Assembly: GCA_020444065.1 (NCBI GenBank)
Contig: JAHLLQ010000002.1
Location: 1-64,000, forward strand
From: a bacterium
GTDB lineage: Bacteria; Sumerlaeota; Sumerlaeia; SLMS01; JAHLLQ01
Direction: 5' to 3'
Length of the DNA stretch: 64,000 nt
Shown here: piece by piece, positions 1-64,000 of the stretch
How positions within the stretch are numbered: position 1 is the stretch's first letter
Layout of the letters: each line of letters starts with the position of its first letter
The notes under the pieces: generated by a model
Seen by the model: only the letters and a program-made list of their open reading frames with translations
What the model was told of the DNA's origin: nothing
Database searches by the model: none
Position numbers and translations under genes: made by a program

Positions 1-378
1 GTTCCGTGTGGCCTTCCATGACGCGGAGGCAGCGGCCCGAGTCGACATCCCAAAGGCGGATGGTGTTGTCAACGGAGCCGGAAATGGCGCGGCGTCCATC
101 AGGGCTCCACGAGACGCTCCCGACGCGTTCCGTGTGGCCTTCCATGACGCGGAGGCAGCGGCCCGAGTCGACATCCCAAAGGCGGATGGTGTTGTCAACG
201 GAGCCGGAAATGGCGCGGCGTCCATCAGGGCTCCACGAGACGCTCCCGACGCGTTCCGTGTGGCCTTCCATGACGCGGAGGCAGCGGCCCGAGTCGACAT
301 CCCAAAGGCGGATGGTGTTGTCAACGGAGCCGGAAATGGCGCGGCGTCCATCAGGGCTCCACGAGACGCTCCAGACGG
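1..378. repeat. 126-bp tandem repeats encoding WD40 blades
   Basis: Three consecutive 126-bp units start at 1, 127 and 253. The first two are identical over their whole length, and the third differs only at its last few bases (near 373 and 378). A more divergent first blade begins at about 379. 126 bp is 42 codons, exactly one WD40 blade, so gain or loss of units keeps the reading frame. The array continues past the left edge of the window. Confidence 0.95.
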
Positions 379-865
379 GTTCCGTGTGCCCCAGAGATCG
401 CAATTCGACAGCGGGCTCATCTTCGATCGATGCACCCCACGCGCCCCGTCCAGCCGATGGCGGGCGGCAGGCATTGGCGAGGCGCATGTATTCCTCTTCG
501 CGGTTCGCACTGCGCCAATCAGCATACAGAAATTGCCCCAATGACCCCTTGATCGGCGCATCGTCGAGTCGTAGCGGGATGAATCGCCGTTCCTTGTTCA
601 GTGGATCACGGAAGCGAAACGTATAGGATTCTAATCGAGCCCAATCCGACCCAAACGCGTTGGCCGACATACAGAATATCAGAACCCGCGAATGCTCCAG
701 CCCATGCTCGATCTTGGATGGAATGCTATCCGCCAGACCGATCTCCCATTCGTCAAACCACACACTCAAGCCATCATCCCGAAGGCGCTCTGCCAGGGGG
801 CGAACGATTGATTTGTCCTGTGAGCTGTGGCTGATGAAGACGTCGTACTGGAAAGCATCCGACAT
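1..865 (-). CDS. TIR domain-WD40 repeat protein (3' end beyond window)
   Basis: Read on the minus strand from ATG 863-865, with a GGAGGA ribosome site about 10 nt upstream, and open to the left edge (288 codons in the window). Residues 5-130 look like a bacterial TIR domain: YDVFISHSSQDK near the N terminus, a BB-loop-like segment at about 32-48, and a SDWARLE stretch in which E79 sits where TIR NADases carry their catalytic glutamate. A linker follows, then WD40 repeats of 42 residues (GHTE..VGSVSWSPDG...DNTIRLWDV). Four repeats are visible and more must lie outside. TIR domains of this type often cleave NAD+, and TIR-WD40 proteins are known among bacterial immunity-like proteins. NAD+ cleavage triggered by a ligand on the propeller is inference. 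The gene is not paired with any recognised defence gene in the window. No C-terminal domain can be seen because the gene is cut. Confidence 0.88.
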   Translation of the reverse strand, partial: MSDAFQYDVFISHSSQDKSIVRPLAERLRDDGLSVWFDEWEIGLADSIPSKIEHGLEHSRVLIFCMSANAFGSDWARLESYTFRFRDPLNKERRFIPLRLDDAPIKGSLGQFLYADWRSANREEEYMRLANACRPPSAGRGAWGASIEDEPAVELRSLGHTEPVWSVSWSPDGRRAISGSVDNTIRLWDVDSGRCLRVMEGHTERVGSVSWSPDGRRAISGSVDNTIRLWDVDSGRCLRVMEGHTERVGSVSWSPDGRRAISGSVDNTIRLWDVDSGRCLRVMEGHTE

Positions 866-987
866 GGCGTTTCATTCCTCCAACCTGACGAACTGCAGAC
901 GAGTGGTTGAAGGAAAGAATGTATCTGCAATTCGGCGGTGTAAATCGGAAACACTCGCCAGTCGGATGCGCCCGCCAGGCTGAATAC

Positions 988-1029
988 AAAAACCCCGGCG
1001 CAAGGCCTGTCTTCCTTCCGCCGGGGTTT
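988..1029 (-). terminator. Rho-independent terminator of nrdJ
   Basis: A perfect 11-bp inverted repeat (990-1000 with 1019-1029, AAACCCCGGCG type) lies 47 bp beyond the nrdJ stop on the minus strand. On that strand the stem is followed by a short T run. It separates nrdJ from the downstream TIR-WD40 gene, so the latter probably has its own promoter in 866-990. Confidence 0.85.
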
Positions 1030-1075
1030 GGTGAAGTGGAGTCGGCGAGAAACCTCTATCGGAGCGGAATTCTCG

Positions 1076-4000
1076 TCAACTGCACCCCGTTGTCCCACCG
1101 CAGGTGTCGCACTTGAGACAGGTACCGTTACGCACGAGAGTGAACGAGTAGCAGTTCGGGCACGGGTCGCCTTCGTAGCCTTTCAGCCGGGCGATACGTA
1201 CTTGCTCCTCGCGGGTGATGGTCGCTGTGGCAGTAGCAGGTGCAGGTGCAGGAGCTGGAGCCGGAGCAAGGCGCGGGGACGGTGCGACAGTATCCGCGGC
1301 CGCGGCACCCGAAGAGCTGCCGGAACCGGAACCAGAACCGGAGCGGGAAACGGGCGTCTCGGAGCTTGCGGCCGTCTTTACCTCGGGCGGGAACGGGAGC
1401 ATGTGTTCGCTACGGGGTGGACGGTGCCGCTGGCCGCGGAGTTTTTGGGACTCCCGCGCGTCGACGATCCGTTCGCTCACTACTTCCTCGTCGTCGTATT
1501 CCGCCGCTTCGTTCTGCAGCGCATCGTGCCGCAGCTCTTCCGGCGAAACATGGGCGAGGTCGTAGCGATTCAGATAGCTGATCGCCAACTCGCGGAAAAT
1601 GTAGTCGATGATTGATGTGGAGCGTTTGATGTACGGATTTCCCCGCACCGATCCACTCGGTTCGAATCGCGTGAACACAAACGCGTTCACGAATTTCTCC
1701 AGCGGCACACCGTGCTGCAGACCCAGCGACACGGCGATGGCGAAGCAGTTCATCAGCGAGCGGAACGCCGCGCCTTCCTTGTGCATGTCGATGAAGATCT
1801 CGCCCAGCGTCCCGTCTTCGTACTCGCCGGTGCGCAAGTACACCTTATGCGGGCCGATGGTGGCCTTCTGCGTATAGCCGCTGCGTCTCAGAGGCATGCG
1901 CCGGCGTCGCGACAGGTAGCGATGCACAACGCGTTCGGCAATCTTCGGAATCTCGACTGTCCGAACCGCCTCTTCGATTTCTTCTTCATCGTCCAGGTCT
2001 TCCATCAGATCGGAAACCGAGCTCAAAGGTTGGCTCAGCTTCGAGCCGTCGCGATAGAGCGCGTTGGCTTTAAGCATCAGCTTCCACGACATCATGTACG
2101 CGTCGCCGATGTCTTCGACCAGCGCATCGTTCGGCATGTTGATCGTCTTGCTGATCGCGCCGCTGATGAACGGCTGGGCCGCGGCCATCATTCGAATGTG
2201 CGACGGGTAATCCAGGAAGCGCTTGCCGTACTTGCCGCACTTGTTCGCGCAGTCGAACACGGCCAGATGCTCTTCCTTCAGATCCGGCGCGCCTTCGATC
2301 GTCATCCGGCCGCAGACGTAATCGTTTGCTTCGTCGATCTCTTCGCGCGTGAAGCCCAACGCCTCGAGCATGTTGAAGGACCAATCGTTCAACTGCTCGT
2401 CGGTGAAGCCCAGGTGGTGGCGGCAATTCTCTTCGCCGAGCGTCCACTTGTTGAAAATGAAGCCCAACTCGAACGCGCTCGCCGCCTGCTTCTCCACCGC
2501 ATCGATCATCTCGGCGGTGAAGCCCTTCTCGCGCAGCGCCGCCGGGTTGACATGCGGCGCGCCTTCCAGCGTCAACGTTCCACGCGCGTAATCGATGATG
2601 CGCTTGGCCTGCTCCTCCGAGTAGCCCAGCCGCGTCAGCGCGCGGGGCACGCTCTGGTTGATGATCTTGAAGTAGCCGCCGCCGGCCAGCTTCTTGAACT
2701 TCACCAGCGCGAAGTCCGGCTCGATGCCGGTCGTATCGCAATCCATCAGCAGACCGATCGTTCCGGTTGGTGCGATCACCGTCGTCTGCGCATTGCGATA
2801 GCCGTGCTCTTCGCCGAGCCGCAGCGCCTCATCCCAAGCCTTGCGAGCCGAATCCAGCAGGTCCGCGGGGCAATACTCCGGATCGATCGCCATCGGCTTG
2901 ATCGTGAGGCCTTCGTAGTCCGCTGCCGGCGCGCTGTGCGCGGCGCGACGATGGTTGCGAATCACGCGCAACATCGCATCGCGATTCTTCTCGTAGCCCG
3001 GGAACGTCCCCATTTCGCCGGCCATCTCGGCGCTGGCGGCATACGAAACGCCCGTCATCAGCGCCGTCACCGCGCCGCAGATCGCCGTGGCCTCGGGGCT
3101 GTTGTACGGAATGCCCAGCACCATCAGCAGCGTGCCGAGGTTCGCGTAGCCCAGGCCGAGCGTGCGGAACTCGTAGCTCAACTCCGCGATGCGCTTGCTC
3201 GGGAACTGCGCCATCAGCACGCTGATCTCCAGCGTGATCGTCCAGATTCGGCAGGCATGACGGAAGTCCTCGATGCGGAAACGTCCCGTTTTCTCATCGA
3301 TGAATTTCATCAGGTTCAGCGACGCGAGGTTGCACGCCGTGTCGTCCAGGAACATGTATTCGCTGCACGGGTTGCTGGCGTTGATCCGGCCGCTGTTCGG
3401 GCACGTGTGCCATTCGTTGATCGTCGTGTCGTACTGCAGGCCCGGATCCGCGCAACTCCACGCCGCGTAGGCAATCTGCTGCCACAATTCGCGCGCCTTC
3501 AGCGTCTTGCGGGGCTCGCCCTTCACGCGCTCGACCAGGTTCCAATCGCTGTCGCTGTCGACGGCCTGCAGGAACGCATTCGTCACGCGCACCGAGTTGT
3601 TCGAGTTCTGGCCGCTGACCGTGTAGTACGCTTCGCTGTTCCAGTCGGTATCGTATTCGTCGAATTCGATGCCCTTATAGCCCTGGCGGGCCAGTTGGAT
3701 CACGCGCTGGATGTAATTCTGGGGAACGCCCGCGCGAGCCGCTTCGCGCGCCGCCTTCTTCAGACGCTGGTTCGCGCGCGGATCGAAACGATTGCCGTTC
3801 AGGCTCGCATCGCCCGGCTCGTGGCAAGACGTCATGATTTCGTTCAGGTGCTTGCGGCACAGCTTCGACCCCAGGACCAGCGCGGCCACCTTCTGCTCCT
3901 CGTGAACCTTCCAGTTCACGAACTGCTCGATGTCCGGATGATCGACGTCGAGAACGACCATCTTTGCCGCGCGCCGCGTCGTGCCGCCGCTCTTGATGGC

Positions 4001-4798
4001 GCCGGCTGCGCGGTCGCCGATTTTCAGGAAACTCATCAGGCCGCTGGACTTGCCGCCGCCGGAGAGCGCCTCGCCCTCGGCGCGCAGCTTCGAGAAGTTA
4101 CTTCCCGTGCCGCTGCCGTACTTGAAGACGCGCGCCTCGCGCGTCCACAGATCCATAATGCCGCCTTCGTTCACCAGATCGTCGGAAACGGACTGGATGA
4201 AGCATGCGTGCGGCTGAGGCCGTTCGTAGGCCGACTTGCTGCGCATGGACTTGCTGGACTTCGGATCGACGTAGTGATGTCCCTGCGCCGGTCCTGTGAT
4301 GCCGTAGGCCCAGTGCAGGCCCGTGTTGAACCACTGCGGGCTGTTCGGAGCCGCCATCTGCTTCGCCAGCATGTGGCAGTTCTCATCGTAGTACGCGCGG
4401 GCATCTTCTTCGGTGTCGAAGTAGCCGTGCTTCCAGCCCCAATACGTCCAGCAGCCCGCCAGACGGTGGAACACGGCGCGAGTGTCGTTCTCGCCAGCCG
4501 TGTGCTGGTTGGCGGGCAGGTCCGCCAGGCGCTTGTCGTCCGGCACGTGGCGCTGCAGCCAGGTCGGGACGTCCTTCTCCGAGACGGGCCGCGTCGCCAC
4601 CGGGACGCCCGCCTTGCGGAAGTACTTCTGCGCCATGATATCTACGGCGATCTGGCTCCAGTGCTCCGGGACCTGAACGTCCTTGGCCTCGAACACCACC
4701 GAACCGTCCGGATTGACGATTCGGGAGGAGGCCGACTTGAACGGGATACCGGCATAGGGATCCTGACCGGTCCTCGTGAATCGGCGACTGATTTTCAT
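1076..4798 (-). CDS. nrdJ: Adenosylcobalamin-dependent (class II) ribonucleotide reductase
   Basis: A 1240-residue protein that reduces ribonucleotides to deoxyribonucleotides using a cobalamin-derived thiyl radical. The glycyl/thiyl barrel carries an NPCSE motif at 476-480, with Cys478 in the radical cysteine position, and the [19 protein letters not shown] region typical of the large bacterial NrdJ group. After the catalytic domain comes a low-complexity linker rich in Gly-Ser and then Ala-Pro (about 1145-1190). The last 28 residues are a cysteine-rich CxxC...CxxC...GCS tail, which in this family shuttles reducing equivalents or binds zinc. The ATG at 4798 follows a GGGGGT ribosome site. 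The gene stands alone, with a long 5' region (see the 9-mer array) and its own terminator. No cobalamin riboswitch core was recognised upstream. Confidence 0.95.
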
Positions 4799-5492
4799 TG
4801 TGTTACCCCCGAGAAAGCTCTTCTATCGGTGGCCGGACTTTTGCGCAGTTCCGGCAAAAGGCTCGCGGTAGAGTTTCCCGCCAGCCTGACTTTTCGCGAA
4901 TGTTGCCCAAAAGTTGGGAAAAACTCGCGAGCAAGAGACACGTTTCCCCAAGGGGCATATAAAGACGGCCCCACCTGTGAAAAACTCTGTGGAAAACGTG
5001 TCGATAACGTGTGGATACACGGTGAGTATCTTGTGGCAACGAAGCACTATTGCTAGTGCCAAGCGCGAATCTGCCTACCAGATGTTGTGTCGGTCAAGGT
5101 AAAAACCAAGGCCGTTTCTTTTTCCCCAGGCGCATCTCCGAAGCCTTGAATCCAGCCGATTTGGGTGTCTGATCCTCAGCCGAATAATGAGGGACGCAGG
5201 GCCACAAACGGAGCCTATTTCTCAACATGGAATGCTGATAGTAAACACTTTATCGTCTGAATCGTGAGTTTTTGCTAGTTTTTCCCCTCTTTTGACTATT
5301 TCCGGAATTTGTCCACACCCGCCAAAATCGCGGATCATTGACATTGGTGGGGTTGGGCGAATCTCGGATTCGATCGAGCAGCACCGGCCGAACGGGCCGG
5401 CAGATTCCTATCGGGCGATTTATGCCCGTGGCCTCATTCTTTCCATCCATTCCATTGCGCCAACCGGCCTTTCCCCCCCAGAATTCCCCGCC
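4799..5492. other. Long intergenic region between divergent nrdJ and the DUF58 gene
   Basis: 694 bp without a credible gene; the open frames here lack homology-like content and are shadows. It holds the DnaA-box-like array (4976-5040) and an AT-rich stretch at about 5215-5310, unusual in this GC-rich window, with runs of T and a further 9-mer-like site at 5309-5317. Both flanking genes point away from it, so it must hold promoters for nrdJ (minus) and probably for the DUF58 operon (plus). I could not assign a convincing -35/-10 pair. Confidence 0.7.
4976..5040 (-). promoter_or_regulatory. Helically phased array of DnaA-box-like 9-mers upstream of nrdJ
   Basis: Read on the minus strand, 4976-4984 (TTTTTCACA) and 4988-4996 (TTTTCCACA) both fit TTWTNCACA. 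4999-5007 (TTATCGACA) and 5010-5018 (GTATCCACA) each differ by one base. A weaker relative lies near 5021-5029 and another at 5032-5040 (GTTGCCACA). Start-to-start spacing is 12, 11, 11, 11 and 11, so all sites face the same side of the helix in the same direction, 180-240 bp before the nrdJ start. Either DnaA or an unknown regulator could bind; DnaA control of nrd genes is known in E. coli. Confidence 0.55.
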
Positions 5493-6803
5493 ATGACCGA
5501 CTCCCGCACGCTGCGCTTCATGACGCCCCGGAACCTTCTGCTGCTGGCCTTTTCTTTTGGTCTGTACACGGGGATCGTCCTGCGGAATCCCCAGCTCCTC
5601 TTTGTGGGGATCGTGGCGGGACTGGTGCTCGGGCGCAGCGTCTGGCAGGCGGCCACACTGCTGCGCTCGGTTCGCGTTACGCGGCGCCACACGCCCCGGG
5701 CCTTCGAGGGCCAATTCGTCCCCGTTGAGCTGGACGTCGAAAGCGGAGGCACCGTTCCGCAGTCGCTCGTTCTGGTGGAGGATCACTTCACACCTGGCGC
5801 CGCGCGCGTGCCCCACCTGATCGAGCGCCCTCTCGTCGGCGACTTCCGCGTGACCATCCACTATTGGGGCGAGTGCGTTCATCACCGCGATCTGTACGTC
5901 GTCGGCCCGGTGCGTCTGATCGCCTGGGACGATCTGGGCCTGTTCCGCCGGACGGTCACGCTCGAAGAATTCACCGAACTGCTCGTCTATCCGACCGCCG
6001 TGGACCTGCGAATGACCGAGGTGCTGGGGGAGGGAACGCTCCGCCACGTGGGTGTTGAGACGATGCCGCGCGCCGGCCAGAGCGAGGAATTCATCGGCCT
6101 GCGGGAGTACCGCATCGGCGACTCTCCCAGCGCGATCCACTGGCGCTCGACGGCTCGAACCGGAAATTTGATGGTGAAGGAGTTCCAGGAGGAGCGCAGC
6201 ACGCAGGTGACCTTCTTCCTCGATCTGGGCCGCATGGGTCTGACTGGCCTTGGAGACCAGACATCAGTGGAGTACGGCATCAAGGCCACCGCCAGCCTGG
6301 CCAAGCGCGCCATTGAGAAGACGCATGCCGTCCAGGTCTTCGCTATCGGCGAGAAGACCGAGCACATCCCGCCCGGCAGCGGCACGCGTCACCTGATCGT
6401 GGTGCTGGATCGGCTGGCCTTCCTGCGTTCCTCCGGAGAAGCGGATTTCGCTGGATCCGTGCGCCGGTATCTTCCGTTTGTCGCGCCGGGCGGCACGGCG
6501 GTTCTTGTGCTCGGTGCCACCACGATTGATCCCAATGCCGTGGCGCCGCTGATCGCGGCGATGCGCCAGCGCAAAATCCTCCCGCTGATCGTGCTCATCG
6601 ACGATCGAGCGTTCGTAAAGATTTACCAGGAGCAGGAAACCCGTCACCTCGAGGCCATGAGCATGGAGGAGACGGTAGAGTTCCTCACGTTACTTGGGGC
6701 CCGCGTCCATGTTGTGACGAAGGCCCGAACCCTCGAGCAGGCGCTCGTCCAGGGACTTGACAGGAGTTACTTCGGCAATGATGCGGAGTTGGTCGGATTC
6801 TGA
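5493..6803 (+). CDS. DUF58 domain protein
   Basis: A 436-residue protein with two hydrophobic segments near the N terminus (about 10-50) and the DUF58 core REYRIGDSPSAIHWRSTARTG followed by KEFQEE, the family hallmark, at about 205-235. The C-terminal part resembles a von Willebrand A-like fold. DUF58 proteins usually accompany MoxR-type AAA ATPases and transmembrane/transglutaminase partners in envelope or protein-assembly clusters; their biochemical role is unresolved. I chose ATG 5493 because residues encoded upstream look non-coding; an internal ATG at 5520 is possible. It overlaps the next gene by 26 bp, indicating translational coupling. The usual adjacent MoxR ATPase is absent. Confidence 0.85.
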   Translation: MTDSRTLRFMTPRNLLLLAFSFGLYTGIVLRNPQLLFVGIVAGLVLGRSVWQAATLLRSVRVTRRHTPRAFEGQFVPVELDVESGGTVPQSLVLVEDHFTPGAARVPHLIERPLVGDFRVTIHYWGECVHHRDLYVVGPVRLIAWDDLGLFRRTVTLEEFTELLVYPTAVDLRMTEVLGEGTLRHVGVETMPRAGQSEEFIGLREYRIGDSPSAIHWRSTARTGNLMVKEFQEERSTQVTFFLDLGRMGLTGLGDQTSVEYGIKATASLAKRAIEKTHAVQVFAIGEKTEHIPPGSGTRHLIVVLDRLAFLRSSGEADFAGSVRRYLPFVAPGGTAVLVLGATTIDPNAVAPLIAAMRQRKILPLIVLIDDRAFVKIYQEQETRHLEAMSMEETVEFLTLLGARVHVVTKARTLEQALVQGLDRSYFGNDAELVGF

Positions 6804-8007
6804 CGCCGAGGCGCCGACTGGCGTTCTCGGAGCGGAACAATGGGACATCGTGCGGCTGGTCGCCACCGGCGCGGCGGGTGTGCTGTCCTTGTTTGCGGCC
6901 TTCTGGGCGCGCGGTGGGGAAGGGCTGCTTTTCGCCTGCATCTGGAGCGCATTGCTCGTCCTCGCGTTGTACCTCAGCCGATTGTTCGCCCCCGTTCTGT
7001 TCGAGATCTTCGCGCAGATGCACTACAAGGAACGTTTCGCCATGTTCCTGGCGCACGTTGGCGCGATGTTGATCCCCGTGCTGTTCGGAATCAAAGGCGT
7101 GGATCACGCGTGCGCCGCTTTGCTGGTATTCACCGGATTGCTGGCGATCGGCCCGGTGCAGAGCGGCCGCGTTTACGCAACGAGCGGCCTCCTCGTCACC
7201 CTTGGCATTCTCTCCCCGCCCCTTCCGCCTTTTGCCATCACGGCAGTCTGGATTCTCGCGTTACTCATTGCCTTCCGCGCGGAGTACCTCCACTCGCGCC
7301 TCGACGAACATGGCACCGGGCCGGGCGCACCGGCGCGAGATGTTGCCCGCGAATCCATTGTGGCGATCTTGATCCCGTGGGTCATTGGGCTCGCATCATG
7401 GGGAGTCCTCGCCTGGGCATTGCGCGGCAAGACCCGGGAGCTCGTCTTCAAAGGGTCCCCGCGCCAGGGCGTGTCGCCCATCGGACCGGTGAGCTACTCC
7501 GATGTCTACTGGGACGCGATCATGATGGTGATCCTAATCATCGCAACTCTTGGAACGATCGCATGGATCGACCGCAAGTTGCGTTCGCGGCGGCGCGGCA
7601 GCCAGGAATTCGGCGAGGGCGAGTTGAAGGCTTTCGAACGCCGTTCCGCGCGCATTCCCGAGGACGATGAAGAAGTCGAGCTTGAGGAATCCAGCGATGC
7701 CCGGGGCCGCGTCCTGGCGGCGTTCCGGCGCTTTGCGACATCGATGGGGCGCGCTGGTTGGGGGCGTGACGACGGCGAGACGGTGCGCGTGTACTTCACC
7801 CGCCTTGCCCAGCGCCTCCTTGCCGGAGAGGATACCGTGCCCCAACTCGATCCGCTCTTTTCCCGTGCCTGCTATTCATCCCTGGACGTGTCGGATGAAG
7901 AAGCGGCAGAGTTCCTTCGCGATATCGAGTCTCTTGAGCCGCGCCTGCACGAGGTCCTCGAGCGCGAGAAGGCCCGCCAGCGAGTCGAAGAGGCCGAAGA
8001 AGAATGA
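6778..8007 (+). CDS. Multi-pass membrane protein with DUF4129-like C terminus
   Basis: A 409-residue protein. Roughly six hydrophobic segments occupy the first 180 residues, another is at about 205-225, one more lies near 255-275, and a charged cytoplasmic tail follows. The tail, with RVLAAFRRFATSMG...ETVRVYFTRLAQ, resembles the DUF4129 domain found next to DUF58 and transglutaminase genes, though a transglutaminase domain is not visible. ATG 6778 is preceded by AGGAG 11 nt upstream inside the DUF58 gene; an in-frame ATG at 6757 lacks such a site. The stop codon overlaps the methyltransferase start (ATGA at 8004-8007). It probably works with the DUF58 protein at the membrane. Confidence 0.7.
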   Translation: MMRSWSDSDAEAPTGVLGAEQWDIVRLVATGAAGVLSLFAAFWARGGEGLLFACIWSALLVLALYLSRLFAPVLFEIFAQMHYKERFAMFLAHVGAMLIPVLFGIKGVDHACAALLVFTGLLAIGPVQSGRVYATSGLLVTLGILSPPLPPFAITAVWILALLIAFRAEYLHSRLDEHGTGPGAPARDVARESIVAILIPWVIGLASWGVLAWALRGKTRELVFKGSPRQGVSPIGPVSYSDVYWDAIMMVILIIATLGTIAWIDRKLRSRRRGSQEFGEGELKAFERRSARIPEDDEEVELEESSDARGRVLAAFRRFATSMGRAGWGRDDGETVRVYFTRLAQRLLAGEDTVPQLDPLFSRACYSSLDVSDEEAAEFLRDIESLEPRLHEVLEREKARQRVEEAEEE

Positions 8008-8774
8008 GCGACTTCCAGATCGAGCATTCTGACGCCCTTGCCGCCGCTGCCGAGCACCAGCCGGGCAGCTTCACAATGATCTACCTCGATCCGCCCTTCT
8101 TCACCGGTAAGAAATGGAAGGGCAAGGAGGCTGGCGACTTCGCCGACACTTGGCGGCGAGACATCGGCAGCTACGTCGATTACCTGGGCGAACGAATCGC
8201 CGCCATGAAGCCTCTCCTCAACGACCGAGGATCCTTGTTCCTCCATCTCGACTGGCGCGCCGTGCATTACATGAAGGTGCGTTGCGACGAGATCTTTGGC
8301 GCAAAGCGCTTCATCAACGAAATCATCTGGTCCTATCGCTCCGGCGGTGGGACAAAGAATCGGTACGGGCGAAAGCACGATACCATCCTCTGGTACGCGG
8401 CCGGTCGACATCCCCTCTTCAACGACGACGAAGCGCGCGTGCCGTACGACGCCGTGATTGCAAAGAAGCGCGCCCACCTCTTCGATGACCGCGGAAAGGT
8501 CAGCGGCGACGTGCTCGACATCAATCGTCCGCCGAATCACGCCAAGGAATGGACCGGCTGGCCGACGCAGAAGCCGCTGGCTCTGCTGGAGTGGCTGGTC
8601 AAGGTCCACACCCGGCCGGGCGACCTTGTCGGAGACTTCTTCTGCGGCAGTGGCACCACGCTGCTCGCCGCCATCCGCCATGGCCGCCGCGCCTGGGGCT
8701 GCGACGCCTCGGCCGACGCCGTGGAAATCGCCCGCGGGCGGCTGATGGCCGAATCCGACGAATCCTCTCATTGA
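8004..8774 (+). CDS. Orphan DNA methyltransferase, N4/N6 beta class
   Basis: A 256-residue amino-methyltransferase. The catalytic DPPF motif is near the N terminus (residues 29-32) and the AdoMet-binding FCGSGTT motif near residue 214, the order of beta-class enzymes. A central region (about 60-170) probably holds target recognition. DPPF predicts transfer to an exocyclic amino group of adenine or cytosine. No restriction endonuclease gene is near, so it is an orphan methylase by context. It starts within the stop codon of the membrane protein gene (ATGA), so its translation is coupled to an apparently unrelated operon. Target sequence cannot be read from the protein. Confidence 0.88.
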   Translation: MSDFQIEHSDALAAAAEHQPGSFTMIYLDPPFFTGKKWKGKEAGDFADTWRRDIGSYVDYLGERIAAMKPLLNDRGSLFLHLDWRAVHYMKVRCDEIFGAKRFINEIIWSYRSGGGTKNRYGRKHDTILWYAAGRHPLFNDDEARVPYDAVIAKKRAHLFDDRGKVSGDVLDINRPPNHAKEWTGWPTQKPLALLEWLVKVHTRPGDLVGDFFCGSGTTLLAAIRHGRRAWGCDASADAVEIARGRLMAESDESSH

Positions 8775-8851
8775 ACCTCGAATCCTCGGGAACGTAATGT
8801 GCAAGCCCGCTTGCCGGGAAGCCAGTCATTCCGACCACAAGAGAGGTCCCC

Positions 8852-10153
8852 TTGAGCGAGGAAAAACGCAAAAAACCGGGCTTTTTCAGCCGCTTATTCG
8901 ACCTGAAGCACGTCGAAGCCCCTGAGGAGGAGACCGAAGGCGTCGTCTCCGCCGCAGAGGCGCCCGTGGATCAGGAAGCGCCGGTGGGTGAGACACTGCA
9001 ACCCATCGAGGTGCCGGAGGCCGAGTCCGCGGAGGAAGTCCCGGAGGAGACCGCTGAGCCCGAGAAGCGCGGCGTGTTCGGTCGCTGGTTTGGTCGGAAG
9101 GAGGCTCCGGCAGAGGCCCCCGAGGCCGAAGAGTCTATCGCCAAAGAGCCGGAGGCACCCGAGGAGCCGGCGGAGGAAGAAGTCCCCGCCGCCGCTGCGT
9201 CCGAGGAAAAAGCCTCCTGGTTCAAGCGCCTCTCCAGCCGCCTCGGCAAGACGCGCAAGGGCCTCTATGATCGCGTCCGCAGTGTCGTCGGCCTTTCCGG
9301 CAAGCTGGATGAAGAAACGATCGAAGAGATCGAAGCGATTCTGATCCAGAGCGACGTTGCCGTCGAAACAACTCAGAAGATCATCGATCGCATGCGGGCC
9401 GCCATGCGGTCGCGCGACAAGGAGGGTTCGAAGGAATCCACCGTCATTCTCGATGTTTTCAAAGAAGCCATTCAGGATCTGATCATCTCCGGCTCGACCG
9501 GTTTTGAACCGAAGCGCCCGGAGGAAGGTCCCTACGTCGTGATGATCGTTGGCGTGAACGGTGTTGGAAAAACGACGACGATTGCGAAGATGGCAAAGCG
9601 CTGCACCGACGTCGGTCTGAAGACGATGCTTGTTGCCGGCGACACCTTCCGTGCTGCTGCCGTCGAGCAACTCGAAGAATGGGCACGGCGCATTGGTTGC
9701 GAATTCGTGAAGGCCGCTCCGAACAGCGACGCCGCGGCACTGTGTTTCGATGCGATGAACAAAGCAAAAACGCGGGAGATGGACGTCGTCTTCATCGACA
9801 CCGCCGGGCGCCTGCACACGAAGTCGACCCTGATGGCCGAACTCGGCAAGATCGATCGCGTGATCGACAAGCAACTCCCCGGCGCGCCGCACGAGACGTT
9901 GCTGGTAATCGATGCAACCACAGGACAGAACGTGATTCAGCAGGTGAAGACCTTCAAGGCCGCCGTCGATATCAGTGGCCTGGTCATGACAAAGCTCGAT
10001 GGCACGGCAAAGGGCGGCATCCTGATCACACTGCTTGATATGTTTAAGATCCCCGTCACGCTGATCGGCGTCGGCGAGCAGGCCGAAGACCTTCGCGATT
10101 TCGATCCCGAGCAGTTCGCGCACGCGCTGTTCGCGGATGAGCCCACAAAATGA
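8852..10153 (+). CDS. ftsY: Signal recognition particle receptor FtsY
   Basis: A 433-residue GTPase that docks SRP-bound ribosomes at the membrane. The first 130 residues form a long acidic Glu/Ala/Pro-rich A domain containing two repeats of a W-F/K-rich helix-like element (VFGRWFGRK, SWFKRLSSR). The NG domain follows: P-loop GVNGVGKTTT (234-243), DTFRAAA, DTAGRLHT and TKLDGTAKGG, all intact. Translation appears to start at TTG 8852, with a GAGAGG site 5 nt before it; no better ATG exists before the conserved region. The gene is monocistronic or the end of the operon starting at 5493; a strong hairpin follows. Confidence 0.96.
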   Translation: MSEEKRKKPGFFSRLFDLKHVEAPEEETEGVVSAAEAPVDQEAPVGETLQPIEVPEAESAEEVPEETAEPEKRGVFGRWFGRKEAPAEAPEAEESIAKEPEAPEEPAEEEVPAAAASEEKASWFKRLSSRLGKTRKGLYDRVRSVVGLSGKLDEETIEEIEAILIQSDVAVETTQKIIDRMRAAMRSRDKEGSKESTVILDVFKEAIQDLIISGSTGFEPKRPEEGPYVVMIVGVNGVGKTTTIAKMAKRCTDVGLKTMLVAGDTFRAAAVEQLEEWARRIGCEFVKAAPNSDAAALCFDAMNKAKTREMDVVFIDTAGRLHTKSTLMAELGKIDRVIDKQLPGAPHETLLVIDATTGQNVIQQVKTFKAAVDISGLVMTKLDGTAKGGILITLLDMFKIPVTLIGVGEQAEDLRDFDPEQFAHALFADEPTK

Positions 10154-10156
10154 AAT

Positions 10157-10187
10157 GGGTGACTGAGCAAACGCCACTCAGTCACCC
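10157..10187. terminator. Bidirectional hairpin between ftsY and the serine hydrolase gene
   Basis: A perfect 11-bp inverted repeat, 10157-10167 with 10177-10187 (GGGTGACTGAG type), sits between two convergent genes. There is a T-rich tract only on the minus-strand side, so it is the better terminator for the minus strand but probably serves both. Confidence 0.75.
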
Positions 10188-10208
10188 AATATTCCTCATC
10201 ACTAGCCA

Positions 10209-12341
10209 CTACTCCTCGTCTTTGTCCTTCTCTTTCCTCTCCGCTGTAAACACGCCGTTCGGTTGAATGAACGTGACTTCCGTCGCAGAGCCTTCTTCGG
10301 GGAGCGTGAACTTCACGCTGAAGCCCGTTGCTTCTTCGATACTGAACTCGTTGTTCTCGATCGGTTGCAGGACGTACTCGGGCTGTCCGGGCACATACAG
10401 AGTGATGTGATCGTTCTTCAGCGAAACAGTGAACGTTTGTCCCGCCAGTTCATACTCGCCCGTCAGTCGCTTCAGGTAATCCGGATCGGACATGCTACTG
10501 TCCGCCTGCTTCTCGAATTGGATGGCCGAGACCATCGGCTCGAGTTCCGCCGCCAGCCCTGAGACGCTGCCGCGGACGCTGGTTCGGAACTGCACCTTCA
10601 GTCCTTCCGGAATCAACTCGTCGGGCACTTCCGCGACCTGGAACACATCGTAGTGCCAGTGCTCCAGCGGCATCGTCATGCCATTCATGATCATCTGCAG
10701 GGCGCCGTCCTTCTCGTCGATCTCGATCGTCCCGTAGCCCGGGTGCATGTATTCCCCGGCGTATTCCGTCATCGAATGCGAGGGGTCTGTATCCGGAACC
10801 CGGAACTCGTCTTTGCGCTCCTCGGCTTCCTTCACGATGTCCTTAAACTTCTCGCGATTCTTCAGCGCTTCCTTCAGCCATTTCTTCGATTCGATCTTCA
10901 GCACGCAGTCGGCGATCTCGCGCGACAGCAATTCCGGTAGCGGATCGGCGTTCTTGTTCGATAGAGCAACGATGCCGAGATCGTCGTTCGGATAGAACGT
11001 GACGAGTGCCGAGAAGCCATCGATGTTTCCGCCGTGCGACACGCGATAGTGCCCTGCGTACGTGTCAGTGAACCAGCCCATCGCGTAGGAGCTCGGAGAT
11101 GCCCACGATTCCTGTGGAGCCCCAGAAATAACCATCTGCTGCGAGATGAGTTCACTGAACTCAGTCACGGGGAGGATCGTCTCATCATTGAATTTGCCTG
11201 ACCCAAGCAAGACTCTCAGCCAATTCGCCATCTCGACGACATTCGAATTGATCGATCCGGCCGGTCCCATCACGTCGATCGGACGATAGGCCACGGACTT
11301 CAGTTCATCGTCATCTTCGATGTATGGCGTTGCGTGATTATCGCGCGCCTGCGTTTCCTTGACCGAGAAATTCGTCGCCTTCATCCCAAGCGGATCGAGC
11401 ACGCGTTCACGGACGGCCTCTTCCCACGTCTGCCCCGTAACCTGCTCGATCACGTAGCCGGCAGTCATGAACATCAGGTTGTTATACTGCCACACTTCAC
11501 GCAGTTCCTTGTTCGGCTCCAGGAAGCGCAGCCGACGCACCATCTCTTTGCGCGGGATGTCCTGCTTGTTGTACCACATCAGATCGTGGCGAGGCAGGCC
11601 GCTGCGATGCGTCAGCAAATCGCGCGGCGTGATGTGCGCCGTCGCGTATTCGTCGTACAACTTGAATCCAGGGATGTACTGGGCAACAGGCGCATCCCAG
11701 TCGACATCGCCATCGTCCACGAGTGTCGCCATCGTGAAAGCCGTGAAGGCCTTCGTCGAGGAACCGATCGGGAAGAGTGTCTCTTCCGTCACCGGCAACT
11801 CGCCATCGATGTCTCGCAGGCCATAGCCCTTCGCGATGATCAGTTCTCCATCGACGACGACACCGATTCCGATTCCCGGAGCATTGAAATCTTCCAGCGC
11901 CTGGGTCACGACATCGTCGAAGCCATCGAGGGCTTCCTGTGCCTTGGCAACTCTGTTCTCGCCCTTCGTCAGCGAGAACGGAAACGTCTGCCCGCCCTGC
12001 GTGAAATCGCCGGACATCGATTCGCCATTCTCAGCGATTTTGCCTTCAAACGTCGGATCGCCGGGAACGCCTTCGATTGAGAAAACGGCTTTTCCATCAT
12101 CGAAGGAGATATTCGCCAGGGGAAGATCCTTGGCGTTCTGAGCCGGGATATCGATCGTCCCCGTCCAGGCATCGTCCTCGTACTCAAAATCCAGCATGGA
12201 CTTGAGTTCCATCCCGGGCACTTCGACGGCGCCCTCCCAATGGCCTGCGAGCGCCGGCGCATCGTCTTGGGCCTGAGCCGCCGTCGCGACCAACAGAAAA
12301 ACCCCAATCCCCAATGTCAGCATAAGGACTTGTCGAACCAT
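10209..12341 (-). CDS. Secreted serine hydrolase, beta-lactamase/penicillin-binding class C family
   Basis: A 710-residue protein with a Sec signal peptide (residues 1-24, ending AQA). A beta-sandwich-like region comes first (about 30-130). The class C beta-lactamase-like domain carries SSTK at 194-197 (S194 nucleophile and K197), YNN near 290 as the Y-x-N motif, and HGG near 430 as the third motif. The last 200 residues resemble the DUF3471/lipocalin-like C-terminal modules of such hydrolases. Members include D-aminopeptidases, esterases and peptidoglycan-related enzymes; substrate cannot be assigned. Located in the periplasm or outside the cell. The gene is monocistronic, between its own terminator and that of clpB. 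Confidence 0.85.
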   Translation of the reverse strand: MVRQVLMLTLGIGVFLLVATAAQAQDDAPALAGHWEGAVEVPGMELKSMLDFEYEDDAWTGTIDIPAQNAKDLPLANISFDDGKAVFSIEGVPGDPTFEGKIAENGESMSGDFTQGGQTFPFSLTKGENRVAKAQEALDGFDDVVTQALEDFNAPGIGIGVVVDGELIIAKGYGLRDIDGELPVTEETLFPIGSSTKAFTAFTMATLVDDGDVDWDAPVAQYIPGFKLYDEYATAHITPRDLLTHRSGLPRHDLMWYNKQDIPRKEMVRRLRFLEPNKELREVWQYNNLMFMTAGYVIEQVTGQTWEEAVRERVLDPLGMKATNFSVKETQARDNHATPYIEDDDELKSVAYRPIDVMGPAGSINSNVVEMANWLRVLLGSGKFNDETILPVTEFSELISQQMVISGAPQESWASPSSYAMGWFTDTYAGHYRVSHGGNIDGFSALVTFYPNDDLGIVALSNKNADPLPELLSREIADCVLKIESKKWLKEALKNREKFKDIVKEAEERKDEFRVPDTDPSHSMTEYAGEYMHPGYGTIEIDEKDGALQMIMNGMTMPLEHWHYDVFQVAEVPDELIPEGLKVQFRTSVRGSVSGLAAELEPMVSAIQFEKQADSSMSDPDYLKRLTGEYELAGQTFTVSLKNDHITLYVPGQPEYVLQPIENNEFSIEEATGFSVKFTLPEEGSATEVTFIQPNGVFTAERKEKDKDEE

Positions 12342-12430
12342 AGTCGATTCTCCACACAGAAAGCGTTGGACTGCATCATCCTAACTTCTACGGAGGAGAT
12401 CGGGATTTCTTCATTGGAATCAAACGATAC

Positions 12431-12458
12431 GCCGCGCTGAGTGATTGCTCAGCGCGGC
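12431..12458 (-). terminator. Terminator hairpin downstream of clpB
   Basis: A perfect 11-bp stem (12431-12441 with 12448-12458, GCCGCGCTGAG type) and a 6-nt loop, 28 bp past the clpB stop. Only a weak T-rich sequence follows on the minus strand. Confidence 0.75.
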
Positions 12459-12486
12459 GCCCCTGCTCGTCTGCCCTTTTCTGAAA

Positions 12487-15108
12487 CTACGGCCGTCGGA
12501 CTTCGGGCGGAGCATCGATCTGGATGTCCAGTTCACCGGCTGGAGCATCCACCCGCAACGTCGCGCCATCGGCCACCTGGCCCGCGATCAGGGCCCGGCC
12601 GATCCGCGTCTCGAGTTCGCGCTGCAGGTAACGCCGCAGCGGTCGGGCGCCGTAGACCGGATCGTAACCGGCCTCCGCGATGAACGCGCGAGCCGTTTCC
12701 GTCAGTTCCAGCCCGATGCGGCGATCGGCGAGACGTTTCCGCAACTCGGCAACCATCAGATCGACAATGCGCTCGATTTCGCTCAGGAGCAGTGGCTTGA
12801 AGAGCACCACGTCATCCACACGGTTCAGGAACTCCGGACGGAAGTTCGCCCGCAGGTCGCGCATGACGGCATCGCGCGCCCCTTCCTTGATCTCGCCGTT
12901 CTCCGTGATGCCATCCATCAGGTGCGTCGCACCGATGTTGCTTGTCATGATCACGACGGTGTTCTTGAAGTTCACCACGCGTCCCTGGCTGTCGGTCAGA
13001 CGCCCGTCGTCGAGAATCTGTAGCAACACGTTGAACACATCGTGGTGTGCCTTCTCGATCTCATCGAACAGAATCACCGAGTAGGGTTTGCGGCGAATGG
13101 CCTCCGTCAACTGACCGCCTTCTTCGTAGCCGACATACCCCGGAGGCGCACCGATCAGCCGCGCCACGGCGTGCTTCTCCATATACTCCGACATGTCGAT
13201 GCGGACCATGTTGTCTTCCGTATCGAACAGCGCTTCGGCCAGCGTCTTCGCAAGTTCCGTCTTCCCCACGCCGGTCGGGCCGAGGAAGATGAAGCTGCCA
13301 ATCGGACGGCGTGGGTCCTTGATACCGGCGCGTGCACGAATCACCGCGTCGCACACAAGTTGCACGGCTTCATCCTGGCCGACGACGCGTTCGTGCAAAA
13401 CGCTATCGAGCTTCAGCAATTTCTCGCGTTCACCCTCGACCAGGCGCGTTACGGGAATGCCCGTCCAGCGACTGATGGTCTCGGCGATTTCCTCTTCCGT
13501 GACCTCTTCGCGCAGTAATGCTGCGCCATCGTGGGTCCGATCAAGTTGCTCCTCCTCTTCGTGGAGTTGCGCCTCCAGTTTCGGGAGTTCGCCGTGCTGC
13601 AATTCGGCCGCGCGATTGAGATCGTAAGCGCGTTCGGCTTTCTCGATCTCGATCCGCACGTTCTCAATCTTCTCGCGCAGAGCCTGCACTTTCTGGATTG
13701 CCTGCTTCTCGACCTCATACTGCGAGCGCAGCGCGTCCGCCTGGCCGCGAACGTCCTGCAGTTCCTTCTGCAGCGCCTTCAGGCGTTCCTTGCTCGCCTT
13801 GTCCTTTTCCTTCCTGAGCGCTGCCTCTTCGATTTCCAACTGCATCACGCGACGTGAAGCAGCATCCAACTCTGCCGGCATCGAATCGATTTCCGTGCGG
13901 ATCATGGCGCATGCTTCATCGACCAGGTCGATCGCCTTATCCGGCAGGAATCGATCGGTGATGTAGCGATGGCTCAGCGTTGACGCGGCGACGATCGCGT
14001 TATCCTGAATGCGCACGCCGTGGTGTACCTCGAAGCGCTCGCGCAGGCCGCGCAGAATCGAGATGGTATCTTCGACCGTCGGCTGTTCCACCAGCACCGG
14101 CTGGAAGCGTCGCTCCAGGGCCGCATCCTTCTCGATATGCTTGCGATATTCGTCGAGCGTCGTTGCGCCGATGCAGTGCAATTCGCCGCGAGCCAACATC
14201 GGCTTCAGCATGTTGCCGGCATCCATCGAGCCCTCGGCCTTGCCCGCGCCGACGATCGTGTGCAACTCGTCGATGAAGAGCAGGATTCGCCCGTCGCTTT
14301 CCTTCACTTCATTCAGGACGGCCTTCAGGCGCTCTTCAAACTCGCCGCGGAACTTTGCACCGGCAACCAGCGCGCCCATGTCGAGCGAGAATACCGTCTT
14401 GTCCTTCAGGCCTTCCGGAACATCGCCGCGTACGATGCGATGCGCCAGTCCTTCGACGATCGCCGTCTTGCCGACGCCGGGCTCTCCGATCAGCACCGGA
14501 TTGTTCTTCGTCTTTCGCGACAGAATGCGCACGACGCGACGGATCTCCGCATCGCGACCGATCACTGGATCGAGCTTCCCGTCGCGGGCGGCTTTCACCA
14601 GGTCGCGCCCGTAACGATCCAGCGCCTCGTACGTCGCTTCGGGGTTGGCGCTTTGGACGCGCTGGCTTCCGCGGACGTCGGTCAACGCTGAAAGGAACCG
14701 ATCGCGAGTCGCACCAAACTGGCCGAGCAGCTTTCCGGCCTTGTCGTCGTCCATCAGGCCCATAAGCAGGTGCTCGACGGAGACGTATTCGTCCTTCAGC
14801 CGCTTGGCTTCCTTTTCGGCCGACAACAGAACCTTTGATAGACGCTGCGTAATGCGAATGCTGCTCGGGTCCATCCCCGGACCGCTAACGCGCGGCCGCG
14901 TATCAAGCACGCCTTCCGTGGCGTTCAGCAATCCATCCCGCTGGACATCCATCCGAGCCAGAAGCCGCGGCACCAGACCTTCTTCCTGCCCCATCAGCGC
15001 CAGCAGCAGATGCTCGCAATCCACCTCTTGATGGCCGCGTTCCACGGCCAGGCTCTGCGCGGCTGCCAACGCCTCCTGCGATTTCTGGGTCAGCTTGTTA
15101 ATGTCCAT
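12487..15108 (-). CDS. clpB: ATP-dependent disaggregase ClpB
   Basis: An 873-residue Hsp100 chaperone that pulls polypeptides out of aggregates with DnaK. It has an N-terminal Clp repeat domain, a first AAA+ domain (GEPGVGKT near 205), a long coiled-coil middle domain (about 400-530), which distinguishes ClpB from ClpA and ClpC, and a second AAA+ domain (GPTGVGKT near 610). Length is normal. The start at 15108 follows a GGGGGAT-type ribosome site. It is the third gene of a heat-shock cluster with two hsp20 genes upstream on the same strand, separated by a hairpin that may reduce read-through. Confidence 0.97.
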
Positions 15109-15224
15109 CGGATCCCCCCTGAAGGTCTATTATCCGCAATGCAGAGCCGTACTCGTACTCTCACTCAGCGCAGCGGTACTCGAACTCGTATCTCCAGGCT
15201 CAGCAAGAGCGCGGTTTTCAGCGT

Positions 15225-15263
15225 GCCATCCCAGGGCGTCGCGATGCTCGGTCCTGGGATGGC
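15225..15263 (-). terminator. Hairpin between hsp20 and clpB
   Basis: An 11-bp inverted repeat (15225-15235 with 15253-15263, GCCATCCCAGG type) lies 25 bp past the hsp20 stop, on the minus-strand path to clpB. There is no good T tract. It could act as an attenuator or as an mRNA-stabilising 3' end. Confidence 0.6.
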
Positions 15264-15287
15264 GGTTCTCGAATTGGGCCATTCTCC

Positions 15288-15683
15288 CTACGCCACCGTG
15301 ACCGCAATTTGCTTCGGCTTGGCCTTCTCGGCCTTCGGCAGCGCGATCGTCAGCACGCCGTTCTTCAGCGAGGCGTTGATCTTCTCCTGGTCGATCTGCT
15401 CGCCCAACTGGAACTGGCGATAGAAGTTCTGCAGCGTGTACTCGCGGAAGCGCGGCTCGCCTTCGAGCGCATGCTTGCTGCGACCCTCGAGCGTCAGAAT
15501 GCCGTCGTCCACGTGGACGTTCACGTCTTCCTTCGCAACGCCGGGCATGTCTGCCACGACCACCAGTTCGTGTTCCGTTTCGTAGATATCAACCGGCGGG
15601 ACCAGGTAGCGACCCCTTTCACGGGTTTCTGCCGTTTCCGCTTCAACACTCTGCCGGGTTTCGGGAATCGTCTTCTCAGCCAT
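15288..15683 (-). CDS. Small heat shock protein (Hsp20/alpha-crystallin family), copy 1
   Basis: A 131-residue holdase chaperone. A short disordered N terminus precedes an alpha-crystallin domain beginning at VPPVDIYET, with the A-x-x-x-G-V/I-L family signature in ASLKNGVLTIALPK near the C terminus. The start ATG 15683 was chosen because a strong GGAGGT site lies 8 nt upstream; a longer frame to 15743 has no such support. It follows copy 2 by 59 bp and precedes clpB, giving a heat-shock unit. Confidence 0.93.
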   Translation of the reverse strand: MAEKTIPETRQSVEAETAETRERGRYLVPPVDIYETEHELVVVADMPGVAKEDVNVHVDDGILTLEGRSKHALEGEPRFREYTLQNFYRQFQLGEQIDQEKINASLKNGVLTIALPKAEKAKPKQIAVTVA

Positions 15684-15742
15684 CTTTCTATACCTCCATG
15701 TCGTCGTTTGCGAGTCGTTGGTTGTCGTTCGAGCGGTTTGCA

Positions 15743-16207
15743 TCAGGTCACGCTGACCGCGATCTTCTTCGGCTTGGCCTCTTCCGCCTTCGGCAGCGTC
15801 ACCAGCAGCAGGCCGTTCTTGTACTCCGCCTTCGCGGAGTTCTGATTCACTGCGGCGGGCAACTCGATCGTCCGGACAAATCGACCGGCGGAGCGCTCGC
15901 TCCGGTGATAGGATTCGGACTGCACCTTCTCGCCCAAGCCCGGCTTCTCGCCGGAGATCGTCAGTTGATCGCCGACCACCGAAATCTCGAGCGATTCCGG
16001 GTCAAGCCCCGGCGCCAGCGCTTCGATAACGATCGCGTCGGCATTCTCGTCCAGGTTCACCAGCGGGTAACCCCGCGCGGCGCGTCCGGGCAGGAACGCG
16101 AACCGCGGCATCGACTTTCCTGCGCGCGGCAGTCCCGAATCTTCGAACACGCGGTCCAGTTCACGGCGAAGGACATCGAGCCCTTCAAAAGCATCCCACA
16201 TTCTCAT
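15743..16207 (-). CDS. Small heat shock protein (Hsp20/alpha-crystallin family), copy 2
   Basis: A 154-residue holdase with the N terminus MWDAFEGLDVLRRELDRVFED typical of the class A bacterial small heat shock proteins. The alpha-crystallin domain and its EYKNGLLLVTLPKAEEAKPK end are clear. ATG 16207 follows AGGAGGT by 6 nt. It resembles copy 1 in the alpha-crystallin domain (both end in LPKAE.AKPK.IAV) but diverges at the N terminus, so the two probably form different or mixed oligomers. It is first in the minus-strand heat-shock cluster. Confidence 0.93.
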   Translation of the reverse strand: MRMWDAFEGLDVLRRELDRVFEDSGLPRAGKSMPRFAFLPGRAARGYPLVNLDENADAIVIEALAPGLDPESLEISVVGDQLTISGEKPGLGEKVQSESYHRSERSAGRFVRTIELPAAVNQNSAKAEYKNGLLLVTLPKAEEAKPKKIAVSVT

Positions 16208-16529
16208 GATCGTACCTCCTATGGAAATCATCGTGAGTTGTCATTTTCTCGCCTCCGGGATTTCTCCCTTTCGGCGCCCTATCTAATTACAGGGTTTGTG
16301 CCACTCTCGGACATTGCCGGGCCAGGCCTCTAAGTCTTTTGGAATCAATCGTGTAAACTTGATTGCACAATGCGAGAACCGCCTCAGACGCATCTTCGCG
16401 ACGTCCACTGCGACGCCTTGCGACGTTGCGCCGCTCCAATTCGCCTGGTCGTGCGACGGATCAGGCACAGTAATTGATTCCCATTCCACAATGAAAGAGT
16501 ACGAGAGACGAATAAGGAAACTGAAAGAC
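16208..16529. other. Intergenic region between divergent hsp20 and FMN reductase genes
   Basis: 322 bp holding the promoters of two divergent units. I looked for CIRCE (TTAGCACTC-N9-GAGTGCTAA) and HspR/HAIR palindromes and found neither. A short CAATC...GATTG inverted repeat occurs at about 16346-16365. A minus-strand TGGCAC at about 16299-16304 resembles the -24 half of a sigma-54 promoter, but its -12 element is wrong. Nothing else recognisable. Confidence 0.5.
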
Positions 16530-17108
16530 ATGGCAAATCACCCAAAAATCCTAGTAATCTCAGGCAGTCTGCGCCGCGAATCGTTCAATACGCGTCTGGC
16601 TCAGATCGGAGCGCGCGGTGCCGAAGCGGCAGGTGCCGAAGTCACCGACGTCAATCTGCGCGACTATCCATTGCCGCTTTTCGATGAAGATCTCGAAGCC
16701 GAGAAGGGCATGTTGCCCGAAGCAAAAGCCCTGAAGACGTTGATCGCCCAGCACGACGGCCTGCTCATCGCCTCGCCCGAGTACAACAGCTCGATCACCG
16801 CCGTTCTGAAGAACGCGATCGATTGGACGTCGCGCAAAGAAACTGCCGACGAGCCCATGGTCTCCGCCTACGCCGGAAAGACCGCGGCGCTCATGTCCGC
16901 GTCCCCCAGTGCATTGGGTGGTCTGCGGGGCATGTTCCATCTTCGCGATATATTGCAGAACATTCGCGTCACCGTGCTGGCAGACTACGTCACGGTCTCC
17001 AGCGCACACCAGCAGTTCGAGGGCGAGGACTTAAAGGACGCGCAATTGCGTGATCGCGCCGAAGGCATCGGCCGCCGTCTGGCCGAGCACCTTGCGAGCC
17101 TCAAGTAA
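16530..17108 (+). CDS. NAD(P)H-dependent FMN reductase (flavodoxin-like)
   Basis: A 192-residue protein with the FMN-binding loop GSLRRESFNTRLA near the N terminus and SPEYNSSITAVLKNAIDW in the middle, the signature of the NADPH-dependent FMN reductase/chromate reductase/quinone reductase family. It transfers electrons from NAD(P)H to flavin or quinones in the cytoplasm. ATG 16530 was chosen over upstream in-frame starts because homology begins there and an AAGGAAA site precedes it. DoxX follows 20 bp downstream, suggesting an oxidative-stress pair. Confidence 0.92.
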   Translation: MANHPKILVISGSLRRESFNTRLAQIGARGAEAAGAEVTDVNLRDYPLPLFDEDLEAEKGMLPEAKALKTLIAQHDGLLIASPEYNSSITAVLKNAIDWTSRKETADEPMVSAYAGKTAALMSASPSALGGLRGMFHLRDILQNIRVTVLADYVTVSSAHQQFEGEDLKDAQLRDRAEGIGRRLAEHLASLK

Positions 17109-17128
17109 TCAGAGATCGGAGATCAGCA

Positions 17129-17587
17129 ATGAAACGTGGAATGGTAAAGACCTGGGAGGGGATTTTCAACACCCGCACTCAGCAGGCCCTGAATGATGTT
17201 GGTCTGCTCTTGCTGAGAGTCTTTTTCGCCGGCATGATGTTCGGCGGGCATGGACTTGGAAAACTGCTCAACTTCAACGATAAGATGGACTCGTTCTCAG
17301 ATCCCTTGGGGATCGGCAGCGCCGCCTCCCTTGCTCTCGCCGTGGGGGCCGAGTTCTTCTGCTCGATCCTCGTCTTCTTCGGAATCGCCACTCGATTCGC
17401 CGCGATTCCTCTCATGATTACGATGTTCGTGGCGGGTTTCCTCGTCCACCTGGCGAATGGGGATCCCTTCTTCTCGAAGGTCGAATTCCCGATGCTCTAC
17501 CTGATGGGATTTGCAGCGCTCGCCCTGATGGGGCCCGGCCGGCTCTCAGTCGATCATCTGATCAAGAAGCGCATGCTCAGGGCTTAG
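17129..17587 (+). CDS. DoxX family membrane protein
   Basis: A 152-residue protein with four hydrophobic helices. The first is LLLLRVFFAGMMFGGHGLGKL, the DoxX hallmark. DoxX relatives are redox-linked membrane proteins, some tied to quinone or thiosulfate oxidation or to superoxide dismutase complexes. Here it probably shares a transcript with the FMN reductase 20 bp upstream. Its stop codon overlaps that of the converging VOC gene (TTAG at 17584-17587). Confidence 0.88.
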   Translation: MKRGMVKTWEGIFNTRTQQALNDVGLLLLRVFFAGMMFGGHGLGKLLNFNDKMDSFSDPLGIGSAASLALAVGAEFFCSILVFFGIATRFAAIPLMITMFVAGFLVHLANGDPFFSKVEFPMLYLMGFAALALMGPGRLSVDHLIKKRMLRA

Positions 17588-17997
17588 CTCTCCTCGGGTG
17601 GGGGAGGGGGCACCGCCTCCGTCCCCATCTCGATCGCTTCCCACGCAATCCCATCCGGATCCATAAAGTGAATATAGCGCCCGCCGGGAAACTCGGCGGG
17701 TTCGCTCATGCGTGTTCCGAACTCCTCGAGTCGCCGAACCAGTTCATCCAGATCGTCTATCAACAGGTCCGCCGACAGTGATGGTGCGAAGCCCGGAGGC
17801 GGCGCCTGATCGTCCGTTTCTGCCTGGAAAACGTTCAAGACAATGTCGCCGGATCGCAGCCGCTGCCACTTCTCGCCATCCCCGGCACCCATGTAGTTGT
17901 CGGAGAATGGCTCGAACCCGAACACCTGCGAATAGAACGCCACGCTGTGCGGGACATTCGTCGCATACACATTCAACTCGCCTCGGCTGACTTGCAT
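17584..17997 (-). CDS. VOC superfamily (glyoxalase/bleomycin resistance-like) protein
   Basis: A 137-residue single-domain VOC protein: NVYATNVPHSVAFYSQVFGFEPF at the N terminus and GGRYIHFMDPDGIAWEAIE at the C terminus, the paired beta-alpha-beta-beta-beta units with the usual final glutamate as metal ligand. ATG 17997 follows AGGAG; a longer frame reaches 18072 but has no ribosome site. The C terminus is a run of prolines and glutamates. Substrate unknown. Stops overlap doxX on the opposite strand. Confidence 0.88.
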   Translation of the reverse strand: MQVSRGELNVYATNVPHSVAFYSQVFGFEPFSDNYMGAGDGEKWQRLRSGDIVLNVFQAETDDQAPPPGFAPSLSADLLIDDLDELVRRLEEFGTRMSEPAEFPGGRYIHFMDPDGIAWEAIEMGTEAVPPPPPEES

Positions 17998-18145
17998 GGT
18001 GATCTCCTCTTCTGTGGTCCGTTGGGGCGAACGTGCCGCGCAGGCTCCCGGGACACAACCCGGAAGCTCCACAGATCAGCAACCGACTTGACCACGAATC
18101 CACGATTCGGCATGCTCCAGGTACTCTTTCGGGGGACCACAAATC

Positions 18146-19135
18146 ATGGGCACTGACAGAAGCATCCAATTCACTCGGCGCGACTTCATCAAGCTGACCC
18201 TGGCCGGCGCGCTGGCGGCCACGACAACCGGTTGCCTGTGGGGCGAGTCGGAGTCCGCCGTCGCTTCGGCCACCGACTTCGTTCTGCCCCGCGCAAAGGT
18301 CGGCGCCACGGGTATCGAGACGACGATCCTCGGCATGGGGACCGGCACCAACGGCTTTGGCGGATCCTCCGTTCAGGTCCGTCTCGGCCAGGGGCTCGTC
18401 GATCTGCTGGAGTACGGATACGATCGCGGCGTGCGATTCTTCGAGGCCGCCGACCAGTACGGTTCGCACGGGCTTGTGTCCAAGGCCCTGAAGTCGGGGG
18501 GCGGGACGATTGATCGCGACGAAATTATGCTCATGACCAAGATTAATATGGATCGCGACTGGCGCGGGCGTGTTTCCGGAGATCCGAACATCGCAGACGA
18601 CATCTACGTCCGCCAATGCGTCGAGCGTTTCCTCCGCGAACTCGGCACCGATCATCTGGATACCGTCCTGCTCCATCACGTAGGCATCGGCGATGTGCGC
18701 GGGGACTGGAATGTTCAGTGCCGCGGGGCGATGGACGAGTTGGCGAAGATGAAGGAAGAGGGCCTGATTCGGTCTCACGGGACCAGTTGCCATGGCTTCC
18801 ACGAGCTCAAGGTCGCCGCGGAGGAGCCCTGGGTGGACGTCGACCTGGCTCGGATTAATCCCTGGGGGCACAACATGGACACGCGTAACGTCAGTGCTGT
18901 CAAGGATGTGCTCACCAGTATGAAGGCATCCGGCAAGGGCGTGATCGGCATGAAGATCTTCGCTGCCGGCCTCCAGCAGATACCCGGCGACTCGACGGAG
19001 GCGAAGCGCCATCTCGGCCTCCTGTCTGCCACAGAATCGCCATTCCTCGACATTTTCACAATTGGCTTTGAGTCACGCACCCAGTTTGATGAAGTGATGT
19101 CCGTTTTGAACGAATTGATGGCTGTCAATGCATAG
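18146..19135 (+). CDS. Tat-exported aldo/keto reductase family protein
   Basis: A 329-residue protein with a twin-arginine signal (TRRDFIKLTLAGALA) followed by a TTGC lipobox-like cysteine near residue 30, so it may be a Tat lipoprotein. The rest matches the aldo/keto reductase barrel: GTGTNGFGG, DRGVRFFEAADQYG with the catalytic Asp/Tyr region, LLHHVGIGD and SCHGFHELK. Such exported AKR-like proteins occur in several environmental phyla. Cofactor (NADPH) must be acquired before export if the Tat route is used. Substrate unknown. Confidence 0.88.
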   Translation: MGTDRSIQFTRRDFIKLTLAGALAATTTGCLWGESESAVASATDFVLPRAKVGATGIETTILGMGTGTNGFGGSSVQVRLGQGLVDLLEYGYDRGVRFFEAADQYGSHGLVSKALKSGGGTIDRDEIMLMTKINMDRDWRGRVSGDPNIADDIYVRQCVERFLRELGTDHLDTVLLHHVGIGDVRGDWNVQCRGAMDELAKMKEEGLIRSHGTSCHGFHELKVAAEEPWVDVDLARINPWGHNMDTRNVSAVKDVLTSMKASGKGVIGMKIFAAGLQQIPGDSTEAKRHLGLLSATESPFLDIFTIGFESRTQFDEVMSVLNELMAVNA

Positions 19136-19282
19136 TTGTGCACGACGAAGGCCTCTTGCACGGCTACTCTCGACACTTCGTTGACTTCACGGTTGACGTG
19201 TCCGGGGGGAGAGAGCAGGTTCTCGCGAATTATAAACGAGTACTCCCGGCTCTGCCGGGTGAACGGTTGTGACTGGTAAACC

Positions 19283-20122
19283 ATGAAACACATCCTGGTG
19301 ATCGACGACGAACGAGACGTCCTGGAAGTTGTCCGGAGCGTTCTCAAGACCAAGGGCTACAAGATTCGCACTGCCGAGAGCGGTGAAGACGGTCTGCGCA
19401 TGGCGGAAGACGACCGCCCGGATATGATCATCTGCGATCTCATGATGCCCAAGGTTTCCGGCCTCGAAGTTATCAAGCGCCTCAAGAAGCACCAGCGCCT
19501 TCGCACCGTTCCGATCGTTGTTCTGTCCGCCGTGGGGTCCGACGACGATCGCCCGGACACTTACTGGGCCAAGGGCCTCGGCGTGGACGAGTATGTCGCC
19601 AAGCCCTTCGATCCGCTCGATTTGCTGGGTCGCGTCGAGTACATCTTCCGCCGCCAGGACTATCGTTCCACCAGCGCCGACTTCGATTCGGAGGAAAGCG
19701 CAGCGGCCGTCAATCGCCCTAAGACGGTGTCGCCCGATGAACTCGAGAATGCAACCCCCGCCCAAGTGGCCCGCGCCTACGCAGAGGCCTGGAACGCGCA
19801 CGATTTTGCCACCGAGTATCGCTGCCTGGATGCCGAAGTGACCGGCCAGCTCACGTTGAACGACTACATCGCCCGCCGGCACCAGACCTACCGCGAAGAG
19901 AAGGGGCACACACGCACGCAGACCATCACCAAGGTGCTCGAGGAGAAGGTCAGCGGAAACGTCGCTAAGATCATCGCCGAGCGTGAAGACAATATCGACG
20001 GGCGCGTCTGGCCAAAGATCGTCAACTACATGCTGAAGAAGACCCACAAAGGCTGGAAGATCATCCGCTACACGGAAAAACCCCGCGGTCGCCGCGATGC
20101 CGAAGGCGGCGATAGAGAGTAG
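19283..20122 (+). CDS. Response regulator receiver fused to an NTF2/SnoaL-like domain
   Basis: A 279-residue protein. Residues 1-125 are a complete receiver: D8-D9 acidic pair, D52 phosphorylation site in MIICDLMMPK, and K107 in VAKPFDP. After a short linker, residues about 150-270 read TPAQVARAYAEAWNAHDFATEYRCLD, characteristic of an NTF2-like/SnoaL cone fold with small-molecule or protein binding. No DNA-binding, GGDEF or HPt domain. No cognate kinase lies beside it; a histidine kinase is encoded 12 kb away. Output probably depends on dimerisation or ligand binding by the second domain. The fusion is unusual. Confidence 0.85.
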   Translation: MKHILVIDDERDVLEVVRSVLKTKGYKIRTAESGEDGLRMAEDDRPDMIICDLMMPKVSGLEVIKRLKKHQRLRTVPIVVLSAVGSDDDRPDTYWAKGLGVDEYVAKPFDPLDLLGRVEYIFRRQDYRSTSADFDSEESAAAVNRPKTVSPDELENATPAQVARAYAEAWNAHDFATEYRCLDAEVTGQLTLNDYIARRHQTYREEKGHTRTQTITKVLEEKVSGNVAKIIAEREDNIDGRVWPKIVNYMLKKTHKGWKIIRYTEKPRGRRDAEGGDRE

Positions 20123-20266
20123 CCACCGGCCGCCCTCCCTTCGATTTCAGTAATTCCTTTTACCAAACCGCTCCACCTTAGGGCGATTTCTCCCTTTATC
20201 CGTCCCGGGGGGCTCCCCCATGATTTCCCTCGAACGACCGCAAAGACCCCAATTCGAGGACTCAGC

Positions 20267-22486
20267 ATGAGCACCATCGACCAGACGGCACTCCAGGCGC
20301 TCGCCAATCTTGAGCACGGCGATCCCCATCACATTCTGGGCGTCCACCCAGGAAAGGGCCCGAAGGGCAAGGAAGGCTTCGTCTTCCGCGCCTTCCACCC
20401 GGACGCCGTCGGCGTCGATTTGATCATCGACGGCCGGAAGAAGTCCCACGAGATGACCCGCATTCACGATGGCGGTGTCTTCGAGGTCTTCCTGGCCGAG
20501 GACGCTGTCCCCGCCGCCTATCGCTATCGATTCCAGTTCTCCGACGGGAACGATTGGATCCGCGAGGACCCGTATCGCTTCATGCCGACTCTCGGCGAGA
20601 TGGACCTGTACTACGTCGGCGAAGGCCGGCACTGGCGCCTGTTCGAGAAGCTCGGCGCTCACGTTCGCACCGTCGATGGCGTCAAGGGCGTGTCCTTCGC
20701 CGTGTGGGCTCCGAACGCCCGCCGCGTCAGCATCATCGGCGACTTCAATCGCTGGGACGGCCGCCTGTGCCCGATGCGCAGCATGGGCTCGTCCGGAATC
20801 TGGGAGCTATTTGTTCCCGGGCTGGGCGAGGGCGAGATGTACAAGTTCGAGATCAAGACGGCTTCCGGCGACATCAAGCTGAAGCTCGATCCGTTCGCGT
20901 TCTACACGCAGCGCCGCCCGGAAACCGCCGGCATCGTCTGGCAACTCGGCAAGCACAAGTGGGGCGATTCCGGCTGGATGACCGAGCGCAAAGAGCGCGA
21001 TCCGCTGAAGTCCCCAATGATGATTTACGAAGTCCACCTCGGGTCATGGATGCGCAGCCCGGACGATCCGGATGGCTTCTTGTCCTATCGAGACATGGCG
21101 CCGAAGCTGGTCGATCACTGCAAGCGCTACAATTTCAACTACGTCGAGTTCATGCCCCTCGCCGAGCATCCCTTCGACGGCTCCTGGGGTTACCAGGTCA
21201 CCGGCTACTTCGCGCCGACCAGCCGTTTCGGTGATCCCGATGACTTCAAGTACATGATCGACCTGCTGCACCAGAACGGAATCGGTATCCTGGTCGATTG
21301 GGTTCCCGCGCACTTCCCGAAGGATGATCACGGCCTTCGCCAGTTCGACGGTTCGGCCCTTTACGAACACGCCGACCCCCGCCTGGGAGAGCACCGCGAC
21401 TGGGGTACGTTGATCTTCAACTACGGCCGCAACGAAGTCGCCAACTTCCTGATCAGCAACGCGCTGTTCTGGCTTGAGGAGTACCACATCGACGGCCTGC
21501 GTGTGGACGCTGTCGCGTCGATGCTGTACCTCGACTACAGCCGCAAGGAAGGCGAGTGGGTTCCGAACAAGTTCGGCGGACGCGAGAACCTCGAGGCGAT
21601 CGATTTCCTGCGCCGCCTGAACGAAGAAGTCCATGGCCAATTCCCCGGCGCGTTCACCGTCGCCGAGGAATCCACATCGTTCCCAGCGGTTTCCCGCCCG
21701 ACGTACGTTGGCGGCCTCGGGTTCACGTTCAAGTGGAACATGGGCTGGATGAACGATTCGTTGCGCTACATCAGCAAAGACCCCATCCACCGTAGCTACC
21801 ACCACAACGACCTGACGTTCTCGATGATCTACGCGTACACAGAGAACTTCATCCTGCCGATCAGCCACGATGAAGTCGTACACGGCAAGGGCTCGCTGCT
21901 ATCCAAGATGCCCGGCGATGATTGGCAGAAATTCGCCAACTACCGCCTGTTCCTTTCCTACATGTGGACGCACCCCGGAAAGAACCTTGTCTTCCAGGGC
22001 TGCGAATTCGCCCAGGGCCAGGAATGGAAGTTTGACCGCAGCCTCGATTGGCACGAAGCCGGCCACGAAAACCGCCAGGGCATCGAGCGCTTCTTCGAAG
22101 ATCTCGGCCGCCTCTATCACGGAGAACCGTCGCTGTGGATGCACGATGCGGAACCGCGCGGGTTCAGTTGGATCGATTGCAGCGACTGGCAGTCATCCTC
22201 GCTGGCATTCATTCGCTGGGGAGAGAACGGCGACCATGTCGTGATCGTCTGCAACTTCACCCCGATCGCTCGCCACAACTACCGCATCGGCGTTCCGCTC
22301 CCTGCGTATTACAAGGAAGTGCTGAACACCGACTCCGAATTCTATGGCGGCAGCAACGTTGGCAACGACGGCGGCGTGTGGTCCGAGAACTGGGCGCTGC
22401 ACGGCCACTATCACTCGATCAACATCACCATTCCGCCGCTTAGCTGCCTCGTCTTCAAGCCCATGCGCGAGCAGGAAGAAAAGTAA
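20267..22486 (+). CDS. glgB: 1,4-alpha-glucan branching enzyme
   Basis: A 739-residue glycogen branching enzyme. The N-terminal GBE_N module (GDPHHILGVHP) and CBM48 (FAVWAPNARRVSIIGDFNRW) precede the GH13 barrel. D414 in GLRVDAVAS is the nucleophile, E467 in TVAEES the acid/base, and SHDEVVHGK the third catalytic block. It creates alpha-1,6 branches in glycogen. No other glg gene is nearby, but a CBM48-like lipoprotein lies at 60213. It ends in a strong bidirectional hairpin. Confidence 0.97.
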   Translation: MSTIDQTALQALANLEHGDPHHILGVHPGKGPKGKEGFVFRAFHPDAVGVDLIIDGRKKSHEMTRIHDGGVFEVFLAEDAVPAAYRYRFQFSDGNDWIREDPYRFMPTLGEMDLYYVGEGRHWRLFEKLGAHVRTVDGVKGVSFAVWAPNARRVSIIGDFNRWDGRLCPMRSMGSSGIWELFVPGLGEGEMYKFEIKTASGDIKLKLDPFAFYTQRRPETAGIVWQLGKHKWGDSGWMTERKERDPLKSPMMIYEVHLGSWMRSPDDPDGFLSYRDMAPKLVDHCKRYNFNYVEFMPLAEHPFDGSWGYQVTGYFAPTSRFGDPDDFKYMIDLLHQNGIGILVDWVPAHFPKDDHGLRQFDGSALYEHADPRLGEHRDWGTLIFNYGRNEVANFLISNALFWLEEYHIDGLRVDAVASMLYLDYSRKEGEWVPNKFGGRENLEAIDFLRRLNEEVHGQFPGAFTVAEESTSFPAVSRPTYVGGLGFTFKWNMGWMNDSLRYISKDPIHRSYHHNDLTFSMIYAYTENFILPISHDEVVHGKGSLLSKMPGDDWQKFANYRLFLSYMWTHPGKNLVFQGCEFAQGQEWKFDRSLDWHEAGHENRQGIERFFEDLGRLYHGEPSLWMHDAEPRGFSWIDCSDWQSSSLAFIRWGENGDHVVIVCNFTPIARHNYRIGVPLPAYYKEVLNTDSEFYGGSNVGNDGGVWSENWALHGHYHSINITIPPLSCLVFKPMREQEEK

Positions 22487-22510
22487 GCGTGTAACATCAC
22501 TGAATAAGAA

Positions 22511-22540
22511 AGGGCCGCCGAGTGTTTGCTCGGCGGCCCT
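22511..22540. terminator. Bidirectional terminator between glgB and mutB
   Basis: A perfect 12-bp stem (22511-22522 with 22529-22540, AGGGCCGCCGAG type) with a 6-nt loop and a T-rich tract on both sides. Serves the converging glgB and mutB. Confidence 0.9.
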
Positions 22541-22564
22541 TTGTGTTTCTGGTGGAAAACTCGT

Positions 22565-24715
22565 TTAGCTGATTTGCTGGAACATCAGTTCGAGAATCTT
22601 CTTTGCGGCATTCGGAATCACCGTTCCGGGGCCGAAGACGCCCACGGCGCCGGCCTCGTACAGATGATCGTAATCCTGAGCCGGGATCACGCCGCCGACG
22701 ACCACAAGGATGTCTTCGCGATCGAGCTGCTTCAACTCCTCGATAACGGCTGGGACGAGGGTCTTGTGTCCAGCCGCAAGTGACGACACGCCCACGACAT
22801 GCACGTCGTTTTCAACCGCCTGGCGCGCGACTTCTTCCGGTGTCTGGAACAGCGGGCCGATGTCGACGTCGAAGCCAATGTCGGCGAACGCCGTGGCGAT
22901 GACTTTCGCGCCGCGATCATGGCCGTCCTGGCCAACCTTTGCGACCAGCATACGCGGCCGGCGACCTTCTGCGGCCTCGAACTTCTTCGCCAAATCCATG
23001 GCGCTCTGCATCTCGCTCATGTCTTTCGCCTCGCTGGAGTACACGCCACTGATGGACCGAATCGTCGGGCTGTAGCGTCCGAACACCTTCTCCATCGCGT
23101 CGGAGATTTCACCCACGGTCGCGCGCTTGCGTACCGCGTCGACGGCGACTTCGAGCAGGTTTCCGCTTCCTTCTGCCGCGCTTGTAACGGCTTCCAGGGC
23201 CGCCTTCACGTCGGCTTCGTCGCGTTCCGCACGCAGCTTGCGCAAGCGCTCGAGCTGCGACTTCAGTACCGCCGTGTTGTCGACTTCCAGAATGTCGAGC
23301 GGTTCTTCCTGATCGAGCCGGTACTTGTTCACACCGACGATCGTGTCCTTGCCGGAATCGATGCGCGCCTGCTTGCGCGCAGCCGCTTCCTCGATACGCA
23401 TCTTGGGTAGTCCCGTCTCGATGGCCTTCGTCATGCCGCCGAGATGTTCGACCTCATCGATCAGCGACCAGGCCCGTTCCATCAGGCCCTTTGTCAGGGA
23501 CTCAACGTAGTACGAACCGGCCCACGGATCGACGACGCGCGTGATGTTCGTTTCTTCCTGCAGCAGGAGCTGCGTATTGCGCGCAATGCGTGCACTGAAG
23601 TCCGTCGGCAACGCGATCGCTTCGTCCAGCGAGTTCGTGTGCAGCGACTGCGTGTGGCCGAGCGCCGCGGCGAGGGCTTCGACTGCCGTGCGCGCGACGT
23701 TATTGAACGGATCCTGTTCGGTCAGCGACCAGCCGGACGTCTGGCTGTGCGTGCGCAGCGCCATCGACTTCGCATTCTTCGGGTTGAACTGCTTCACGAG
23801 CTTCGCCCACAGCACGCGCGCGGCGCGCATCTTGGCGACTTCCATGAAGTAGTTCATGCCGATCGCCCAGAAGAACGAGAACCGCGGCACGAACGCGTCC
23901 ACATCGAGCCCCGCGTTCACACCGGCGCGGATGTACTCGACACCGTCCGCCAGCGTGTATGCGACTTCCAGGTCCGCCGTCGCACCGGCCTCCTGCATGT
24001 GATAGCCGGAGATCGAAATCGAGTTGAACTTCGGCATGTTCTTCGACGTGAACGCGAAGATATCGCTGATGATTCGCATCGAGGGTGCCGGCGGATAGAT
24101 GTACGTGTTGCGGACCATGAACTCCTTCAGAATATCGTTCTGAATCGTTCCGGTCAGCTTCTCCATCGGCACGCCTTGTTCCTCGGCGGCTACGATGTAC
24201 AGCGCCATGATCGGAATCACCGCACCGTTCATCGTCATCGAGACCGACATGACATCCAGCGGGATCTGATCGAACAGGACCTTCATATCGAGGATCGAGT
24301 CGATCGCAACGCCGGCCTTTCCGACATCGCCGACAACGCGAGGATGATCGCTGTCGTACCCGCGATGCGTTGCCAGATCGAACGCGATCGAAAGGCCGCG
24401 CTGGCCGGCGGCCAGATTGCGACGATAGAATGCGTTCGATTCCTCCGCCGTGGAGAATCCCGCGTACTGGCGCACCGTCCACGGACGCATCGCGTACATC
24501 GTGGAGTACGGGCCGCGCAGGAACGGCGCCATGCCCGACAGGTAGTCGAGGTGCTGCATGCCTTCCAGGTCCGCCGCCGTGTAGAGCGGCTTCACGTCAA
24601 TCTTCTCGGGCGTTGCCCATGTCTGGTCGCTACCTTCGGCCTTGCGCCAATCCTCCATCGACGCGCCGCCGAACTCGCCCAGGTCGTATGGCATCTCTGC
24701 AAAGTTTGGTTTCAT
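22565..24715 (-). CDS. mutB: Methylmalonyl-CoA mutase, large (catalytic) subunit
   Basis: A 716-residue adenosylcobalamin enzyme that interconverts methylmalonyl-CoA and succinyl-CoA. The TIM barrel carries [21 protein letters not shown] and the substrate region [10 protein letters not shown]-like; the C-terminal B12 domain has the DGHDRG motif (about 596-602, D-x-H-x-x-G) that binds cobalamin base-off, and [12 protein letters not shown]. It is preceded by mutA on the same strand with only 36 bp between, as in the usual mutAB operon. Uses B12 as does NrdJ in this window. Confidence 0.97.
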
Positions 24716-24751
24716 GTATTGCTAACCCCTTCTGGTTTCATCCTCCAGGTT

Positions 24752-26926
24752 TCAGGCGAGTCCGAGCCGATCCTGCAGCGCGGAGAGAGTTTCCACAACG
24801 TCGGAGCGCACGTGAACGAAGCCGTCGACGCCGGCCGCTTCGAGCGCCTCGACGCTCTCCTTCGGATAGCCGGCTACGTAAACGAGCACATCCTTCTTCG
24901 CCGCTCTGACCTTTTCGACAATCGGCGGAACGACTTCCGGATAGGACGCGTCGTCGCTGCAAATCACGGCGACGCGCGAGCCGGAATCGAGGATCGCCTT
25001 CACGGCTGCGTCCGTCGAATCCGGAGCAGCCGCTTCCTCGACTTCGAAACCGCCCGCACCGAAGAAGCCGAAGCAGAATCCGGCGCGTGCCTTGCGCATT
25101 GCCAACGGTCCCATCGGCACAAGAAGAACCCGCGGGCGTTCCGATGCGCTGTTCGCGCGATGGCGAAGAGCTTCAAACGGCTCTGCTGCGCGATGTGCTT
25201 CGAGCTTCTCGATTGATTCCGCATCGCCACTCGCCGCGGCATTCAGCGCGGCCAGAACTTCGCCGATCGTCGCATTCATCGCCAACGCTTCCGCTGCGAT
25301 TGCCACGGCTTCCGGCTTGGCTTCACGGGCCGCGTCGGTCAACTGCGCCAGCTTCTTCGCCAACGCTTCCTCGTCGCGGCCTGCACGACAGTTCTCGAAG
25401 TGCGCCTTGCGATTTGCCGCAACGGCAGCCCCATCCAACGGCGCCTTCTTCGGCAGCGTTTCCGTCGGATTCGGATAGTTGCTTGTGCCGACGATGGGAT
25501 CGCGTCGTCCCGTGATCGCCTTGCGCTTCTTCGCAGCGGTATCTCGAATCGCGGCTTGAGGCGTGCCTGCTTTCAAAGCCGCTGCCAGGCCGCCGGTCTT
25601 CTCGACTTCGCGGAATAGATCCCACGCCGCCTTCGCGATCGAGTCCGTCAACGCTTCCACGTAGTAAGAACCGGCCGCCGGATCGACTGCCTTGTTTAGG
25701 TACGATTCCTCGCGCAGCACGATTTGCTGATTGCGAGCGATACGCGCGCTGAACTCGTCAGGCTTGCCCAGCACTTCATCGAACGGTGCCACAAACATCG
25801 ACTGGCAACCGCCGACGGCGCCTGCAAACGCTTCGATCGTTGTACGCAGCATGTTCGTGTACGGATCGAAGACCGTCTTTGTGTGGCAGCTCGTGCGAAC
25901 ATGCATGACCATCTTCTGCGCTTCGGCGTCATCAGCGCCGAAGGCCGCAACAATCTTTGCCCAAACCGTACGCGCCGCGCGCAGCTTGCCGATTTCCATG
26001 AAGAGATTCGTCGAGACGCTGAAGTTGAACGCGATCGAACGTGCCGCGGCATTCGCGTCTATTCCGCGCTCGGTCAGCGCCCGCAGATATTCCGCGCCCG
26101 CTGCAATCGCGTAAGCCAGTTCCTGAACGGCCGAGGCGCCCGCATTGTGGTAGGTGCTGCCATCCACGGTGACTGTGCGGACTTTCGGACATTCCTTTGC
26201 GGCAAAGGCCGCCATCGCGTGCGCTTCGTTGAGCAATGCATCCAGGGCCGCACGGCTCTTGCCGCCGCGGGCCAGATCGCCCAACGGATCGCATTCGACG
26301 ACGCCTGAGAGTGACTTGCGGTCGAGGCCCTTCGCATCCGCGAGCGCTACCAGCATTGCCAGCATCGCCGGCGCTGACGCACCCGCGCGAATCGCGACCG
26401 GCACTGCGGCCAGATCGACGCCTTCCAGTGCCGTCTGCATATCTGCCAGCGTGTGCAGGCAAACACCGCCGCGCCCAACGAGATCGTTGCCGTCGGGATC
26501 GACGCCGGCACGTGCCGCATCGTCGGGCCGCAGCCCTACTGCCGTCATGCCGCGCTCCAGCCCGCGACGGATCGTCGCGTTCGCGTCCGCCGGATCGGTC
26601 AGCACGCAATCCTGCCGCACGAGCCAGGGCTCCGCGACATTTTGCAGCGCATCCGTGCCGCGCGTAAACGGCGCTTGTCCCGGCAGGCCGCCAAGGTGCT
26701 GGACGCTGTCGAGATCCGGCCGCGCATAGAGCGGCTTCACAGCCAGCCCTTCGTGCGTGCGCCAGACCAGCTTTTTGTCAAAGTCTGCGCCCTTCAAGTC
26801 CTTCTCAACGACTTGGCGCCATTCCTCCAAAGAAGGCACCGGAAACTCGTTGTGAAGCTCCAACGCGGGAGCATGATACGACTGCTCATCTCCCACCGCT
26901 GGCGGTTCAGGTTTGTGAGTTGTCAT
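24752..26926 (-). CDS. mutA: Methylmalonyl-CoA mutase, small (non-catalytic) subunit
   Basis: A 724-residue paralog of MutB and its heterodimer partner. It keeps the barrel architecture (FNFSVSTNLFMEIGKLRAAR, SYYVEALTDSIA) but its C-terminal domain lacks the cobalamin-binding D-x-H-x-x-G, which is expected for MutA and fits a non-catalytic role. ATG at 26926 precedes MTTHKPEPP. First gene of the mutAB operon; lysA is divergent across 181 bp. Confidence 0.93.
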   Translation of the reverse strand: MTTHKPEPPAVGDEQSYHAPALELHNEFPVPSLEEWRQVVEKDLKGADFDKKLVWRTHEGLAVKPLYARPDLDSVQHLGGLPGQAPFTRGTDALQNVAEPWLVRQDCVLTDPADANATIRRGLERGMTAVGLRPDDAARAGVDPDGNDLVGRGGVCLHTLADMQTALEGVDLAAVPVAIRAGASAPAMLAMLVALADAKGLDRKSLSGVVECDPLGDLARGGKSRAALDALLNEAHAMAAFAAKECPKVRTVTVDGSTYHNAGASAVQELAYAIAAGAEYLRALTERGIDANAAARSIAFNFSVSTNLFMEIGKLRAARTVWAKIVAAFGADDAEAQKMVMHVRTSCHTKTVFDPYTNMLRTTIEAFAGAVGGCQSMFVAPFDEVLGKPDEFSARIARNQQIVLREESYLNKAVDPAAGSYYVEALTDSIAKAAWDLFREVEKTGGLAAALKAGTPQAAIRDTAAKKRKAITGRRDPIVGTSNYPNPTETLPKKAPLDGAAVAANRKAHFENCRAGRDEEALAKKLAQLTDAAREAKPEAVAIAAEALAMNATIGEVLAALNAAASGDAESIEKLEAHRAAEPFEALRHRANSASERPRVLLVPMGPLAMRKARAGFCFGFFGAGGFEVEEAAAPDSTDAAVKAILDSGSRVAVICSDDASYPEVVPPIVEKVRAAKKDVLVYVAGYPKESVEALEAAGVDGFVHVRSDVVETLSALQDRLGLA

Positions 26927-27107
26927 CTTGCTGAGATACTCCTCTTTTCCCCGGATTTTCTATCCGCCGGACCCTATCCACGCCATCCGGGGGGCCACAA
27001 GTGGAAGTGACAGGATTCGCCGCGGGTGCCGCCACTGACAGACCAGCACCTTGACAGATGCCCCTGCCAGGCCCTTTGGTCTCGCTCCCAGACCGAAGGA
27101 GTTCCTC

Positions 27108-28379
27108 ATGCCCCGAAACGACAGACCATTCCAGTATCGCGACAACGCGCTCGCCTGCGACGGCGTTCCGCTCTCGGACATCGCCGCCGAATTCGGCACG
27201 CCGCTGTTCGTCTACTCGGCGGGAACCATTCGCCGGAACTTCCGCCGCATCGCCAAGGCATTCGCCGCGGCCAGGCCGCTCGTCGCTTACAGCACCAAGG
27301 CCAACACCAACGGCGCGATTCTACGGCTCCTGGCGGCGGAGGGCGCCGGTTTCGACATCGTCTCCGGCGGCGAGCTGGATCGCGTCCGTCGCGCAGGCGT
27401 TGGTGGGGACAGGATCATCTTTGCAGGCGTGGGGAAGACGGTCGCCGAAATGCGGCAGGCTCTGAAGGCCGGCGTGCTCGAGTTCAACCTCGAATCCGCC
27501 GCCGAAGCGGAGCGTCTTAATGACGTCGCCGCCTCCATGAAGCGAATCGCCCCCGTTGCCATTCGTGTGAACCCGGACGTCGACGCGCGCACGCACAAGT
27601 TCATCTCCACCGGTCGTAAGGAAAACAAGTTCGGTCTTTGGCTGGAAGACGCCGCCCAACTTGCGCAGCGCATTCGCGACCTGCCGAACCTGCGCCTGGA
27701 AGGGCTCCACGCGCACATCGGCTCTCAGATTCTCGATGCCGAGCCGCACCGAAATGCCGTGGCGGTGCTCGACGAGTTCATCAATGGGCTGGCTTCTGAG
27801 GGAATCGAAGTGCACACGCTGAACTTCGGCGGCGGTTTTGGCATCGCGTACGAGCCAGGGCAGAAGGCGCTCGACCTGAAGGCCGTCGCACGAGAAGTCG
27901 TCGGCCTTGTGAAGCGCCACAACCTGAAGCTCATCCTCGAGCCCGGTCGTTCCATCGTCGGTCCGGCGGGAGCGCTGCTGACTCGCGTTGAATTCATCAA
28001 GCCGGGCCACGATCGCACGTTCGCGGTGATCGATGCGGCGATGACCGAACTGATTCGCCCGGCGCTCTACCAGGCCTATCACGAGATACTGAACGTCGAT
28101 CGGCGTCGCGGAAAGACGGCCTTGATGGACATCGTCGGGCCAGTCTGCGAGAGCGCCGACTTCCTGGCTCAGAAGCGCGAGATGATTGCACCCAGGCCCG
28201 GCGATCTGCTGGCCGCGCTGGATGCCGGCGCGTATGGGTTCGTGATGGCCAGCAACTACAACTCACGTCCGAAGCCTGCCGAAGTGCTTGTCGACGGCGG
28301 ACAGGCACACCTCATTCGTCGGCGCGAAACTGCGCGCGACCTGACAAAGCACGAGGTCGTGCCGGAGCATCTGCAATAG
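27108..28379 (+). CDS. lysA: Diaminopimelate decarboxylase
   Basis: A 423-residue PLP enzyme that makes lysine from meso-diaminopimelate. K64 in YSTKANTN binds PLP; FGGGFG binds the phosphate; GPVCESADFLAQ and GAYGFVMASNYNSRP hold the active-site residues from the partner subunit. ATG 27108 was chosen because AAGGAG lies 6 nt upstream and homology starts there; an in-frame start at 27051 has no such site. Confidence 0.96.
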   Translation: MPRNDRPFQYRDNALACDGVPLSDIAAEFGTPLFVYSAGTIRRNFRRIAKAFAAARPLVAYSTKANTNGAILRLLAAEGAGFDIVSGGELDRVRRAGVGGDRIIFAGVGKTVAEMRQALKAGVLEFNLESAAEAERLNDVAASMKRIAPVAIRVNPDVDARTHKFISTGRKENKFGLWLEDAAQLAQRIRDLPNLRLEGLHAHIGSQILDAEPHRNAVAVLDEFINGLASEGIEVHTLNFGGGFGIAYEPGQKALDLKAVAREVVGLVKRHNLKLILEPGRSIVGPAGALLTRVEFIKPGHDRTFAVIDAAMTELIRPALYQAYHEILNVDRRRGKTALMDIVGPVCESADFLAQKREMIAPRPGDLLAALDAGAYGFVMASNYNSRPKPAEVLVDGGQAHLIRRRETARDLTKHEVVPEHLQ

Positions 28380-28388
28380 TAGGGGAGC

Positions 28389-28862
28389 TTAGGCCAGTTC
28401 GTCCCGCCAGTTTTCGATCTCGCGTTTGAGCAGACCAAGCTCTTCGCGCACGCGGCGGATGCGATCGAGTTGATCCTCGGAGAGTCCGGTCTCCTTGGCA
28501 TCGAAAGTCGGCGTGGCGGAATCGACGCCGTCCGGCGGTTCCGCGTCGTCGAACAGGTCCTGGACCTTCTGGGACTTCTTGGGGCGCGTTACGGTGCGAG
28601 TTCCGCCACGGCCGCTGGATTTCTCTTCCTTCAACTTCTCCACGGCACCGGCGATTGTGTACTTCTCCTCGTACAGCAACTCGCGAATCCGCAGCAGGAC
28701 ATCGATGTCCTTCTGGCGATAGCGCCGTTGGTCGCTTCCGTCCTTCTCCGGAGCCAACTGCGGAAAGCGTGTTTCCCAGTACCGCAGCACGTACGGCTCG
28801 ACTCCGATGATGTTGGCGACCTCGTTGATGCGGTAGAACAGCTTCTTCGGATACGTCGTCAT
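28389..28862 (-). CDS. MerR family transcriptional regulator
   Basis: A 157-residue protein. Residues 8-75 form the MerR winged helix (YRINEVANIIGVEPYVLRYWETRFP then YRQKDIDVLLRIRELL). This version, with a WET RFPQL recognition loop and a C-terminal short coiled coil, resembles the MlrA/HspR-like group that lacks a metal or drug-binding domain. The C-terminal 80 residues are charged and partly disordered. Targets unknown; downstream of lysA in opposite orientation and upstream of nothing obvious. Confidence 0.9.
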   Translation of the reverse strand: MTTYPKKLFYRINEVANIIGVEPYVLRYWETRFPQLAPEKDGSDQRRYRQKDIDVLLRIRELLYEEKYTIAGAVEKLKEEKSSGRGGTRTVTRPKKSQKVQDLFDDAEPPDGVDSATPTFDAKETGLSEDQLDRIRRVREELGLLKREIENWRDELA

Positions 28863-28930
28863 CGCGGGGCGGACTCCAGAATTCTGTGGTCAGGCTAGTT
28901 ATTGGGTCCCGGCGCCTTGGTTCTCAACGA

Positions 28931-28959
28931 AAAAAGACGCCCCGGGCGTGCCGGGGCAT
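28931..28959 (-). terminator. Rho-independent terminator of psd
   Basis: A GC-rich 7-bp stem (28939-28945 with 28951-28957, GCCCCGG type) followed on the minus strand by a run of six T. It lies 90 bp past the psd stop. Confidence 0.8.
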
Positions 28960-29047
28960 CGGAATGACGTGATTGACGACGGGTGTCGGGGGCTGACGAA
29001 CGGCAAATCCCTCAAAAATCCGAACGCAGTCTTCTCCAGAATCGGAA

Positions 29048-29770
29048 TCAGCTCACTGCCGCGACCTTCTCGTTCGCTTCCATGGACTCGCGGCTTGGAC
29101 GGCGCCCCTTGCGGACGTCTTCCTCGAATAGCACTGCCAGACACGTCTCGCCGCCGACCACCTTCTGGCCGGGTTCGACCTTCACTGTCGCATCCAGAGG
29201 CAGGAACAACTCCACCCGCGAACCGAACTGGATCAGGCCGTAGCGCTCGCCGTGCTCCAGCGAATCGCCCTTCTTCACATCGCAGACGATCCGGCGAGCG
29301 ATCGCGCCGGCGATCTGGCGGATGCCGAACACACCCTCTTCGCTCTCCAGCCAGATCGTGCACTGCTCGTTTTCCTCGCTGCACTTCTCGTTCATGGCAT
29401 TCAGGTAACGGCCCTCCTTGCGGATGACCTCGATCACCTTGCCGGCATGGCTGGCGCGCTGGATGTGAACGTTGAAGATGTTCAGGAAGATCGCGACGCG
29501 CAAGGCCCGCCCGTCCGGCATCTGCTCGCAGGGCACCTCGATCACGGAGACCACCTTGCCGTCCGCCGGCGAAACCATTCCGCCCGGGATGTTTGGCACG
29601 CGGCGACGCGGGTCGCGGAAGAAATACAACACATAAAGCCCCAGGATGGCGAAAACGATCGCGAACGGCCAATAGAAGATGGCCGCGATGATCGTCAGCA
29701 CCGCCAGGGGAACGAAGAACTTCCAGGCAGGAGCCGCGACATTGATCGCAGGCTCTCGGTGACTAGGCAT
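29048..29770 (-). CDS. psd: Phosphatidylserine decarboxylase proenzyme
   Basis: A 240-residue membrane enzyme that makes phosphatidylethanolamine. Two hydrophobic helices (about 15-50) are followed by FFRDPRR and VSPADGKVV. The processing site reads FGSR (the G-S bond that yields the pyruvoyl group) in LIQFGSRVELFLP, as in the short archaeal/Gram-positive-type Psd rather than the LGST of E. coli. Length matches that short class. No pssA lies beside it. Confidence 0.92.
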   Translation of the reverse strand: MPSHREPAINVAAPAWKFFVPLAVLTIIAAIFYWPFAIVFAILGLYVLYFFRDPRRRVPNIPGGMVSPADGKVVSVIEVPCEQMPDGRALRVAIFLNIFNVHIQRASHAGKVIEVIRKEGRYLNAMNEKCSEENEQCTIWLESEEGVFGIRQIAGAIARRIVCDVKKGDSLEHGERYGLIQFGSRVELFLPLDATVKVEPGQKVVGGETCLAVLFEEDVRKGRRPSRESMEANEKVAAVS

Positions 29771-29989
29771 GAAAAATCAACAGTCCTTTCAAACTCAGGT
29801 TCGGCCTGTGGGGCGAACCGGTACTCTCACGCGTCTAGCAATTGCTGGGCTAGAACAGGCTGGGGCGATGCGCAAGGCCAGGATGGGATGGCACTCGGCT
29901 GATGACTCGCCCGACCGCGCTGAGAACTAAATATACTAGTGTCAATGCGGTGCGAGCCCCCAGCATACGCTCCAAGTTCGGCTTTGGTC
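29771..29989. other. Intergenic region upstream of psd
   Basis: 219 bp. Some AT-rich sequence occurs around 29925-29945 (a TATACTAG stretch), with TTGACA on the minus strand close to it but at the wrong spacing for a confident promoter. No RNA gene seen. Confidence 0.5.
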
Positions 29990-30415
29990 TCAAGAAAATC
30001 GAAACCACGCCTGGTAAAACATGATCCAAGCAGCGATCGAAATGCCGCAAAGACTGTGCAGGAAATCAACACGACGGAATTGACGGGTGCCGCTACGCAA
30101 CTGGTGGATTTCATCCATGTAGGCCCCAATGGCCGCGATAACCCCAATAATCACAGCTCTCCAGGGGTGCCACGCAAGGATTCCGTCCCCAAACCACGAG
30201 TCCCAGCACCAATACGAGATCAGGAAGAGTCCACCGAACTCAATGTAGTGCGCCGATGCGCGGAATTTCCCATGGTGGCGATTTAGCCACTCGTAAATCT
30301 TGGGGCGGCTGCGCACCCGATCGATCCAGGCCTGCGTCTGAGCGCGTCCAAATGATCCAGATCCGAGGACCCAGATGATGGCACCAATGATGAGCAGAGC
30401 AACGGCAGGCAGCAC
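29990..30415 (-). CDS. VanZ-like membrane protein
   Basis: A 141-residue protein with four hydrophobic segments and AAIGAYMDEIHQLRSGTRQFRRVDFLHSLCG, matching the DEIHQ...R..D pattern of VanZ-like proteins. VanZ is linked to teicoplanin resistance, but most chromosomal VanZ-like proteins have no known function. Neighbours (psd, GHL10) give no clear clue. Confidence 0.72.
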   Translation of the reverse strand: MLPAVALLIIGAIIWVLGSGSFGRAQTQAWIDRVRSRPKIYEWLNRHHGKFRASAHYIEFGGLFLISYWCWDSWFGDGILAWHPWRAVIIGVIAAIGAYMDEIHQLRSGTRQFRRVDFLHSLCGISIAAWIMFYQAWFRFS

Positions 30416-30560
30416 GAGCGACTCCCAGTCAAACGTCCGAAGAAGCTAGGGAGCCCCGGCGCCTCACCTCAAGGGGTAATCCCCCCGCTGAACTTCTTGA
30501 CAGTGTTCTCTGAAAACCGCCACGCAAACGGGAACTAGACCTGTGGGGTTTTGAGCGTTG

Positions 30561-32186
30561 ATGATCTCCCGCCGCCGCCTGTTCCTGCTGATGATTCTCT
30601 GGCCGATTGTGGCGGCCATGGTGCTGGCTGCACCCATCGTTCTGAAGAACGGCCGCGTGCTGGACGGCCGCATCGTGGCTGTCAATGGCGACGTGGTGCA
30701 GATCGCCCTCGGCGACGAGACCATTCGCCTGCCCCGAGCCCAAGTCCGCGAGACGTCGCTCTTGAGCAAGAACCTGGAACAAGCCAACCGCCAGCACCTT
30801 CACCCCGCCGGAGAAATCCGCGCCGCGTGGGTGACGCGTTTCGAGTGGCCCGTGAAGAACGACCCCGCTGCCACCCGCGCCAACATCATCGAGTCGATGG
30901 AGATCCTGGCGCGCAACGGTTTCAACACCGTATTCTTCCAGGTTCGCGGCCAGGCCGACGTCCTCTATCCATCGCCCTACGAACCGTGGTCCCCGCTGAT
31001 CGGCGGAGACCCTGGATTCGATCCGTTGGCGCTCGCGATCGAGGAAGCACACAAGCGTGGCATTGCCCTGCATGCTTACATGAATGTCTATCCCGTATGG
31101 CAGTGGGAAGAGGATCAGCCCTGGCCTGCCCGTGGAACGAAGCCCATCCACCCGTTCTATGTCGTGATGGGCAACGGCGGGCGGAAAGACTGGGGAATCA
31201 AACGCGCAGACGGGCAGCCGCCGGACTTTCAGGACATTGATCGTTATTTCTACTTCTCGCCTGGCAACCCTGAGGTCCAGGCCTACATCCGCCGCGTCGT
31301 CATGGACGTCGTGCGGCGTTACGATGTCGATGGCATCCACGTGGACCGCGTGCGGTATCCGCTGGCCGACACAAGCCATGACGACGTTTCGGAGGCACGC
31401 TTCAAAGGTGCCGGCAATCCGGAGAAGCTGGACTGGGAATCCTGGCAGCGCGACCAGGTCACGCGGCTGCTTGAGACGTTGAAAGCGCAGATCAATGAAG
31501 AGAAACCCGGCCTGCCTTTGACAGCGGCTGTTTGGGGCATCTGCGATAACACCCGTCTTCCCGGCTACAAGCAGTTCTCCTCCGGCTATCACCAGTTCTA
31601 CCAGGACTCCCTTGGCTGGCTGCGTCGGGGAACGGTGGACGGCGTCTGTCCGATGATCTACTGGCCGGAGGCAAGGATTCCCGGTAAACCGGTATTTGGC
31701 GAACTGGCGCGGGATTTCGCCGGCGAAGCCTCGGGCATGCGAATCCTCCCGGGCATGGGCGGCAATCACCTGGATAGTTGGAGCGAACTCTCGCGCGAAT
31801 GGCGGGTCGCCGATTCGACCGGAAACGGCGGATCGATCTTCTCGCTGACTCGGATGCGCCAGCACGACGGGAGCTATCCCGCGCTCTTCGGTTCGGCATC
31901 TTCCGGGCGAGGTGCATTGGCGACCCAGCGCACGCAACTCGCCTCTCATGTGCTCGTCACCGTAGTGGACGGTTCTGGCAATCCAGTCGTCGATGCCACC
32001 GTCCGCATGGCTGATCGCAGCAGCCCCGGCGTGACCGCCGCGGACGGCCGTTGCGCGTTTCTGGAAGTTCCGAAGGGCAAACCCCTCGCGATTTCAGCCT
32101 CCAAGCGCGGCAAAGGAACTGCCGCCGGCAAGGCACTGATCAATCAGCCGGGAACAGAAACGGTCAGGTTGGTTTTGGGGCAGTAG
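30561..32186 (+). CDS. Secreted GHL10-type glycoside hydrolase with a C-terminal carboxypeptidase-regulatory-like domain
   Basis: A 541-residue protein with a signal peptide (about 1-28). A small N-terminal beta module (IVLKNGRVLDGRIVAVNGD) is followed by a GHL10 (DUF187, YngK-like) barrel: IRAAWVTRFEW, NGFNTVFFQVRGQADVLYPS, YDVDGIHVDRVRYP, and YWPEARIP. Residues about 460-540 resemble a carboxypeptidase-regulatory beta domain (VLVTVVDGSGNPVVDATVRMADR). Related enzymes act on cell-wall or plant polysaccharides; substrate cannot be read. ATG 30561 chosen; an adjacent in-frame TTG at 30558 is possible. Confidence 0.85.
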   Translation: MISRRRLFLLMILWPIVAAMVLAAPIVLKNGRVLDGRIVAVNGDVVQIALGDETIRLPRAQVRETSLLSKNLEQANRQHLHPAGEIRAAWVTRFEWPVKNDPAATRANIIESMEILARNGFNTVFFQVRGQADVLYPSPYEPWSPLIGGDPGFDPLALAIEEAHKRGIALHAYMNVYPVWQWEEDQPWPARGTKPIHPFYVVMGNGGRKDWGIKRADGQPPDFQDIDRYFYFSPGNPEVQAYIRRVVMDVVRRYDVDGIHVDRVRYPLADTSHDDVSEARFKGAGNPEKLDWESWQRDQVTRLLETLKAQINEEKPGLPLTAAVWGICDNTRLPGYKQFSSGYHQFYQDSLGWLRRGTVDGVCPMIYWPEARIPGKPVFGELARDFAGEASGMRILPGMGGNHLDSWSELSREWRVADSTGNGGSIFSLTRMRQHDGSYPALFGSASSGRGALATQRTQLASHVLVTVVDGSGNPVVDATVRMADRSSPGVTAADGRCAFLEVPKGKPLAISASKRGKGTAAGKALINQPGTETVRLVLGQ

Positions 32187-32201
32187 GGGGAAGAAGGGGC
32201 C

Positions 32202-32471
32202 TCACATCAGGCCCTTCACGAGATTCCCGACTGCGTTCCCGAACGTCTGGTACTCTCCAAACAGAACAAGTCCGCAGAGCAGCAGGAAGAAGAGAATCTT
32301 CATCTCCGCCCACCAGTCTTCCATCAATTCACCGCTCAGGAATGACCAGAAGTCGGGCTTCAACCAGAAGATGATGGATTCGAAGAAATCCCCCCATCCA
32401 TCGAAGACGACCCACCCGATCAAAAAATAGACAGGGATATTCAGAATTGCGAGCGCAATCAAGCCTTCCAA
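32202..32471 (-). CDS. Small membrane protein of unknown function
   Basis: An 89-residue protein with two clear hydrophobic segments (about 5-25 and 58-78) separated by a Trp/Phe-rich amphipathic stretch containing FWLKPDFWSF. Start is a TTG at 32469-32471 with an AAAGGAGG site at a good distance, which makes the small gene credible. Its spacing to the kinase gene upstream on the same strand suggests a short intergenic link. No known family recognised. Confidence 0.6.
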   Translation of the reverse strand: MEGLIALAILNIPVYFLIGWVVFDGWGDFFESIIFWLKPDFWSFLSGELMEDWWAEMKILFFLLLCGLVLFGEYQTFGNAVGNLVKGLM

Positions 32472-32533
32472 ATCGTGCCTCCTTTAGGATTTACTATCCC
32501 TACCCTCGCAGGCGGACGATATTCAAGACGCTC

Positions 32534-33955
32534 CTATCGCAGTGGCAGCACGAGGCGAACGATCGTTCCTACGCCCCTGGAGCTTTCTGCGCTCAAGCTC
32601 CCTCCCGCAGCTTCGACAAGCGAACGGCTGAGTGAAAGACCCAGTCCCGTTCCTTCCGGCCTTGTTGTGAAGAACGGATCGAACACCTGAGCTAGTGTGG
32701 CAGCGTCCATGCCGGGGCCGTCGTCCTCGATCTCGACGACAGCAGTGCGTTTCTCGCGCCGCGTTCGCACGGTGATGCGTCCGCCTTTCTCGCCCAGCGC
32801 ATCGCTCGCATTCTGCAGGACATTCAGCAGCACCTGGCGCAGGCGATTCTCGCCAAACACGACACTCAGATCGCCCGTGCCACACAGCAATTCGATCTCG
32901 ACTTGAGGCGGCAGCCCCTTGCGGAAGAGTTTCACTGTCTGGTCCGTGGCGGTGGCGAGATCGAGTGGACCACCCTCAGAGCGCGGCGTTTCGCGCCCGA
33001 AGTCGAGGAACTGATCCGACAACTCGCGCAGGCGAACCGTTTCTTCCTGGAGATCGCTCGACAACGCTTCCAGGCGACGGCGCGCTTCCGGATCCTTCAC
33101 CTCGTGAATGGTGGCGGCCAGTTCCTCCACCGAGAGCTGAATAATCCCGAGCGGATTGCGGATCTCGTGAGCAATCCCGGCAGTCGCCGTGCCCAATGCG
33201 CGCAGGCGATCGCTCTGGTCGGCCATTCGTTCCGCCAGAACTGCGCGCTTGATCAGGCGAGATAGCGCCAACCACAACGCCACGATAAGCGCCGTTGCCA
33301 GCAGCGTTGCGACTGTCAGGCGACGAATCTGCTGACGACCGGGGAACGTATTGAGCCGCTCCGAAGTCAAGCGCAGCAGCGCGATCACTGTGCCGTCCTC
33401 TGAACGCAGAGGCTGGTAGGTTCGCTTCGTTCGATCCTCTCGATTGATGACATTAGAGACGCGCTGGCCGGTCGCGGCCCTTGCCATCAAGTCCGCATCC
33501 TCTTCAACGCCCGCCGCCATTGCACCATCCAGATGAAACCCCGATTCATCCAGCAGGAGCTTCCCGTCCAGCGAGAGCACCTCTGCGTTGAAAGTCTCAG
33601 CCCCTTTCGAGACGTCTGCGATCGATCGCTGCAGCGCATTGGCCGACGGAATATCCAACCCTGCGTAGTAGACGAGCGTCTCGATGTTCGTTGTTTCTGC
33701 CGTGGGATCGAAGGAGGCTTCGAGGATGAAGAGATTGCCGTACGGAATCGCACCGGCAATCAGCGCCGCTCCTGTTTCCAGACTTTCTTCCAGCAAGTGC
33801 TCTTGCGTACGAAGCACATTTCGCAGAATCGCCCACGCACCCAGATTCAGCAGCAGGAGCAGAATGGCGAGCACACCCAGAGCCACGCGAGCGACGTGTC
33901 CCGCATCGCGGCGGAACAGCTTCTCCTTCGGTCGGGGTTTGACTTCTTGGGGCAC
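32534..33955 (-). CDS. Membrane sensor histidine kinase (NtrB-like)
   Basis: A 473-residue kinase. One N-terminal helix, an extracytoplasmic sensor region (about 50-225), a second helix (about 230-255), then HisKA (GIAHEIRNPLG, phosphorylation His) and HATPase: N box QVLLNVLQNASDALG, G1 DDGPGM, G2 GTGLGLS. This arrangement resembles NtrB/ZraS-type kinases that pair with sigma-54 regulators. GTG 33953-33955 is chosen because AAAGGT lies 6 nt upstream; an upstream TTG at 34015 would add 20 residues without support. No regulator gene beside it; the REC-NTF2 protein at 19283 is the only receiver in the window. Confidence 0.9.
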   Translation of the reverse strand: MPQEVKPRPKEKLFRRDAGHVARVALGVLAILLLLLNLGAWAILRNVLRTQEHLLEESLETGAALIAGAIPYGNLFILEASFDPTAETTNIETLVYYAGLDIPSANALQRSIADVSKGAETFNAEVLSLDGKLLLDESGFHLDGAMAAGVEEDADLMARAATGQRVSNVINREDRTKRTYQPLRSEDGTVIALLRLTSERLNTFPGRQQIRRLTVATLLATALIVALWLALSRLIKRAVLAERMADQSDRLRALGTATAGIAHEIRNPLGIIQLSVEELAATIHEVKDPEARRRLEALSSDLQEETVRLRELSDQFLDFGRETPRSEGGPLDLATATDQTVKLFRKGLPPQVEIELLCGTGDLSVVFGENRLRQVLLNVLQNASDALGEKGGRITVRTRREKRTAVVEIEDDGPGMDAATLAQVFDPFFTTRPEGTGLGLSLSRSLVEAAGGSLSAESSRGVGTIVRLVLPLR

Positions 33956-34032
33956 TCGGCGACCTTTCAGTCCACAGTAGAATCCATCATCGGTGCGATT
34001 TAGCAGCGGAACCAATCGAAAAGCCGCTCTGG

Positions 34033-35133
34033 TCAGTCGCTGTAAAGCTCCAGCGTCCGATCGATCATCGCGCGCAAGCTGAAGCGTTCTGCATCCGCGC
34101 GATTGTTGTCGGCCATCGCATGCCGGAGTTCCTCATTCTCCAAAAGGCGTCGACAGGCGGCCGTGAACGCCTCCACATCGCCGGGAGGTACGATCAGGCC
34201 GTTTCGCTCCTCGTGCAGCGCCTCACGCGCTCCTCCCACGTCCGTATGGACGATCGCGATGCCGGAAGCCATTGCCTCGATCGTCGCATAGGAGAATCCC
34301 TCCGAATTCGAGGACAAAACATAGATATCCGAACCGCACAACAGGCGCGGCACATCGTTGCGCAATCCAGCCAGGACCACGCGCTGCTCGAGGCCGTGAC
34401 GCTCGATCGCCTTCTGCAGCAACTCCCGCCGATCGCCCTCGCCCGCGATCAGGAGATGCGCCATGGGGAAATCGTCCTTCAGCGCAGCCATCGCCTTGAC
34501 CATTATCTCCTGGTTTTTCACGCGCGAGAGCCGTCCCGCCGCAAACAGAAGGAGGCTATCTGGCGGCAGGCCGAATTCTTCCCGCACCGCAGCGCGAGTC
34601 GCCTTCCGCTCGGGACAAGCGAACCGTTCCGTTTCGATCCCGTTGTAGATGAGATGAAGGCGCGGGATCTCCCACGGTGCCAGGGCCTTTCGTACATCCG
34701 CCGCGACCGATTCGGAAACCACGATCGTACCGGTTCGCAGTCGCGCGGCGATGCGTTCCGCGCGGACCTTCCCCCGGCCGCGAATGGAGTCGATGGAATG
34801 AACCTGGGCGAAGATCTTCGGCACGCGGGCCAGCCACGCGGCGAATGTCGCGGGGATGTTCTGGCGAAACTTGTGTGAGTGCACTACATCGGGCCGTTCC
34901 CGCCGGAACAACCGGGAAAGGCGCCAGATGTCTCGCGCACTGCGCCAGTGCCGCATCGGAAAGACGTCCACGCGTGCTCCCGACTCACGGACCTTTGCCG
35001 CGAGTTCGCCCTCTTCTTCCGTGCACAGGACCAATACCTCGTGGCCGCGGGCAACCAGTTCGGCCGCCGCGAGGACCTCGCCTCGCTGCACGCCGCCATG
35101 ACTCAGTTTGTCCACGACACGGATGATCTTCAT
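34033..35133 (-). CDS. Glycosyltransferase family 4 (GT-B)
   Basis: A 366-residue cytoplasmic transferase with an N-terminal KLSHGGVQRGE loop and a C-terminal donor domain: AAGRLSRVKNQ, AGEGDRRELLQ, and E-x7-E in EGFSYATIEAMASG. Typical of enzymes building lipopolysaccharide or other surface glycans. No cluster of sugar genes around it, so acceptor and donor cannot be given. Confidence 0.92.
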   Translation of the reverse strand: MKIIRVVDKLSHGGVQRGEVLAAAELVARGHEVLVLCTEEEGELAAKVRESGARVDVFPMRHWRSARDIWRLSRLFRRERPDVVHSHKFRQNIPATFAAWLARVPKIFAQVHSIDSIRGRGKVRAERIAARLRTGTIVVSESVAADVRKALAPWEIPRLHLIYNGIETERFACPERKATRAAVREEFGLPPDSLLLFAAGRLSRVKNQEIMVKAMAALKDDFPMAHLLIAGEGDRRELLQKAIERHGLEQRVVLAGLRNDVPRLLCGSDIYVLSSNSEGFSYATIEAMASGIAIVHTDVGGAREALHEERNGLIVPPGDVEAFTAACRRLLENEELRHAMADNNRADAERFSLRAMIDRTLELYSD

Positions 35134-35203
35134 TCCTCAACGGAATCCCTGAACGCCAGACCGCGTCCAGCAGAAAACCCTATTTGACTACAGCCACGAA
35201 CGT

Positions 35204-35235
35204 GAATCGCCCCCGGCTTGCACCGGGGGCGATTC
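35204..35235 (-). terminator. Terminator hairpin downstream of ftsZ
   Basis: A perfect 13-bp stem (35204-35216 with 35223-35235, GAATCGCCCCCGG type) and a 6-nt loop, 31 bp past the ftsZ stop. No T tract, so it may need a factor. Confidence 0.75.
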
Positions 35236-35265
35236 GACAGGAGATGCGGTGGGTGACTTCAGGGA

Positions 35266-36735
35266 TCAGTCAAACAGGCTGCGGCGACGACGCAGGAAGG
35301 CCGGCGTATCGTAGTCGTCCTCCTGGGCCTTTTCTTCGCCGACAGGGCTGTACTGCGGCACGCTGGGTGCCGGCTCGTCGTGGCGCTGGGCTTTCACGCG
35401 CGGCTCGTGGGAGGCGTGCTGTGGGTTCGCCGGCCGGACAGCCGGTCCACCGTTCACGCGGGGCCGGGCAACACGGATCGGAGGCTGCTCCGCCCGACGC
35501 GGACGCTCGGGCTCGGACTCGCCATCCTCTTCCATCATGCTTTCCAGGGCCTCACGAAGGGAGGATTGCTTCGGGCGCTCAGGCTCGACGCGCCGCGGGC
35601 GGGATTTTGGAGATTCTTCCCGAAAGATCGGATTATCGTCGAGTTCATCCTCGACGGAGATTTCTTCTTCCATCTCGGCCATCGGAGCCGGCGTGTCCGG
35701 CTTGGTCAGGCGAGACGGCGGGGCAGTCGGCGCGGACTTGAATGCTTGCTCCAACTCGCGCCGGCGATGGAGCTCATCGCTAAAACCCGTGGCGATCAAC
35801 GTCACGCGCATCGAATCTTCAAGCGACTCGTCGATCACCGCGCCGAAGATGATCTCCGCATCCGGATCGGCCGCTTCGGCAACCAGGTTGGTTGCTTCGC
35901 TGACCTCGGCCAGAGTCATGTCCGGGCCGCCGGTGATGCAGATCAGGACGCCCGTGGCGCCGTCGATCACGACCTTGTCCAGCAGCGGGCTGTTGGTGGC
36001 CTTCTTGACCGCTTCCGTGGCGCGGGACTCGCCCTTGCCAAGGCCAACGCCCATCACGGCGCCACCGCGGCCGCCCATGATCGTGTGGATGTCGTTGAAA
36101 TCGACGTTGATCAGGCCCGGTGTCGTGACCAGGTCGCTGATCGAAGCGACCGCCTGGCTCAAGACCTTGTCGGCGGTCGCGAAGGCATCCTTCATCGGAA
36201 CCTTCGGGCCGACGACCTCGAGCAGGCGCTCGTTGTTGATGACGATCATCGTGTCGGAGGCGTCGCGCAGCTTCTCGAGGCCTTCGAGGGCCGACTTCGT
36301 GCGGCGGGGGCCCTCAAACTTGAAGGGCCGCGTTACGACGGTCACGGTCAGGATGCCAAGTTCCTTGGCAATCCGGGCGATCACGGGAGCGGCGCCCGTA
36401 CCGGTGCCGCCACCCAGGCCGGCTGTCACGAACACGATGTCCGCGCCTGTCAGCGTCTCGATCATCATTTCGCGGGCGTCTTCCATACAACGTTCGCCCA
36501 GCGACGGATCGGCGCCGCAGCCACGGCCCATCGTCAGTTCAGCGCCGATCTGGATACGATTCGGGCACTTGCTGCGCTTCAGAGCCTGCAAGTCGGAGTT
36601 GATAACGAAGAATTCGACGTTCTGGAGGCCCAGGTCGAACATAGAATCGACGGCATTACAGCCTCCGCCGCCGACACCGACAACTTTGATTCGCGCGAAC
36701 CCTGCGGGCTCGTCTTCAAGAACAAATTCTGGCAT
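35266..36735 (-). CDS. ftsZ: Cell division GTPase FtsZ
   Basis: A 489-residue tubulin homologue that forms the division ring. GGGTGTG is at 108-114, and the T7 loop and GLINVDFNDI region are intact. After residue 320 comes a long charged, Arg/Pro-rich linker, then the conserved C-terminal peptide DTPAFLRRRRSLFD, which in FtsZ binds FtsA/ZipA-like anchors. A GAGGAGA site precedes ATG 36735. It is not in a dcw cluster: its neighbours are a glycosyltransferase and a polysaccharide lyase-like gene. Its presence argues against a typical planctomycete. Confidence 0.97.
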   Translation of the reverse strand: MPEFVLEDEPAGFARIKVVGVGGGGCNAVDSMFDLGLQNVEFFVINSDLQALKRSKCPNRIQIGAELTMGRGCGADPSLGERCMEDAREMMIETLTGADIVFVTAGLGGGTGTGAAPVIARIAKELGILTVTVVTRPFKFEGPRRTKSALEGLEKLRDASDTMIVINNERLLEVVGPKVPMKDAFATADKVLSQAVASISDLVTTPGLINVDFNDIHTIMGGRGGAVMGVGLGKGESRATEAVKKATNSPLLDKVVIDGATGVLICITGGPDMTLAEVSEATNLVAEAADPDAEIIFGAVIDESLEDSMRVTLIATGFSDELHRRRELEQAFKSAPTAPPSRLTKPDTPAPMAEMEEEISVEDELDDNPIFREESPKSRPRRVEPERPKQSSLREALESMMEEDGESEPERPRRAEQPPIRVARPRVNGGPAVRPANPQHASHEPRVKAQRHDEPAPSVPQYSPVGEEKAQEDDYDTPAFLRRRRSLFD

Positions 36736-37007
36736 GGTACTCTCCTCGGGAGCGGGAAGATTTCGAACAGGATCGGGGAATATGGAACAGGTGCTGCCCG
36801 GTGCAGGGAAGTTCGTCTAGTTGGCGATGCCTCCTTAGAAAAATCCCAAGTGGAAGTCAGACCTTGACCACACTCGTTTCGAAAAGGGCACGGAGGCACC
36901 CAACAGTGTCAAGTACTTGTTGCGAGAAATTGGCGGAAAAAGCCGTCAATCCAATGAGAACGCAAATTCGGAGCACAAATCCCGCTTCGTCCCTGCGAAT
37001 ACGGCCT

Positions 37008-38429
37008 TCAGTCGGCCTGGCAGTCTGCCATCAAAAATTCGCTCAGATCCGATAACCTTCGGCTGAATTCCTGGCTGGAAATGAACTCCTCACCCGTCTT
37101 GAACTTGGGCTGTCCCTTCAAGCCTTGTCCCTCGTAAGTCGTCACCCAACTCGAAACCAGAATCTCGCGCGCCCTCGTCTCCCAGTTCTCCGTCTTCTCC
37201 TCAGGGGCGCCTGCAAGCAGCCGATTGTACCTTTCCTCCAGGCGATCCACCTTCGGCGTGATCTTCCATCCATAATGGCTGGGCAAGTCGGAGTCGTCAT
37301 AAGTCAGGTTGTAGCCCTTGCCATCCCGAACCATGTAGAGGGGCCGATTCGTCTGCAGTTCATAGAATCTGGCCAATTGACCATCCGGCAGGAGAGACTC
37401 TCGCAGATAGGAGATCGCGGCGGGGATAGGCTGAAGATACTTCGGATCGCCGGTCACCTCGTAGATGTCCATCAGCGTCGAAATCGCTTCCTGAGTTTCA
37501 TCGGAGGCGACGGCGGGCGGTTCGAACTTCCGTGCCCAGACGGGGATCATCTCGAAACTGTACTGCTGGGCCCAACCCCGCTGCGGGGCGGGCAGTTGGG
37601 CCAGGATCAGAAAATCCCCCAGCCGGCGAAGGGACTCCAAAAACTTCGGATTCTGACAAATCCGGTAGGCATCGATCAGGGTATCGGCGGCATAGCCCGC
37701 CACGTCATCGTTCAACGTGTAAAGATCCCAGTACTCCTTGATGCGACCTTCCGTTCGCCAATCGTAGTCGGGAAACGCTGCAGGCACGATCGGCAAGTCT
37801 TGAGCAACTGGCTGGTCCCATCCCTGGGGGAAGGCCCCGTTGGGGAATTGCGCCTTCATAAAGGCATCCAGCGCGTATTGCGTCGCCTCATGGATTTCCT
37901 CGTTCTTGAAATCGGTGGCCTTGTCCATGTGCATCATGAACTGAAGGGCAGATTGTGTGACCCCATCGTCCAGGCTTGTGTTGTTTTTGCCGTGCCCTTT
38001 CCCATTGCGATAGTCTGCGGAGCGATTTCCTTGCGGATCGAAATCGATCTCTGCCGCCCAACCGCCGGATTTCAACTGTCCATAGATCAGCGCCCTCGCC
38101 GCATCTGTCGCCGCCTCCATGTAGAATGGATCGCCCGTGGCTTCGTAGGCCTTCAGGAAAGCCATTCCAACCATCGGCGTTCCCGGCGGTTCTACCCACG
38201 CCTGGTCCTTTGTGGCTTCGCCTTCTCCAAGGCGGGTCGTGAAGTCCGGACTGTAGTAGTAGACGTAGCCACCATGACTGGAAGCCTTGGCGTAAAAGAC
38301 CGTCGCCGCCTTCTTCATCGTATCGCGAGCTTCGACACAGAGGTCTTCCCGCGGGATCTGCGAGAAGCCTCCAAGTGGTAGACAAAGCAAGATGAAGATG
38401 AGAGAACGGCGGACGAGATGGAAGGACAC
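37008..38429 (-). CDS. Secreted pectate-lyase-like (PL10/alpha-alpha barrel) protein
   Basis: A 473-residue protein with a Sec signal peptide (about 1-23). The body is an alpha/alpha barrel with GGWAAEIDFDP, NTSLDDGVTQSALQFM, FPQGWDQPV, and RGWAQQYSFEMIPVWARKFEPPAVAS followed by a TGDPKYLQPIP helical repeat. The last part fits the pectic acid lyase (PL10) family, where it reads QQYD.P..W.RKFEPPALAS.ES. Function as lyase is inferred; catalytic residues were not individually verified. Probably degrades plant-type or algal polysaccharides outside the cell. Confidence 0.65.
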   Translation of the reverse strand: MSFHLVRRSLIFILLCLPLGGFSQIPREDLCVEARDTMKKAATVFYAKASSHGGYVYYYSPDFTTRLGEGEATKDQAWVEPPGTPMVGMAFLKAYEATGDPFYMEAATDAARALIYGQLKSGGWAAEIDFDPQGNRSADYRNGKGHGKNNTSLDDGVTQSALQFMMHMDKATDFKNEEIHEATQYALDAFMKAQFPNGAFPQGWDQPVAQDLPIVPAAFPDYDWRTEGRIKEYWDLYTLNDDVAGYAADTLIDAYRICQNPKFLESLRRLGDFLILAQLPAPQRGWAQQYSFEMIPVWARKFEPPAVASDETQEAISTLMDIYEVTGDPKYLQPIPAAISYLRESLLPDGQLARFYELQTNRPLYMVRDGKGYNLTYDDSDLPSHYGWKITPKVDRLEERYNRLLAGAPEEKTENWETRAREILVSSWVTTYEGQGLKGQPKFKTGEEFISSQEFSRRLSDLSEFLMADCQAD

Positions 38430-38510
38430 TTCGAAACACTCCTGATGGGCTTCGCGGCGGGATCGCCACTTAGTCCTTCATAGACGTTGAAGGAGGTCCC
38501 CTTCAAGGCT

Positions 38511-39941
38511 TCATTCGGCCTTCAACTGTACCCACGCCGGCTCGCTGCGGTGCCCTGTTCGCCATTCGTACCAGTAGAGATCTTCGCGCAGCACATCCAG
38601 CTTCAGCCAGTAGTCGCCCGGTTCGGCGGGGGAGGGCAATTCACCTGTGGCAGTTCCCTCTTCGCCAGGCAGCAGATTCTCCGGCAGTTCGAGTCGCCCC
38701 AGTTCGTGCAAGAATGTCGTCTTGTCGGCGGCGTAGAGTTTCACCCCGACCCGGAAGGGATTCGCGCCTGTCCGCACCCATTGTTCGCGCGTCGTATTGA
38801 TCGTGTCCGCTTCGATTCGAAGGCGATCCTTCACTCGTTCCACTCGCACGTCGCGGATCTGCCGAACGAGGCGCTCGTCCTTCGCATCGCGTGCCCCGCG
38901 GCTGCTGGCCCATTTCTGCGAGTCGTCGAATTTCGGAATCTGAGGTTGGATCTCAAGCACATCGTCCACGCCGAGCTCTCGCGTCATGCGATACACATCC
39001 GGCACCTGATGTTCGTTGTGCGCAAAGACGAGCATCTGCCACACCAGCCGCGGCGTCTTGCGCCCGGCGGCTCGACGCGCGGCCACCAGCGCCTTCACAT
39101 TTTCCAGCACAACGTCGAGTTTCCCGCGACGCCGATATTGCTCGTACACTTCCTGCGTTGTTCCATCCGCAGCGATGAAGAGTTCATCCAAACCGCTGCG
39201 GACGAGACGCTGGATTGTATCGTCTTTCAGCGGCATCGACAGATTGCTAGAAATCCGCGTCGCGATCTTGTACTTCTGCGATGCCAGCTCGATCATCTCG
39301 GGCAAGTGCTTGTTCAGCATTGGCTCGCCGTAACGGTACAACTCCAGGTACAGAAGCGTCGGCCCAAGCTCCTCCAGCAAACGCTCGAAGTGTTCCATGC
39401 TCATCATGCCCCGTGGATGAGTCAGACTCTCCGTCCCGGCCACGCAAAACGGGCAACGCAGATTGCAGATGTTCGCCACGTCGATATTGGCGATGATGGG
39501 CATGTACGGAATCGTCTCGCACGGTGTCGCGAGATGTCGCTGCAACTGGCGGTAGTTTTTGTACTTCGTTCTCCACAACTCATCGCCGCGAGACTTCCAC
39601 CACAGCCGCGGCGTGAAGCCCTTCAGGCGCCAGCGCACGACCTGCATTCGATCGATCAGAGGCACGGGGCAATTTGTGCAGATGGGAAAGACTTCCGGCG
39701 TGGCCTCCGGCGTCTGACCGGCGGCCTCTTCATTCAGATACCGGCGCGTCGCCACGTACGGCGCCGAGTTCCAGATTTCATGTACAGACGAATCGAACGC
39801 GTTTTGGACTTCGAACTCGCCATAGGCGCAGGAGCACGGTTCGACGTCGCCGTTCCAACGCACCGAAACGGCCGCCCACAACTTATCGCAGAAATACGAG
39901 TCGGGCTGAAAAACCTGCGTCAGCTTCCGGCGCCAGTCCAT
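38511..39941 (-). CDS. Radical SAM protein with N-terminal SPASM-like domain
   Basis: A 476-residue protein. Residues 1-100 resemble a SPASM domain: C18, WNGDVEPCSC (C36, C38), VHEIWNS, and CTNC (C88, C91). The radical SAM core follows: ICNLRCPFC (C159, C163, C166) bound to the [4Fe-4S] cluster. In known SPASM proteins the domain order is the reverse. The last ~100 residues form a beta-rich module (KLYAADKT..., PGDYWLKLDVL...WYEWRTG), like carbohydrate-linked C-terminal domains. ATG 39941 follows AGGAGA; the upstream frame to 40244 is out of character. Substrate unknown. Neighbours are an AAA ATPase gene and a polysaccharide lyase-like gene. Confidence 0.85.
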   Translation of the reverse strand: MDWRRKLTQVFQPDSYFCDKLWAAVSVRWNGDVEPCSCAYGEFEVQNAFDSSVHEIWNSAPYVATRRYLNEEAAGQTPEATPEVFPICTNCPVPLIDRMQVVRWRLKGFTPRLWWKSRGDELWRTKYKNYRQLQRHLATPCETIPYMPIIANIDVANICNLRCPFCVAGTESLTHPRGMMSMEHFERLLEELGPTLLYLELYRYGEPMLNKHLPEMIELASQKYKIATRISSNLSMPLKDDTIQRLVRSGLDELFIAADGTTQEVYEQYRRRGKLDVVLENVKALVAARRAAGRKTPRLVWQMLVFAHNEHQVPDVYRMTRELGVDDVLEIQPQIPKFDDSQKWASSRGARDAKDERLVRQIRDVRVERVKDRLRIEADTINTTREQWVRTGANPFRVGVKLYAADKTTFLHELGRLELPENLLPGEEGTATGELPSPAEPGDYWLKLDVLREDLYWYEWRTGHRSEPAWVQLKAE

Positions 39942-39982
39942 GAAGTCTCCTGGGGGCGCCAAGCCTCGGCTCGGCGTCCACG

Positions 39983-41449
39983 CTACTCGGACAGCTCGTT
40001 CATCATGTAGCTCACAGCGTCCGTGTACGTGATCCGGGCGTCCTTGATGTGCTTGGTCAACAGGAAGTTCTGGTGCAGGCCTTCGACGACGAACTCCATC
40101 ATGACCGGCAACTCGGCGTCCGAAGTGTGGAAACCAAGATCTTTCGTGATCTTCTTCAGCCCCTTGATTTCCTCCAGCGCCACCTCGTAGTCGCGCTGGC
40201 TCATGTCGCTGGTTAGGTGCAGCCGATTGCCTTCCTCGAACCAATCGATGATCGGCTGGAATCCGGTCCAGTCCGCGTTGCGATCCCTGCCGGGCTTGTA
40301 GTTCGGCAGCACGCGGCTGTTGAAGAGATGCTTCATCGCGCGCCCGATCAAGTGCAGCGCCACATTCGCCACGCCTTCCTGCTCGCCCTTGTAGACCAGC
40401 TCGATCTTGCCGGTCAGTGCCGTGATGGACGAGAAGAGATCGCTGATCCGGGCAACCGTGCTGCTCTCATTGTGCAGCAGCGCACGCGCCTCTGCCGTCG
40501 AGTACACCGTTTCGAGATAGGAAATCGCCATGCGGGCCGACACGCCGCTGGACTTGTCCACGAAATCCGAATGGCGCGCCTCAACGGCGATCTGCTCGAT
40601 CGCCTCGCGAATCAATTCCGGAACCTGCACATTCGAGTCGCGATCCGTCCAGGCTTCCTGTCGCGTGATGGCCTTCGCATGCTCCAGGTCTTCCGGATAG
40701 TGCGTTAGGATCTGCGCATCGATGCGGTCCTTGAGCGGCGTGATGATGTTGCCGCGGTTGGTGTAGTCCTCCGGGTTCGCCGTGAAGACCAGCACCAGGT
40801 CCAGCGGCAACCGGACGGGGAAGCCGCGAATCTGGATGTCCTTTTCTTCCAGGATATTCAGCAGTCCGACCTGAATGCGTGCCTGCAAATCCGGCAGCTC
40901 GTTAATCGCAAAGATGCCGCGATTCGTGCGCGGAATGATTCCGTAATGAATCACTTCCTCGTCCGAGAAATCCAGCTTCCGCGCCACGGCCTTGATTGGA
41001 TCGATGTCGCCGATCAGATCCGCGATCGAAACGTCCGGCGTCGCCAGCTTCTCGTGATAGCGGGCGTCGCGCGTTACCCAGTCGATCGGAGTCGAATCGC
41101 CCAACTCCTCGTTCATCTCGCGGCTGCGCTTGGTCAGCGGATGGAACGGATCCTCGTTGATCGGGCTCTGGTGCAGAATCGGCATCTTCTCGTCCAGCAG
41201 CCCGACGAGTTGGCGGATGATACGAGTCTTCGCCTGACCGCGGAGACCCAGCAGCAGGAAATCGTGCTTCGACAGCACCGCCGAGACAATCTGCGGAATC
41301 ACCGTCTTGTCGTACCCAATGATGCCCGGGAAGAGGTCCTCGCCCGCACGCAGCTTGCGGATCAGATTCCGCCGCATCTCCTCCTTCACCGAAACCGGCT
41401 TGTACCCGGATTCCTTCAACTGACCGATCGTCTTTGGGAGCGCAATCAT
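39983..41449 (-). CDS. Magnesium-chelatase-like AAA+ ATPase
   Basis: A 488-residue protein: Walker A GLRGQAKT at 68-75, a long insert, then RGIFAINELPDL as Walker B region, sensor 1 FTANPEDYTNRG, and ITPLKDRIDAQIL. It resembles the Rv0958-type family annotated as magnesium chelatase and often paired with a VWA-domain protein. Note Walker B has N-E where most AAA+ have D-E, seen also in family relatives as I recall. No VWA partner or bch gene is near. ATG 41449 chosen with AAGG upstream; a longer frame to 41746 is unlikely. Function unknown. Confidence 0.82.
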   Translation of the reverse strand: MIALPKTIGQLKESGYKPVSVKEEMRRNLIRKLRAGEDLFPGIIGYDKTVIPQIVSAVLSKHDFLLLGLRGQAKTRIIRQLVGLLDEKMPILHQSPINEDPFHPLTKRSREMNEELGDSTPIDWVTRDARYHEKLATPDVSIADLIGDIDPIKAVARKLDFSDEEVIHYGIIPRTNRGIFAINELPDLQARIQVGLLNILEEKDIQIRGFPVRLPLDLVLVFTANPEDYTNRGNIITPLKDRIDAQILTHYPEDLEHAKAITRQEAWTDRDSNVQVPELIREAIEQIAVEARHSDFVDKSSGVSARMAISYLETVYSTAEARALLHNESSTVARISDLFSSITALTGKIELVYKGEQEGVANVALHLIGRAMKHLFNSRVLPNYKPGRDRNADWTGFQPIIDWFEEGNRLHLTSDMSQRDYEVALEEIKGLKKITKDLGFHTSDAELPVMMEFVVEGLHQNFLLTKHIKDARITYTDAVSYMMNELSE

Positions 41450-41670
41450 AGAGCCTTGATCCTGTTCAGGTTTTGCCCCCAACCGCCGCCCCGGCGGGGA
41501 CACCCCCCAGCCATGCAGAATCCGGGCCACGCCTATTGGCTCCGAATTGACAGCCTGGCCGCTTCCCCCCCAATCCCCTTGCCATTCCCCGCACCCCATT
41601 CCAGTATCCTGACCGCGCGGCTGGAGGAGCCGTGCATTTTGGAGGAATATGAGAGGATGAGGAATATCCA

Positions 41671-42036
41671 ATGAAGAAGATTTGTCTCCCCATCGCCGTC
41701 GACTGCGGACTCGACAGCGAAATCTCCGGCCACTTTGGCTCGGCACCCATGTTCATTCTGCACGATGCGGAAACCGACCAGACCGTCGCGCTCGAGAACG
41801 ACAACACCCACGACGAGCACGGCCGCTGCCACCCCGTGAAGACGATGCGCGCCCACAACATCGACACGCTTGTTGTCGGCGGCCTCGGGCGTCGTGCCCT
41901 CGCGAACATGCGCGAAGGCGGCGTGCGCGTTTTCCAGGCTGTTCCCGGCACCGTGCGCGACAATCTGGCAGCCCTGAAAGCCGGCCAACTCGCCGAATTC
42001 GACGACCAGGCAGCCTGCTCCGGGCATAGTCACTAA
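41671..42036 (+). CDS. NifX/NafY-like protein (dinitrogenase FeMo-cofactor biosynthesis family)
   Basis: A 121-residue protein: KICLPIAVDCGLDSEISGHFGSAPMFILHD at the N terminus and NIDTLVVGGLGRRALANMREGGVRVFQ, the RNase H-like NifB/NifX/NafY domain, ending in a His/Cys-containing tail (CSGHSH). No nif genes lie nearby, so it is one of the many stand-alone members, probably binding metal clusters. A GAGGAAT-type site precedes ATG 41671. Confidence 0.85.
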   Translation: MKKICLPIAVDCGLDSEISGHFGSAPMFILHDAETDQTVALENDNTHDEHGRCHPVKTMRAHNIDTLVVGGLGRRALANMREGGVRVFQAVPGTVRDNLAALKAGQLAEFDDQAACSGHSH

Positions 42037-42054
42037 GACTGCGATCGCTTCAGT

Positions 42055-43530
42055 CTAGTCTTCTCTTTGCGCCTTGCGCATCACGCGAGCGATGGACTTC
42101 GCATCGTCCGGGTTCACGTCCGGAACGGCGCCGAGTTCATCGTACGCCGGAATCCGCCACGCCCGCCGGCCGAGGAGAAGGTAGAGCCACTCCGCTTGCG
42201 TCAAACCGATTCGCGTGTAGCCGCAGCGCTGCAAGTGGTCGCGGAGGCGCATTGCCTGGAGCAACGACCAAAGCCAGAGCAGTACGTACCCAATGAGAAG
42301 GATGCGAATGATCTTCCAAGGCGACATCAGGAACGATAGGAAATTCGTGTAACGAGTTGGATAGCGCTCCCATAGCACTTGCGGAGCAATGAGTGAAATC
42401 GTCGCAACTGGCGAACTCCTGATTCGGCTCCATACGACCGCATGATCAGGTTTGCGCGCGCGCCACGCGTTCAGCAAGTCGCCCGCCGTCATACCGCTGG
42501 TATCGAGAGGGAATCGCGCCGCTTCAATTGGCCAGTCCTCCTCCGGGAGATCATCGAGAAAGGACGGGCCAATACCGGGGGCCTCGCCCTGCAGCACCGC
42601 GCTCAGCAAATCCATCATTTCCTCATCGCTATTCAGTGTTCGTGGAGGGAGCGGCACCGCCGCGAGATTCTGATAGGTCTTCGTATAACCCAGCAGGCCG
42701 TCCAGTTTCGAGGCACGAATCGCAACGTCGACATCGTGCAGATGAACCCACAGCAACGATTCTCCCGTTGGCGGCGCGACCGGATTGATTTCGATCTCGG
42801 CGATTTCTTGCTCTGCCACACGGCTCATGTCGACATAGCCAAGGTAGCTGAGGATTTGTGATTTCCTCTCGTATACTGGCCAGCCCGTATCACGATCGCG
42901 CAGCCGCACGAGTGCAAAATCCTTCTCATTCCAGATGTCCGGCGTTCGCAGTATCCAGAGTCGAATGGCAGCGCAACGATTCGGTTTCAACTTCGGCACC
43001 GAGAGCTCAAGCCCCTGCGAAGTCAGCCTGTCTTCCAACCATACTCGCTCGGAGTCCCAAATCGGCCCCAGATTCGGTCCCAGGATGTAACGTGCTCCAC
43101 CCTCAAGCGCAATGGCGGCTCCGAGGATTCTCAACTCACGCCCGCCCGGCAACGCGATTGGGGACTCCCAATCCGCGACAAGAACTTGATCTTGAACGCC
43201 ATCTGGATAATCAAGATCCCAGCGTGATGATTGCCAGATTCCACTTCGATTGTAGACGAAGCTCGGATCCGAGGCGGACCATCTGTACTCGTGCTTTCCC
43301 GCTAGTTCCCAGGAAACAATGAGGCGGTCCGGTTGCTTTGAAGAATCGTACGGTTCCACGAAATGCGGATTTCGCACCATGCTTCGACTGAACACCGGCG
43401 TGTGGGGCTGGACAATACGCATCGCCCATGGCGTCGCCAGAAGCGCGAACGCAAGAGCAGTCAACAACAACGCCACACGCATGGAGTTGCTGCTCGTCAA
43501 CAGTGCCCAGACGATCGCGCCGCGTTTCAT
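42055..43530 (-). CDS. Bitopic/two-helix membrane protein, tandem paralog A
   Basis: A 491-residue protein of no family I recognise. Residues about 15-37 form one hydrophobic helix, residues about 405-430 a second (WKIIRILLIGYVLLWLWSLLQ). The region between is probably extracytoplasmic. The last 62 residues (beginning RLRDHLQRCGY, containing RRAWRIPAYDELGAVP) are conserved in all three paralogs. ATG 43530 and the preceding SD lie 3 bp after the stop of paralog B. The first about 60 residues are nearly the same as in paralog B. Confidence 0.85.
   Translation of the reverse strand: MKRGAIVWALLTSSNSMRVALLLTALAFALLATPWAMRIVQPHTPVFSRSMVRNPHFVEPYDSSKQPDRLIVSWELAGKHEYRWSASDPSFVYNRSGIWQSSRWDLDYPDGVQDQVLVADWESPIALPGGRELRILGAAIALEGGARYILGPNLGPIWDSERVWLEDRLTSQGLELSVPKLKPNRCAAIRLWILRTPDIWNEKDFALVRLRDRDTGWPVYERKSQILSYLGYVDMSRVAEQEIAEIEINPVAPPTGESLLWVHLHDVDVAIRASKLDGLLGYTKTYQNLAAVPLPPRTLNSDEEMMDLLSAVLQGEAPGIGPSFLDDLPEEDWPIEAARFPLDTSGMTAGDLLNAWRARKPDHAVVWSRIRSSPVATISLIAPQVLWERYPTRYTNFLSFLMSPWKIIRILLIGYVLLWLWSLLQAMRLRDHLQRCGYTRIGLTQAEWLYLLLGRRAWRIPAYDELGAVPDVNPDDAKSIARVMRKAQRED
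42064..42345. repeat. Direct repeat, C-terminal coding block of paralog A
   Basis: Nearly identical over about 280 bp to 43541-43822 (paralog B), with a shorter matching part in paralog C at about 45017-45150. It encodes the second membrane helix and the conserved C-terminal tail. Confidence 0.85.
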
Positions 43531-43575
43531 GAGTCAGGGCTCCTCCGCCTCGCGCATCACGCGCGCGATGGACTT
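43365..43575. repeat. Direct repeat spanning the paralog A/B junction
   Basis: Nearly identical to 44841-45051, the paralog B/C junction. Each copy covers the C-terminal end of one gene, its stop, a 3-bp gap, and the N-terminal helix of the next. Together with 42064-42345, the arrangement indicates tandem duplication of a unit of about 1475 bp. Confidence 0.8.
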
Positions 43576-45006
43576 CGCATCGTCCGGGTTCACGTCCGGA
43601 ACGGCCCCGAGTTCATCGTACGCAGGAATCCGCCACGCCCGCCGGCCGAGAAGAAGATAGAGCCACTCCGCCTGAGTCAAACCGATTCGCGTGTAGCCGC
43701 AGCGCCGCAAGTGGTCGCGGAGGCGCATCGCCTGGAGCAACGACCAAAGCCAGAGCAGTGCGTACCCAATGAGAAGAATGCGAGTGATTTTCCAAGGCGA
43801 CATCAGGAACGATAGGAAGTTCGAGTACCGGGTTGGATGGCGCTCCCAGATCAAGCCTGGCGCGGCAAGTGACACCCAGGGAAGCAAGTAGTTGGCGCCC
43901 CGCACCCACACAACGGCATGCTCGGGATAGCGTGCCCGCCACAGATTAAACAAGTCCCCCGCCGTCATGCCGGTTGTATCGACAGGATTTGTCAGCACTT
44001 CATCAGGCCACTCCTCTGCAGGGAGAGCCTTCAGGAAGCCCATCGGAGAGGAGACATCTGCCTGCAACGTGGCGCTCAGTAGATCCTCCAGTTCCCCCTC
44101 CTCGCGCAGCACACGCGAAGGCAATGGCACATCGGCGAGGTCCTCGTACGTTTGTGTGTAGCCAAGGAGTCGGTCGAGCCGATTCGAGGCGATGGCTACA
44201 TCGGCGCCCTCCAGGCTGACCCAGAGGAGAGAAGGGCCGGAAGGCGGCGCGACGAGATGACAGTCAACCTTGAGGATGGCATTCTCCGTCTTGCCCTTCA
44301 GGTGAACGACACCGTGACGGGAATGCAAGAATCTCCTTCCTTCGTACATCGGCCATCCCGTCTCGCGATCGCGCAATCGAATGCACGTATAAGATTGTTC
44401 GCGCCAGAGTTCGGGTGTTCTTTGAAGCCACAACCTAATCGCAGCACTGTGATTCGCGTAGTGACGAGGCGGCGCGAGCGTGAGTCCATCCGATGTGAGT
44501 CGAGCATCCAGCGCGGACCTTTCGGAATCAGAGAGCGGATTGAGATCGGGCCCGAGCAGGAGAGTTTCGCCATGCTCATACGAAATCGCGGCACCGAGGA
44601 ACTCCAGGCATCTACCGTCGGGCAGGGTTATCGCAGGCTTCCACTCCTCCAGGTAGACGCGCTTCTGAATACTCAGTGGCCTCTCTTCTAGTCGGCTGAA
44701 CTCACCAGGGTAGCTGTTGGTAATACCACGGCGCGGGCCATGGCCCCATGCCCCGGACGAGTACTCGAACCGCCCCGTGGGCTCCCACGAGACGAGCAGT
44801 CCTTCCTGCTGTTTCGGTTTGCGATAGGGTTTCACGAAGTTCGGATTTCGCACCATACTTCGACTGAACACGGGCGTGTGCGGCTGGACAATACGCATCG
44901 CCCATGGCGTCGCGATGAGGGCGATTGCAAGAGCTGTCAGCAGCAGCGCCCCACGCATCGAGTTGCTGCTCGTCAACAGCGCCCAGACGATCGCGCGGCG
45001 TTTCAT
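43534..45006 (-). CDS. Bitopic/two-helix membrane protein, tandem paralog B
   Basis: A 490-residue paralog of A with the same two-helix plan. N-terminal residues (about 1-60) and C-terminal residues (about 400-490) are almost the same as A, while the middle (about 75-370) is poorly conserved. The GAGGAGCC site for paralog A lies inside the 3' end of this gene and is followed by the TGACTCATG junction, so the genes are probably translated from one message. Function unknown; possibly surface receptors or sensors with a shared cytoplasmic tail. Confidence 0.85.
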   Translation of the reverse strand: MKRRAIVWALLTSSNSMRGALLLTALAIALIATPWAMRIVQPHTPVFSRSMVRNPNFVKPYRKPKQQEGLLVSWEPTGRFEYSSGAWGHGPRRGITNSYPGEFSRLEERPLSIQKRVYLEEWKPAITLPDGRCLEFLGAAISYEHGETLLLGPDLNPLSDSERSALDARLTSDGLTLAPPRHYANHSAAIRLWLQRTPELWREQSYTCIRLRDRETGWPMYEGRRFLHSRHGVVHLKGKTENAILKVDCHLVAPPSGPSLLWVSLEGADVAIASNRLDRLLGYTQTYEDLADVPLPSRVLREEGELEDLLSATLQADVSSPMGFLKALPAEEWPDEVLTNPVDTTGMTAGDLFNLWRARYPEHAVVWVRGANYLLPWVSLAAPGLIWERHPTRYSNFLSFLMSPWKITRILLIGYALLWLWSLLQAMRLRDHLRRCGYTRIGLTQAEWLYLLLGRRAWRIPAYDELGAVPDVNPDDAKSIARVMREAEEP

Positions 45007-45009
45007 GAG

Positions 45010-46737
45010 TCAGGGCTCCTCCGCCTCGCGCATCACGCGCGCGATGGACCTCACGTCGTCCGGGGTCACGTGCGGCACGGCGCCGAGTTCATCGTACGCC
45101 GGAATCCGCCACGCCCGCCGGCCGAGGAGAAGATAGAGCCACTCCGCCTGGAAGAATCCCATCCACGCATACCCACGATTGCGCAGGTGATCGTGCAACC
45201 GCTTCGCCTGAATCAACGACCACAACTTGAGCGCGCCAAGCAATCCGCCGAGAATGGCGAGGATCAACCAGGCGTTGGAGGAGGCACGCAAGGCTTGCGA
45301 ACGGAATGTGGGAGATCTATCCCACATGTACTGTGGCGGCGTCAGTGTAACATATGGCTTTGATCGCGTTTCGTTTGCCCATAGAACCGCGTGCTCAGAT
45401 GAATACTGGCTGCGCCATATCCTGAGTAATTCACCTGCATTCATTCCTTTCGTATTGAGTGGCCAAGTCTGCGCTGCCGGTCCGACTGGGGCCAGTCCGG
45501 ACAGGTGCTGTCCGTCTATCACCACCCTCGACTCGAGCGCAGCCCCGAGAACTTCTGCGAGATCAGGCATTCCATTCAGGCTGTAAGTTGGAATCGCTAC
45601 CGCAGCCAAGTCTTCGATAGAATGCGATGTTCCTAAGAGCTTCTCCAGGTCAGGAACGGGAATCTTCAGGAATCTGTGGCTCTTGTCGAACTCAAACTCG
45701 TATTCAGAAACCGTCTCGGGGTCGCCTTTATCGAAGATCCACCACTCTTCGGCTGACATTGAATACACCTGCGAACTGCCATCCTGGAAATGTGCAATCA
45801 GCCTCGGTGAACGGCTTCCCTCGATCCGTGGTGGCCGATCAATGGCGACTGCGAAGCTCCCTCTTGCTGTCGTCGAGCCTTGGTTCTCATCAAATATGTG
45901 CAGCCAACCATTCTCATCGGGATAGATGACATCCTCGAGTATGACCTCCGCACCATCCACAATCGCACGAGAACCGGGTGCCCCTCCCAAGTAGTAGGAG
46001 GTCGGCGGTGGAACAGACTCGAGCCAGAGAGTCAGTGGACCGGGCGGTGAGACCGCGTAGTCGAAGCCGGCAGTCCTGATCTCCACCCCATCGGAACTGG
46101 TTTCGACAAGAGACCAAGGACTACCAGCCAACTCATATCCGTTTGCGGTGTCCCGGAGCGAGGCACGACTGCAATGAGTTACGAACTCGCCCTTCGCCTT
46201 TGCCCAGAACTGAAATCGGGCATATGAGAAGGGATTCGGTGATTGCGCCAGATTAGCAAGGCCGACTAACCCGAAGTCTGCAAGCCGGGCCTTGGCGTCT
46301 TCGGCACGAATTTCTTGCAGCTCCGGATCCAACCAGATTGGTTCATGGCCAGATGTCCGAGCCACAGCGACAAGGATCTCCAGTTCACCATCATTTGGCA
46401 TCGAGATCGTGGGAGCCCAGTCTCGTGAGAACACTTCATCTTCCCGATGGATGTATCTCTGCGACCAATGCGACCGAATGATGCTCGTCCAAGGATGTTC
46501 CGGATTTGCGCGATACGCCTCGCGCCCCGTTGGTTCCCACGTGACAACGCGTGCAGTCTGATTGTCGACGAATCTCCCCTCTGCGAAGGATGCGTTCCGC
46601 ACGTCGTCATGCGGGAAAGCCGGAGTGTTGGGGCTGAACATCGGCAAGAGGGTCGGCAACATCAAGGCGACCAGCGCCAGCAGACATAGCACCCCCGCGA
46701 CCCACAATGGCCCCCGTCCACTCAGCAATCGCCTCAT
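45010..46737 (-). CDS. Bitopic/two-helix membrane protein, tandem paralog C (longer)
   Basis: A 575-residue, more distant paralog and first gene of the three-gene unit. It keeps an N-terminal helix, the WLYLLLGRRAWRIPAYDELGAVP tail, and a central region about 85 residues longer than in A and B. ATG 46737 (MRRLLSGRG) was chosen; a TTG at 46773 adds 12 residues. The last 45 bp and its junction to paralog B are identical to the A/B junction. Function unknown. Confidence 0.8.
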   Translation of the reverse strand: MRRLLSGRGPLWVAGVLCLLALVALMLPTLLPMFSPNTPAFPHDDVRNASFAEGRFVDNQTARVVTWEPTGREAYRANPEHPWTSIIRSHWSQRYIHREDEVFSRDWAPTISMPNDGELEILVAVARTSGHEPIWLDPELQEIRAEDAKARLADFGLVGLANLAQSPNPFSYARFQFWAKAKGEFVTHCSRASLRDTANGYELAGSPWSLVETSSDGVEIRTAGFDYAVSPPGPLTLWLESVPPPTSYYLGGAPGSRAIVDGAEVILEDVIYPDENGWLHIFDENQGSTTARGSFAVAIDRPPRIEGSRSPRLIAHFQDGSSQVYSMSAEEWWIFDKGDPETVSEYEFEFDKSHRFLKIPVPDLEKLLGTSHSIEDLAAVAIPTYSLNGMPDLAEVLGAALESRVVIDGQHLSGLAPVGPAAQTWPLNTKGMNAGELLRIWRSQYSSEHAVLWANETRSKPYVTLTPPQYMWDRSPTFRSQALRASSNAWLILAILGGLLGALKLWSLIQAKRLHDHLRNRGYAWMGFFQAEWLYLLLGRRAWRIPAYDELGAVPHVTPDDVRSIARVMREAEEP

Positions 46738-46823
46738 TGAAATGAAGAACCCTCGGCCAATGGAATGGACCAATTGACCAAGGGTTCATGTGCGGTCGCA
46801 AGGTGGATTCGCGGGCGCGTGGG

Positions 46824-47303
46824 CTACCGGACGATGTGACAGCCTCCGCCGCCGTTCTTCTCGAAGTAGCGCTGGTGGTACTCCTCGGCTTCCCAGAACG
46901 TCGGGGCCGGCTCGATCACGGTCGTGATCGTGCGGTCGCCGAACTTCCCCGATGCGGCGAGTTCTGCCTTTGCAGCTTCAGCCGCCTGCGCCTGGGCATC
47001 GCTGTGCGTGAAAATCGCCGACCGGTACTGCGAACCAACGTCCGGACCCTGGCGATTCAGCGTCGTCGGATCGTGCAGGCGGAAGAAGTAATCCAACAAC
47101 TCGGCGTAGCTGACCTTCTCCGGATCGAATGTCACCTCGACCGCTTCGGCGTGCCCTGTGCCATCGGTGCAAACCTGTTTGTAGGTCGGATTCTCCGTGT
47201 GCCCGCCGATGTACCCGACGCGCGCATCAACCACGCCATCCAACTCGCGAATCGCCTGCTCGACTCCCCAGAAGCACCCCGCTGCAAATGTGGCCTTCTC
47301 CAT
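46824..47303 (-). CDS. msrA: Peptide methionine sulfoxide reductase MsrA
   Basis: A 159-residue reductase of S-form methionine sulfoxide. GCFWG with Cys10 as the catalytic residue, [10 protein letters not shown] and EYHQRYF are intact. ATG 47303 is preceded by GGAAAGGA; upstream in-frame starts (47324, 47387) lack a ribosome site and add non-homologous residues. It lies 90 bp past the giant gene's 3' end on the same strand. Confidence 0.94.
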
Positions 47304-47393
47304 GGTCGCGATGTTCCTTTCCATTTGGCTGGCAGCATCCGGAGCGAAATTCGTGCGCAGATGGATTCGCTCCGGAAACTCCAGCACGCGACC

Positions 47394-50300
47394 TCAGTCG
47401 CCCACGAACATCCAGAAGCACCCCTCGTATGTCTGCGCGCCGATCGTCACGACGCCGCTGATCACATCAAGCGATACTTCCAGGAGCGACGAGTCGTACA
47501 GATGCGACGCCTTCAGCGTCAGCGGTATGTTGGCGTACGGTGCGCTGGCCTTTACGCGCATCGGCATTTCCAGCACGGGCGCACTGCCGATGTAGCCGGT
47601 CGGTTGGATCCACTCGAAGCGCACTGAACCCGAATCGTCCGGGAACGTGTCCGGGCCAATTGCGTAGATCGATCCCGTACCCAGACTCGACGTCGGGACA
47701 GAGACAATCTCCAGAACGGCCGGATCGTATTCGAGCTCGAATCCCAGGTTGCCCATGTCGTCCGCGCCATCGATCAAGAGCGACAGTGTGAACTGCCCGC
47801 CCGGCACGGCCTGCGTGCTGGCGATTGTCACCGTCGTTGGCCCGCCGCCGCGCGCAACCGGCGGCACGTCGCGACGAACCGCAACCTGGACCTCTGTCGG
47901 GTCGATGTTGAAGCCATACATGTAATCCAGCGGCACGGTCCGTGGTTGTTCCGCATCGCCGATCATGAACGTCAAACGCTTGGCATTCGACGAACCGGAA
48001 ACATTGCGACGGTAGATTTCGTAGCCTTCCGAACGGTTCGAGGCGAACACGATCGCGTTGCCATCCCACGTCCAATCCGGCCCGACATCTTCCGCGGCAT
48101 CATCCGTGAACGCGGCAAGACCCGTCCCATCCGCGCCGATCGTGTAGATGTTGCTGTTGCCGTCGCGGTCGGAGACGAATGCGATCGACTGCCCGTCGGG
48201 ACTCCAGGCGGGGGAGTGGTTCGAGCCCGTGCCATCGGTCAGCTTTGTCGGACCTGTACCGTCGGCATTCATCAGCCAGACATCCCGATTTCCGCCGCGA
48301 TCGCTGTCGAACGCTATCCGAGATCCATCCGGTGACCAGCGCGGATGCAAATCCTCCGCGGGGTCGTTCGTCAGTCTTGTCGGATCGCCCGGCGCGGCAG
48401 ATGCCTCGATCCTCCAGAAGTAGTCCGGCCGCGCTTCCCAACCCGTTGATGGATTGTAGAGGTAGTAGCGGTTGTCCGGGCCGGACGTGCCTGTCGATAG
48501 CATTGGTGTCGAATCCTGCACGTACGTCATCGCGACAGCAACCTGGCCACTGACCGCGATGGGCGAGATCGGCACATCGACCCAGCCGAAGCTCGTCGAT
48601 GCAACTGTGCCGCTGGTGAGTACCGCGCCTGGTTCCGTCGCCCCCATTTCAAGGACGCTCCACTCGAAGCCGGCCGAAGATGTCGAAACGTAGAAGTGCA
48701 AATCCGTCAGGATCAGTCCATCCGCATCAAGAACCGTCGCAGCCGAGTATCCCGTCGGGTACGAATCCCAATCGCCGAAGTCGCCCGTGGAGTTGATCAA
48801 GCGAATGTCGGGACTTGCGGGATCGACGTTGGTCTTGTAGAGCTCCGCATTCCCATCGCGTCGCGAGACGAAGACGATGTCGTTCGTCGCGCCGCTCCAG
48901 TCCGCCTGCGTATCTTCGGCGGGATTCCCTGCAATACGCATCAGACCTTCCGTTTGGAACGAATCCATCCAAAGATCGGCAGAACCTTCGCGATCGGAAA
49001 CAAACAGTGTTCCCAGGCCTTGTGGCATGGGCGCCGGCCAGTAGTCGTCCGCCGTGTTCTGAGTGATCTGACGCGGCACTGGATCTGTTGGATCGAGGAA
49101 GTAGGCGTCGCGTTGCGTATCCATTCCAGAGGCGAAGATGACGCCGTACTCGCGCGGCAATTGAACCTCATCGACAGGGCCATACTCTGACGTGTTGCCA
49201 TCGGGATGAAGGGCGACGGCGTGCAGTTGCTTGCCGGCAGGGATCTTCGTCCTCAGATAGAAGTTGTTTCCAAGGAACGGCGTGCGGCCGAGCATCTGAT
49301 AGCCTTCATCATCTCGATCGGCAAATACCTCAACCCAACTCCCATCCGGTGGCGCCGGATTCACCACGCCACCGAGGGCGTGGCTGTCGGGCGAGACGTT
49401 CGTGATCACCGGCATTGGAATCTGATTGTTTCCACCGGCTGACAATCCAATCGCCGCGCCACCATTGTGGAAGATCTTGTTCTGGGTCACGCGATTGCCC
49501 GTTGTGCCCGTTCCAGTGATGTGAACACCGTCGCCGCCATTCGAATTGATGTGGTTGCGTGTGACGATGTTTCCGTGTGCACCGCCTTGGATTAGAATGC
49601 CGTGGGAATCATTGGAGAAGATCCAGTTTCCATAAATCCCCACCCCGGTCACGCCGTTCTGCAGCACGATACCCATATGATTCCCGTAGTAGGTGTTGCT
49701 TCCACTCGTCGAGGCAGCCCCGAACGTATTGCCGATAATCTCCACGTTTGAAGCAGGACCATCGACAACGATCGCATCGCGCCCTGGTGAGACGAAGTAG
49801 TTTCCCCATTCGGCCCGATCCGAGCCGATCTTAATGTTGGAACCACCGGTCACATGAATGCACGAGTCGCCAGTCGAACCGGAATTCGCTCCGAAGTAGG
49901 TGCCGACAACCTGGACATTGTTCGATGATCCCCCGATCTCGATATCTGTCGTTGGATGCGAATTGAAGAAGCACTGATATTCGTCACGCTCGTTGCCGAT
50001 CAACACGTCTGTGGAATCTTTGACCTGCAGTCCGCCCTGCAGTCCTTCGTCGATGCTCAGGTAATCGCCCGGATCGCTGCCAATGTGGACATCGCTGACG
50101 CCATCCAGGGCAATATTCCAGCCCTGATTGCTTTCCAGGTAACCGTTCATGACATCGATACCGGACGAACCGTTGAGGAAATGCAGCCCGTGCTGCCCAT
50201 TGTTGGCCGTCGCAGGGTTGGTCACTAGGACATCCGCGCAATTGTCGATTCGCACGCCATCTTCGAGATTGTCGAGAGCATTCGGATTCTGAAGAGTCAC

Positions 50301-53300
50301 CGGCGAGCAATTCTCCACCAGGATACCGTGGGCGCCGTTATAGCTCGCGCTAATGGTTTCCGGCGCGATTTCGCAGTTTCGCAATTCAATGCCGCTGCCA
50401 AGGTTGTTGAAGCCTTGCAGTTTCACAGCATTGAAACCTGACACGCCATCCACAAGTACACCCGTTCCCGAGTTGTACTGCGCGTAGGCATCCAACGAGA
50501 TGTTACTCGATCCCGCACCGGCCACCCGCACGCCTGTTTCGAAGCCCTCGGCCCACACACTTGCAACATCGACGTTGCTGCAACTCACGAGATCCAAGCC
50601 GACCCCCGTCGCCGCAATGCGTTTTCCTCGCGTGTAGACGACCTCATCGCCGATATCGACATTGTCGAGAGATGCGCTGGAAATCTGGTCGAGTAAGATA
50701 CCACCGTTTGGATTGGCACCCACATCGGTATCGACAATCTGCGTGCCTTGCGCGCCGCCGGAGACCACGATCTCCAGACCGCCATTCGGCTTTGGATTGG
50801 TCCCGTCATTCAGAATAAGTGTTCCAATGTCGCTCTGCTCGATCAGATTGTTGTCCGTGCCGGAGCCCGTAATCGTAATGCCGTTTCCAGTGTTCCCGTG
50901 AATGAAGCCCATCACGACTTCATTGTCGGACGCGCCGCCCTGGATGCGGATGCCATCGCCTTGGTTCGCGCCTTGGACAGCGCCGGACGCTCCGTAGAAG
51001 CCGCCCTCGATACCAAGCGAGTTGTACGATGTCCCCGCACCTTCAACCAGTACGCCATGATTGCCGTTGGCCACGACCTTGTTCGTGCCGCCCATGTAAC
51101 TTCCGACGCGGTTGTTGTTCGCGCCATTTGAAACATGGATGCCGTAGCTGTTGTTGCCGCTCAGGACCCAATTCCCCGAATCGAGGGAGTAGTACATGCC
51201 AACATTCAAGCCAGCCAGATCGTTGTGTTGCGAACCCGAGCCGCGCAACTCCACACCGCTGCCACTGTTACCCGCGAGTCGAAGATTGCGCACCTGATTC
51301 AGTTCGCTGTCGACGATCACAAGGCCATCGCCGCCGTTATCCATGATGTTTTGAACGTAGCCGTCATTCAGTTGATGCATTCCGCCGCCATCGATTCGAA
51401 TGCCGTCGCCTGTGCAGTTCTGAATGGTCATTTGCCCCATTACCTGGGCCTGTTCAGTGTTTTTCAGGCTGATTCCATTGGCTGCATCTTCGATCGTGCT
51501 GACATACCTGATCTTATTGTATCGGCCACCTTCGACTCCGATACCGTCGCCCCCTGCACCGGAGATCGAACCGTGATCAATCAGAGTCTGGTCGCAATTG
51601 CTGAGGTAGATGCCCCTTCCGCCCGCATCCGTGATATCTACAGATTGGATGGTATTCTCGTCGGAGTTGGACATCGCAATGCCATCTCCGCCGGGCGAGT
51701 CGATCGTCAGATTCGAGAATGTGTTCTTCCCGCCGCCTGAACCGCTGATCGCATGGCCGGTCGCATGGATGGCCATGTTGCGGATCTCGACCTGGAATCC
51801 ATCCGTCAATTCGAAGGCTGCATCCCCGGTCGCAGTCACATCCTGGAATCCGACATAGACCCACCTTCCGGAACATGCGATGGGCTGTGTTACTGTGAGT
51901 GTCTTGCCCAGAAAGTCCGTTCCTTCAGGCAGCGTCACGCCGCCGGTGATATTCAGCGTTGAATCTGTCAGGCTAAAATAATCCTGCACACCCAGAGCCA
52001 GTGTCGTCCCGAACGCATACGTGCGAGCTCCGGTGCTCTCCGTGATTGTGTCGGCAAAGTTCGCTCCGTTGAAATGGGCGAAATCCGTCACACCACCCTT
52101 GTTTGAGCAGCGATCGCCCTCCTCGACTTTGTGATCATTATCCACTCCGCTGTCCAGATCTTCGGTTCCGTTCGGGTACCGGTCGCTTGTTCCGCCCCCA
52201 TGATCGGCATGGAAGTGATCGACACGATAGAACTGCTTAATTTCATGTGCAGTCCCGTTGTTCTCTTCCAGAGTCGTTTCGCTCGAACCTCCCTGTTCCC
52301 AGTAGTAATAGAAGTCCGGATCTTCGCCGCCGCGCCGTTCGTAATAATCGACCGTCTCTTCCTTGTTCTTGTCGTCGTATGCTCCACCATCCCAGAAATT
52401 CTGCGAGCCGTTTGCCATTGCAACGGCTTCTGCCAGCGAGATTTCCCCGTCAGGCGTCATGCCACTCGCAGCCGTCGTGACGGTCATTGAGATGCCGGCC
52501 GGCAAAGGAGTCAGATCATCAACCTGAACTCCGGCCTGACGGGTGATGGTGCGCTCGACCACGCCGCGAGGCGTCCACAATTGCAGAGCCAACTGCTGTC
52601 CTTCATCTCCGATGTTTGGCATCGAAGCCAGGTAGATCGTTCCATTCACGCCAAGTTGTCCACCAACGCCAACGTCGTCGATCATCACCTGGATCGGGTC
52701 GTACAGGTTTGTGCCCTGGATACTGATTGTCGCACCGGCCGGGACTTCCGTCGGAGCGACCGAGGAAATCGTCGGGTCGCCATAGACGTTGAACGTCAGG
52801 TGCTGAGTCGACTCCTCGCCGTTCTCCGTTGTGAATCGCACATAGACATCATGTGCTCCGCTCGACGTCAGGTGTGGTACGTTGACGTAAATGGAAGTCG
52901 TCGTCTGATAGGTGATCGTCGCTTCCGTTCCACCGAAGTAGACGCGGTGATTCGGTCCTTCCGATGGGACGTTCATGTTCTGGCCGATCAGCCGAACTTC
53001 CGTTCCCGCGAAATCTGCGTGTGGTTTTCCTGTCGGGTTCGATGATGCCGGATAGCCTTCCGTGACAGACAACTCCATCAATACCGGAATCTCTCGATAC
53101 GTGAATCCCGCAATCCCCTTTGGGCTCATTGCCGCAGGCGTCTCGACCGAGATCGTGTAAGGGTTCGACCACTTCGACAAGCCGCTCGGTACGCGCACCA
53201 CAAGCTGCGTGCCCTGCGCGTTGACCGAAACGACCTCTGCTTCGACATTGCCGAACTTTACCTTGTTCTGCGTGGCGCTGGGATTGAATCTCTGGCCTGT

Positions 53301-55448
53301 AATCGTTACCTCCGTCCCTGGTCCGCCGGATGTCGGATCCATCGATTCGACAATCGGAGAGAACGGATCGCCCACCAATACAAGGCCCGCTTCCAAAGGC
53401 GTCGGTCCCTGAACAATCTCTAGATCCAAGGGACTGACGATGTAGCCCATCAATCCCACAATGCGTTCACCCACGCGTCCAATCGAGGAAATCTTCTCCA
53501 GGATTGTTAGCAAGGGAACCGCCTTGCCGAGAGCCTTCTTGAGTGTTCCCTGCAGTTTGTCCTGTGCCTGGCTGATGCCCTCATTCGCGTAAGCGGCCGC
53601 GATGCCTTTCCCTACCTCCGTGATGATGTTCAGGATCGAATCCAGCGCCTGCTCTTCGGTGAATTCGCCGAGTGCGTTGTTCCCCATCTCTGTGGAAATC
53701 GCCGCGAGGCCGGACTGCATGCCTGCCTTGATGGCTTCCTTACTCGGCGTCCCTTCCTCGCCTGCCACCAGGCCCCAAACGTCGACCAGAGCCAACGTCA
53801 CGTTGATGCCCGTTGCCGTGTTCGCCAGGCGCCGATCGCCATCGACCTGACTGATCGCTGTCGCATCGTTGCCAGAGAACGCCCAGCGGTCCTTGTAAGA
53901 GCCACTGAACGCGCGAATCATGTAGATCGCATCTTCGTCGCTCTGCAGCGGCAGCACCGCATCGCCACCCATGCCTACCCAATCCAGAACGGAATCCATC
54001 ACGAAATCCATTCCCTGGCCAAGCACGTCGATCTTTGCCGTCCACAAATTCCCCGCCACCATTGTCGACTTCTGATAGCCCGTACGGCGAATGTTGCGCG
54101 CCTTGATTCCGCGGAACGACTCGCTGAATCCCGTTGGCATATCCGTCGGATCCAGACGATAGATTGCGACAAGCCAATCGACCGGACTGTAATCCACGCT
54201 GAGGCTCGGAGTAACCTCCAGCGCATCGCCTTCGCGCCGGAACGACAGGTAATCCAGGTCGATTCCCATCGTGCGAACACGGATATCGCCATCGGCACGA
54301 ATGCCGGCGGACTCGCGGATCGTCGTGTCGAAGTCATCAGTCGAGCGCTCGCCGCGCACGGCGCCGATTGTATGTGTTACACCGGACGGCAGTGCGTTCA
54401 TCATCGCGATTACCGCGTTGTTCCACGCCGTGGTGACCTGCGGATCGTCGAGGCCAAGATCGCTGACCGCATAGCGCTCCGCGATCACGGTCGCTAACTG
54501 CGCGACCTCCGGGACGTTCTCCATCGTGTTCAGCAACGTCTCCACGCGCTGAGGATTGCGTGTGATGAAGAACGGATGCATGAAGACCAACGTCTCCGCT
54601 GTAGTCTCCGCGTTGATCAGCACATCGTCTGCACGCCGAGCCGATGAACCGGCCGGCGGACGAAGCGCCAGGTAGGTGCTCTGACTTGCACCTGGAGGAG
54701 CTGCTCCGATCAGACCAACGCGATCGTCTGGAAATTCGATCTGGAAGTTGCCCGACGCATCCGCCTGGACTTCATCGTACACGCACACGATCGTGTGCGC
54801 CGAGGCGTCCACGCCGGCGGGGGGAACGAACTGCCCCGGTGTTGACTGCGTGACGACGAACTCCGCGGGCGTCACGGCTTCGCCGCCGGGCGTCTGTACG
54901 GTGACGACCCCAGAGGCTGCGCCGGCAGGAACCGTCACAACGATCTGAGTATTCGTCATCGAATCGATCGATGCGATGGTCGACCCGAAACGGACCTCGT
55001 TGTCGTTTGGTAACCCGGGCAGGAAATTCGCCCCGGTCAACGTCACCTGCGTTCCGACCGTTCCTGCGCGCGGGGAGAAATCCAGCACGACCGGCCCGGA
55101 TCCGGAGAAGTCCCCGGTGAACTCGCCTTCAGGCACCAATCCCACGGCCTTGTACAGCAGGCGCAGCACATCGTCTTCGTCGATGACGCCGTCGCCCGTC
55201 CATCTTCCGCCGGTTCCCGGGAACGGCGCCACGTCGGCCGCGTCCTGCTGATCGGGAGTCAGTACCTCCACGCCTTCGATGGACTGCGAGACCAGCAGCG
55301 CATCGCGCCCATCGATGTCTCCATCGCCCGACACGTCGCCCTTGGTGGGAGTCATATCCTCCCTACCGGCCAGGCAGACTGTACATAGAATAAGTGACAC
55401 AAATGCAATGAATCGGACCCTGGTCAGGGCCTTGAGGGAACGTTTCAT
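47394..55448 (-). CDS. Giant secreted protein: dockerin-like, IPT/TIG, right-handed beta-helix, TolB-like propeller, cohesin-like
   Basis: 2684 residues with a Sec signal peptide (about 1-27). About 36-105: two dockerin-type calcium segments (GDVSGDGDIDGRDALLV; GDGVIDEDDVLRLLYKAVG). About 117-202, 696-785, 793-880 and 888-975: four IPT/TIG beta sandwiches. About 1169-2000: a long right-handed parallel beta-helix of PbH1-type repeats (NGIT..GSGTDNN-like). About 2126-2220 and 2359-2496: TolB/PD40 propeller blades with WSPDG and DSDRGGNRD repeats, separated by a beta-rich insert. About 2536-2675: a cohesin-like domain (VPGGQFTLSLLIDGADDMGNLGFELEYDPAVLEIV). Probably an adhesin or polysaccharide-binding surface protein. 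Dockerin and cohesin modules in one chain suggest self-assembly. Not certain whether it is cell-attached; no sorting signal seen. Confidence 0.88.
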   Translation of the reverse strand: MKRSLKALTRVRFIAFVSLILCTVCLAGREDMTPTKGDVSGDGDIDGRDALLVSQSIEGVEVLTPDQQDAADVAPFPGTGGRWTGDGVIDEDDVLRLLYKAVGLVPEGEFTGDFSGSGPVVLDFSPRAGTVGTQVTLTGANFLPGLPNDNEVRFGSTIASIDSMTNTQIVVTVPAGAASGVVTVQTPGGEAVTPAEFVVTQSTPGQFVPPAGVDASAHTIVCVYDEVQADASGNFQIEFPDDRVGLIGAAPPGASQSTYLALRPPAGSSARRADDVLINAETTAETLVFMHPFFITRNPQRVETLLNTMENVPEVAQLATVIAERYAVSDLGLDDPQVTTAWNNAVIAMMNALPSGVTHTIGAVRGERSTDDFDTTIRESAGIRADGDIRVRTMGIDLDYLSFRREGDALEVTPSLSVDYSPVDWLVAIYRLDPTDMPTGFSESFRGIKARNIRRTGYQKSTMVAGNLWTAKIDVLGQGMDFVMDSVLDWVGMGGDAVLPLQSDEDAIYMIRAFSGSYKDRWAFSGNDATAISQVDGDRRLANTATGINVTLALVDVWGLVAGEEGTPSKEAIKAGMQSGLAAISTEMGNNALGEFTEEQALDSILNIITEVGKGIAAAYANEGISQAQDKLQGTLKKALGKAVPLLTILEKISSIGRVGERIVGLMGYIVSPLDLEIVQGPTPLEAGLVLVGDPFSPIVESMDPTSGGPGTEVTITGQRFNPSATQNKVKFGNVEAEVVSVNAQGTQLVVRVPSGLSKWSNPYTISVETPAAMSPKGIAGFTYREIPVLMELSVTEGYPASSNPTGKPHADFAGTEVRLIGQNMNVPSEGPNHRVYFGGTEATITYQTTTSIYVNVPHLTSSGAHDVYVRFTTENGEESTQHLTFNVYGDPTISSVAPTEVPAGATISIQGTNLYDPIQVMIDDVGVGGQLGVNGTIYLASMPNIGDEGQQLALQLWTPRGVVERTITRQAGVQVDDLTPLPAGISMTVTTAASGMTPDGEISLAEAVAMANGSQNFWDGGAYDDKNKEETVDYYERRGGEDPDFYYYWEQGGSSETTLEENNGTAHEIKQFYRVDHFHADHGGGTSDRYPNGTEDLDSGVDNDHKVEEGDRCSNKGGVTDFAHFNGANFADTITESTGARTYAFGTTLALGVQDYFSLTDSTLNITGGVTLPEGTDFLGKTLTVTQPIACSGRWVYVGFQDVTATGDAAFELTDGFQVEIRNMAIHATGHAISGSGGGKNTFSNLTIDSPGGDGIAMSNSDENTIQSVDITDAGGRGIYLSNCDQTLIDHGSISGAGGDGIGVEGGRYNKIRYVSTIEDAANGISLKNTEQAQVMGQMTIQNCTGDGIRIDGGGMHQLNDGYVQNIMDNGGDGLVIVDSELNQVRNLRLAGNSGSGVELRGSGSQHNDLAGLNVGMYYSLDSGNWVLSGNNSYGIHVSNGANNNRVGSYMGGTNKVVANGNHGVLVEGAGTSYNSLGIEGGFYGASGAVQGANQGDGIRIQGGASDNEVVMGFIHGNTGNGITITGSGTDNNLIEQSDIGTLILNDGTNPKPNGGLEIVVSGGAQGTQIVDTDVGANPNGGILLDQISSASLDNVDIGDEVVYTRGKRIAATGVGLDLVSCSNVDVASVWAEGFETGVRVAGAGSSNISLDAYAQYNSGTGVLVDGVSGFNAVKLQGFNNLGSGIELRNCEIAPETISASYNGAHGILVENCSPVTLQNPNALDNLEDGVRIDNCADVLVTNPATANNGQHGLHFLNGSSGIDVMNGYLESNQGWNIALDGVSDVHIGSDPGDYLSIDEGLQGGLQVKDSTDVLIGNERDEYQCFFNSHPTTDIEIGGSSNNVQVVGTYFGANSGSTGDSCIHVTGGSNIKIGSDRAEWGNYFVSPGRDAIVVDGPASNVEIIGNTFGAASTSGSNTYYGNHMGIVLQNGVTGVGIYGNWIFSNDSHGILIQGGAHGNIVTRNHINSNGGDGVHITGTGTTGNRVTQNKIFHNGGAAIGLSAGGNNQIPMPVITNVSPDSHALGGVVNPAPPDGSWVEVFADRDDEGYQMLGRTPFLGNNFYLRTKIPAGKQLHAVALHPDGNTSEYGPVDEVQLPREYGVIFASGMDTQRDAYFLDPTDPVPRQITQNTADDYWPAPMPQGLGTLFVSDREGSADLWMDSFQTEGLMRIAGNPAEDTQADWSGATNDIVFVSRRDGNAELYKTNVDPASPDIRLINSTGDFGDWDSYPTGYSAATVLDADGLILTDLHFYVSTSSAGFEWSVLEMGATEPGAVLTSGTVASTSFGWVDVPISPIAVSGQVAVAMTYVQDSTPMLSTGTSGPDNRYYLYNPSTGWEARPDYFWRIEASAAPGDPTRLTNDPAEDLHPRWSPDGSRIAFDSDRGGNRDVWLMNADGTGPTKLTDGTGSNHSPAWSPDGQSIAFVSDRDGNSNIYTIGADGTGLAAFTDDAAEDVGPDWTWDGNAIVFASNRSEGYEIYRRNVSGSSNAKRLTFMIGDAEQPRTVPLDYMYGFNIDPTEVQVAVRRDVPPVARGGGPTTVTIASTQAVPGGQFTLSLLIDGADDMGNLGFELEYDPAVLEIVSVPTSSLGTGSIYAIGPDTFPDDSGSVRFEWIQPTGYIGSAPVLEMPMRVKASAPYANIPLTLKASHLYDSSLLEVSLDVISGVVTIGAQTYEGCFWMFVGD

Positions 55449-55673
55449 GGCTCCCCTCCCAATCCTCGAAGTTCGCTCCCGTCCTCATGTCGGAAGCGCG
55501 ACTGATCGCAAGTCGTTAATTTGGGCTAGTTGAACCTGGATATGCCCTGTCCGTAAAGGAGATTCTCTCTTTGTGAGTGCCTCTGACTCGCCCCGCGGTA
55601 AGGGGAACCGATTGACGCCACGGGGCGTCTCGACGCTCACAATAGCCAATCCCCTTGGACGAGGTCCCTCACG
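55449..55673. other. Intergenic region between divergent giant gene and lipoprotein gene
   Basis: 225 bp with promoters for both directions presumably. A GACGCCACGGGGCGTC inverted repeat lies at 55614-55629, just over 40 bp before the lipoprotein start. Nothing else recognised. Confidence 0.5.
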
Positions 55674-56279
55674 ATGCGTTTCTCCCACGCCTTCTCCCCA
55701 GCTCTGCTGGTCATGGCCATCCTGGCGACAGCCTGCGCGGGCAGCCACACGACGTCCCGAATCGTCACGGCGGTCGGCGATGAGGACCTCGGCATCATAA
55801 AGGCCGTCTGCGAGCACTACGTTACCCAAGGAACCCCCTGGGCCCCGAATAATACCGGACCCTTCGTGGCGATACTCTCCGAAACGCCAGAGGGTGAGCC
55901 CTACAAACCCGGGGGACTGGGGCCGTGGTACGAAGAGAGCAGCATGGCAACGCGCAACTTCGAGACTCGGAACAACCTTCCATTCCAGTTCCCCGGCACT
56001 CTGCACTATGAGAACGTCGTTCTGATCGGAAGAAACGAGGCCCACAATCTGGTTCGTAAGGGGAAGTACGAAACGACCTTTCCAGACAACCGGGGCTATC
56101 TTTACTTCTGGCTGCCCGGCGAGGACATGCTCGCCGATCCCCCGGAAGCCGTCGTGTACGTCTATCACGCCGGAACGGACCGCGAACTTGGCCTCCACAT
56201 GTTTGGCGACATGGTCTTCCTGAAGAAAGTCGACGGCATCTGGACCATCACTGACATCCGGAATTCCTGGGCGTCCTGA
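55674..56279 (+). CDS. Putative lipoprotein of unknown function
   Basis: A 201-residue protein with a lipoprotein-type signal (hydrophobic segment then ILATAC at about 16-21). The mature part has aromatic-rich beta-like sequence (NNLPFQFPGTLHYENVV, YLYFWLPGEDM) and no family I recognise. A charged linker is lacking, so it is probably a compact periplasmic domain anchored to a membrane. Monocistronic. Confidence 0.75.
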   Translation: MRFSHAFSPALLVMAILATACAGSHTTSRIVTAVGDEDLGIIKAVCEHYVTQGTPWAPNNTGPFVAILSETPEGEPYKPGGLGPWYEESSMATRNFETRNNLPFQFPGTLHYENVVLIGRNEAHNLVRKGKYETTFPDNRGYLYFWLPGEDMLADPPEAVVYVYHAGTDRELGLHMFGDMVFLKKVDGIWTITDIRNSWAS

Positions 56280-56475
56280 CTGCCCCGACCAGCCATCCGA
56301 GCCTGCCAGAGTCGAACAAGACGCCTGTCTATGCCTTGGTCCCAATCTGGTCGTGCGCGCATCTGGCGCTCAATTACGGATTCGCCATTCCCCGCAAGTC
56401 GGTCTTGCCATCGGCCCCGCTCTCTGCCTACATAGCCGGTTTTGACCACGATGATATGGAGAGCGCACCTACACA

Positions 56476-57786
56476 ATGAACGTTCCGGAACTGATTTACA
56501 AGAAGCGCCAGGGCGGCGAACTGACACGCGAAGAGATTGAGTTCCTCATCCGAGGCTACGTCAGCGGCGACGTGCCCGAGTACCAGATTTCTGCCTTCCT
56601 GATGGCCGTTTTCTTCAAGAGCATGACGCCAGAGGAAGCCGCCGCGCTGACCCGCGTGATGATGACCTCGGGCGATACCTTCGACCTGTCCTCGATCCCC
56701 GGAATCAAGACCGACAAGCACTCGACCGGCGGCGTGGGCGACAAGGTCTCCCTGATTCTGGCCCCCCTCGTGGCGGCGGCCGGCGTGGTCGACCCCATGG
56801 TTTCCGGGCGCGGCCTGGGACACAGCGGCGGCACTCTCGACAAGCTCGACGCGATCCCCGGCTATCGCTGGGCGCTCAGCGAGGCCGAATTCAAGGCGCA
56901 GCTCGATAAGATCGGCTGCGCAATCATCGGCCAGACAGAGAACTTCGTTCCCGCCGACAAGCGCCTCTACTCGCTTCGCGACGTGACGGCGACTGTCGAG
57001 TCGATCCCGCTGATCTGCGGCTCGATTCTCTCCAAGAAGGCCGCTTCCGGGGCCGACGCTCTCGTGATGGACGTCAAATGCGGCTCGGGCGCATTCATGG
57101 ATACCTTCGAGAAAGCCAGCGCGCTGGCGCGCCAACTCGTTGCCATCGGGACAGCCCTCGGAATGAAGATGAGCGCGATGATCACTCAGATGAGTCAACC
57201 TCTCGGCGATATGGTTGGCAACAGCCTTGAAATCCTCGAGACGCTCGATCTTCTCGAAGGCAAAGGCCCGGCGGATTCACGCGAATGCACGCTGCGCCTT
57301 GGTGCGGACATGCTCGTTCACGCCGGCAAGGCCGCAGATTCCGACGCGGCATACGCGACTCTCGTCAAGCTGCTCGACGACGGCTCAGCGATGGCGAAGT
57401 TCGAGGAGTGGATCACGGCCCAGGGCGGCGACGCCAACATCATCCGCGACCGCAGCCTGCTGCCCCAGGTCAAGACTACGGAGACATACAAGGCTTCCCG
57501 CTCCGGCGTCATTCAGTCCATGGACACGCGCAAGATCGGCGTCGCGGGCAATACGCTCGGGGCCGGACGCATGAAGACTACGGATACGGTCGACCTGGCC
57601 GTTGGTCTGCATGTCCATCGCAAGGTGGGTGAGAAGGTGTCGGCGGGCGATGAGATCATGACGATCTACCACCGTGATGAGAAGGGCCTGAATGAGTGCA
57701 AGCGACTTCTCGACGAAGCGATTGTCATTGGGGACGAGCCGACAAAGCCGCTCGAATTGATCCTCGATCGCATCTGGGAAGCCTGA
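56476..57786 (+). CDS. deoA: Thymidine/pyrimidine-nucleoside phosphorylase
   Basis: A 436-residue enzyme that splits thymidine or uridine with phosphate to base and (deoxy)ribose 1-phosphate. KHSTGGVGDKVSL, SGRGLGHSGGTLDKLDAIPG (the family signature), and KCGSGAFM are intact. Length and C-terminal biotin-like fold region fit the pyrimidine-nucleoside phosphorylase (pdp) type as well as DoeA; specificity cannot be separated by sequence alone. Provides salvage of pyrimidines. Confidence 0.95.
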   Translation: MNVPELIYKKRQGGELTREEIEFLIRGYVSGDVPEYQISAFLMAVFFKSMTPEEAAALTRVMMTSGDTFDLSSIPGIKTDKHSTGGVGDKVSLILAPLVAAAGVVDPMVSGRGLGHSGGTLDKLDAIPGYRWALSEAEFKAQLDKIGCAIIGQTENFVPADKRLYSLRDVTATVESIPLICGSILSKKAASGADALVMDVKCGSGAFMDTFEKASALARQLVAIGTALGMKMSAMITQMSQPLGDMVGNSLEILETLDLLEGKGPADSRECTLRLGADMLVHAGKAADSDAAYATLVKLLDDGSAMAKFEEWITAQGGDANIIRDRSLLPQVKTTETYKASRSGVIQSMDTRKIGVAGNTLGAGRMKTTDTVDLAVGLHVHRKVGEKVSAGDEIMTIYHRDEKGLNECKRLLDEAIVIGDEPTKPLELILDRIWEA

Positions 57787-57789
57787 CGA

Positions 57790-58449
57790 TCAGGTGAAAT
57801 TCCGACCGCCCTGTCGGATCAGTCGACGCTCCTCGGATGCCGTCTGCTCGATCCGATAGCGCCAGCTTTCTTTCAGGGGCTGGACTGGGAACTCCTCCCG
57901 GACCAGCCCCTCTCCATTTTCGGTCCACGATTCCCGAATCACGTTGTACTCCCCGGGCGGCAGATCGAACTCATCGCTTGTTTCCGGGCCGAGCAACAGG
58001 ACGAACGGTTCGTCCCCATTCTCGGGCTCGAAAGTCAGCCGCACACACAGTTCGCGAAACTCATTCACGACTTCCACGATCGCGCCGCGCGGTTCGGTCG
58101 AGAGAATCCGACCTTGTTCTTCGAGCAGCGGTTTCGATTCCTTCTGCGTCACGCGCCGACCGCCTTCGATGCGAGAGGCCACGTGTCCGATCTGCGCCAT
58201 CATCTGATCGACTTCAGAAACGGGTTCGGGCGTTCCGGTGGGGGAGGGCGTGGGGGAAGGCTCGACGTGGAACATCTCTGCGGCGGGCGCCTCGAAAGGA
58301 GGGCCGTCGGGATCGGACGTGCGCCACTGCTGTGGCGGCGTCCATGGGACTTCCGACCGCGCAAAGACTGCCTCAAGCGTAAGCGTCGGACTCGTGGCAG
58401 CCACGGGTCCGACGCAAAACACAAACAGACAGACGAGAATTCGGATCAT
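57790..58449 (-). CDS. Secreted protein of unknown function
   Basis: A 219-residue protein with a signal peptide (MIRILVCLFVFCVGPVAA). A Pro/Thr/Ser-rich linker (PSPTPSPTGTPEP) precedes an amphipathic helix (about 80-120) and a C-terminal beta-like domain ending YNVIRESW...EEFPVQPLKESWRYRIEQTA. No known family. Start moved from 58512 to 58449 because the signal peptide begins there and the upstream part overlaps the FHA gene. Follows the FHA-GAF gene by 13 bp, so the two may be functionally linked. Confidence 0.65.
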   Translation of the reverse strand: MIRILVCLFVFCVGPVAATSPTLTLEAVFARSEVPWTPPQQWRTSDPDGPPFEAPAAEMFHVEPSPTPSPTGTPEPVSEVDQMMAQIGHVASRIEGGRRVTQKESKPLLEEQGRILSTEPRGAIVEVVNEFRELCVRLTFEPENGDEPFVLLLGPETSDEFDLPPGEYNVIRESWTENGEGLVREEFPVQPLKESWRYRIEQTASEERRLIRQGGRNFT

Positions 58450-58462
58450 CGGCACCGCCGGA

Positions 58463-59530
58463 TCAACCCACAGAGCGTTCGATCTCCAGAATGTAGTTAC
58501 CGACCTTCTCAATCAACTTCACGTGCATCGGCAGGAACTCGCGCAGCGACTTGCGCGTATCGAAGTACAGAAGCCCGCCGCGTTTGCCCTTTCGATGCAG
58601 CGGCATCGCGATGTAGCAGTGTACCTTCAGCAAGTGCATGCTCTCGCTCGACTTGTCCTCGTCCGTCGCATAACGATAGGCGTTCGAGACGAGGCGATCT
58701 TCTTTGAAAGCCTGGTTCGCCACGGTCAAGGGAACCGGGTGCTTCTTCTCGTACACCGTCCACTCTTCTTCGTTCCCCATCCATGCGCGAATCACCCAGC
58801 GGCGGTCGCGCTTGTCAGGGATCATCAGGAATCCGTTCTCCGCATCGATGGCTTCCATCAGACGGCTGATCACCATACGATACAACTCCGAGCGCCCCTT
58901 GCCGCGCTGGGTCGCCAGTTCGCCGAGAATCGAGGCCATTTTTTCCGCCACCCACAGCGAATCCTCGTGGGATTCCTTCGGCGGAGGCGGGACGACCGGT
59001 TCGTGCGGCTTGCGAACTTGCTTCGTGTCGCCGAGCAATTCGTCCGATGGCATGAACGAATCGTTCTCATCCTCATCATCTTCGACGATGCTTTCGCGAT
59101 CGGAGAGAGACAGTTCGGGAATGACGATCACATCATCTTCTTCAGCCTGGGCGATGGCGCCGCGCACGGCTTCCTCGTGACGATGGATGCGCATCACGGT
59201 CTGGCCCCAGATGTCGGCCTGCGCCGTCTCGAAGGCCTTGCATCGGAAGACGATCTCGGTCCGCCCGATCTGGATGTGGTCTCCGGTCTGGAGTTCTTCG
59301 TTTCCGATACGCTTGTTGTTCACAAACGTGCCATTGCGGCTCCGCTGATCTTCGATGGCCCAGCGCCCCTCGACGTCGAACACAATCGCGTGCGTCGACG
59401 AAACCTGCGTGTCAGGCAGAACCACATCGTTATTCGGCGTGCGCCCAATCGTGGTTCGCGCTCCCTTCGCCAACTGCTTGTGGTATGCCCAGATTCCTGG
59501 TCCATCGATCAACAAACTTGCATCGCTCAT
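58463..59530 (-). CDS. FHA domain-GAF domain signalling protein
   Basis: A 355-residue protein. Residues about 20-95 are an FHA domain (TTIGRTPNNDVVLPDTQVSSTHA, DQRSRNGTFVNN), which binds phosphothreonine. An acidic, disordered linker (about 135-190) and a GAF domain (about 200-345; AENGFLMIPDKRDRRW, HCYIAMPLHRKGKRGGLLYFD) follow. No kinase, GGDEF, or HTH output. It reads like the FHA-GAF regulators attached to serine/threonine kinase pathways, but no kinase or phosphatase is in the window. Followed by a secreted protein gene (13-bp gap). Confidence 0.9.
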   Translation of the reverse strand: MSDASLLIDGPGIWAYHKQLAKGARTTIGRTPNNDVVLPDTQVSSTHAIVFDVEGRWAIEDQRSRNGTFVNNKRIGNEELQTGDHIQIGRTEIVFRCKAFETAQADIWGQTVMRIHRHEEAVRGAIAQAEEDDVIVIPELSLSDRESIVEDDEDENDSFMPSDELLGDTKQVRKPHEPVVPPPPKESHEDSLWVAEKMASILGELATQRGKGRSELYRMVISRLMEAIDAENGFLMIPDKRDRRWVIRAWMGNEEEWTVYEKKHPVPLTVANQAFKEDRLVSNAYRYATDEDKSSESMHLLKVHCYIAMPLHRKGKRGGLLYFDTRKSLREFLPMHVKLIEKVGNYILEIERSVG

Positions 59531-59769
59531 GGCTACTCAGACTCTCTCATGTTCGATTTTCGGGGCAATATCGCGCCATCGAGCCCCGCCGTGCGTCCGC
59601 TCATGGATATACAGCATCAATCGGGATGGGCAAACAGTATTTCCGAGCCTTTTTGCCCCGGCTGGGCAACACGCCCCACTCTCTTCTTGCCACCCGAATC
59701 CCCACCACCTCAAGCTCACCGATTGAATGCACCAACTCCAGCTATCCCAACAAACGGGGGAAAATCCGT

Positions 59770-60114
59770 ATGCCCGAGACTGTCTTCGGAAAGATCCTCA
59801 CTGGCGAAATCCAGGCGGACAAAGTCTGGGAAGACGATCAGTGCATCGCCATCAATGACATCAGCCCTCAGGCTCCCACGCACGTTCTGATCATTCCCCG
59901 GGCCGGCATCGCGACGCTCGACGATACCTCCGAAGAGCATACGGCGCTCCTCGGGCACGTCACCTGGGTCGCCGTACAAATCGCGCGGAAATTGGGAATC
60001 GACAAGCAAGGATACCGCCTCGTCTGGAACTGCAAGGAAAGCGGTGGCCAGGAGGTCTTCCACATCCACCTGCACCTACTTGGCGGCCGTCGCATGGACT
60101 GGCCTCCAGGCTGA
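59770..60114 (+). CDS. HIT (histidine triad) nucleotide-binding protein
   Basis: A 114-residue HINT-type protein with HIHLHLLGGR, the histidine triad, near the C terminus, and FGKILTGEIQADKVWEDDQC at the N terminus. It hydrolyses adenosine phosphoramidates or aminoacyl-adenylates. ATG 59770 follows GGGGGA; an upstream frame to 59485 has no support. Diverges from the FHA-GAF gene. Confidence 0.95.
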   Translation: MPETVFGKILTGEIQADKVWEDDQCIAINDISPQAPTHVLIIPRAGIATLDDTSEEHTALLGHVTWVAVQIARKLGIDKQGYRLVWNCKESGGQEVFHIHLHLLGGRRMDWPPG

Positions 60115-60212
60115 TCCTGGACCTGCTTATTACACTTGTGCCCCAATCCAAAAGGCGGATAATCGCCTCCAGCCTTCTGGACGTTTCAAATCTCCACGAG
60201 GAGTGAGTGATT

Positions 60213-60698
60213 ATGCGCAGGCTTCTGTTAACGGTAACAATGATGAGTCTTCTGGTCATGATGGCCGCGTTGACCGGCTGTGCGGCAGGCGAATTCGACC
60301 CTACCAAGCTCCCCAGCCCCGACAAGGTCGGATACCACGTCAATGAAGAGGACAGCACCGTGCTGTTTTACTTCCAGCCCATCTTTGCCGAGAACGTGAC
60401 GGAAAACGGCACCGACAAGCGGATGGACTGGGACGGTAGCATCGGCTCCGTCTACATCGCAGGTGAATTCAACGGCTGGGATCGTCATGATTGGGCGATG
60501 ACGAAAGATCCTGAATCGGGCATCTTCACGCTGACGAAGACCTACGAGGAAGTTGGCGGAGTTGGCGAGCACCTGTTCAAATTCGTCATTGACGGCGAAT
60601 ACTGGGTCGAGCCACCGGAGTTCTCCACTAACAAGGTCGACACCGGCCTGGCCAACGACAGCATGAACTGGATTCTGTCAGTCCCACCGAAGATGTAA
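60213..60698 (+). CDS. Lipoprotein with glycogen-binding (CBM48/AMPK1-like) domain
   Basis: A 161-residue protein with a lipoprotein signal (hydrophobic stretch then LTGC at about 20-23). The mature part has SVYIAGEFNGWDRHDWAMTKDPESGIFTLTKTYEEVG..YKFVIDGEYWVEPP, matching the CBM48/AMPK1 glycogen-binding pattern (here HLFKFVIDG). Such domains bind alpha-glucans; an exported one would bind extracellular glycogen or starch. ATG 60213 follows GAGGAG by 9 nt. glgB in the window carries a related CBM48 but is cytoplasmic. Confidence 0.8.
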   Translation: MRRLLLTVTMMSLLVMMAALTGCAAGEFDPTKLPSPDKVGYHVNEEDSTVLFYFQPIFAENVTENGTDKRMDWDGSIGSVYIAGEFNGWDRHDWAMTKDPESGIFTLTKTYEEVGGVGEHLFKFVIDGEYWVEPPEFSTNKVDTGLANDSMNWILSVPPKM

Positions 60699-60726
60699 TT
60701 CTGAACGGACAAGTCTGTTCCTGAGG

Positions 60727-60771
60727 CAAGCCCGGGGAAGCATGTTGCTTTGCGCATGTTCCCCGGGCTTG
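60727..60771. terminator. Hairpin between CBM48 lipoprotein and M20 gene
   Basis: A 13-bp stem (60727-60739 with 60759-60771, CAAGCCCGGGGAA type), extended by a paired GCATG-like pairing in the loop, between two converging genes. No T tract. Confidence 0.65.
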
Positions 60772-60792
60772 TGTATTCAGGAAGGCCTTCTG

Positions 60793-61983
60793 CTATCCAT
60801 TCATCGCAACCTGGGCCAGTACCGCCGCGCCACGCCACAATGCATCTTCGTCGATATGGAACTTTGGATGGTGCAGGAAATAGCGGTCTTCGTCGGCCGG
60901 GGCTGAGACGCCCAGGAACCCGAAGCACGACGGCCGTTCGCGGGTGTACAGCGCGAAGTCCTCGCTTCCCATAATCGGCATGGCCAGTGAGATTCCTCCC
61001 TCACCAAGCACCTCTTTTGCCGCGGCACGCATTTTCTCCGTCGCATCCACATCGTTTGTCAGGACGGGATAGCCCTCCGGCATATCGACCTTCGCCTCAC
61101 AGTCATGGGCCTGCGCAACACTCGTCGCGATTTTCTCCACCAATCCGGAGTAGTGCTCGTGCATGTCCGGCCGGAAACTGCGCACGGTGCCGTTCAAGGT
61201 CACGGTTTCGGGGATTACATTAAACGCCGACCCACCATGAATCTGGCCGATGGTTACGACCCCCGGCTCGAAAGGATCCGTCCGCCGCGAGATAATGTGT
61301 TGCAGTTCCAGGACAATCGCGGACGCCGCCACGATCGGATCGCGCGTCTCGTGCGGAGTCGCCGCGTGGCCACCCTTTCCACGCACGGTAATCGTGAACT
61401 CATCGACGCCGGCCATCAGACGACCATCCCGCAGTGCCATTGTCCCCGTGTCCTGCAATGGGTGAACGTGCAGCCCGAAGACCGAGTCCACGCCCTCCAG
61501 CATTCCCGACGCGATGAAGTCTCGCGCTCCACCGGGGAACTTCTCTTCGCCGCCCTGAAAGAACAGCCGCACCGTGCACGGAAGCTCCGCCTCGCGCTCC
61601 TTCAGAAGCCGAGCGGCCCCTAGCAGCATCGCCGTGTGCGAGTCGTGCCCGCACATGTGCGATACACCGTCCTTCTTCGACTTGTGTGCCCACTCCGTTT
61701 CCTCCTGGATCGGCAAGGCATCCATGTCTGCCCGCAGCGCAATGCAACGTTCCAGGTCCCGCCCGAGCAACTCGGCGCAAATGCCGTAGTTGCCGTTCAG
61801 CCTCGTGTGGATCGTCGTGTAGCCGAGCCACTTCAACTCGCGCTCCACATACTCTGCCGTCTTCTCCTCCTGGAAGCTCAGTTCCGGGTGCTCGTGCAGG
61901 AAACGCCGCCGGGCGATGATCCAGTCGGAAATCGACTTTGCAGCCTTGGAGATTGGTTGCCGGGCGGCCGGTGTGGTCTTCAT
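60793..61983 (-). CDS. M20 family amidohydrolase (IAA-amino acid hydrolase-like)
   Basis: A 396-residue metallohydrolase: [50 protein letters not shown], and [14 protein letters not shown], the M20D set with Zn ligands (C/H/E/H). These act on N-acyl amino acids (hippurate, IAA-amino acids, N-acetyl-diaminopimelate). ATG 61983 follows GAGGAG by 8 nt; the longer frame to 62010 is not needed. Given lysA elsewhere in the window, N-acetyl-DAP deacetylation is possible but unproven. Confidence 0.93.
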
Positions 61984-62149
61984 TGGGAAACTCCTCAGTT
62001 GTTTCGCCATTCAAGCTAAAGAACGCCCGTTTCCCGCGAAAGGGAAATTACGACTCTCCGAGCCATTGACGGCCGGCGGGCTCCATGGGACCAATAGGGC
62101 GGACGGGGCTTGTCGTCCTGGTCCCATCCAGCCCCAAAGGATCTTCCCC

Positions 62150-62947
62150 ATGCTGGCCAAACGCATCATTCCCTGCCTGGACGTCAAAGACGGTCGTGTT
62201 GTCAAAGGCATCAAATTCGTCGAGATCCGCGATGCCGGCGATCCCGTTGAGTGTGCCCGCGCATACGATGTTGCGGGGGCGGATGAACTCGTCTTCCTCG
62301 ACATCACGGCCAGCCACGAGCGCCGGGGAATCATGCACGACGTCGTGCGCGAGACGGCCAGCCACTGCTTCATGCCACTCACCGTTGGCGGCGGCCTTCG
62401 CACCATCGACGATATACGCGCCATGTTGAACGCCGGCGCCGACAAGGTTTCGATCAATACCCCGGCGGTCCAGAACCCGGAGTTCGTTCGCGAAGCCTCC
62501 AGTCGCTTTGGCAGCCAGTGCATCGTTGTCGCGATCGACGCACGCCGTCGCACGCCGCTTCCCGAAGGCCAACTTCGCGATCTTCGTCAGCCCGATCCGG
62601 CCGGATGGGAGGTCTACATCCATGGCGGCCGCACGCCGACCGGGCGCGACGTGCTTGAATGGGCGCGCGAAGTCGAAGAACTCGGTGCCGGTGAAATCCT
62701 GCTGACTTCCATGGACGCCGACGGCACAAAGGCCGGCTACGACCTGGCATTGACTCGCGCCGTCAGCGAAGCCGTCACCATCCCCGTCATCGCATCCGGT
62801 GGGGCGGGGACCATCGATCATCTGGCCGACGCGATAGAGATCGGCAAGGCTGACGCTGTCCTGGCCGCCAGTATCTTTCACTACGGTGAGATTCCTATCG
62901 GCGAAGTCCGCGAAGCACTCAGAGCTCGGAACCTGCCGGTGCGCTAA
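62150..62947 (+). CDS. hisF: Imidazole glycerol phosphate synthase subunit HisF
   Basis: A 265-residue cyclase that makes imidazole glycerol phosphate and AICAR in histidine synthesis with His[12 protein letters not shown] (Asp11), VVAIDARR (the second catalytic Asp), and [14 protein letters not shown] are intact. ATG 62150 was chosen because homology starts there; frames to 61916 run into the divergent gene. No other his gene is near. Stop overlaps the converging gene by 4 bp. Confidence 0.96.
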
Positions 62948-64000
62948 TCCGTCGGCTGCAGCCAAGCGCCCGAGAATAAGAACGTCAGCATTCGCTCGTC
63001 ATCGGAGTCTTCCATCGAGTCTCGTGGCACCCACGTCGGATGGTCGAGTTCCAGGATCAGTTGCTCGTGGCTCTTCTTGAACTCAATCTCGAATGTCCGG
63101 TCCGAAGCTCCGCTTCCGATTTCCTGCTTCCACTTCGTACTTTCCTTCGGAACGGATATCCCGAAGGTCACAGTCTCCTCAGGATACGGCGGTCGGTACA
63201 TTGCGATGGTCAACTTGTAGCGACCCGCAGGCACAGGCTTGTCGAACCGAATCCTGACCGGACCATCCACGCCCCATCGAAAGACAGCCTGCGAGTTTCC
63301 CTCGAGCCCTGACCAGCCATCGAACGCCGACTGAGCCTCTGGAGTCGCGACTGCTATTGCGTCATCGGGGACTTGACGGCTCAGGGGATTTCCTTCGGCC
63401 AAGGATCGCGCGAGGCTGTGTTTGATTCCTCGAAGTCGATAGACGGAGTATTCCTCGGCGAACCTTGGGAAATCGCCCATGTCCGTCTTCTCCGCCAGAT
63501 CCCCGCTCTCCGCGGAGGAGCGCAGCAGGCCCTCGTTGAGCCGTTCGATGTCCATCCAGATGCTTGCTCGTACGATTGTCACATCGGTGACCGAATCGGG
63601 AAGCTCCGCAAGGTCATCGATGGGGTGGACATCGAAGTCCTTCAGCGCCGGTTTCATGTAGGGGATCATTTCCTCCGGCATCATGTAGATCGCTTCCCCG
63701 GCGGGCGGAAACAGCCATGCCGATTCCTGCCTCCAGGTGTACAGACCTCCCTCCTTCAACTCGATTTGCGTCTTCTGAGTTTGTCCCAGAACGGCGGCCC
63801 CGACCCACGGAATCACAACGATCCATACCCAGACTTGCCGGCCGCCGAGTCGTGCAATTCCCCAGGCACCTAGCGCGACGAGCCCGATGATCCAAGGGCC
63901 GATTGTGAAGACGGGATAACGCGGACCATGAAAGATGGGCGCGATTTCCAGGTAATCTACTCCCCACTGGATCAGCACATTCACGATGGTCATCAGAATC
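62944..64000 (-). CDS. C-terminal part of a membrane protein (5' end beyond window)
   Basis: At least 352 codons, open to the right edge. Two hydrophobic helices (about 25-60 from the left of the shown part) follow a loop with [15 protein letters not shown], reminiscent of the last helices of an ArnT/PMT-like glycosyltransferase. The extracytoplasmic part then has a mixed domain and a C-terminal beta sandwich ([25 protein letters not shown]...[14 protein letters not shown]). The family cannot be fixed without the N terminus. Confidence 0.65.

What the first reader, a model, noticed from the sequence alone, without database searches (positions are those of the whole stretch)
1..865. TIR-WD40 gene with an apparently intact NADase site
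The gene at the left edge encodes a TIR domain with E79 in a SDWARLE motif, followed by a WD40 propeller. This combination resembles NLR-like sensors in which a repeat domain recognises a trigger and the effector depletes NAD+. The gene is near a replication-linked enzyme, not in a known defence island, so it could be a stand-alone system.
Basis: partly seen in the sequence, partly recalled or inferred. Interest (0 to 1): 0.78.

Follow-up and report, generated by a model that had tools for sequence, protein, structure and literature searches.

The report
Two-weapon ROCO-type bacterial immune sensor
The truncated gene at the window's left edge is one end of a single large protein that appears to combine a WD40 sensor, a GTPase switch related to human LRRK2, and two cell-damaging enzymes (an NAD+-destroying TIR domain at one end and a DNA-cutting nuclease at the other). 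It is probably a suicide-type immune receptor, and the same layout occurs in unrelated bacteria and archaea.

Summary
The contig begins at base 1, inside a 126-bp near-identical WD40 repeat array. The rest of the gene lies on another contig end (C8). The two ends share an exact, in-frame 40-bp overlap. The C8 part encodes the last WD40 blade, a Roc (Ras-like) GTPase, a divergent COR-like region, a four-Cys zinc ribbon and a C-terminal DUF4365/DREN nuclease. Intact one-ORF homologues with the same order (TIR–WD40×7–Roc–COR-like–ZnR–DUF4365) occur in Methanoperedens, Methanothrix and Phycisphaerales, so the join is sound. E79 aligns with the catalytic Glu of bacterial TIR NADases and is invariant in the family. 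The nuclease D…QxK triad is intact. Cyanobacterial relatives carry other C-terminal effectors, so the scaffold swaps effectors. Only 1 of 40 genomes in the phylum has the gene, and its neighbours vary from host to host. Most likely it is a stand-alone abortive-infection receptor: the propeller senses, the Roc GTPase switches, and assembly activates NADase and nuclease. AP-GTPase–COR conflict systems were predicted before, with LRR sensors and a C-terminal effector; the WD40, dual-effector form is a new variant. No function has been tested.

The parts
1..865 (-). 5' part (288 codons) of the TIR-WD40-Roc-COR-like-ZnR-DUF4365 gene; cut by the end of contig C2, continued on contig C8 (G000:C8:189232-191448, minus strand, = L003:17784-20000)
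   Evidence: ORF; contig end; exact 40-bp in-frame overlap with the C8 end; intact one-ORF homologues L011, L012, L015
877..881 (-). GGAGG, plausible ribosome-binding site 11 nt upstream of ATG 865
   Evidence: sequence; inference
482..841 (-). TIR domain (residues 9-128), Pfam TIR_2
   Evidence: Pfam 5.4e-27; AF2 model pLDDT 80 with best fold matches AbTir/BtTir
629..631 (-). codon of E79, predicted catalytic Glu (W75xxxE79 motif; W75 codon at 641-643)
   Evidence: alignment to AbTIR, BtTir and PdTIR; invariant in A2
1..394 (-). first three WD40 blades (and the start of a fourth) of a probable seven-bladed propeller; 126-bp near-identical units that broke the assembly
   Evidence: Pfam WD40; TRF period 126, 99%; unit differences 0 and 2 of 126
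1076..4798 (-). neighbour, not part of the system: class II (B12-dependent) ribonucleotide reductase NrdJ
   Evidence: Pfam

Best explanation
A single-gene, dual-effector immune receptor built on a ROCO-like GTPase switch. Shown from sequence: TIR, WD40 array, Roc GTPase with intact P-loop (GDTSAGKT) and switch II (DFGG), a following COR-like region, a four-Cys zinc ribbon, and a DUF4365/DREN nuclease with intact D...QxK. Inferred: the WD40 propeller recognises an invader molecule or infection cue. Binding releases it from the Roc-COR core, as GTP swings the LRR away in bacterial CtRoco. The switched protein oligomerises, which brings TIR domains together to destroy NAD+ (or make a cyclic ADP-ribose signal) and DUF4365 domains together to degrade nucleic acid without specificity. 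The cell dies or goes dormant before the invader spreads. Near-identical blades allow fast change of the sensor.
For: TIR family, fold and catalytic Glu. Roc: Pfam 9e-17, phmmer to Roco structures 4wnr, 3dpu and 6hlu; profile-profile alignment collinear with canonical LRR-Roc-COR proteins through COR and zinc ribbon over 427 columns, 99%. Nuclease: DUF4365 1e-14; SPARDA DREN structures 9qbq/9qbp at 1e-9 and 6e-7; fold search top ten all SPARDA, though the model is weak. The conserved D and QxK match residues D41/Q60/K62 (PMC12205087) and Q62/K64 (PMC10810196), which abolish or impair DREN activity when mutated. Same architecture in three intact archaeal/planctomycete ORFs. Effector swapping on the same scaffold in cyanobacteria. 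Patchy spread: 1 of 40 genomes of the phylum. Both effector types are activated by multimerisation in short-Argonaute systems (PMC12205087). Near-identical WD40 blades and disrupted propellers are associated with prokaryotic innate immunity (PMC9218822).
Against: No functional data. Pfam COR-A/COR-B do not match, and the COR-like region alone finds no PDB chain and is not significant by hhalign. The gene is split across two contigs and its blade number is unknown. Immediate neighbours are housekeeping genes, not a defence island. No relative found in viral contigs or phages, and none at full length in plasmids.
Confidence: 0.62

Rival explanations
1. Same architecture, but the TIR does not kill by bulk NAD+ loss. 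It makes a small ADP-ribose-type signal that acts on another protein, or the TIR serves mainly as an assembly domain, while the DUF4365 nuclease is the true effector.
For: TIR domains in Thoeris are signal makers (PMC12578639 abstract). The Armatimonadota relative L014 keeps WD40-Roc-COR-like-DUF4365 but has no TIR, so the nuclease can work without it.
Against: The catalytic Glu and Trp are invariant, which argues against a purely structural TIR. No conserved signal-receiving partner gene lies nearby. Cyanobacterial relatives have TIR as the only recognised effector.
Confidence: 0.2
2. A regulated programmed-cell-death or stress/self-recognition protein, not aimed at phages; the trigger is internal damage or kin mismatch.
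For: AP-GTPases and WD40 receptors also act in cell death and self-recognition (PMC8195603; fungal WD40 NLRs, PMC12222747 abstract). The gene is not in a classic defence island.
Against: Patchy, cross-domain distribution and effector swapping fit an arms race better than a fixed developmental role.
Confidence: 0.12
3. The join of C2 and C8 is an assembly coincidence; the window gene is a TIR-WD40 protein of unknown end and the Roc-nuclease part belongs to another WD40 gene.
For: Both contig ends stop inside a repeat, so the link is not covered by a single contig.
Against: Exact 40-bp in-frame overlap. L009, the closest relative (69% over Roc-ZnR, 71% over the TIR), has TIR-WD40 and Roc-DUF4365 halves adjacent and in frame. 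Three intact full-length ORFs. The C8 repeat is the only other place in the genome matching the gene.
Confidence: 0.03
4. A decaying or non-functional repeat gene.
For: The closest relative L009 has an in-frame stop inside its propeller; young propellers are often disrupted (PMC9218822).
Against: All catalytic motifs are intact in the own gene; both visible parts are open; the start and a ribosome-binding site are present.
Confidence: 0.03

Closest known systems
Prokaryotic AP-GTPase (Roc)-COR conflict systems predicted by Kaur et al. 2021 (PMC8195603)
   Same: Roc-type GTPase, COR position, fast-evolving repeat sensor, variable effectors including TIR, proposed counter-invader role
   Different: There the text describes N-terminal LRRs and one variable effector C-terminal to COR; here the sensor is WD40 and two effectors flank the switch, with TIR at the N-terminus. 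The supplementary tables could not be read, so an unlisted example there is not excluded
Bacterial Roco proteins (CtRoco, MbRoco2) and LRRK2
   Same: Roc GTPase followed by a collinear COR-like region
   Different: WD40 instead of LRR in front, diverged COR, added TIR, zinc ribbon and nuclease. A 2019 review placed all prokaryotic Rocos in the LRR-Roc-COR group with little known of their physiological role (PMC6337361)
SPARDA DREN (DUF4365) and SPARTA TIR effectors of short Argonautes
   Same: Same two effector families; the nuclease has the same D/Q/K active site. Double-effector REase+TIR APAZ proteins exist (PMC10810196)
   Different: No Argonaute or APAZ; a GTPase switch and propeller replace the guide-based sensor
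WRAP-type STAND/TIR proteins with near-identical WD40 blades (PMC9218822)
   Same: Recently amplified WD40 propeller linked to TIR and an NTP switch
   Different: The switch is a Roc GTPase in the same chain, not a STAND ATPase; a nuclease is added

Membership tests
TIR NADases (TIR_2) | TIR domain above Pfam cutoff | tested here: met
   95 bits against cutoff 28; fold match to AbTir/BtTir
TIR NADases (TIR_2) | catalytic Glu in the WxxxE position | tested here: met
   E79 aligns with the AbTIR catalytic Glu; invariant in 10 family TIRs
TIR NADases (TIR_2) | NAD+ hydrolysis | not testable with these tools
   needs purified protein
ROCO proteins | Roc GTPase domain with intact G motifs | tested here: met
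   Pfam Roc 9e-17; GDTSAGKT, DFGG and SAK conserved
ROCO proteins | COR domain directly after Roc | tested here: inconclusive
   collinear hhalign to LRR-Roc-COR over 427 columns at 99%, phmmer extends into COR of 4wnr/3dpu; but no Pfam COR-A/COR-B match and COR-only profile not significant
DUF4365/DREN nucleases | DUF4365 domain with D and QxK active-site residues | tested here: met
   Pfam 1.1e-14; D and K invariant, Q in 7 of 8; SPARDA structures by profile
DUF4365/DREN nucleases | nuclease activity on assembly | not testable with these tools
   needs assay
NLR-like (STAND) receptors | STAND/NACHT/NB-ARC NTPase between effector and repeats | tested here: not met
   the only NTPase is a Ras/Roc GTPase
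Thoeris | ThsB-type TIR with an adjacent ThsA | tested here: not met
   ThsB models match only in part; adjacent genes are NrdJ and RNase E/G
Short Argonaute systems (SPARTA/SPARDA) | APAZ domain and short Ago partner | tested here: not met
   no such domain in the protein; neighbours unrelated
AP-GTPase-COR conflict systems (Kaur 2021) | Roc GTPase plus repeat sensor plus conflict-type effector in one chain | tested here: met
AP-GTPase-COR conflict systems (Kaur 2021) | LRR sensor and C-terminal effector only (as described in the text; not necessarily defining) | tested here: not met
   WD40 sensor, and an N-terminal TIR besides the C-terminal nuclease

The most novel reading that the evidence does not exclude
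A distinct class of prokaryotic immune receptors shared by archaea and bacteria: WD40-sensing ROCO-like GTPases whose zinc-ribbon scaffold takes interchangeable effectors, and whose dual-effector branch couples NAD+ destruction and nucleic-acid degradation in one chain under one GTP switch, with a rapidly renewed near-identical propeller as sensor. It would be among the first defined roles for a prokaryotic ROCO-type protein.
Probability: 0.45. Interest if true: 0.76.

Novelty: new variant of a known kind. Interest (0 to 1): 0.64.

Why it matters
ROCO GTPases are studied intensely because of LRRK2 in Parkinson's disease, yet a 2019 review says very little is known of what prokaryotic ROCO proteins do in the cell (PMC6337361). 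This family ties a ROCO-like switch to two effector domains of known immune type and gives a direct test: does GTP-switching activate NADase and nuclease upon phage infection? Intact homologues from Methanoperedens, Methanothrix and Phycisphaerales can be tested at once. It also shows how short-read assembly breaks such genes inside identical repeats, so they may be undercounted.

Tried and rejected
Viral-contig scans with one protein and with an alignment found no relative. Phages: no match. Empty-site test: NrdJ and RNase E/G lie on different contigs in the sister genomes, so no clean empty site could be shown. DUF4365 model was weak (pLDDT 63), so its fold matches are used only as support for the profile match. 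COR assignment by Pfam, PDB profile and COR-only hhalign failed; only the collinear full-length comparison supports it. Rejected: NLR/STAND, Thoeris and short-Ago membership. Considered and rejected: artefact of reading a WD40 array in one of several open frames; antisense ORFs exist over the repeats, but the Pfam and homologue evidence fixes the frame.

Full report
What is in the window. A minus-strand ORF starts at ATG 865 and runs off the left edge. It encodes a TIR domain (Pfam TIR_2, 95 bits, residues 9-128) and three WD40 blades. The blades are a tandem array with a 126-bp period at 99% identity; two units are identical and the third differs at 2 of 126 bases. E79 lies in DWARLE. It aligns with the catalytic Glu of AbTIR and the equivalent residue of BtTir and PdTIR by single-sequence and profile searches. 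W75 and E79 are among the 12 invariant columns of ten family TIRs, including C-terminal TIRs of cyanobacterial relatives. An AlphaFold2 model of the window TIR (mean pLDDT 80) matches AbTir, BtTir, TLR1 and PdTIR best.

The gene is cut by the assembly. The window is G000:C2:1-64000, and base 1 is the end of contig C2. The only other match in the genome is the last 84 bases of contig C8. C2's end and C8's end share an exact 40-bp overlap in the same codon phase. On C8 the ORF continues for 738 codons (L003:17784-20000, minus strand).

What the missing part encodes. One last WD40 blade, then a Roc/Ras GTPase (Pfam Ras 4e-18, Roc 9e-17), then a C-terminal DUF4365 (1e-14). By sequence the Roc part matches archaeal and bacterial Roco structures 4wnr, 3dpu and 6hlu. 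P-loop GDTSAGKT, switch II DFGG and SAK are kept. Four cysteines in two CxxC pairs follow (C509, C512, C537, C540 in C8-fragment numbering), nearly invariant in the family: a probable zinc ribbon.

COR status. The roughly 280 residues after Roc fit a COR domain in place and size, and a profile-profile alignment with two canonical LRR-Roc-COR proteins is collinear through COR and zinc ribbon (427 columns, 99%). But Pfam COR-A and COR-B do not match, and the region alone is not significant against PDB or by hhalign. I call it COR-like.

Nuclease. A profile of eight family members finds SPARDA DUF4365 structures (9qbq 1e-9, 9qbp 6e-7). The weak model (pLDDT 63) still has only SPARDA chains in its top ten. 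D610, Q630 and K632 (C8-fragment numbering) correspond to the D41/Q60/K62 active site shown by mutagenesis in NbaSPARDA (PMC12205087) and to Q62/K64 in TmuRE (PMC10810196). D and K are invariant in the family; Q is replaced by Leu in L013 only.

Relatives. One scan of GTDB contigs gave 13 loci. L011 (Methanothrix), L012 (Phycisphaerales) and L015 (Methanoperedens nitroreducens) encode TIR, seven WD40 blades (by motif count), Roc, COR-like, zinc ribbon and DUF4365 in one intact ORF. L009, a Planctomyces MAG 69% identical over Roc-ZnR and 71% over the TIR, has the same order with an in-frame stop in the propeller. L010 and L013 are cut at their 5' ends. L014 (Armatimonadota) has WD40-Roc-COR-like-DUF4365 without TIR. 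Cyanobacterial relatives have WD40-Roc-COR-like-ZnR with a C-terminal TIR (Calothrix and others) or with a metallophosphatase followed by a CHAT-like region (Nostoc C057; the CHAT reading is mine from the sequence). A tree of the Roc-to-ZnR part groups the DUF4365 members apart from the cyanobacterial/Poribacteria ones (96/96), mixing archaea and several bacterial phyla. Within the window's own phylum only 1 of 40 genomes has the gene. This points to horizontal spread and effector exchange on a fixed scaffold.

Context. Flanking genes differ in every locus and look like housekeeping genes, so the protein probably works alone. In the home genome the neighbours are class II ribonucleotide reductase and RNase E/G. 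A strong PADLOC candidate pair, PDC-M25A/B (5e-127, 6e-83), lies about 14 kb further on C8.

How it most likely works. Shown: domain content, intact catalytic residues, conservation. Inferred: the propeller senses; the Roc GTPase is the switch. In CtRoco GTP swings the repeat domain away by about 135 degrees (PMC11052575). The two effectors are of kinds that fire on assembly: the DREN nuclease needs tetramers, and the SPARTA NADase is activated by tetramerisation (PMC12205087). So one switch could release NAD+ destruction and nucleic-acid degradation together, giving abortive infection. The trigger is unknown.

What is known already. Kaur et al. 2021 predicted prokaryotic AP-GTPase-COR conflict proteins with LRR sensors and at least 24 kinds of C-terminal effector, TIR among them (PMC8195603). 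A 2019 review placed all prokaryotic Roco proteins in the LRR-Roc-COR group and found little known of their role (PMC6337361). Near-identical WD40 propellers next to TIR/STAND proteins were linked to prokaryotic immunity, with frequent disruption (PMC9218822). REase+TIR double-effector proteins are known for short Argonautes (PMC10810196). New here, as far as the papers held show: a WD40 sensor, two effectors flanking one Roc switch, and conservation from archaea to bacteria. I found no paper describing it, but Kaur's supplementary tables could not be read, so I rate it a new variant of a known kind.

Limits. The join is inferred, though strongly; blade number is unknown; function is untested; the collection scan used two short peptide patterns, so relatives are undercounted.

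Noticed in passing
L003:1561-3497 (G000:C8:173009-174945), outside the window: Two-gene PADLOC candidate defence pair PDC-M25A (ATPase, 5e-127) and PDC-M25B (6e-83), about 14 kb from the ROCO-type gene.
   Followed up: partly
L009:6723-9968: Closest relative (Planctomyces MAG, 69%) carries an in-frame stop inside its WD40 propeller; the two halves are adjacent in the same frame. Could be real decay or a sequencing error.
   Followed up: partly
L008:5041-9372 (Nostoc sp. C057 plasmid): Same WD40-Roc-COR-like-ZnR scaffold with a metallophosphatase and a C-terminal CHAT-like region as effectors; annotated only as metallophosphoesterase.
   Followed up: partly
L036:2224-5001 (Spirosoma linguale plasmid pSLIN03): Canonical LRR-Roc-COR protein whose C-terminus reads like a different PD-(D/E)XK nuclease, by eye only.
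   Followed up: no
L037:1329-5860 (Nostoc sp. UHCC 0926 plasmid pn3): A Roc-GTPase relative next to a MoxR ATPase and near a NACHT gene, resembling the vWA-MoxR AP-GTPase systems of Kaur 2020.
   Followed up: no
L018:5979-9908: Poribacteria relative has a run of masked or unknown bases inside its WD40 array and frame changes at both ends, probably another assembly failure in near-identical blades.
   Followed up: no
window:8004-8774: Apparent DNA adenine methyltransferase-like ORF (contains DPPFF) among housekeeping genes; not examined.
   Followed up: no

What the first reader, a model, noticed from the sequence alone, without database searches (positions are those of the whole stretch)
1..378. 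WD40 blades identical at DNA level (homogenised repeat array)
Units 1-126 and 127-252 are identical, and 253-378 differs by two bases. Synonymous positions are identical too, so the array is recent or maintained by recombination. High-identity WD40 repeats occur in proteins that change recognition specificity by repeat gain and loss, which fits an immune sensor.
Basis: seen in the sequence. Interest (0 to 1): 0.7.

Follow-up and report, generated by a model that had tools for sequence, protein, structure and literature searches.

The report
Repeat-swapping bacterial immune-type receptor
The identical repeats are the start of a collapsed beta-propeller sensor in a large TIR-WD40-Roco-nuclease protein that looks like a bacterial immune receptor; in its relatives the propeller is rebuilt so fast, with changes concentrated on its binding face, that it resembles the self/non-self receptors of fungi.

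Summary
In detail: 1-126 and 127-252 are identical and 253-378 differs at 373 and 378. The window starts at a contig end inside a minus-strand gene (865 leftwards): TIR domain, then three WD40 blades. The other half was found at the end of another contig of the same genome (C8), in the same frame, strand and repeat phase: last blade, Roc GTPase, COR, zinc ribbon and DUF4365 (PD-(D/E)xK nuclease). So the array is an assembly break with unknown copy number (at least 4 blades; 7 or 14 expected). The family is spread thinly (about 1% of genomes sampled) over many bacterial phyla and an archaeon. Across it, blades at the same place are mostly no more alike than other blades, even where the rest of the protein is 71-81% identical. 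Within repetitive arrays the changes concentrate at blade codons 4, 6, 22 and 24, the codons positively selected in fungal HET-E/HNWD receptors; the window's only two differences are at codons 4 and 6. Homogenised WD40 arrays and face variability are already known; the TIR-WD40-Roco-DUF4365 context, as far as I could find, is not described. No functional test exists; the defence role is inferred.

The parts
2..865 (-). 5' part of the TIR-WD40-Roco-DUF4365 gene (288 codons, start ATG at 865); runs off the contig at base 1 and resumes on contig C8 191448-189235
482..841 (-). TIR domain (PF13676, residues 9-128), with the conserved SDWARLE motif that holds the putative catalytic Glu79 (bases 629-631)
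389..481 (-). linker between TIR and propeller
263..388 (-). blade 1 (HTEPVWSVSW...), N-terminal blade
137..262 (-). blade 2 (HTERVGSVSW...)
11..136 (-). blade 3, identical to blade 2 at DNA level
2..10 (-). first codons of a further blade (HTE), cut by the contig end
377..379 (-). codon 4 of blade 1 (Pro; Arg in blades 2-3), position R1-2 of the top face; single difference at base 378
371..373 (-). codon 6 of blade 1 (Trp; Gly in blades 2-3), position R1 of the top face; single difference at base 373
1..40 (-). 40 bases identical to the right end of contig C8 (junction of the two halves)

Best explanation
The window shows the N-terminal part of a single-gene conflict (probably anti-phage) receptor: TIR - WD40 propeller(s) - Roc-COR GTPase - zinc ribbon - DUF4365 nuclease. 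Proposed working: the propeller top face binds an invader or cell-state ligand (inferred); binding is relayed to the Roc-COR switch, which dimerises or opens (inferred from Roco proteins); the two end domains are then released, TIR consuming NAD+ and DUF4365 cutting nucleic acid, so that the infected cell stops or dies (inferred from TIR and DUF4365 systems). The array is homogenised because a blade has recently been amplified, or blades are exchanged by recombination (shown at sequence level, mechanism inferred). Selection then keeps new residues at four face codons per blade (pattern shown, cause inferred), so specificity is renewed while the fold stays constant.
For: Architecture: TIR and WD40 by Pfam; WD40, Roc and DUF4365 on the C8 half; COR by sequence match to solved Roco proteins 4wnr, 3dpu and 6hlu and by fold (6hlu over 518 columns, 4wnr over 342). 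The halves belong together: 40-base overlap, same frame and phase, and complete relatives with the same order of domains. Putative active sites kept: TIR Glu, WDFGGQ, DUF4365 GID...QLK. Modular effectors around the same WD40-Roc core: members without TIR (L125, L128) and members with a C-terminal cyclase-like domain and/or TIR (L134-L136). Face diversification: in six repetitive arrays codons 4, 6, 22, 24 differ in 82% of blade pairs against 16% for the others; this quartet, taken from the fungal paper PMC2873952 (codons 7, 9, 25, 27, same spacing), is the most variable of 111,930 quartets; dN at these codons over dS of the whole array is 1.5 to 7 in five arrays and off scale in the sixth. Turnover: L036/L124 are 81% identical in the C-terminal half, yet same-place blades 40% against 42% for others; L038/L042 lie at the same locus (five of seven flanking proteins 86-97% identical) with 71-78% identity outside the array and 52% against 52% in blades. 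Thin, cross-phylum distribution.
Against: No experiment. No defence island around the window gene (RNase E/G on one side, B12-dependent RNR on the other) and only isolated defence-family hits beside relatives. No phage or virus context and only partial, 28-32% identical plasmid hits. In the window itself only two differences can be seen. Face codons are exposed, so relaxed constraint adds to their variability. Pairs of blades are not independent, so the dN/dS values are descriptive. Adjacency of C8 and C2 is inferred, not read; the neighbours are not adjacent in relatives, which settles nothing.
Confidence: 0.68

Rival explanations
1. A recently amplified propeller without immune role: blades are continually amplified from single units in bacteria, and this one sits in a Roco signalling protein with an ordinary cellular ligand. 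Face codons vary because they are the least constrained part of a blade.
For: Highly repetitive propellers are common in prokaryotes and arise independently many times (PMC9218822; PMC5587647). No defence neighbourhood. Face positions are exposed loops.
Against: dN at the four face codons exceeds dS of the same arrays in the arrays measured, which relaxed constraint alone does not give. TIR plus nuclease ends, effector swapping, thin cross-phylum spread and loss of place-by-place homology at 71-81% backbone identity fit conflict better.
Confidence: 0.22
2. The perfect identity is partly an assembly artefact: a short-read assembler collapsed several slightly different blades or walked a repeat loop more than once, so the true copies differ more than the window shows.
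For: The window starts at a contig end inside the array and the other half ends another contig. Relatives show the same failures: runs of N (L083/L133), contigs ending in the array (L043, L045, L048, L120, L127), arrays of 2 or 4 blades (L040, L035) where assembled, less repetitive members have 7 or 14. In Podospora such arrays are split, N-filled or chimeric in SPAdes assemblies (PMC12222747).
Against: Contig-internal arrays in relatives are also highly repetitive (L039 in a 709 kb contig, L130, and L129 in an 8.9 Mb contig), so homogenisation is real in the family. The two differing bases are both nonsynonymous and at face codons, which an assembler would not arrange.
Confidence: 0.25

Closest known systems
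HET-E / HET-D / HNWD fungal NLRs (Podospora)
   Same: 42-residue WD40 units of high internal identity; concerted evolution; same four face codons variable (7, 9, 25, 27 there; 4, 6, 22, 24 here); same assembly problems (PMC2873952, PMC12222747)
   Different: fungal proteins have a central NACHT ATPase and other effectors, with WD40 at the C-terminus; here Roc-COR GTPase, TIR and DUF4365, with the propeller between TIR and GTPase
WRAP proteins of cyanobacteria (Npun_R6612, PDB 2ymu)
   Same: near-identical WD40 blades without synonymous changes, independent amplification, proposed innate immunity (PMC9218822); 2ymu is the best sequence match of the blades among solved structures (that 2ymu is the WRAP protein is from memory)
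   Different: STAND ATPase with C-terminal WRAP, TIR in a separate protein; no Roc-COR or DUF4365
Prokaryotic Roco proteins (C. tepidum Roco, M. barkeri Roco2)
   Same: Roc-COR tandem by sequence and fold
   Different: those described have LRR in front of Roc-COR; a 2019 review places all known prokaryotic Roco proteins in the LRR group (PMC6337361)
AP-GTPase/COR conflict systems (Kaur et al. 2021, PMC8195603)
   Same: Roc-type GTPase with COR, fast-evolving repeat sensor, many exchangeable effectors including TIR
   Different: sensor described there is LRR at the N-terminus and effector at the C-terminus; here WD40 sensor and effectors at both ends; their supplementary gene lists were not read
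DUF4365-APAZ / short Argonaute (SPARDA-type) nuclease effector
   Same: DUF4365 domain with the Q-x-K motif; non-specific DNA cleavage on activation (PMC10810196)
   Different: activated there by guide RNA and Argonaute; no Argonaute here

Membership tests
Roco (Roc-COR) proteins | Roc GTPase domain | tested here: met
   PF08477 E 9e-17 on the C8 half; G3 motif WDFGGQ
Roco (Roc-COR) proteins | COR domain directly after Roc | tested here: met
   phmmer to 4wnr (query 57-317), 3dpu (45-328), 6hlu (46-324); Foldseek 6hlu, 4wnr with the model of relative L036. No Pfam COR hit at E 0.001
Roco (Roc-COR) proteins | LRR in front of Roc-COR, as in the described prokaryotic members | tested here: not met
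   WD40 in that place; L036 model has 28 strands (seven four-stranded blades) in residues 165-454
TIR domain NADases | TIR_2 domain with the Glu of the S-x-W-x-x-x-E motif | tested here: met
   PF13676 E 5e-27; SDWARLE, E79 invariant in the alignment of relatives
TIR domain NADases | NAD+ hydrolysis | not testable with these tools
   needs an enzyme assay
DUF4365 (PD-(D/E)xK) nucleases | domain match and D...QxK motif | tested here: met
   PF14280 E 1e-14; GIDMELEF...LYLQLKSG; Q and K were mutated to inactivate TmuRE
Highly repetitive WD40 / recently amplified propellers | internal blade identity of at least 0.7 | tested here: met
   0.97 over three blades; full array unread
STAND NLR (HNWD / WRAP type) | NACHT or other STAND ATPase | tested here: not met
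   no such domain in the Pfam scans of either half (the first table shows 25 of 42 families); the switch is a Roc GTPase
Named defence systems in PADLOC or NCBIfam | full-length match to a system protein | tested here: not met
   only TIR, WD40 or DUF4365 pieces match, NCBIfam scores far below equivalog cut-offs

The most novel reading that the evidence does not exclude
A prokaryotic Roco family that renews its recognition specificity by rebuilding its propeller through repeat amplification and exchange, keeping diversity at four face codons per blade, the same solution that fungi reached with HNWD receptors; strains of one species would then carry different arrays.
Probability: 0.4. Interest if true: 0.75.

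Novelty: new variant of a known kind. Interest (0 to 1): 0.55.

Why it matters
If true, hypervariable repeat receptors with self-renewing arrays are not limited to fungal NLRs: a GTPase-switched version runs in bacteria and an archaeon, armed with a TIR and a nuclease in one protein. It gives a testable prokaryotic model for how propeller arrays change specificity, and a prokaryotic relative of LRRK2 with a likely purpose. It also warns that such genes are often broken in short-read genomes, so they are undercounted and annotated as fragments.

Tried and rejected
Empty-site and synteny test of the C8-C2 junction: RNase E/G and RNR lie on different contigs in the same-family genomes; uninformative. 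Ordinary-WD40 control for the place-by-place test: the kinase-WD40 protein of C6 has no clear orthologue in its family; instead the pair L126/L128 (65% C-terminal identity) still keeps place homology (0.52 against 0.43, p 0.025), showing that the test can detect it. Viral contigs: no relative. Plasmids: only two partial hits at 28-32% identity. A motif on contig C10 that looked like sequencing-adapter contamination was a coincidence, with different codons. A first choice of face positions (4, 6, 21) was a miscount; Asp of the tetrad is at 23, so D-1 is 22. Foldseek and VIA-align with the C-terminal model are dominated by small GTPases; zinc ribbon and DUF4365 folds were not tested on their own. 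The full-length model of L036 has a weak TIR (pLDDT about 50) but a confident propeller.

Full report
What was seen. The 126-base units at 1-252 are identical and the third differs at two bases, 373 and 378. It is the only strong tandem array in the window (score 762 against 56). With window codon usage, equal codons at all 42 positions of two equal blades would have a probability of about 10^-15.5. The two other proteins of the same genome with ten or more blades have ordinary, diverged blades (mean nucleotide identity 0.45 and 0.51), so this is not a genome-wide habit.

The gene and its missing half. The array lies in a minus-strand gene that starts at 865 and runs off base 1, which is the first base of contig C2. 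Pfam finds TIR_2 in residues 9-128 and WD40 after it. A search of the same genome with the array found one other strong place, the last 84 bases of contig C8. There the minus strand enters in the same frame with SGRCLRVMEGHTERVGSVCWSPDG and continues for 738 codons: a closing blade, Roc GTPase, a COR region, a zinc ribbon (read from a CxxC...CxxC pattern) and DUF4365. The last 40 bases of C8 equal the first 40 of C2, the longest end-to-end overlap under 200 bases. I take C8 and C2 as neighbours; complete relatives with the same domain order make this likely, but no read shows it.

How many blades. Three full blades are on C2 and one on C8. Complete, well assembled relatives have 7 (L036, L037, L039, L041, L124), 8 (L130) or 14 (L038, L042, L129) detected blades. 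The low counts (2 in L040, 4 in L035) and the broken arrays (L043, L045, L048, L083/L133, L120, L127) are mostly among the repetitive members, as expected from short-read assembly of such arrays (PMC12222747). The AlphaFold model of L036 shows 28 strands, seven four-stranded blades, with pLDDT about 70-93. I expect 7 or 14 blades here, so hundreds of bases are probably missing between C8 and C2.

The family. Members with this architecture come from Acidobacteria, Desulfuromonadales, Nitrotoga, Chthonomonas, Aminicenantes and the archaeon Methanoperedens, and the core also from Planctomycetota and Cyanobacteria. In samples of about 300-350 genomes of four groups, 2 to 4 genomes each had a match at E <= 1e-60, the seed genomes included; in the window's own phylum 1 of 40 genomes matched at E <= 1e-20, the window's own. 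The window protein's C-terminal half is 70-72% identical to proteins of a genome from the acidobacterial sample, a Desulfuromonadales bacterium and Nitrotoga. GC at third positions is 0.63-0.68 in the gene against 0.82 in the neighbouring RNR. This fits horizontal spread. Effectors are exchanged around the WD40-Roc core: TIR is absent in L125 and L128; DUF4365 is replaced by a cyclase-like domain and/or a C-terminal TIR in L134-L136 (domains read from sequence, not scanned).

Blade turnover. For pairs of relatives I compared blades at the same place with blades at other places. L036 and L124 are 81% identical in the C-terminal half, but same-place blades are 40% identical and others 42%. L038 and L042 sit at the same locus (of seven flanking protein pairs five are 86-97% identical, two 65-76%), have 78% identical TIR and 71% identical C-terminal halves, and 52% against 52% in blades. 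In contrast L126 and L128, at 65%, still keep place homology (p 0.025). In the most repetitive arrays the nearest blade is almost always in the same gene (L130 7/7, L039 6/6, L129 12/12, L125 5/5, L120 3/3). The window's three closest relatives have diverged blades, so its array was probably rebuilt after they split; this is an inference from a partly read array.

Face codons. Podospora HNWD repeats are under positive selection at codons 7, 9, 25 and 27 of the unit (PMC2873952). In the register used here (unit starts HTxxVxSV) the same spacing gives codons 4, 6, 22, 24; 4, 6 and 22 are the R1-2, R1 and D-1 contact positions of the WD40 top face (PMC3419727). In six repetitive arrays (mean blade identity 0.6 or more) these codons differ in 82% of blade pairs against 16% elsewhere, and no other quartet of 111,930 is as variable. 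The variable positions had been seen in a first look before the fungal codons were read, but the quartet tested is the published one. dN at these codons over dS of the whole array is 1.5, 2.6, 6.0, 6.8 and 7.2, and off scale in the sixth. These are descriptive figures: blade pairs are not independent. In ten diverged arrays only eight quartets are more variable, so part of the effect is general exposure. The window's two differences are at codons 4 (Arg/Pro) and 6 (Gly/Trp), both nonsynonymous, with no other difference in 126 bases.

How it may work. Shown: domain order, kept motifs, array homogeneity, face variability, turnover. Inferred: ligand binding by the face, GTPase switching, NAD+ loss by TIR and nucleic-acid cleavage by DUF4365 on activation. 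DUF4365 in a short-Argonaute system cuts DNA non-specifically when activated, and its Q and K residues were mutated to inactivate it (PMC10810196); the same Q-x-K is present here. AP-GTPase/COR proteins with repeat sensors and exchangeable effectors have been proposed as counter-invader systems (PMC8195603).

What is known already. Highly repetitive WD40 proteins in prokaryotes, their recent amplification, their variable hotspot positions and a possible immune role have been published (PMC5587647; PMC9218822). The array by itself is therefore ordinary of its kind. I found no description of a TIR-WD40-Roc-COR-DUF4365 protein in the open library, and a 2019 review knew only LRR-type prokaryotic Roco proteins (PMC6337361); closed papers and supplementary tables were not read, so the claim is limited to that.

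Verdict. New variant of a known kind: a Roco protein with a homogenised WD40 sensor and effectors at both ends. Interest 0.55.

Noticed in passing
window 1076-4798 and relatives G003:C88, G006:C8, G008:C95, G001:C35: The B12-dependent ribonucleotide reductase next to the gene has homologues in same-family and same-order genomes whose open frames are 1479-2030 aa, with an insertion of about 1 kb visible in G003 and G006; probably inteins, absent from the window copy.
   Followed up: no
L134, L135, L136: Related WD40-Roc proteins carry what reads as a nucleotide cyclase (AIVFTDxVGxTAL) and/or a TIR at the C-terminus instead of DUF4365, suggesting a wider family with exchangeable effectors.
   Followed up: partly
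L125, L128: WD40-Roc-DUF4365 proteins that lack the N-terminal TIR.
   Followed up: partly
G000:C6 101498-103327 (L091) and G000:C4 about 319104-320744 (L092): The same genome has large proteins with 10-11 ordinary diverged WD40 blades (the C6 one with a Ser/Thr kinase-like region) and similar C-terminal domains.
   Followed up: partly
window 1-378 against 380-865: The array has 66% GC, the TIR part 57% and the C8 half 56%, so the array differs in composition from the rest of its own gene.
   Followed up: no
window 8004-8774 (+): ORF resembling a solitary DNA methyltransferase (SFTMIYLDPPFFTGKKWKGK), next to a gene that reads like ftsY.
   Followed up: no
L038 and L042: Two related genomes hold the TIR-WD40-Roc gene at the same locus with 14 blades each but no blade-by-blade correspondence; a natural test pair.
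   Followed up: yes
G070 (C445, C48, C137, C120; contigs of L043 and L045): A Gemmataceae genome holds several members of the WD40-Roc family, some cut inside the array by contig ends.
   Followed up: partly

Follow-up and report, generated by a model that had tools for sequence, protein, structure and literature searches.

A dockerin and a cohesin at opposite ends of a large modular protein

In the window, by which we mean the whole 64,000-nucleotide stretch of DNA analysed here, positions 55448..47394 of the minus strand form an open reading frame of 2684 amino acids, which starts with ATG, contains no internal stop and is preceded by a purine-rich stretch (GGAGGGG) just upstream of the start codon. 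Pfam matches in the product, referred to as P0001, follow the order Dockerin_1, TIG, Beta_helix / NosD, PD40 and Cohesin. The features are listed below with the evidence for each.

47394..55448, minus strand: whole gene of the secreted modular protein P0001, 2684 aa (ORF, sequence)
55368..55448, minus strand: signal peptide, residues 1-27 (sequence; cleavage site estimated by eye)
55134..55343, minus strand: dockerin, residues 36-105, with a 10-residue insertion in loop 2 (Pfam, genome search, AlphaFold2, Foldseek/VIA, ligands)
54849..55058, minus strand: first IPT/TIG-like domain, residues ~131-200 (DUF7498 below cut-off at 131-200; NF047769 at 129-190)
53313..54830, minus strand: ~500-aa domain of unknown function, residues 207-712 (common to five relatives in the phylum)
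52449..53357, minus strand: further IPT/TIG domains, residues 698 to ~1000 (best Pfam stretch 698-777; far limit by eye)
49329..52442, minus strand: LREA-like segment and right-handed beta-helix, residues ~1003-2040 (Pfam, best over 1213-1357; outer bounds set by eye; relatives)
47919..49151, minus strand: TolB-type propeller, residues ~2100-2510 (Pfam, NCBIfam)
47442..47834, minus strand: cohesin, residues 2539-2669 (Pfam, AlphaFold2, Foldseek/VIA)
47397..47441, minus strand: aromatic 15-residue C-terminal tail GAQTYEGCFWMFVGD (sequence)

The first-pass annotation had placed a dockerin at the start and a cohesin at the end of this chain, and the ORF, Pfam, AlphaFold2 and the structure search all agree with it; the observation is more than chance. 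With the signal peptide ending close before it, the dockerin would form the N-terminus of the exported protein, and only the 15-residue tail separates the cohesin from the C-terminus. The beta-helix and propeller proposed for the middle of the chain were likewise recovered as Beta_helix, NosD and PD40 matches. No evidence emerged for the suggestion that these domains bind polysaccharides: the propeller matches the TolB type and no carbohydrate-binding family was matched in P0001. The first of the further IPT/TIG domains (from residue 698) matches the choice-of-anchor Z repeat domain of NCBIfam. By eye, an unassigned insert of about 130 residues (~2218-2345; 48414-48797, minus strand) appears to split the propeller.

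Structure prediction of the two end modules

Sequence searches against solved structures gave weak matches for both modules (best E 0.0039 for the dockerin; best E 0.097, to 2xdh, for the cohesin), and structure prediction was therefore used. In the Pfam scan of the whole protein, Dockerin_1 (PF00404) was found at residues 36-73 with 21.9 bits against a gathering cut-off of 22.9, and a genome-wide search placed the same module above the cut-off (28.0 bits, E 1.5e-5). The alignment to the profile breaks off at position 38 of 57, at the start of the insertion in loop 2, which probably accounts for the score below the cut-off. Loop 1 reads D-x-S-x-D-x-D-x-D-x-x-D, with D, S, D, D and D at ligand positions 1, 3, 5, 9 and 12. 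Loop 2 reads D-V, ten inserted residues, then T-x-D-x-V-x-D-x-x-D, so that D, followed after the insert by T, D, D and D, occupies the same positions. The calcium ligands, the lack of which the first-pass annotation had named as a ground for rejecting its reading, are thus present in the sequence of both loops. A similar D-V-A-P insertion was found by a pattern search of the collected loci in a C-terminal dockerin of Desulfocapsa (L158), and loosely in L132; because L158 shares it, the insertion looks like a subtype rather than damage.

AlphaFold2 modelled the dockerin (residues 31-112; alignment with 28 dockerins from other genomes) with a pLDDT of 87.5 and a pTM of 0.77. The model contains two duplicated calcium-loop/helix segments (helices 17-27 and 61-71) with a short helix (35-41) between them. 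Every one of the first 33 Foldseek matches was a dockerin entry (best E 0.018, probability 1.00, target-normalised TM up to 0.85); none reached E 0.001, which is unsurprising for so small a fold. VIA gave Z scores of 11.2 (8x39), 10.9 (2ccl) and 9.6, the last with an rmsd of 0.9 (1ohz), and in structure the modelled dockerin resembles type I.

The cohesin matched PF00963 at residues 2539-2669 with 29.9 bits (cut-off 24.1), covering positions 2-139 of the 139 in the profile. Its AlphaFold2 model, built from an alignment with 22 other cohesins drawn from 33 stretches, had a pLDDT of 85.6 and a pTM of 0.75, and nine strand elements were listed in it, as in the nine-stranded jelly-roll fold. The best Foldseek match was the non-cellulosomal cohesin 2xdh of Archaeoglobus fulgidus (E 6.6e-11, 22% identity; Z 17.6), which differs from that of P0001 in being archaeal, followed by scaffoldin cohesins. 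Z scores to solved cohesins reached 17.8 in VIA, with an rmsd of 1.7-1.8 Angstrom across 130-131 residues, and the model was nearer to type I (Z about 15-18) than to type II entries (Z about 12). In sequence, its relatives in the class are weak (best E 1.2e-4). Missing cohesin-face residues were the other ground for rejection named in the first-pass annotation, and we take the dockerin-contact residues of CipA to be N37, D39, Y74, E86 and G89. When aligned with CipA cohesin 2, the module keeps N37 and has Gly for Asp39; alignment is unreliable in the remaining columns, those of Y74 and E86 among them. Other aligned cohesins also vary at these positions, so a single residue decides nothing.

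Relatives of the protein core

The related-locus search found no relative of the whole of P0001. Across 61 genomes (its own included), matches fell mainly in the TolB propeller and in three cases in the N-terminal core. In none of these genomes was a relative seen that has both ends in common with P0001, the C-termini of four of the five core relatives being lost at contig ends. Six of 40 genomes of the phylum contain the 500-aa domain (207-712), and the window's is one of the six. The four truncated relatives (L116, L117, L118 and L204) begin without a dockerin. The full-length one (L205 in genome G008; 1934 aa) consists of a signal peptide, an IPT domain, the 500-aa domain, two IPT domains, the LREA segment and the beta-helix, and ends in QWTLY; neither inspection by eye nor an NCBIfam scan revealed a dockerin, propeller or cohesin in it. 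As the core exists there without the end modules, we tentatively read the dockerin, propeller and cohesin of P0001 as additions to it. This one complete relative suggests that the dockerin and cohesin may be exchangeable attachment parts swapped onto the core.

Cohesins and dockerins elsewhere in the same genome

The genome (G000; 5.2 Mb in 14 contigs) contains 13 cohesin stretches, eight of them above the Pfam cut-off, and 18 dockerin stretches, both counts including those of P0001. The search for further carriers proposed in the first-pass annotation thus yielded, besides those of P0001, 12 cohesin and 17 dockerin stretches, which could form a network. One 645-aa scaffoldin-like protein combines three cohesins, TSP3 and a C-terminal dockerin. 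The other dockerins mostly belong to large proteins with signal peptides recognised by eye, and 15 of the 17 end at most 21 residues from the C-terminus. Pfam matches in these 17 proteins comprise CBM25/53, FG-GAP, C39 and M8 peptidase domains, a GH85 C-terminal domain (L040, above cut-off) and DUFs. No cellulase or hemicellulase catalytic family was matched by Pfam in any of them, L036 being covered for 3211 of its 4040 residues.

The P0001 dockerin has no match in its own genome closer than E 0.023. Position 10 of the first repeat is Met in 9 of the 17 other dockerins and Gly in P0001; position 18 is Arg in 13 of the 17 and Gln in P0001. These substitutions indicate that its specificity probably differs from that of the main dockerin group of the genome.

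The scanned neighbours of the gene encode MsrA, FtsZ, a glycosyltransferase, a nucleoside phosphorylase, an M20 peptidase, an FHA-GAF protein and several proteins without a Pfam match. No cohesin or dockerin gene adjoins P0001 among them, and they give no hint of a dedicated gene cluster.

Several other arrangements were noticed in this genome. A fairly uniform C-terminal block, in which the dockerin comes after a TSP3 calcium motif, with the conserved end ..YYWSIG......LP recurs, like a genome-wide attachment tag, on large secreted-looking proteins (L036, L038-L040, L043, L024-L026 and others). L028 (G000:C1, about 40.6-42.3 kb and 50.6-52.5 kb) encodes a pair of cohesin paralogues, each with PTPTPT linkers and a QGWYFW terminus, and a 93-aa protein at L044 (G000:C2, about 605.8-606.1 kb) consists of a signal peptide and a dockerin and nothing else.

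Chains with both modules in the class and in other phyla

At E 1e-4 or better, cohesins were found in 28 and dockerins in 26 of 39 genomes of the class, the window's included. Comparison of the two lists by contig, strand and frame identified at least ten frames, in nine of the 39 genomes, that carry both modules: P0001, the 645-aa protein and one each in G017, G018, G023, G025, G028, G032, G034 and G035. The eight frames from relatives were translated, and some of them run off their contigs. The first-pass annotation had held that cohesin and dockerin normally sit on separate proteins. As worded, this generalisation is not supported: the 645-aa protein, the frames in 8 of 38 relative genomes and the published adaptor scaffoldins all unite the two.

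Most of the two-module frames of the class are Coh-Doc-Coh cassettes. A scan of other genomes returned 56 loci, 13 of them with both modules in one frame and 10 in the order Coh-Doc-Coh, a count biased towards the cassette, which served as the query. The 13 loci come from Sumerlaeota/BRC1, Auribacterota, Hydrogenedentota, Schekmanbacteria, Desulfobacteraceae, two Clostridia-type genomes and one Methanomethylophilaceae archaeon. The cassette recurs in large proteins of several phyla (L103, L105-L109, L143-L152). Other very long proteins (L112 at G001:C20, 2566 aa; L113; L032) carry, by eye, many tandem cohesin-like repeats, followed in some by other repeat domains. Among the papers searched, none mentions Sumerlaeota together with dockerins, and none combines 'choice-of-anchor' with dockerin.

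A recurrent C-terminal tail

Many secreted-looking proteins of the class end in a candidate tag of the form (V-x-)[DN]-W-x-L-Y, seen in the genome of P0001 at loci L209-L227. The pattern W-x-[LPVA]-Y-stop matched 19 times in this genome against 13 in a backwards control, and 14 of the 19 matches are in-frame ends of frames of at least 281 aa, where a rough estimate from residue frequencies predicts about 0.5. Across the 39 genomes of the class, [DN]-W-x-[LF]-Y-stop gave 86 matches against 12 in the backwards control and was present in 26 genomes. Similar tails end L205, L107, L103 and L105. A link between this tail and cohesin carriers was considered and dropped: the tail ends 5 of 45 distinct closed frames with a cohesin and none of 14 with a dockerin only, too weak a difference, in a count restricted to frames closed at the end and outside loci L143-L198, some of them cut short. 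The tail could be a short sorting signal without a transmembrane helix; sorting signals of the PEP-CTERM type include such a helix. Among the matches listed by a literature search on sorting signals in Sumerlaeota, none concerned Sumerlaeota. The tail may, perhaps, be worth more attention than P0001 itself.

Discussion

One mark of an adaptor scaffoldin, the union of dockerin and cohesin in a single secreted chain, is seen in P0001, its signal peptide being recognised by eye. We propose, with a probability of roughly 0.55, that this Sumerlaeota bacterium secretes P0001 as an adaptor-type link in a cohesin-dockerin network that is not cellulosomal. The protein would be exported and its signal peptide removed, leaving the N-terminal dockerin exposed. 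With calcium, the dockerin would bind the cohesin of a different protein and thereby hold the body of IPT, beta-helix and propeller domains at the surface or in a matrix, and the C-terminal cohesin would offer one socket to the dockerin of a further protein. In favour of this reading are the folds of both modules, the calcium ligands of the dockerin, the other cohesin and dockerin carriers of the genome, the core that occurs without these ends, the choice-of-anchor match and the published example of ScaC. Against it stand the lack of a cohesin or dockerin gene next to P0001, the Gly at CipA Asp39, the weak sequence relatives of the cohesin in the class and the failure to find a relative with both ends in 61 genomes.

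The two-module chain is of a kind already known, since adaptor scaffoldins with both modules are in print. The group 1 dockerin of ScaC from R. flavefaciens binds ScaA/ScaB and its cohesin takes group 3/6 dockerins (PMC5934362). P0001 resembles ScaC in carrying a dockerin and a cohesin on one chain; the linking of different partners, described for ScaC, is what we propose for P0001. Unlike adaptor scaffoldins, P0001 has the dockerin first and the cohesin last, with a body of ~2400 residues made of IPT, beta-helix and propeller domains in between, and no enzyme-integrating cellulosome is apparent here. The Coh-Doc-Coh cassettes, which also unite both modules in one large chain in the same class of bacteria, differ in holding the dockerin between two cohesins near the C-terminus, whereas the modules of P0001 lie at opposite ends. 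Also comparable are non-cellulosomal cohesin and dockerin proteins, such as those of ANME archaea and Cloacimonadota, which lie outside cellulose degradation, as we suppose for P0001 (PMC9012536; PMC8542988). In ANME archaea, a dockerin can share its chain with as many as five cohesins (PMC9012536). Among these proteins, too, some chains join a dockerin to several cohesins, and accessory domains vary among close relatives; P0001 comes from another phylum and has other accessory domains.

Three other readings were weighed against the adaptor-type link. The dockerin could be a working N-terminal anchor and the C-terminal cohesin fold a structural or sorting domain that no longer binds dockerins. 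The Gly in place of CipA Asp39, the divergent, orphan character of the module and the long tandem cohesin-like arrays of relatives (L112, L113), in which dockerin binding by every repeat is doubtful, would all fit such a loss; coverage of the whole Pfam profile and the match of the model to solved dockerin-binding cohesins (Z 17.8) argue against it, and we consider it rather unlikely. A head-to-tail homopolymer, proposed in the first-pass annotation, would have each copy bound through its dockerin to the cohesin of its neighbour. It would agree with the presence of both modules at opposite ends and with their both being type-I-like in structure. It appears very unlikely, given that no relative found shares both ends and the full-length relative of the core has neither, that 12 cohesin and 17 dockerin stretches elsewhere in the genome offer alternative partners, that the dockerin differs from the main group of the genome and the cohesin has Gly at CipA Asp39, and that ScaC, a published chain with both modules, keeps its two specificities apart (PMC5934362).

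The most far-reaching form of this view, likewise very unlikely, takes the two ends as a matched pair, through which the secreted chain would assemble into a calcium-dependent extracellular fibre of beta-helix/propeller subunits. If true, a self-pairing chain of this kind would be a ready-made fibre-forming material; we know of no natural cohesin-dockerin chain that polymerises with itself. Pairing of the two ends within one chain, giving a ring or clamp, strikes us as extremely improbable: modules side by side as Coh-Doc-Coh in 10 of the 56 loci and in relatives of the class make within-chain pairing at least possible in principle, but P0001 has no such cassette and its ends are about 2430 residues apart.

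P0001 adds Candidatus Sumerlaeota, represented here by metagenome-assembled genomes only, to the bacteria that have a sizeable set of non-cellulosomal cohesins and dockerins. The pairing of these modules, once known, would tell how such bacteria build their outer layer.
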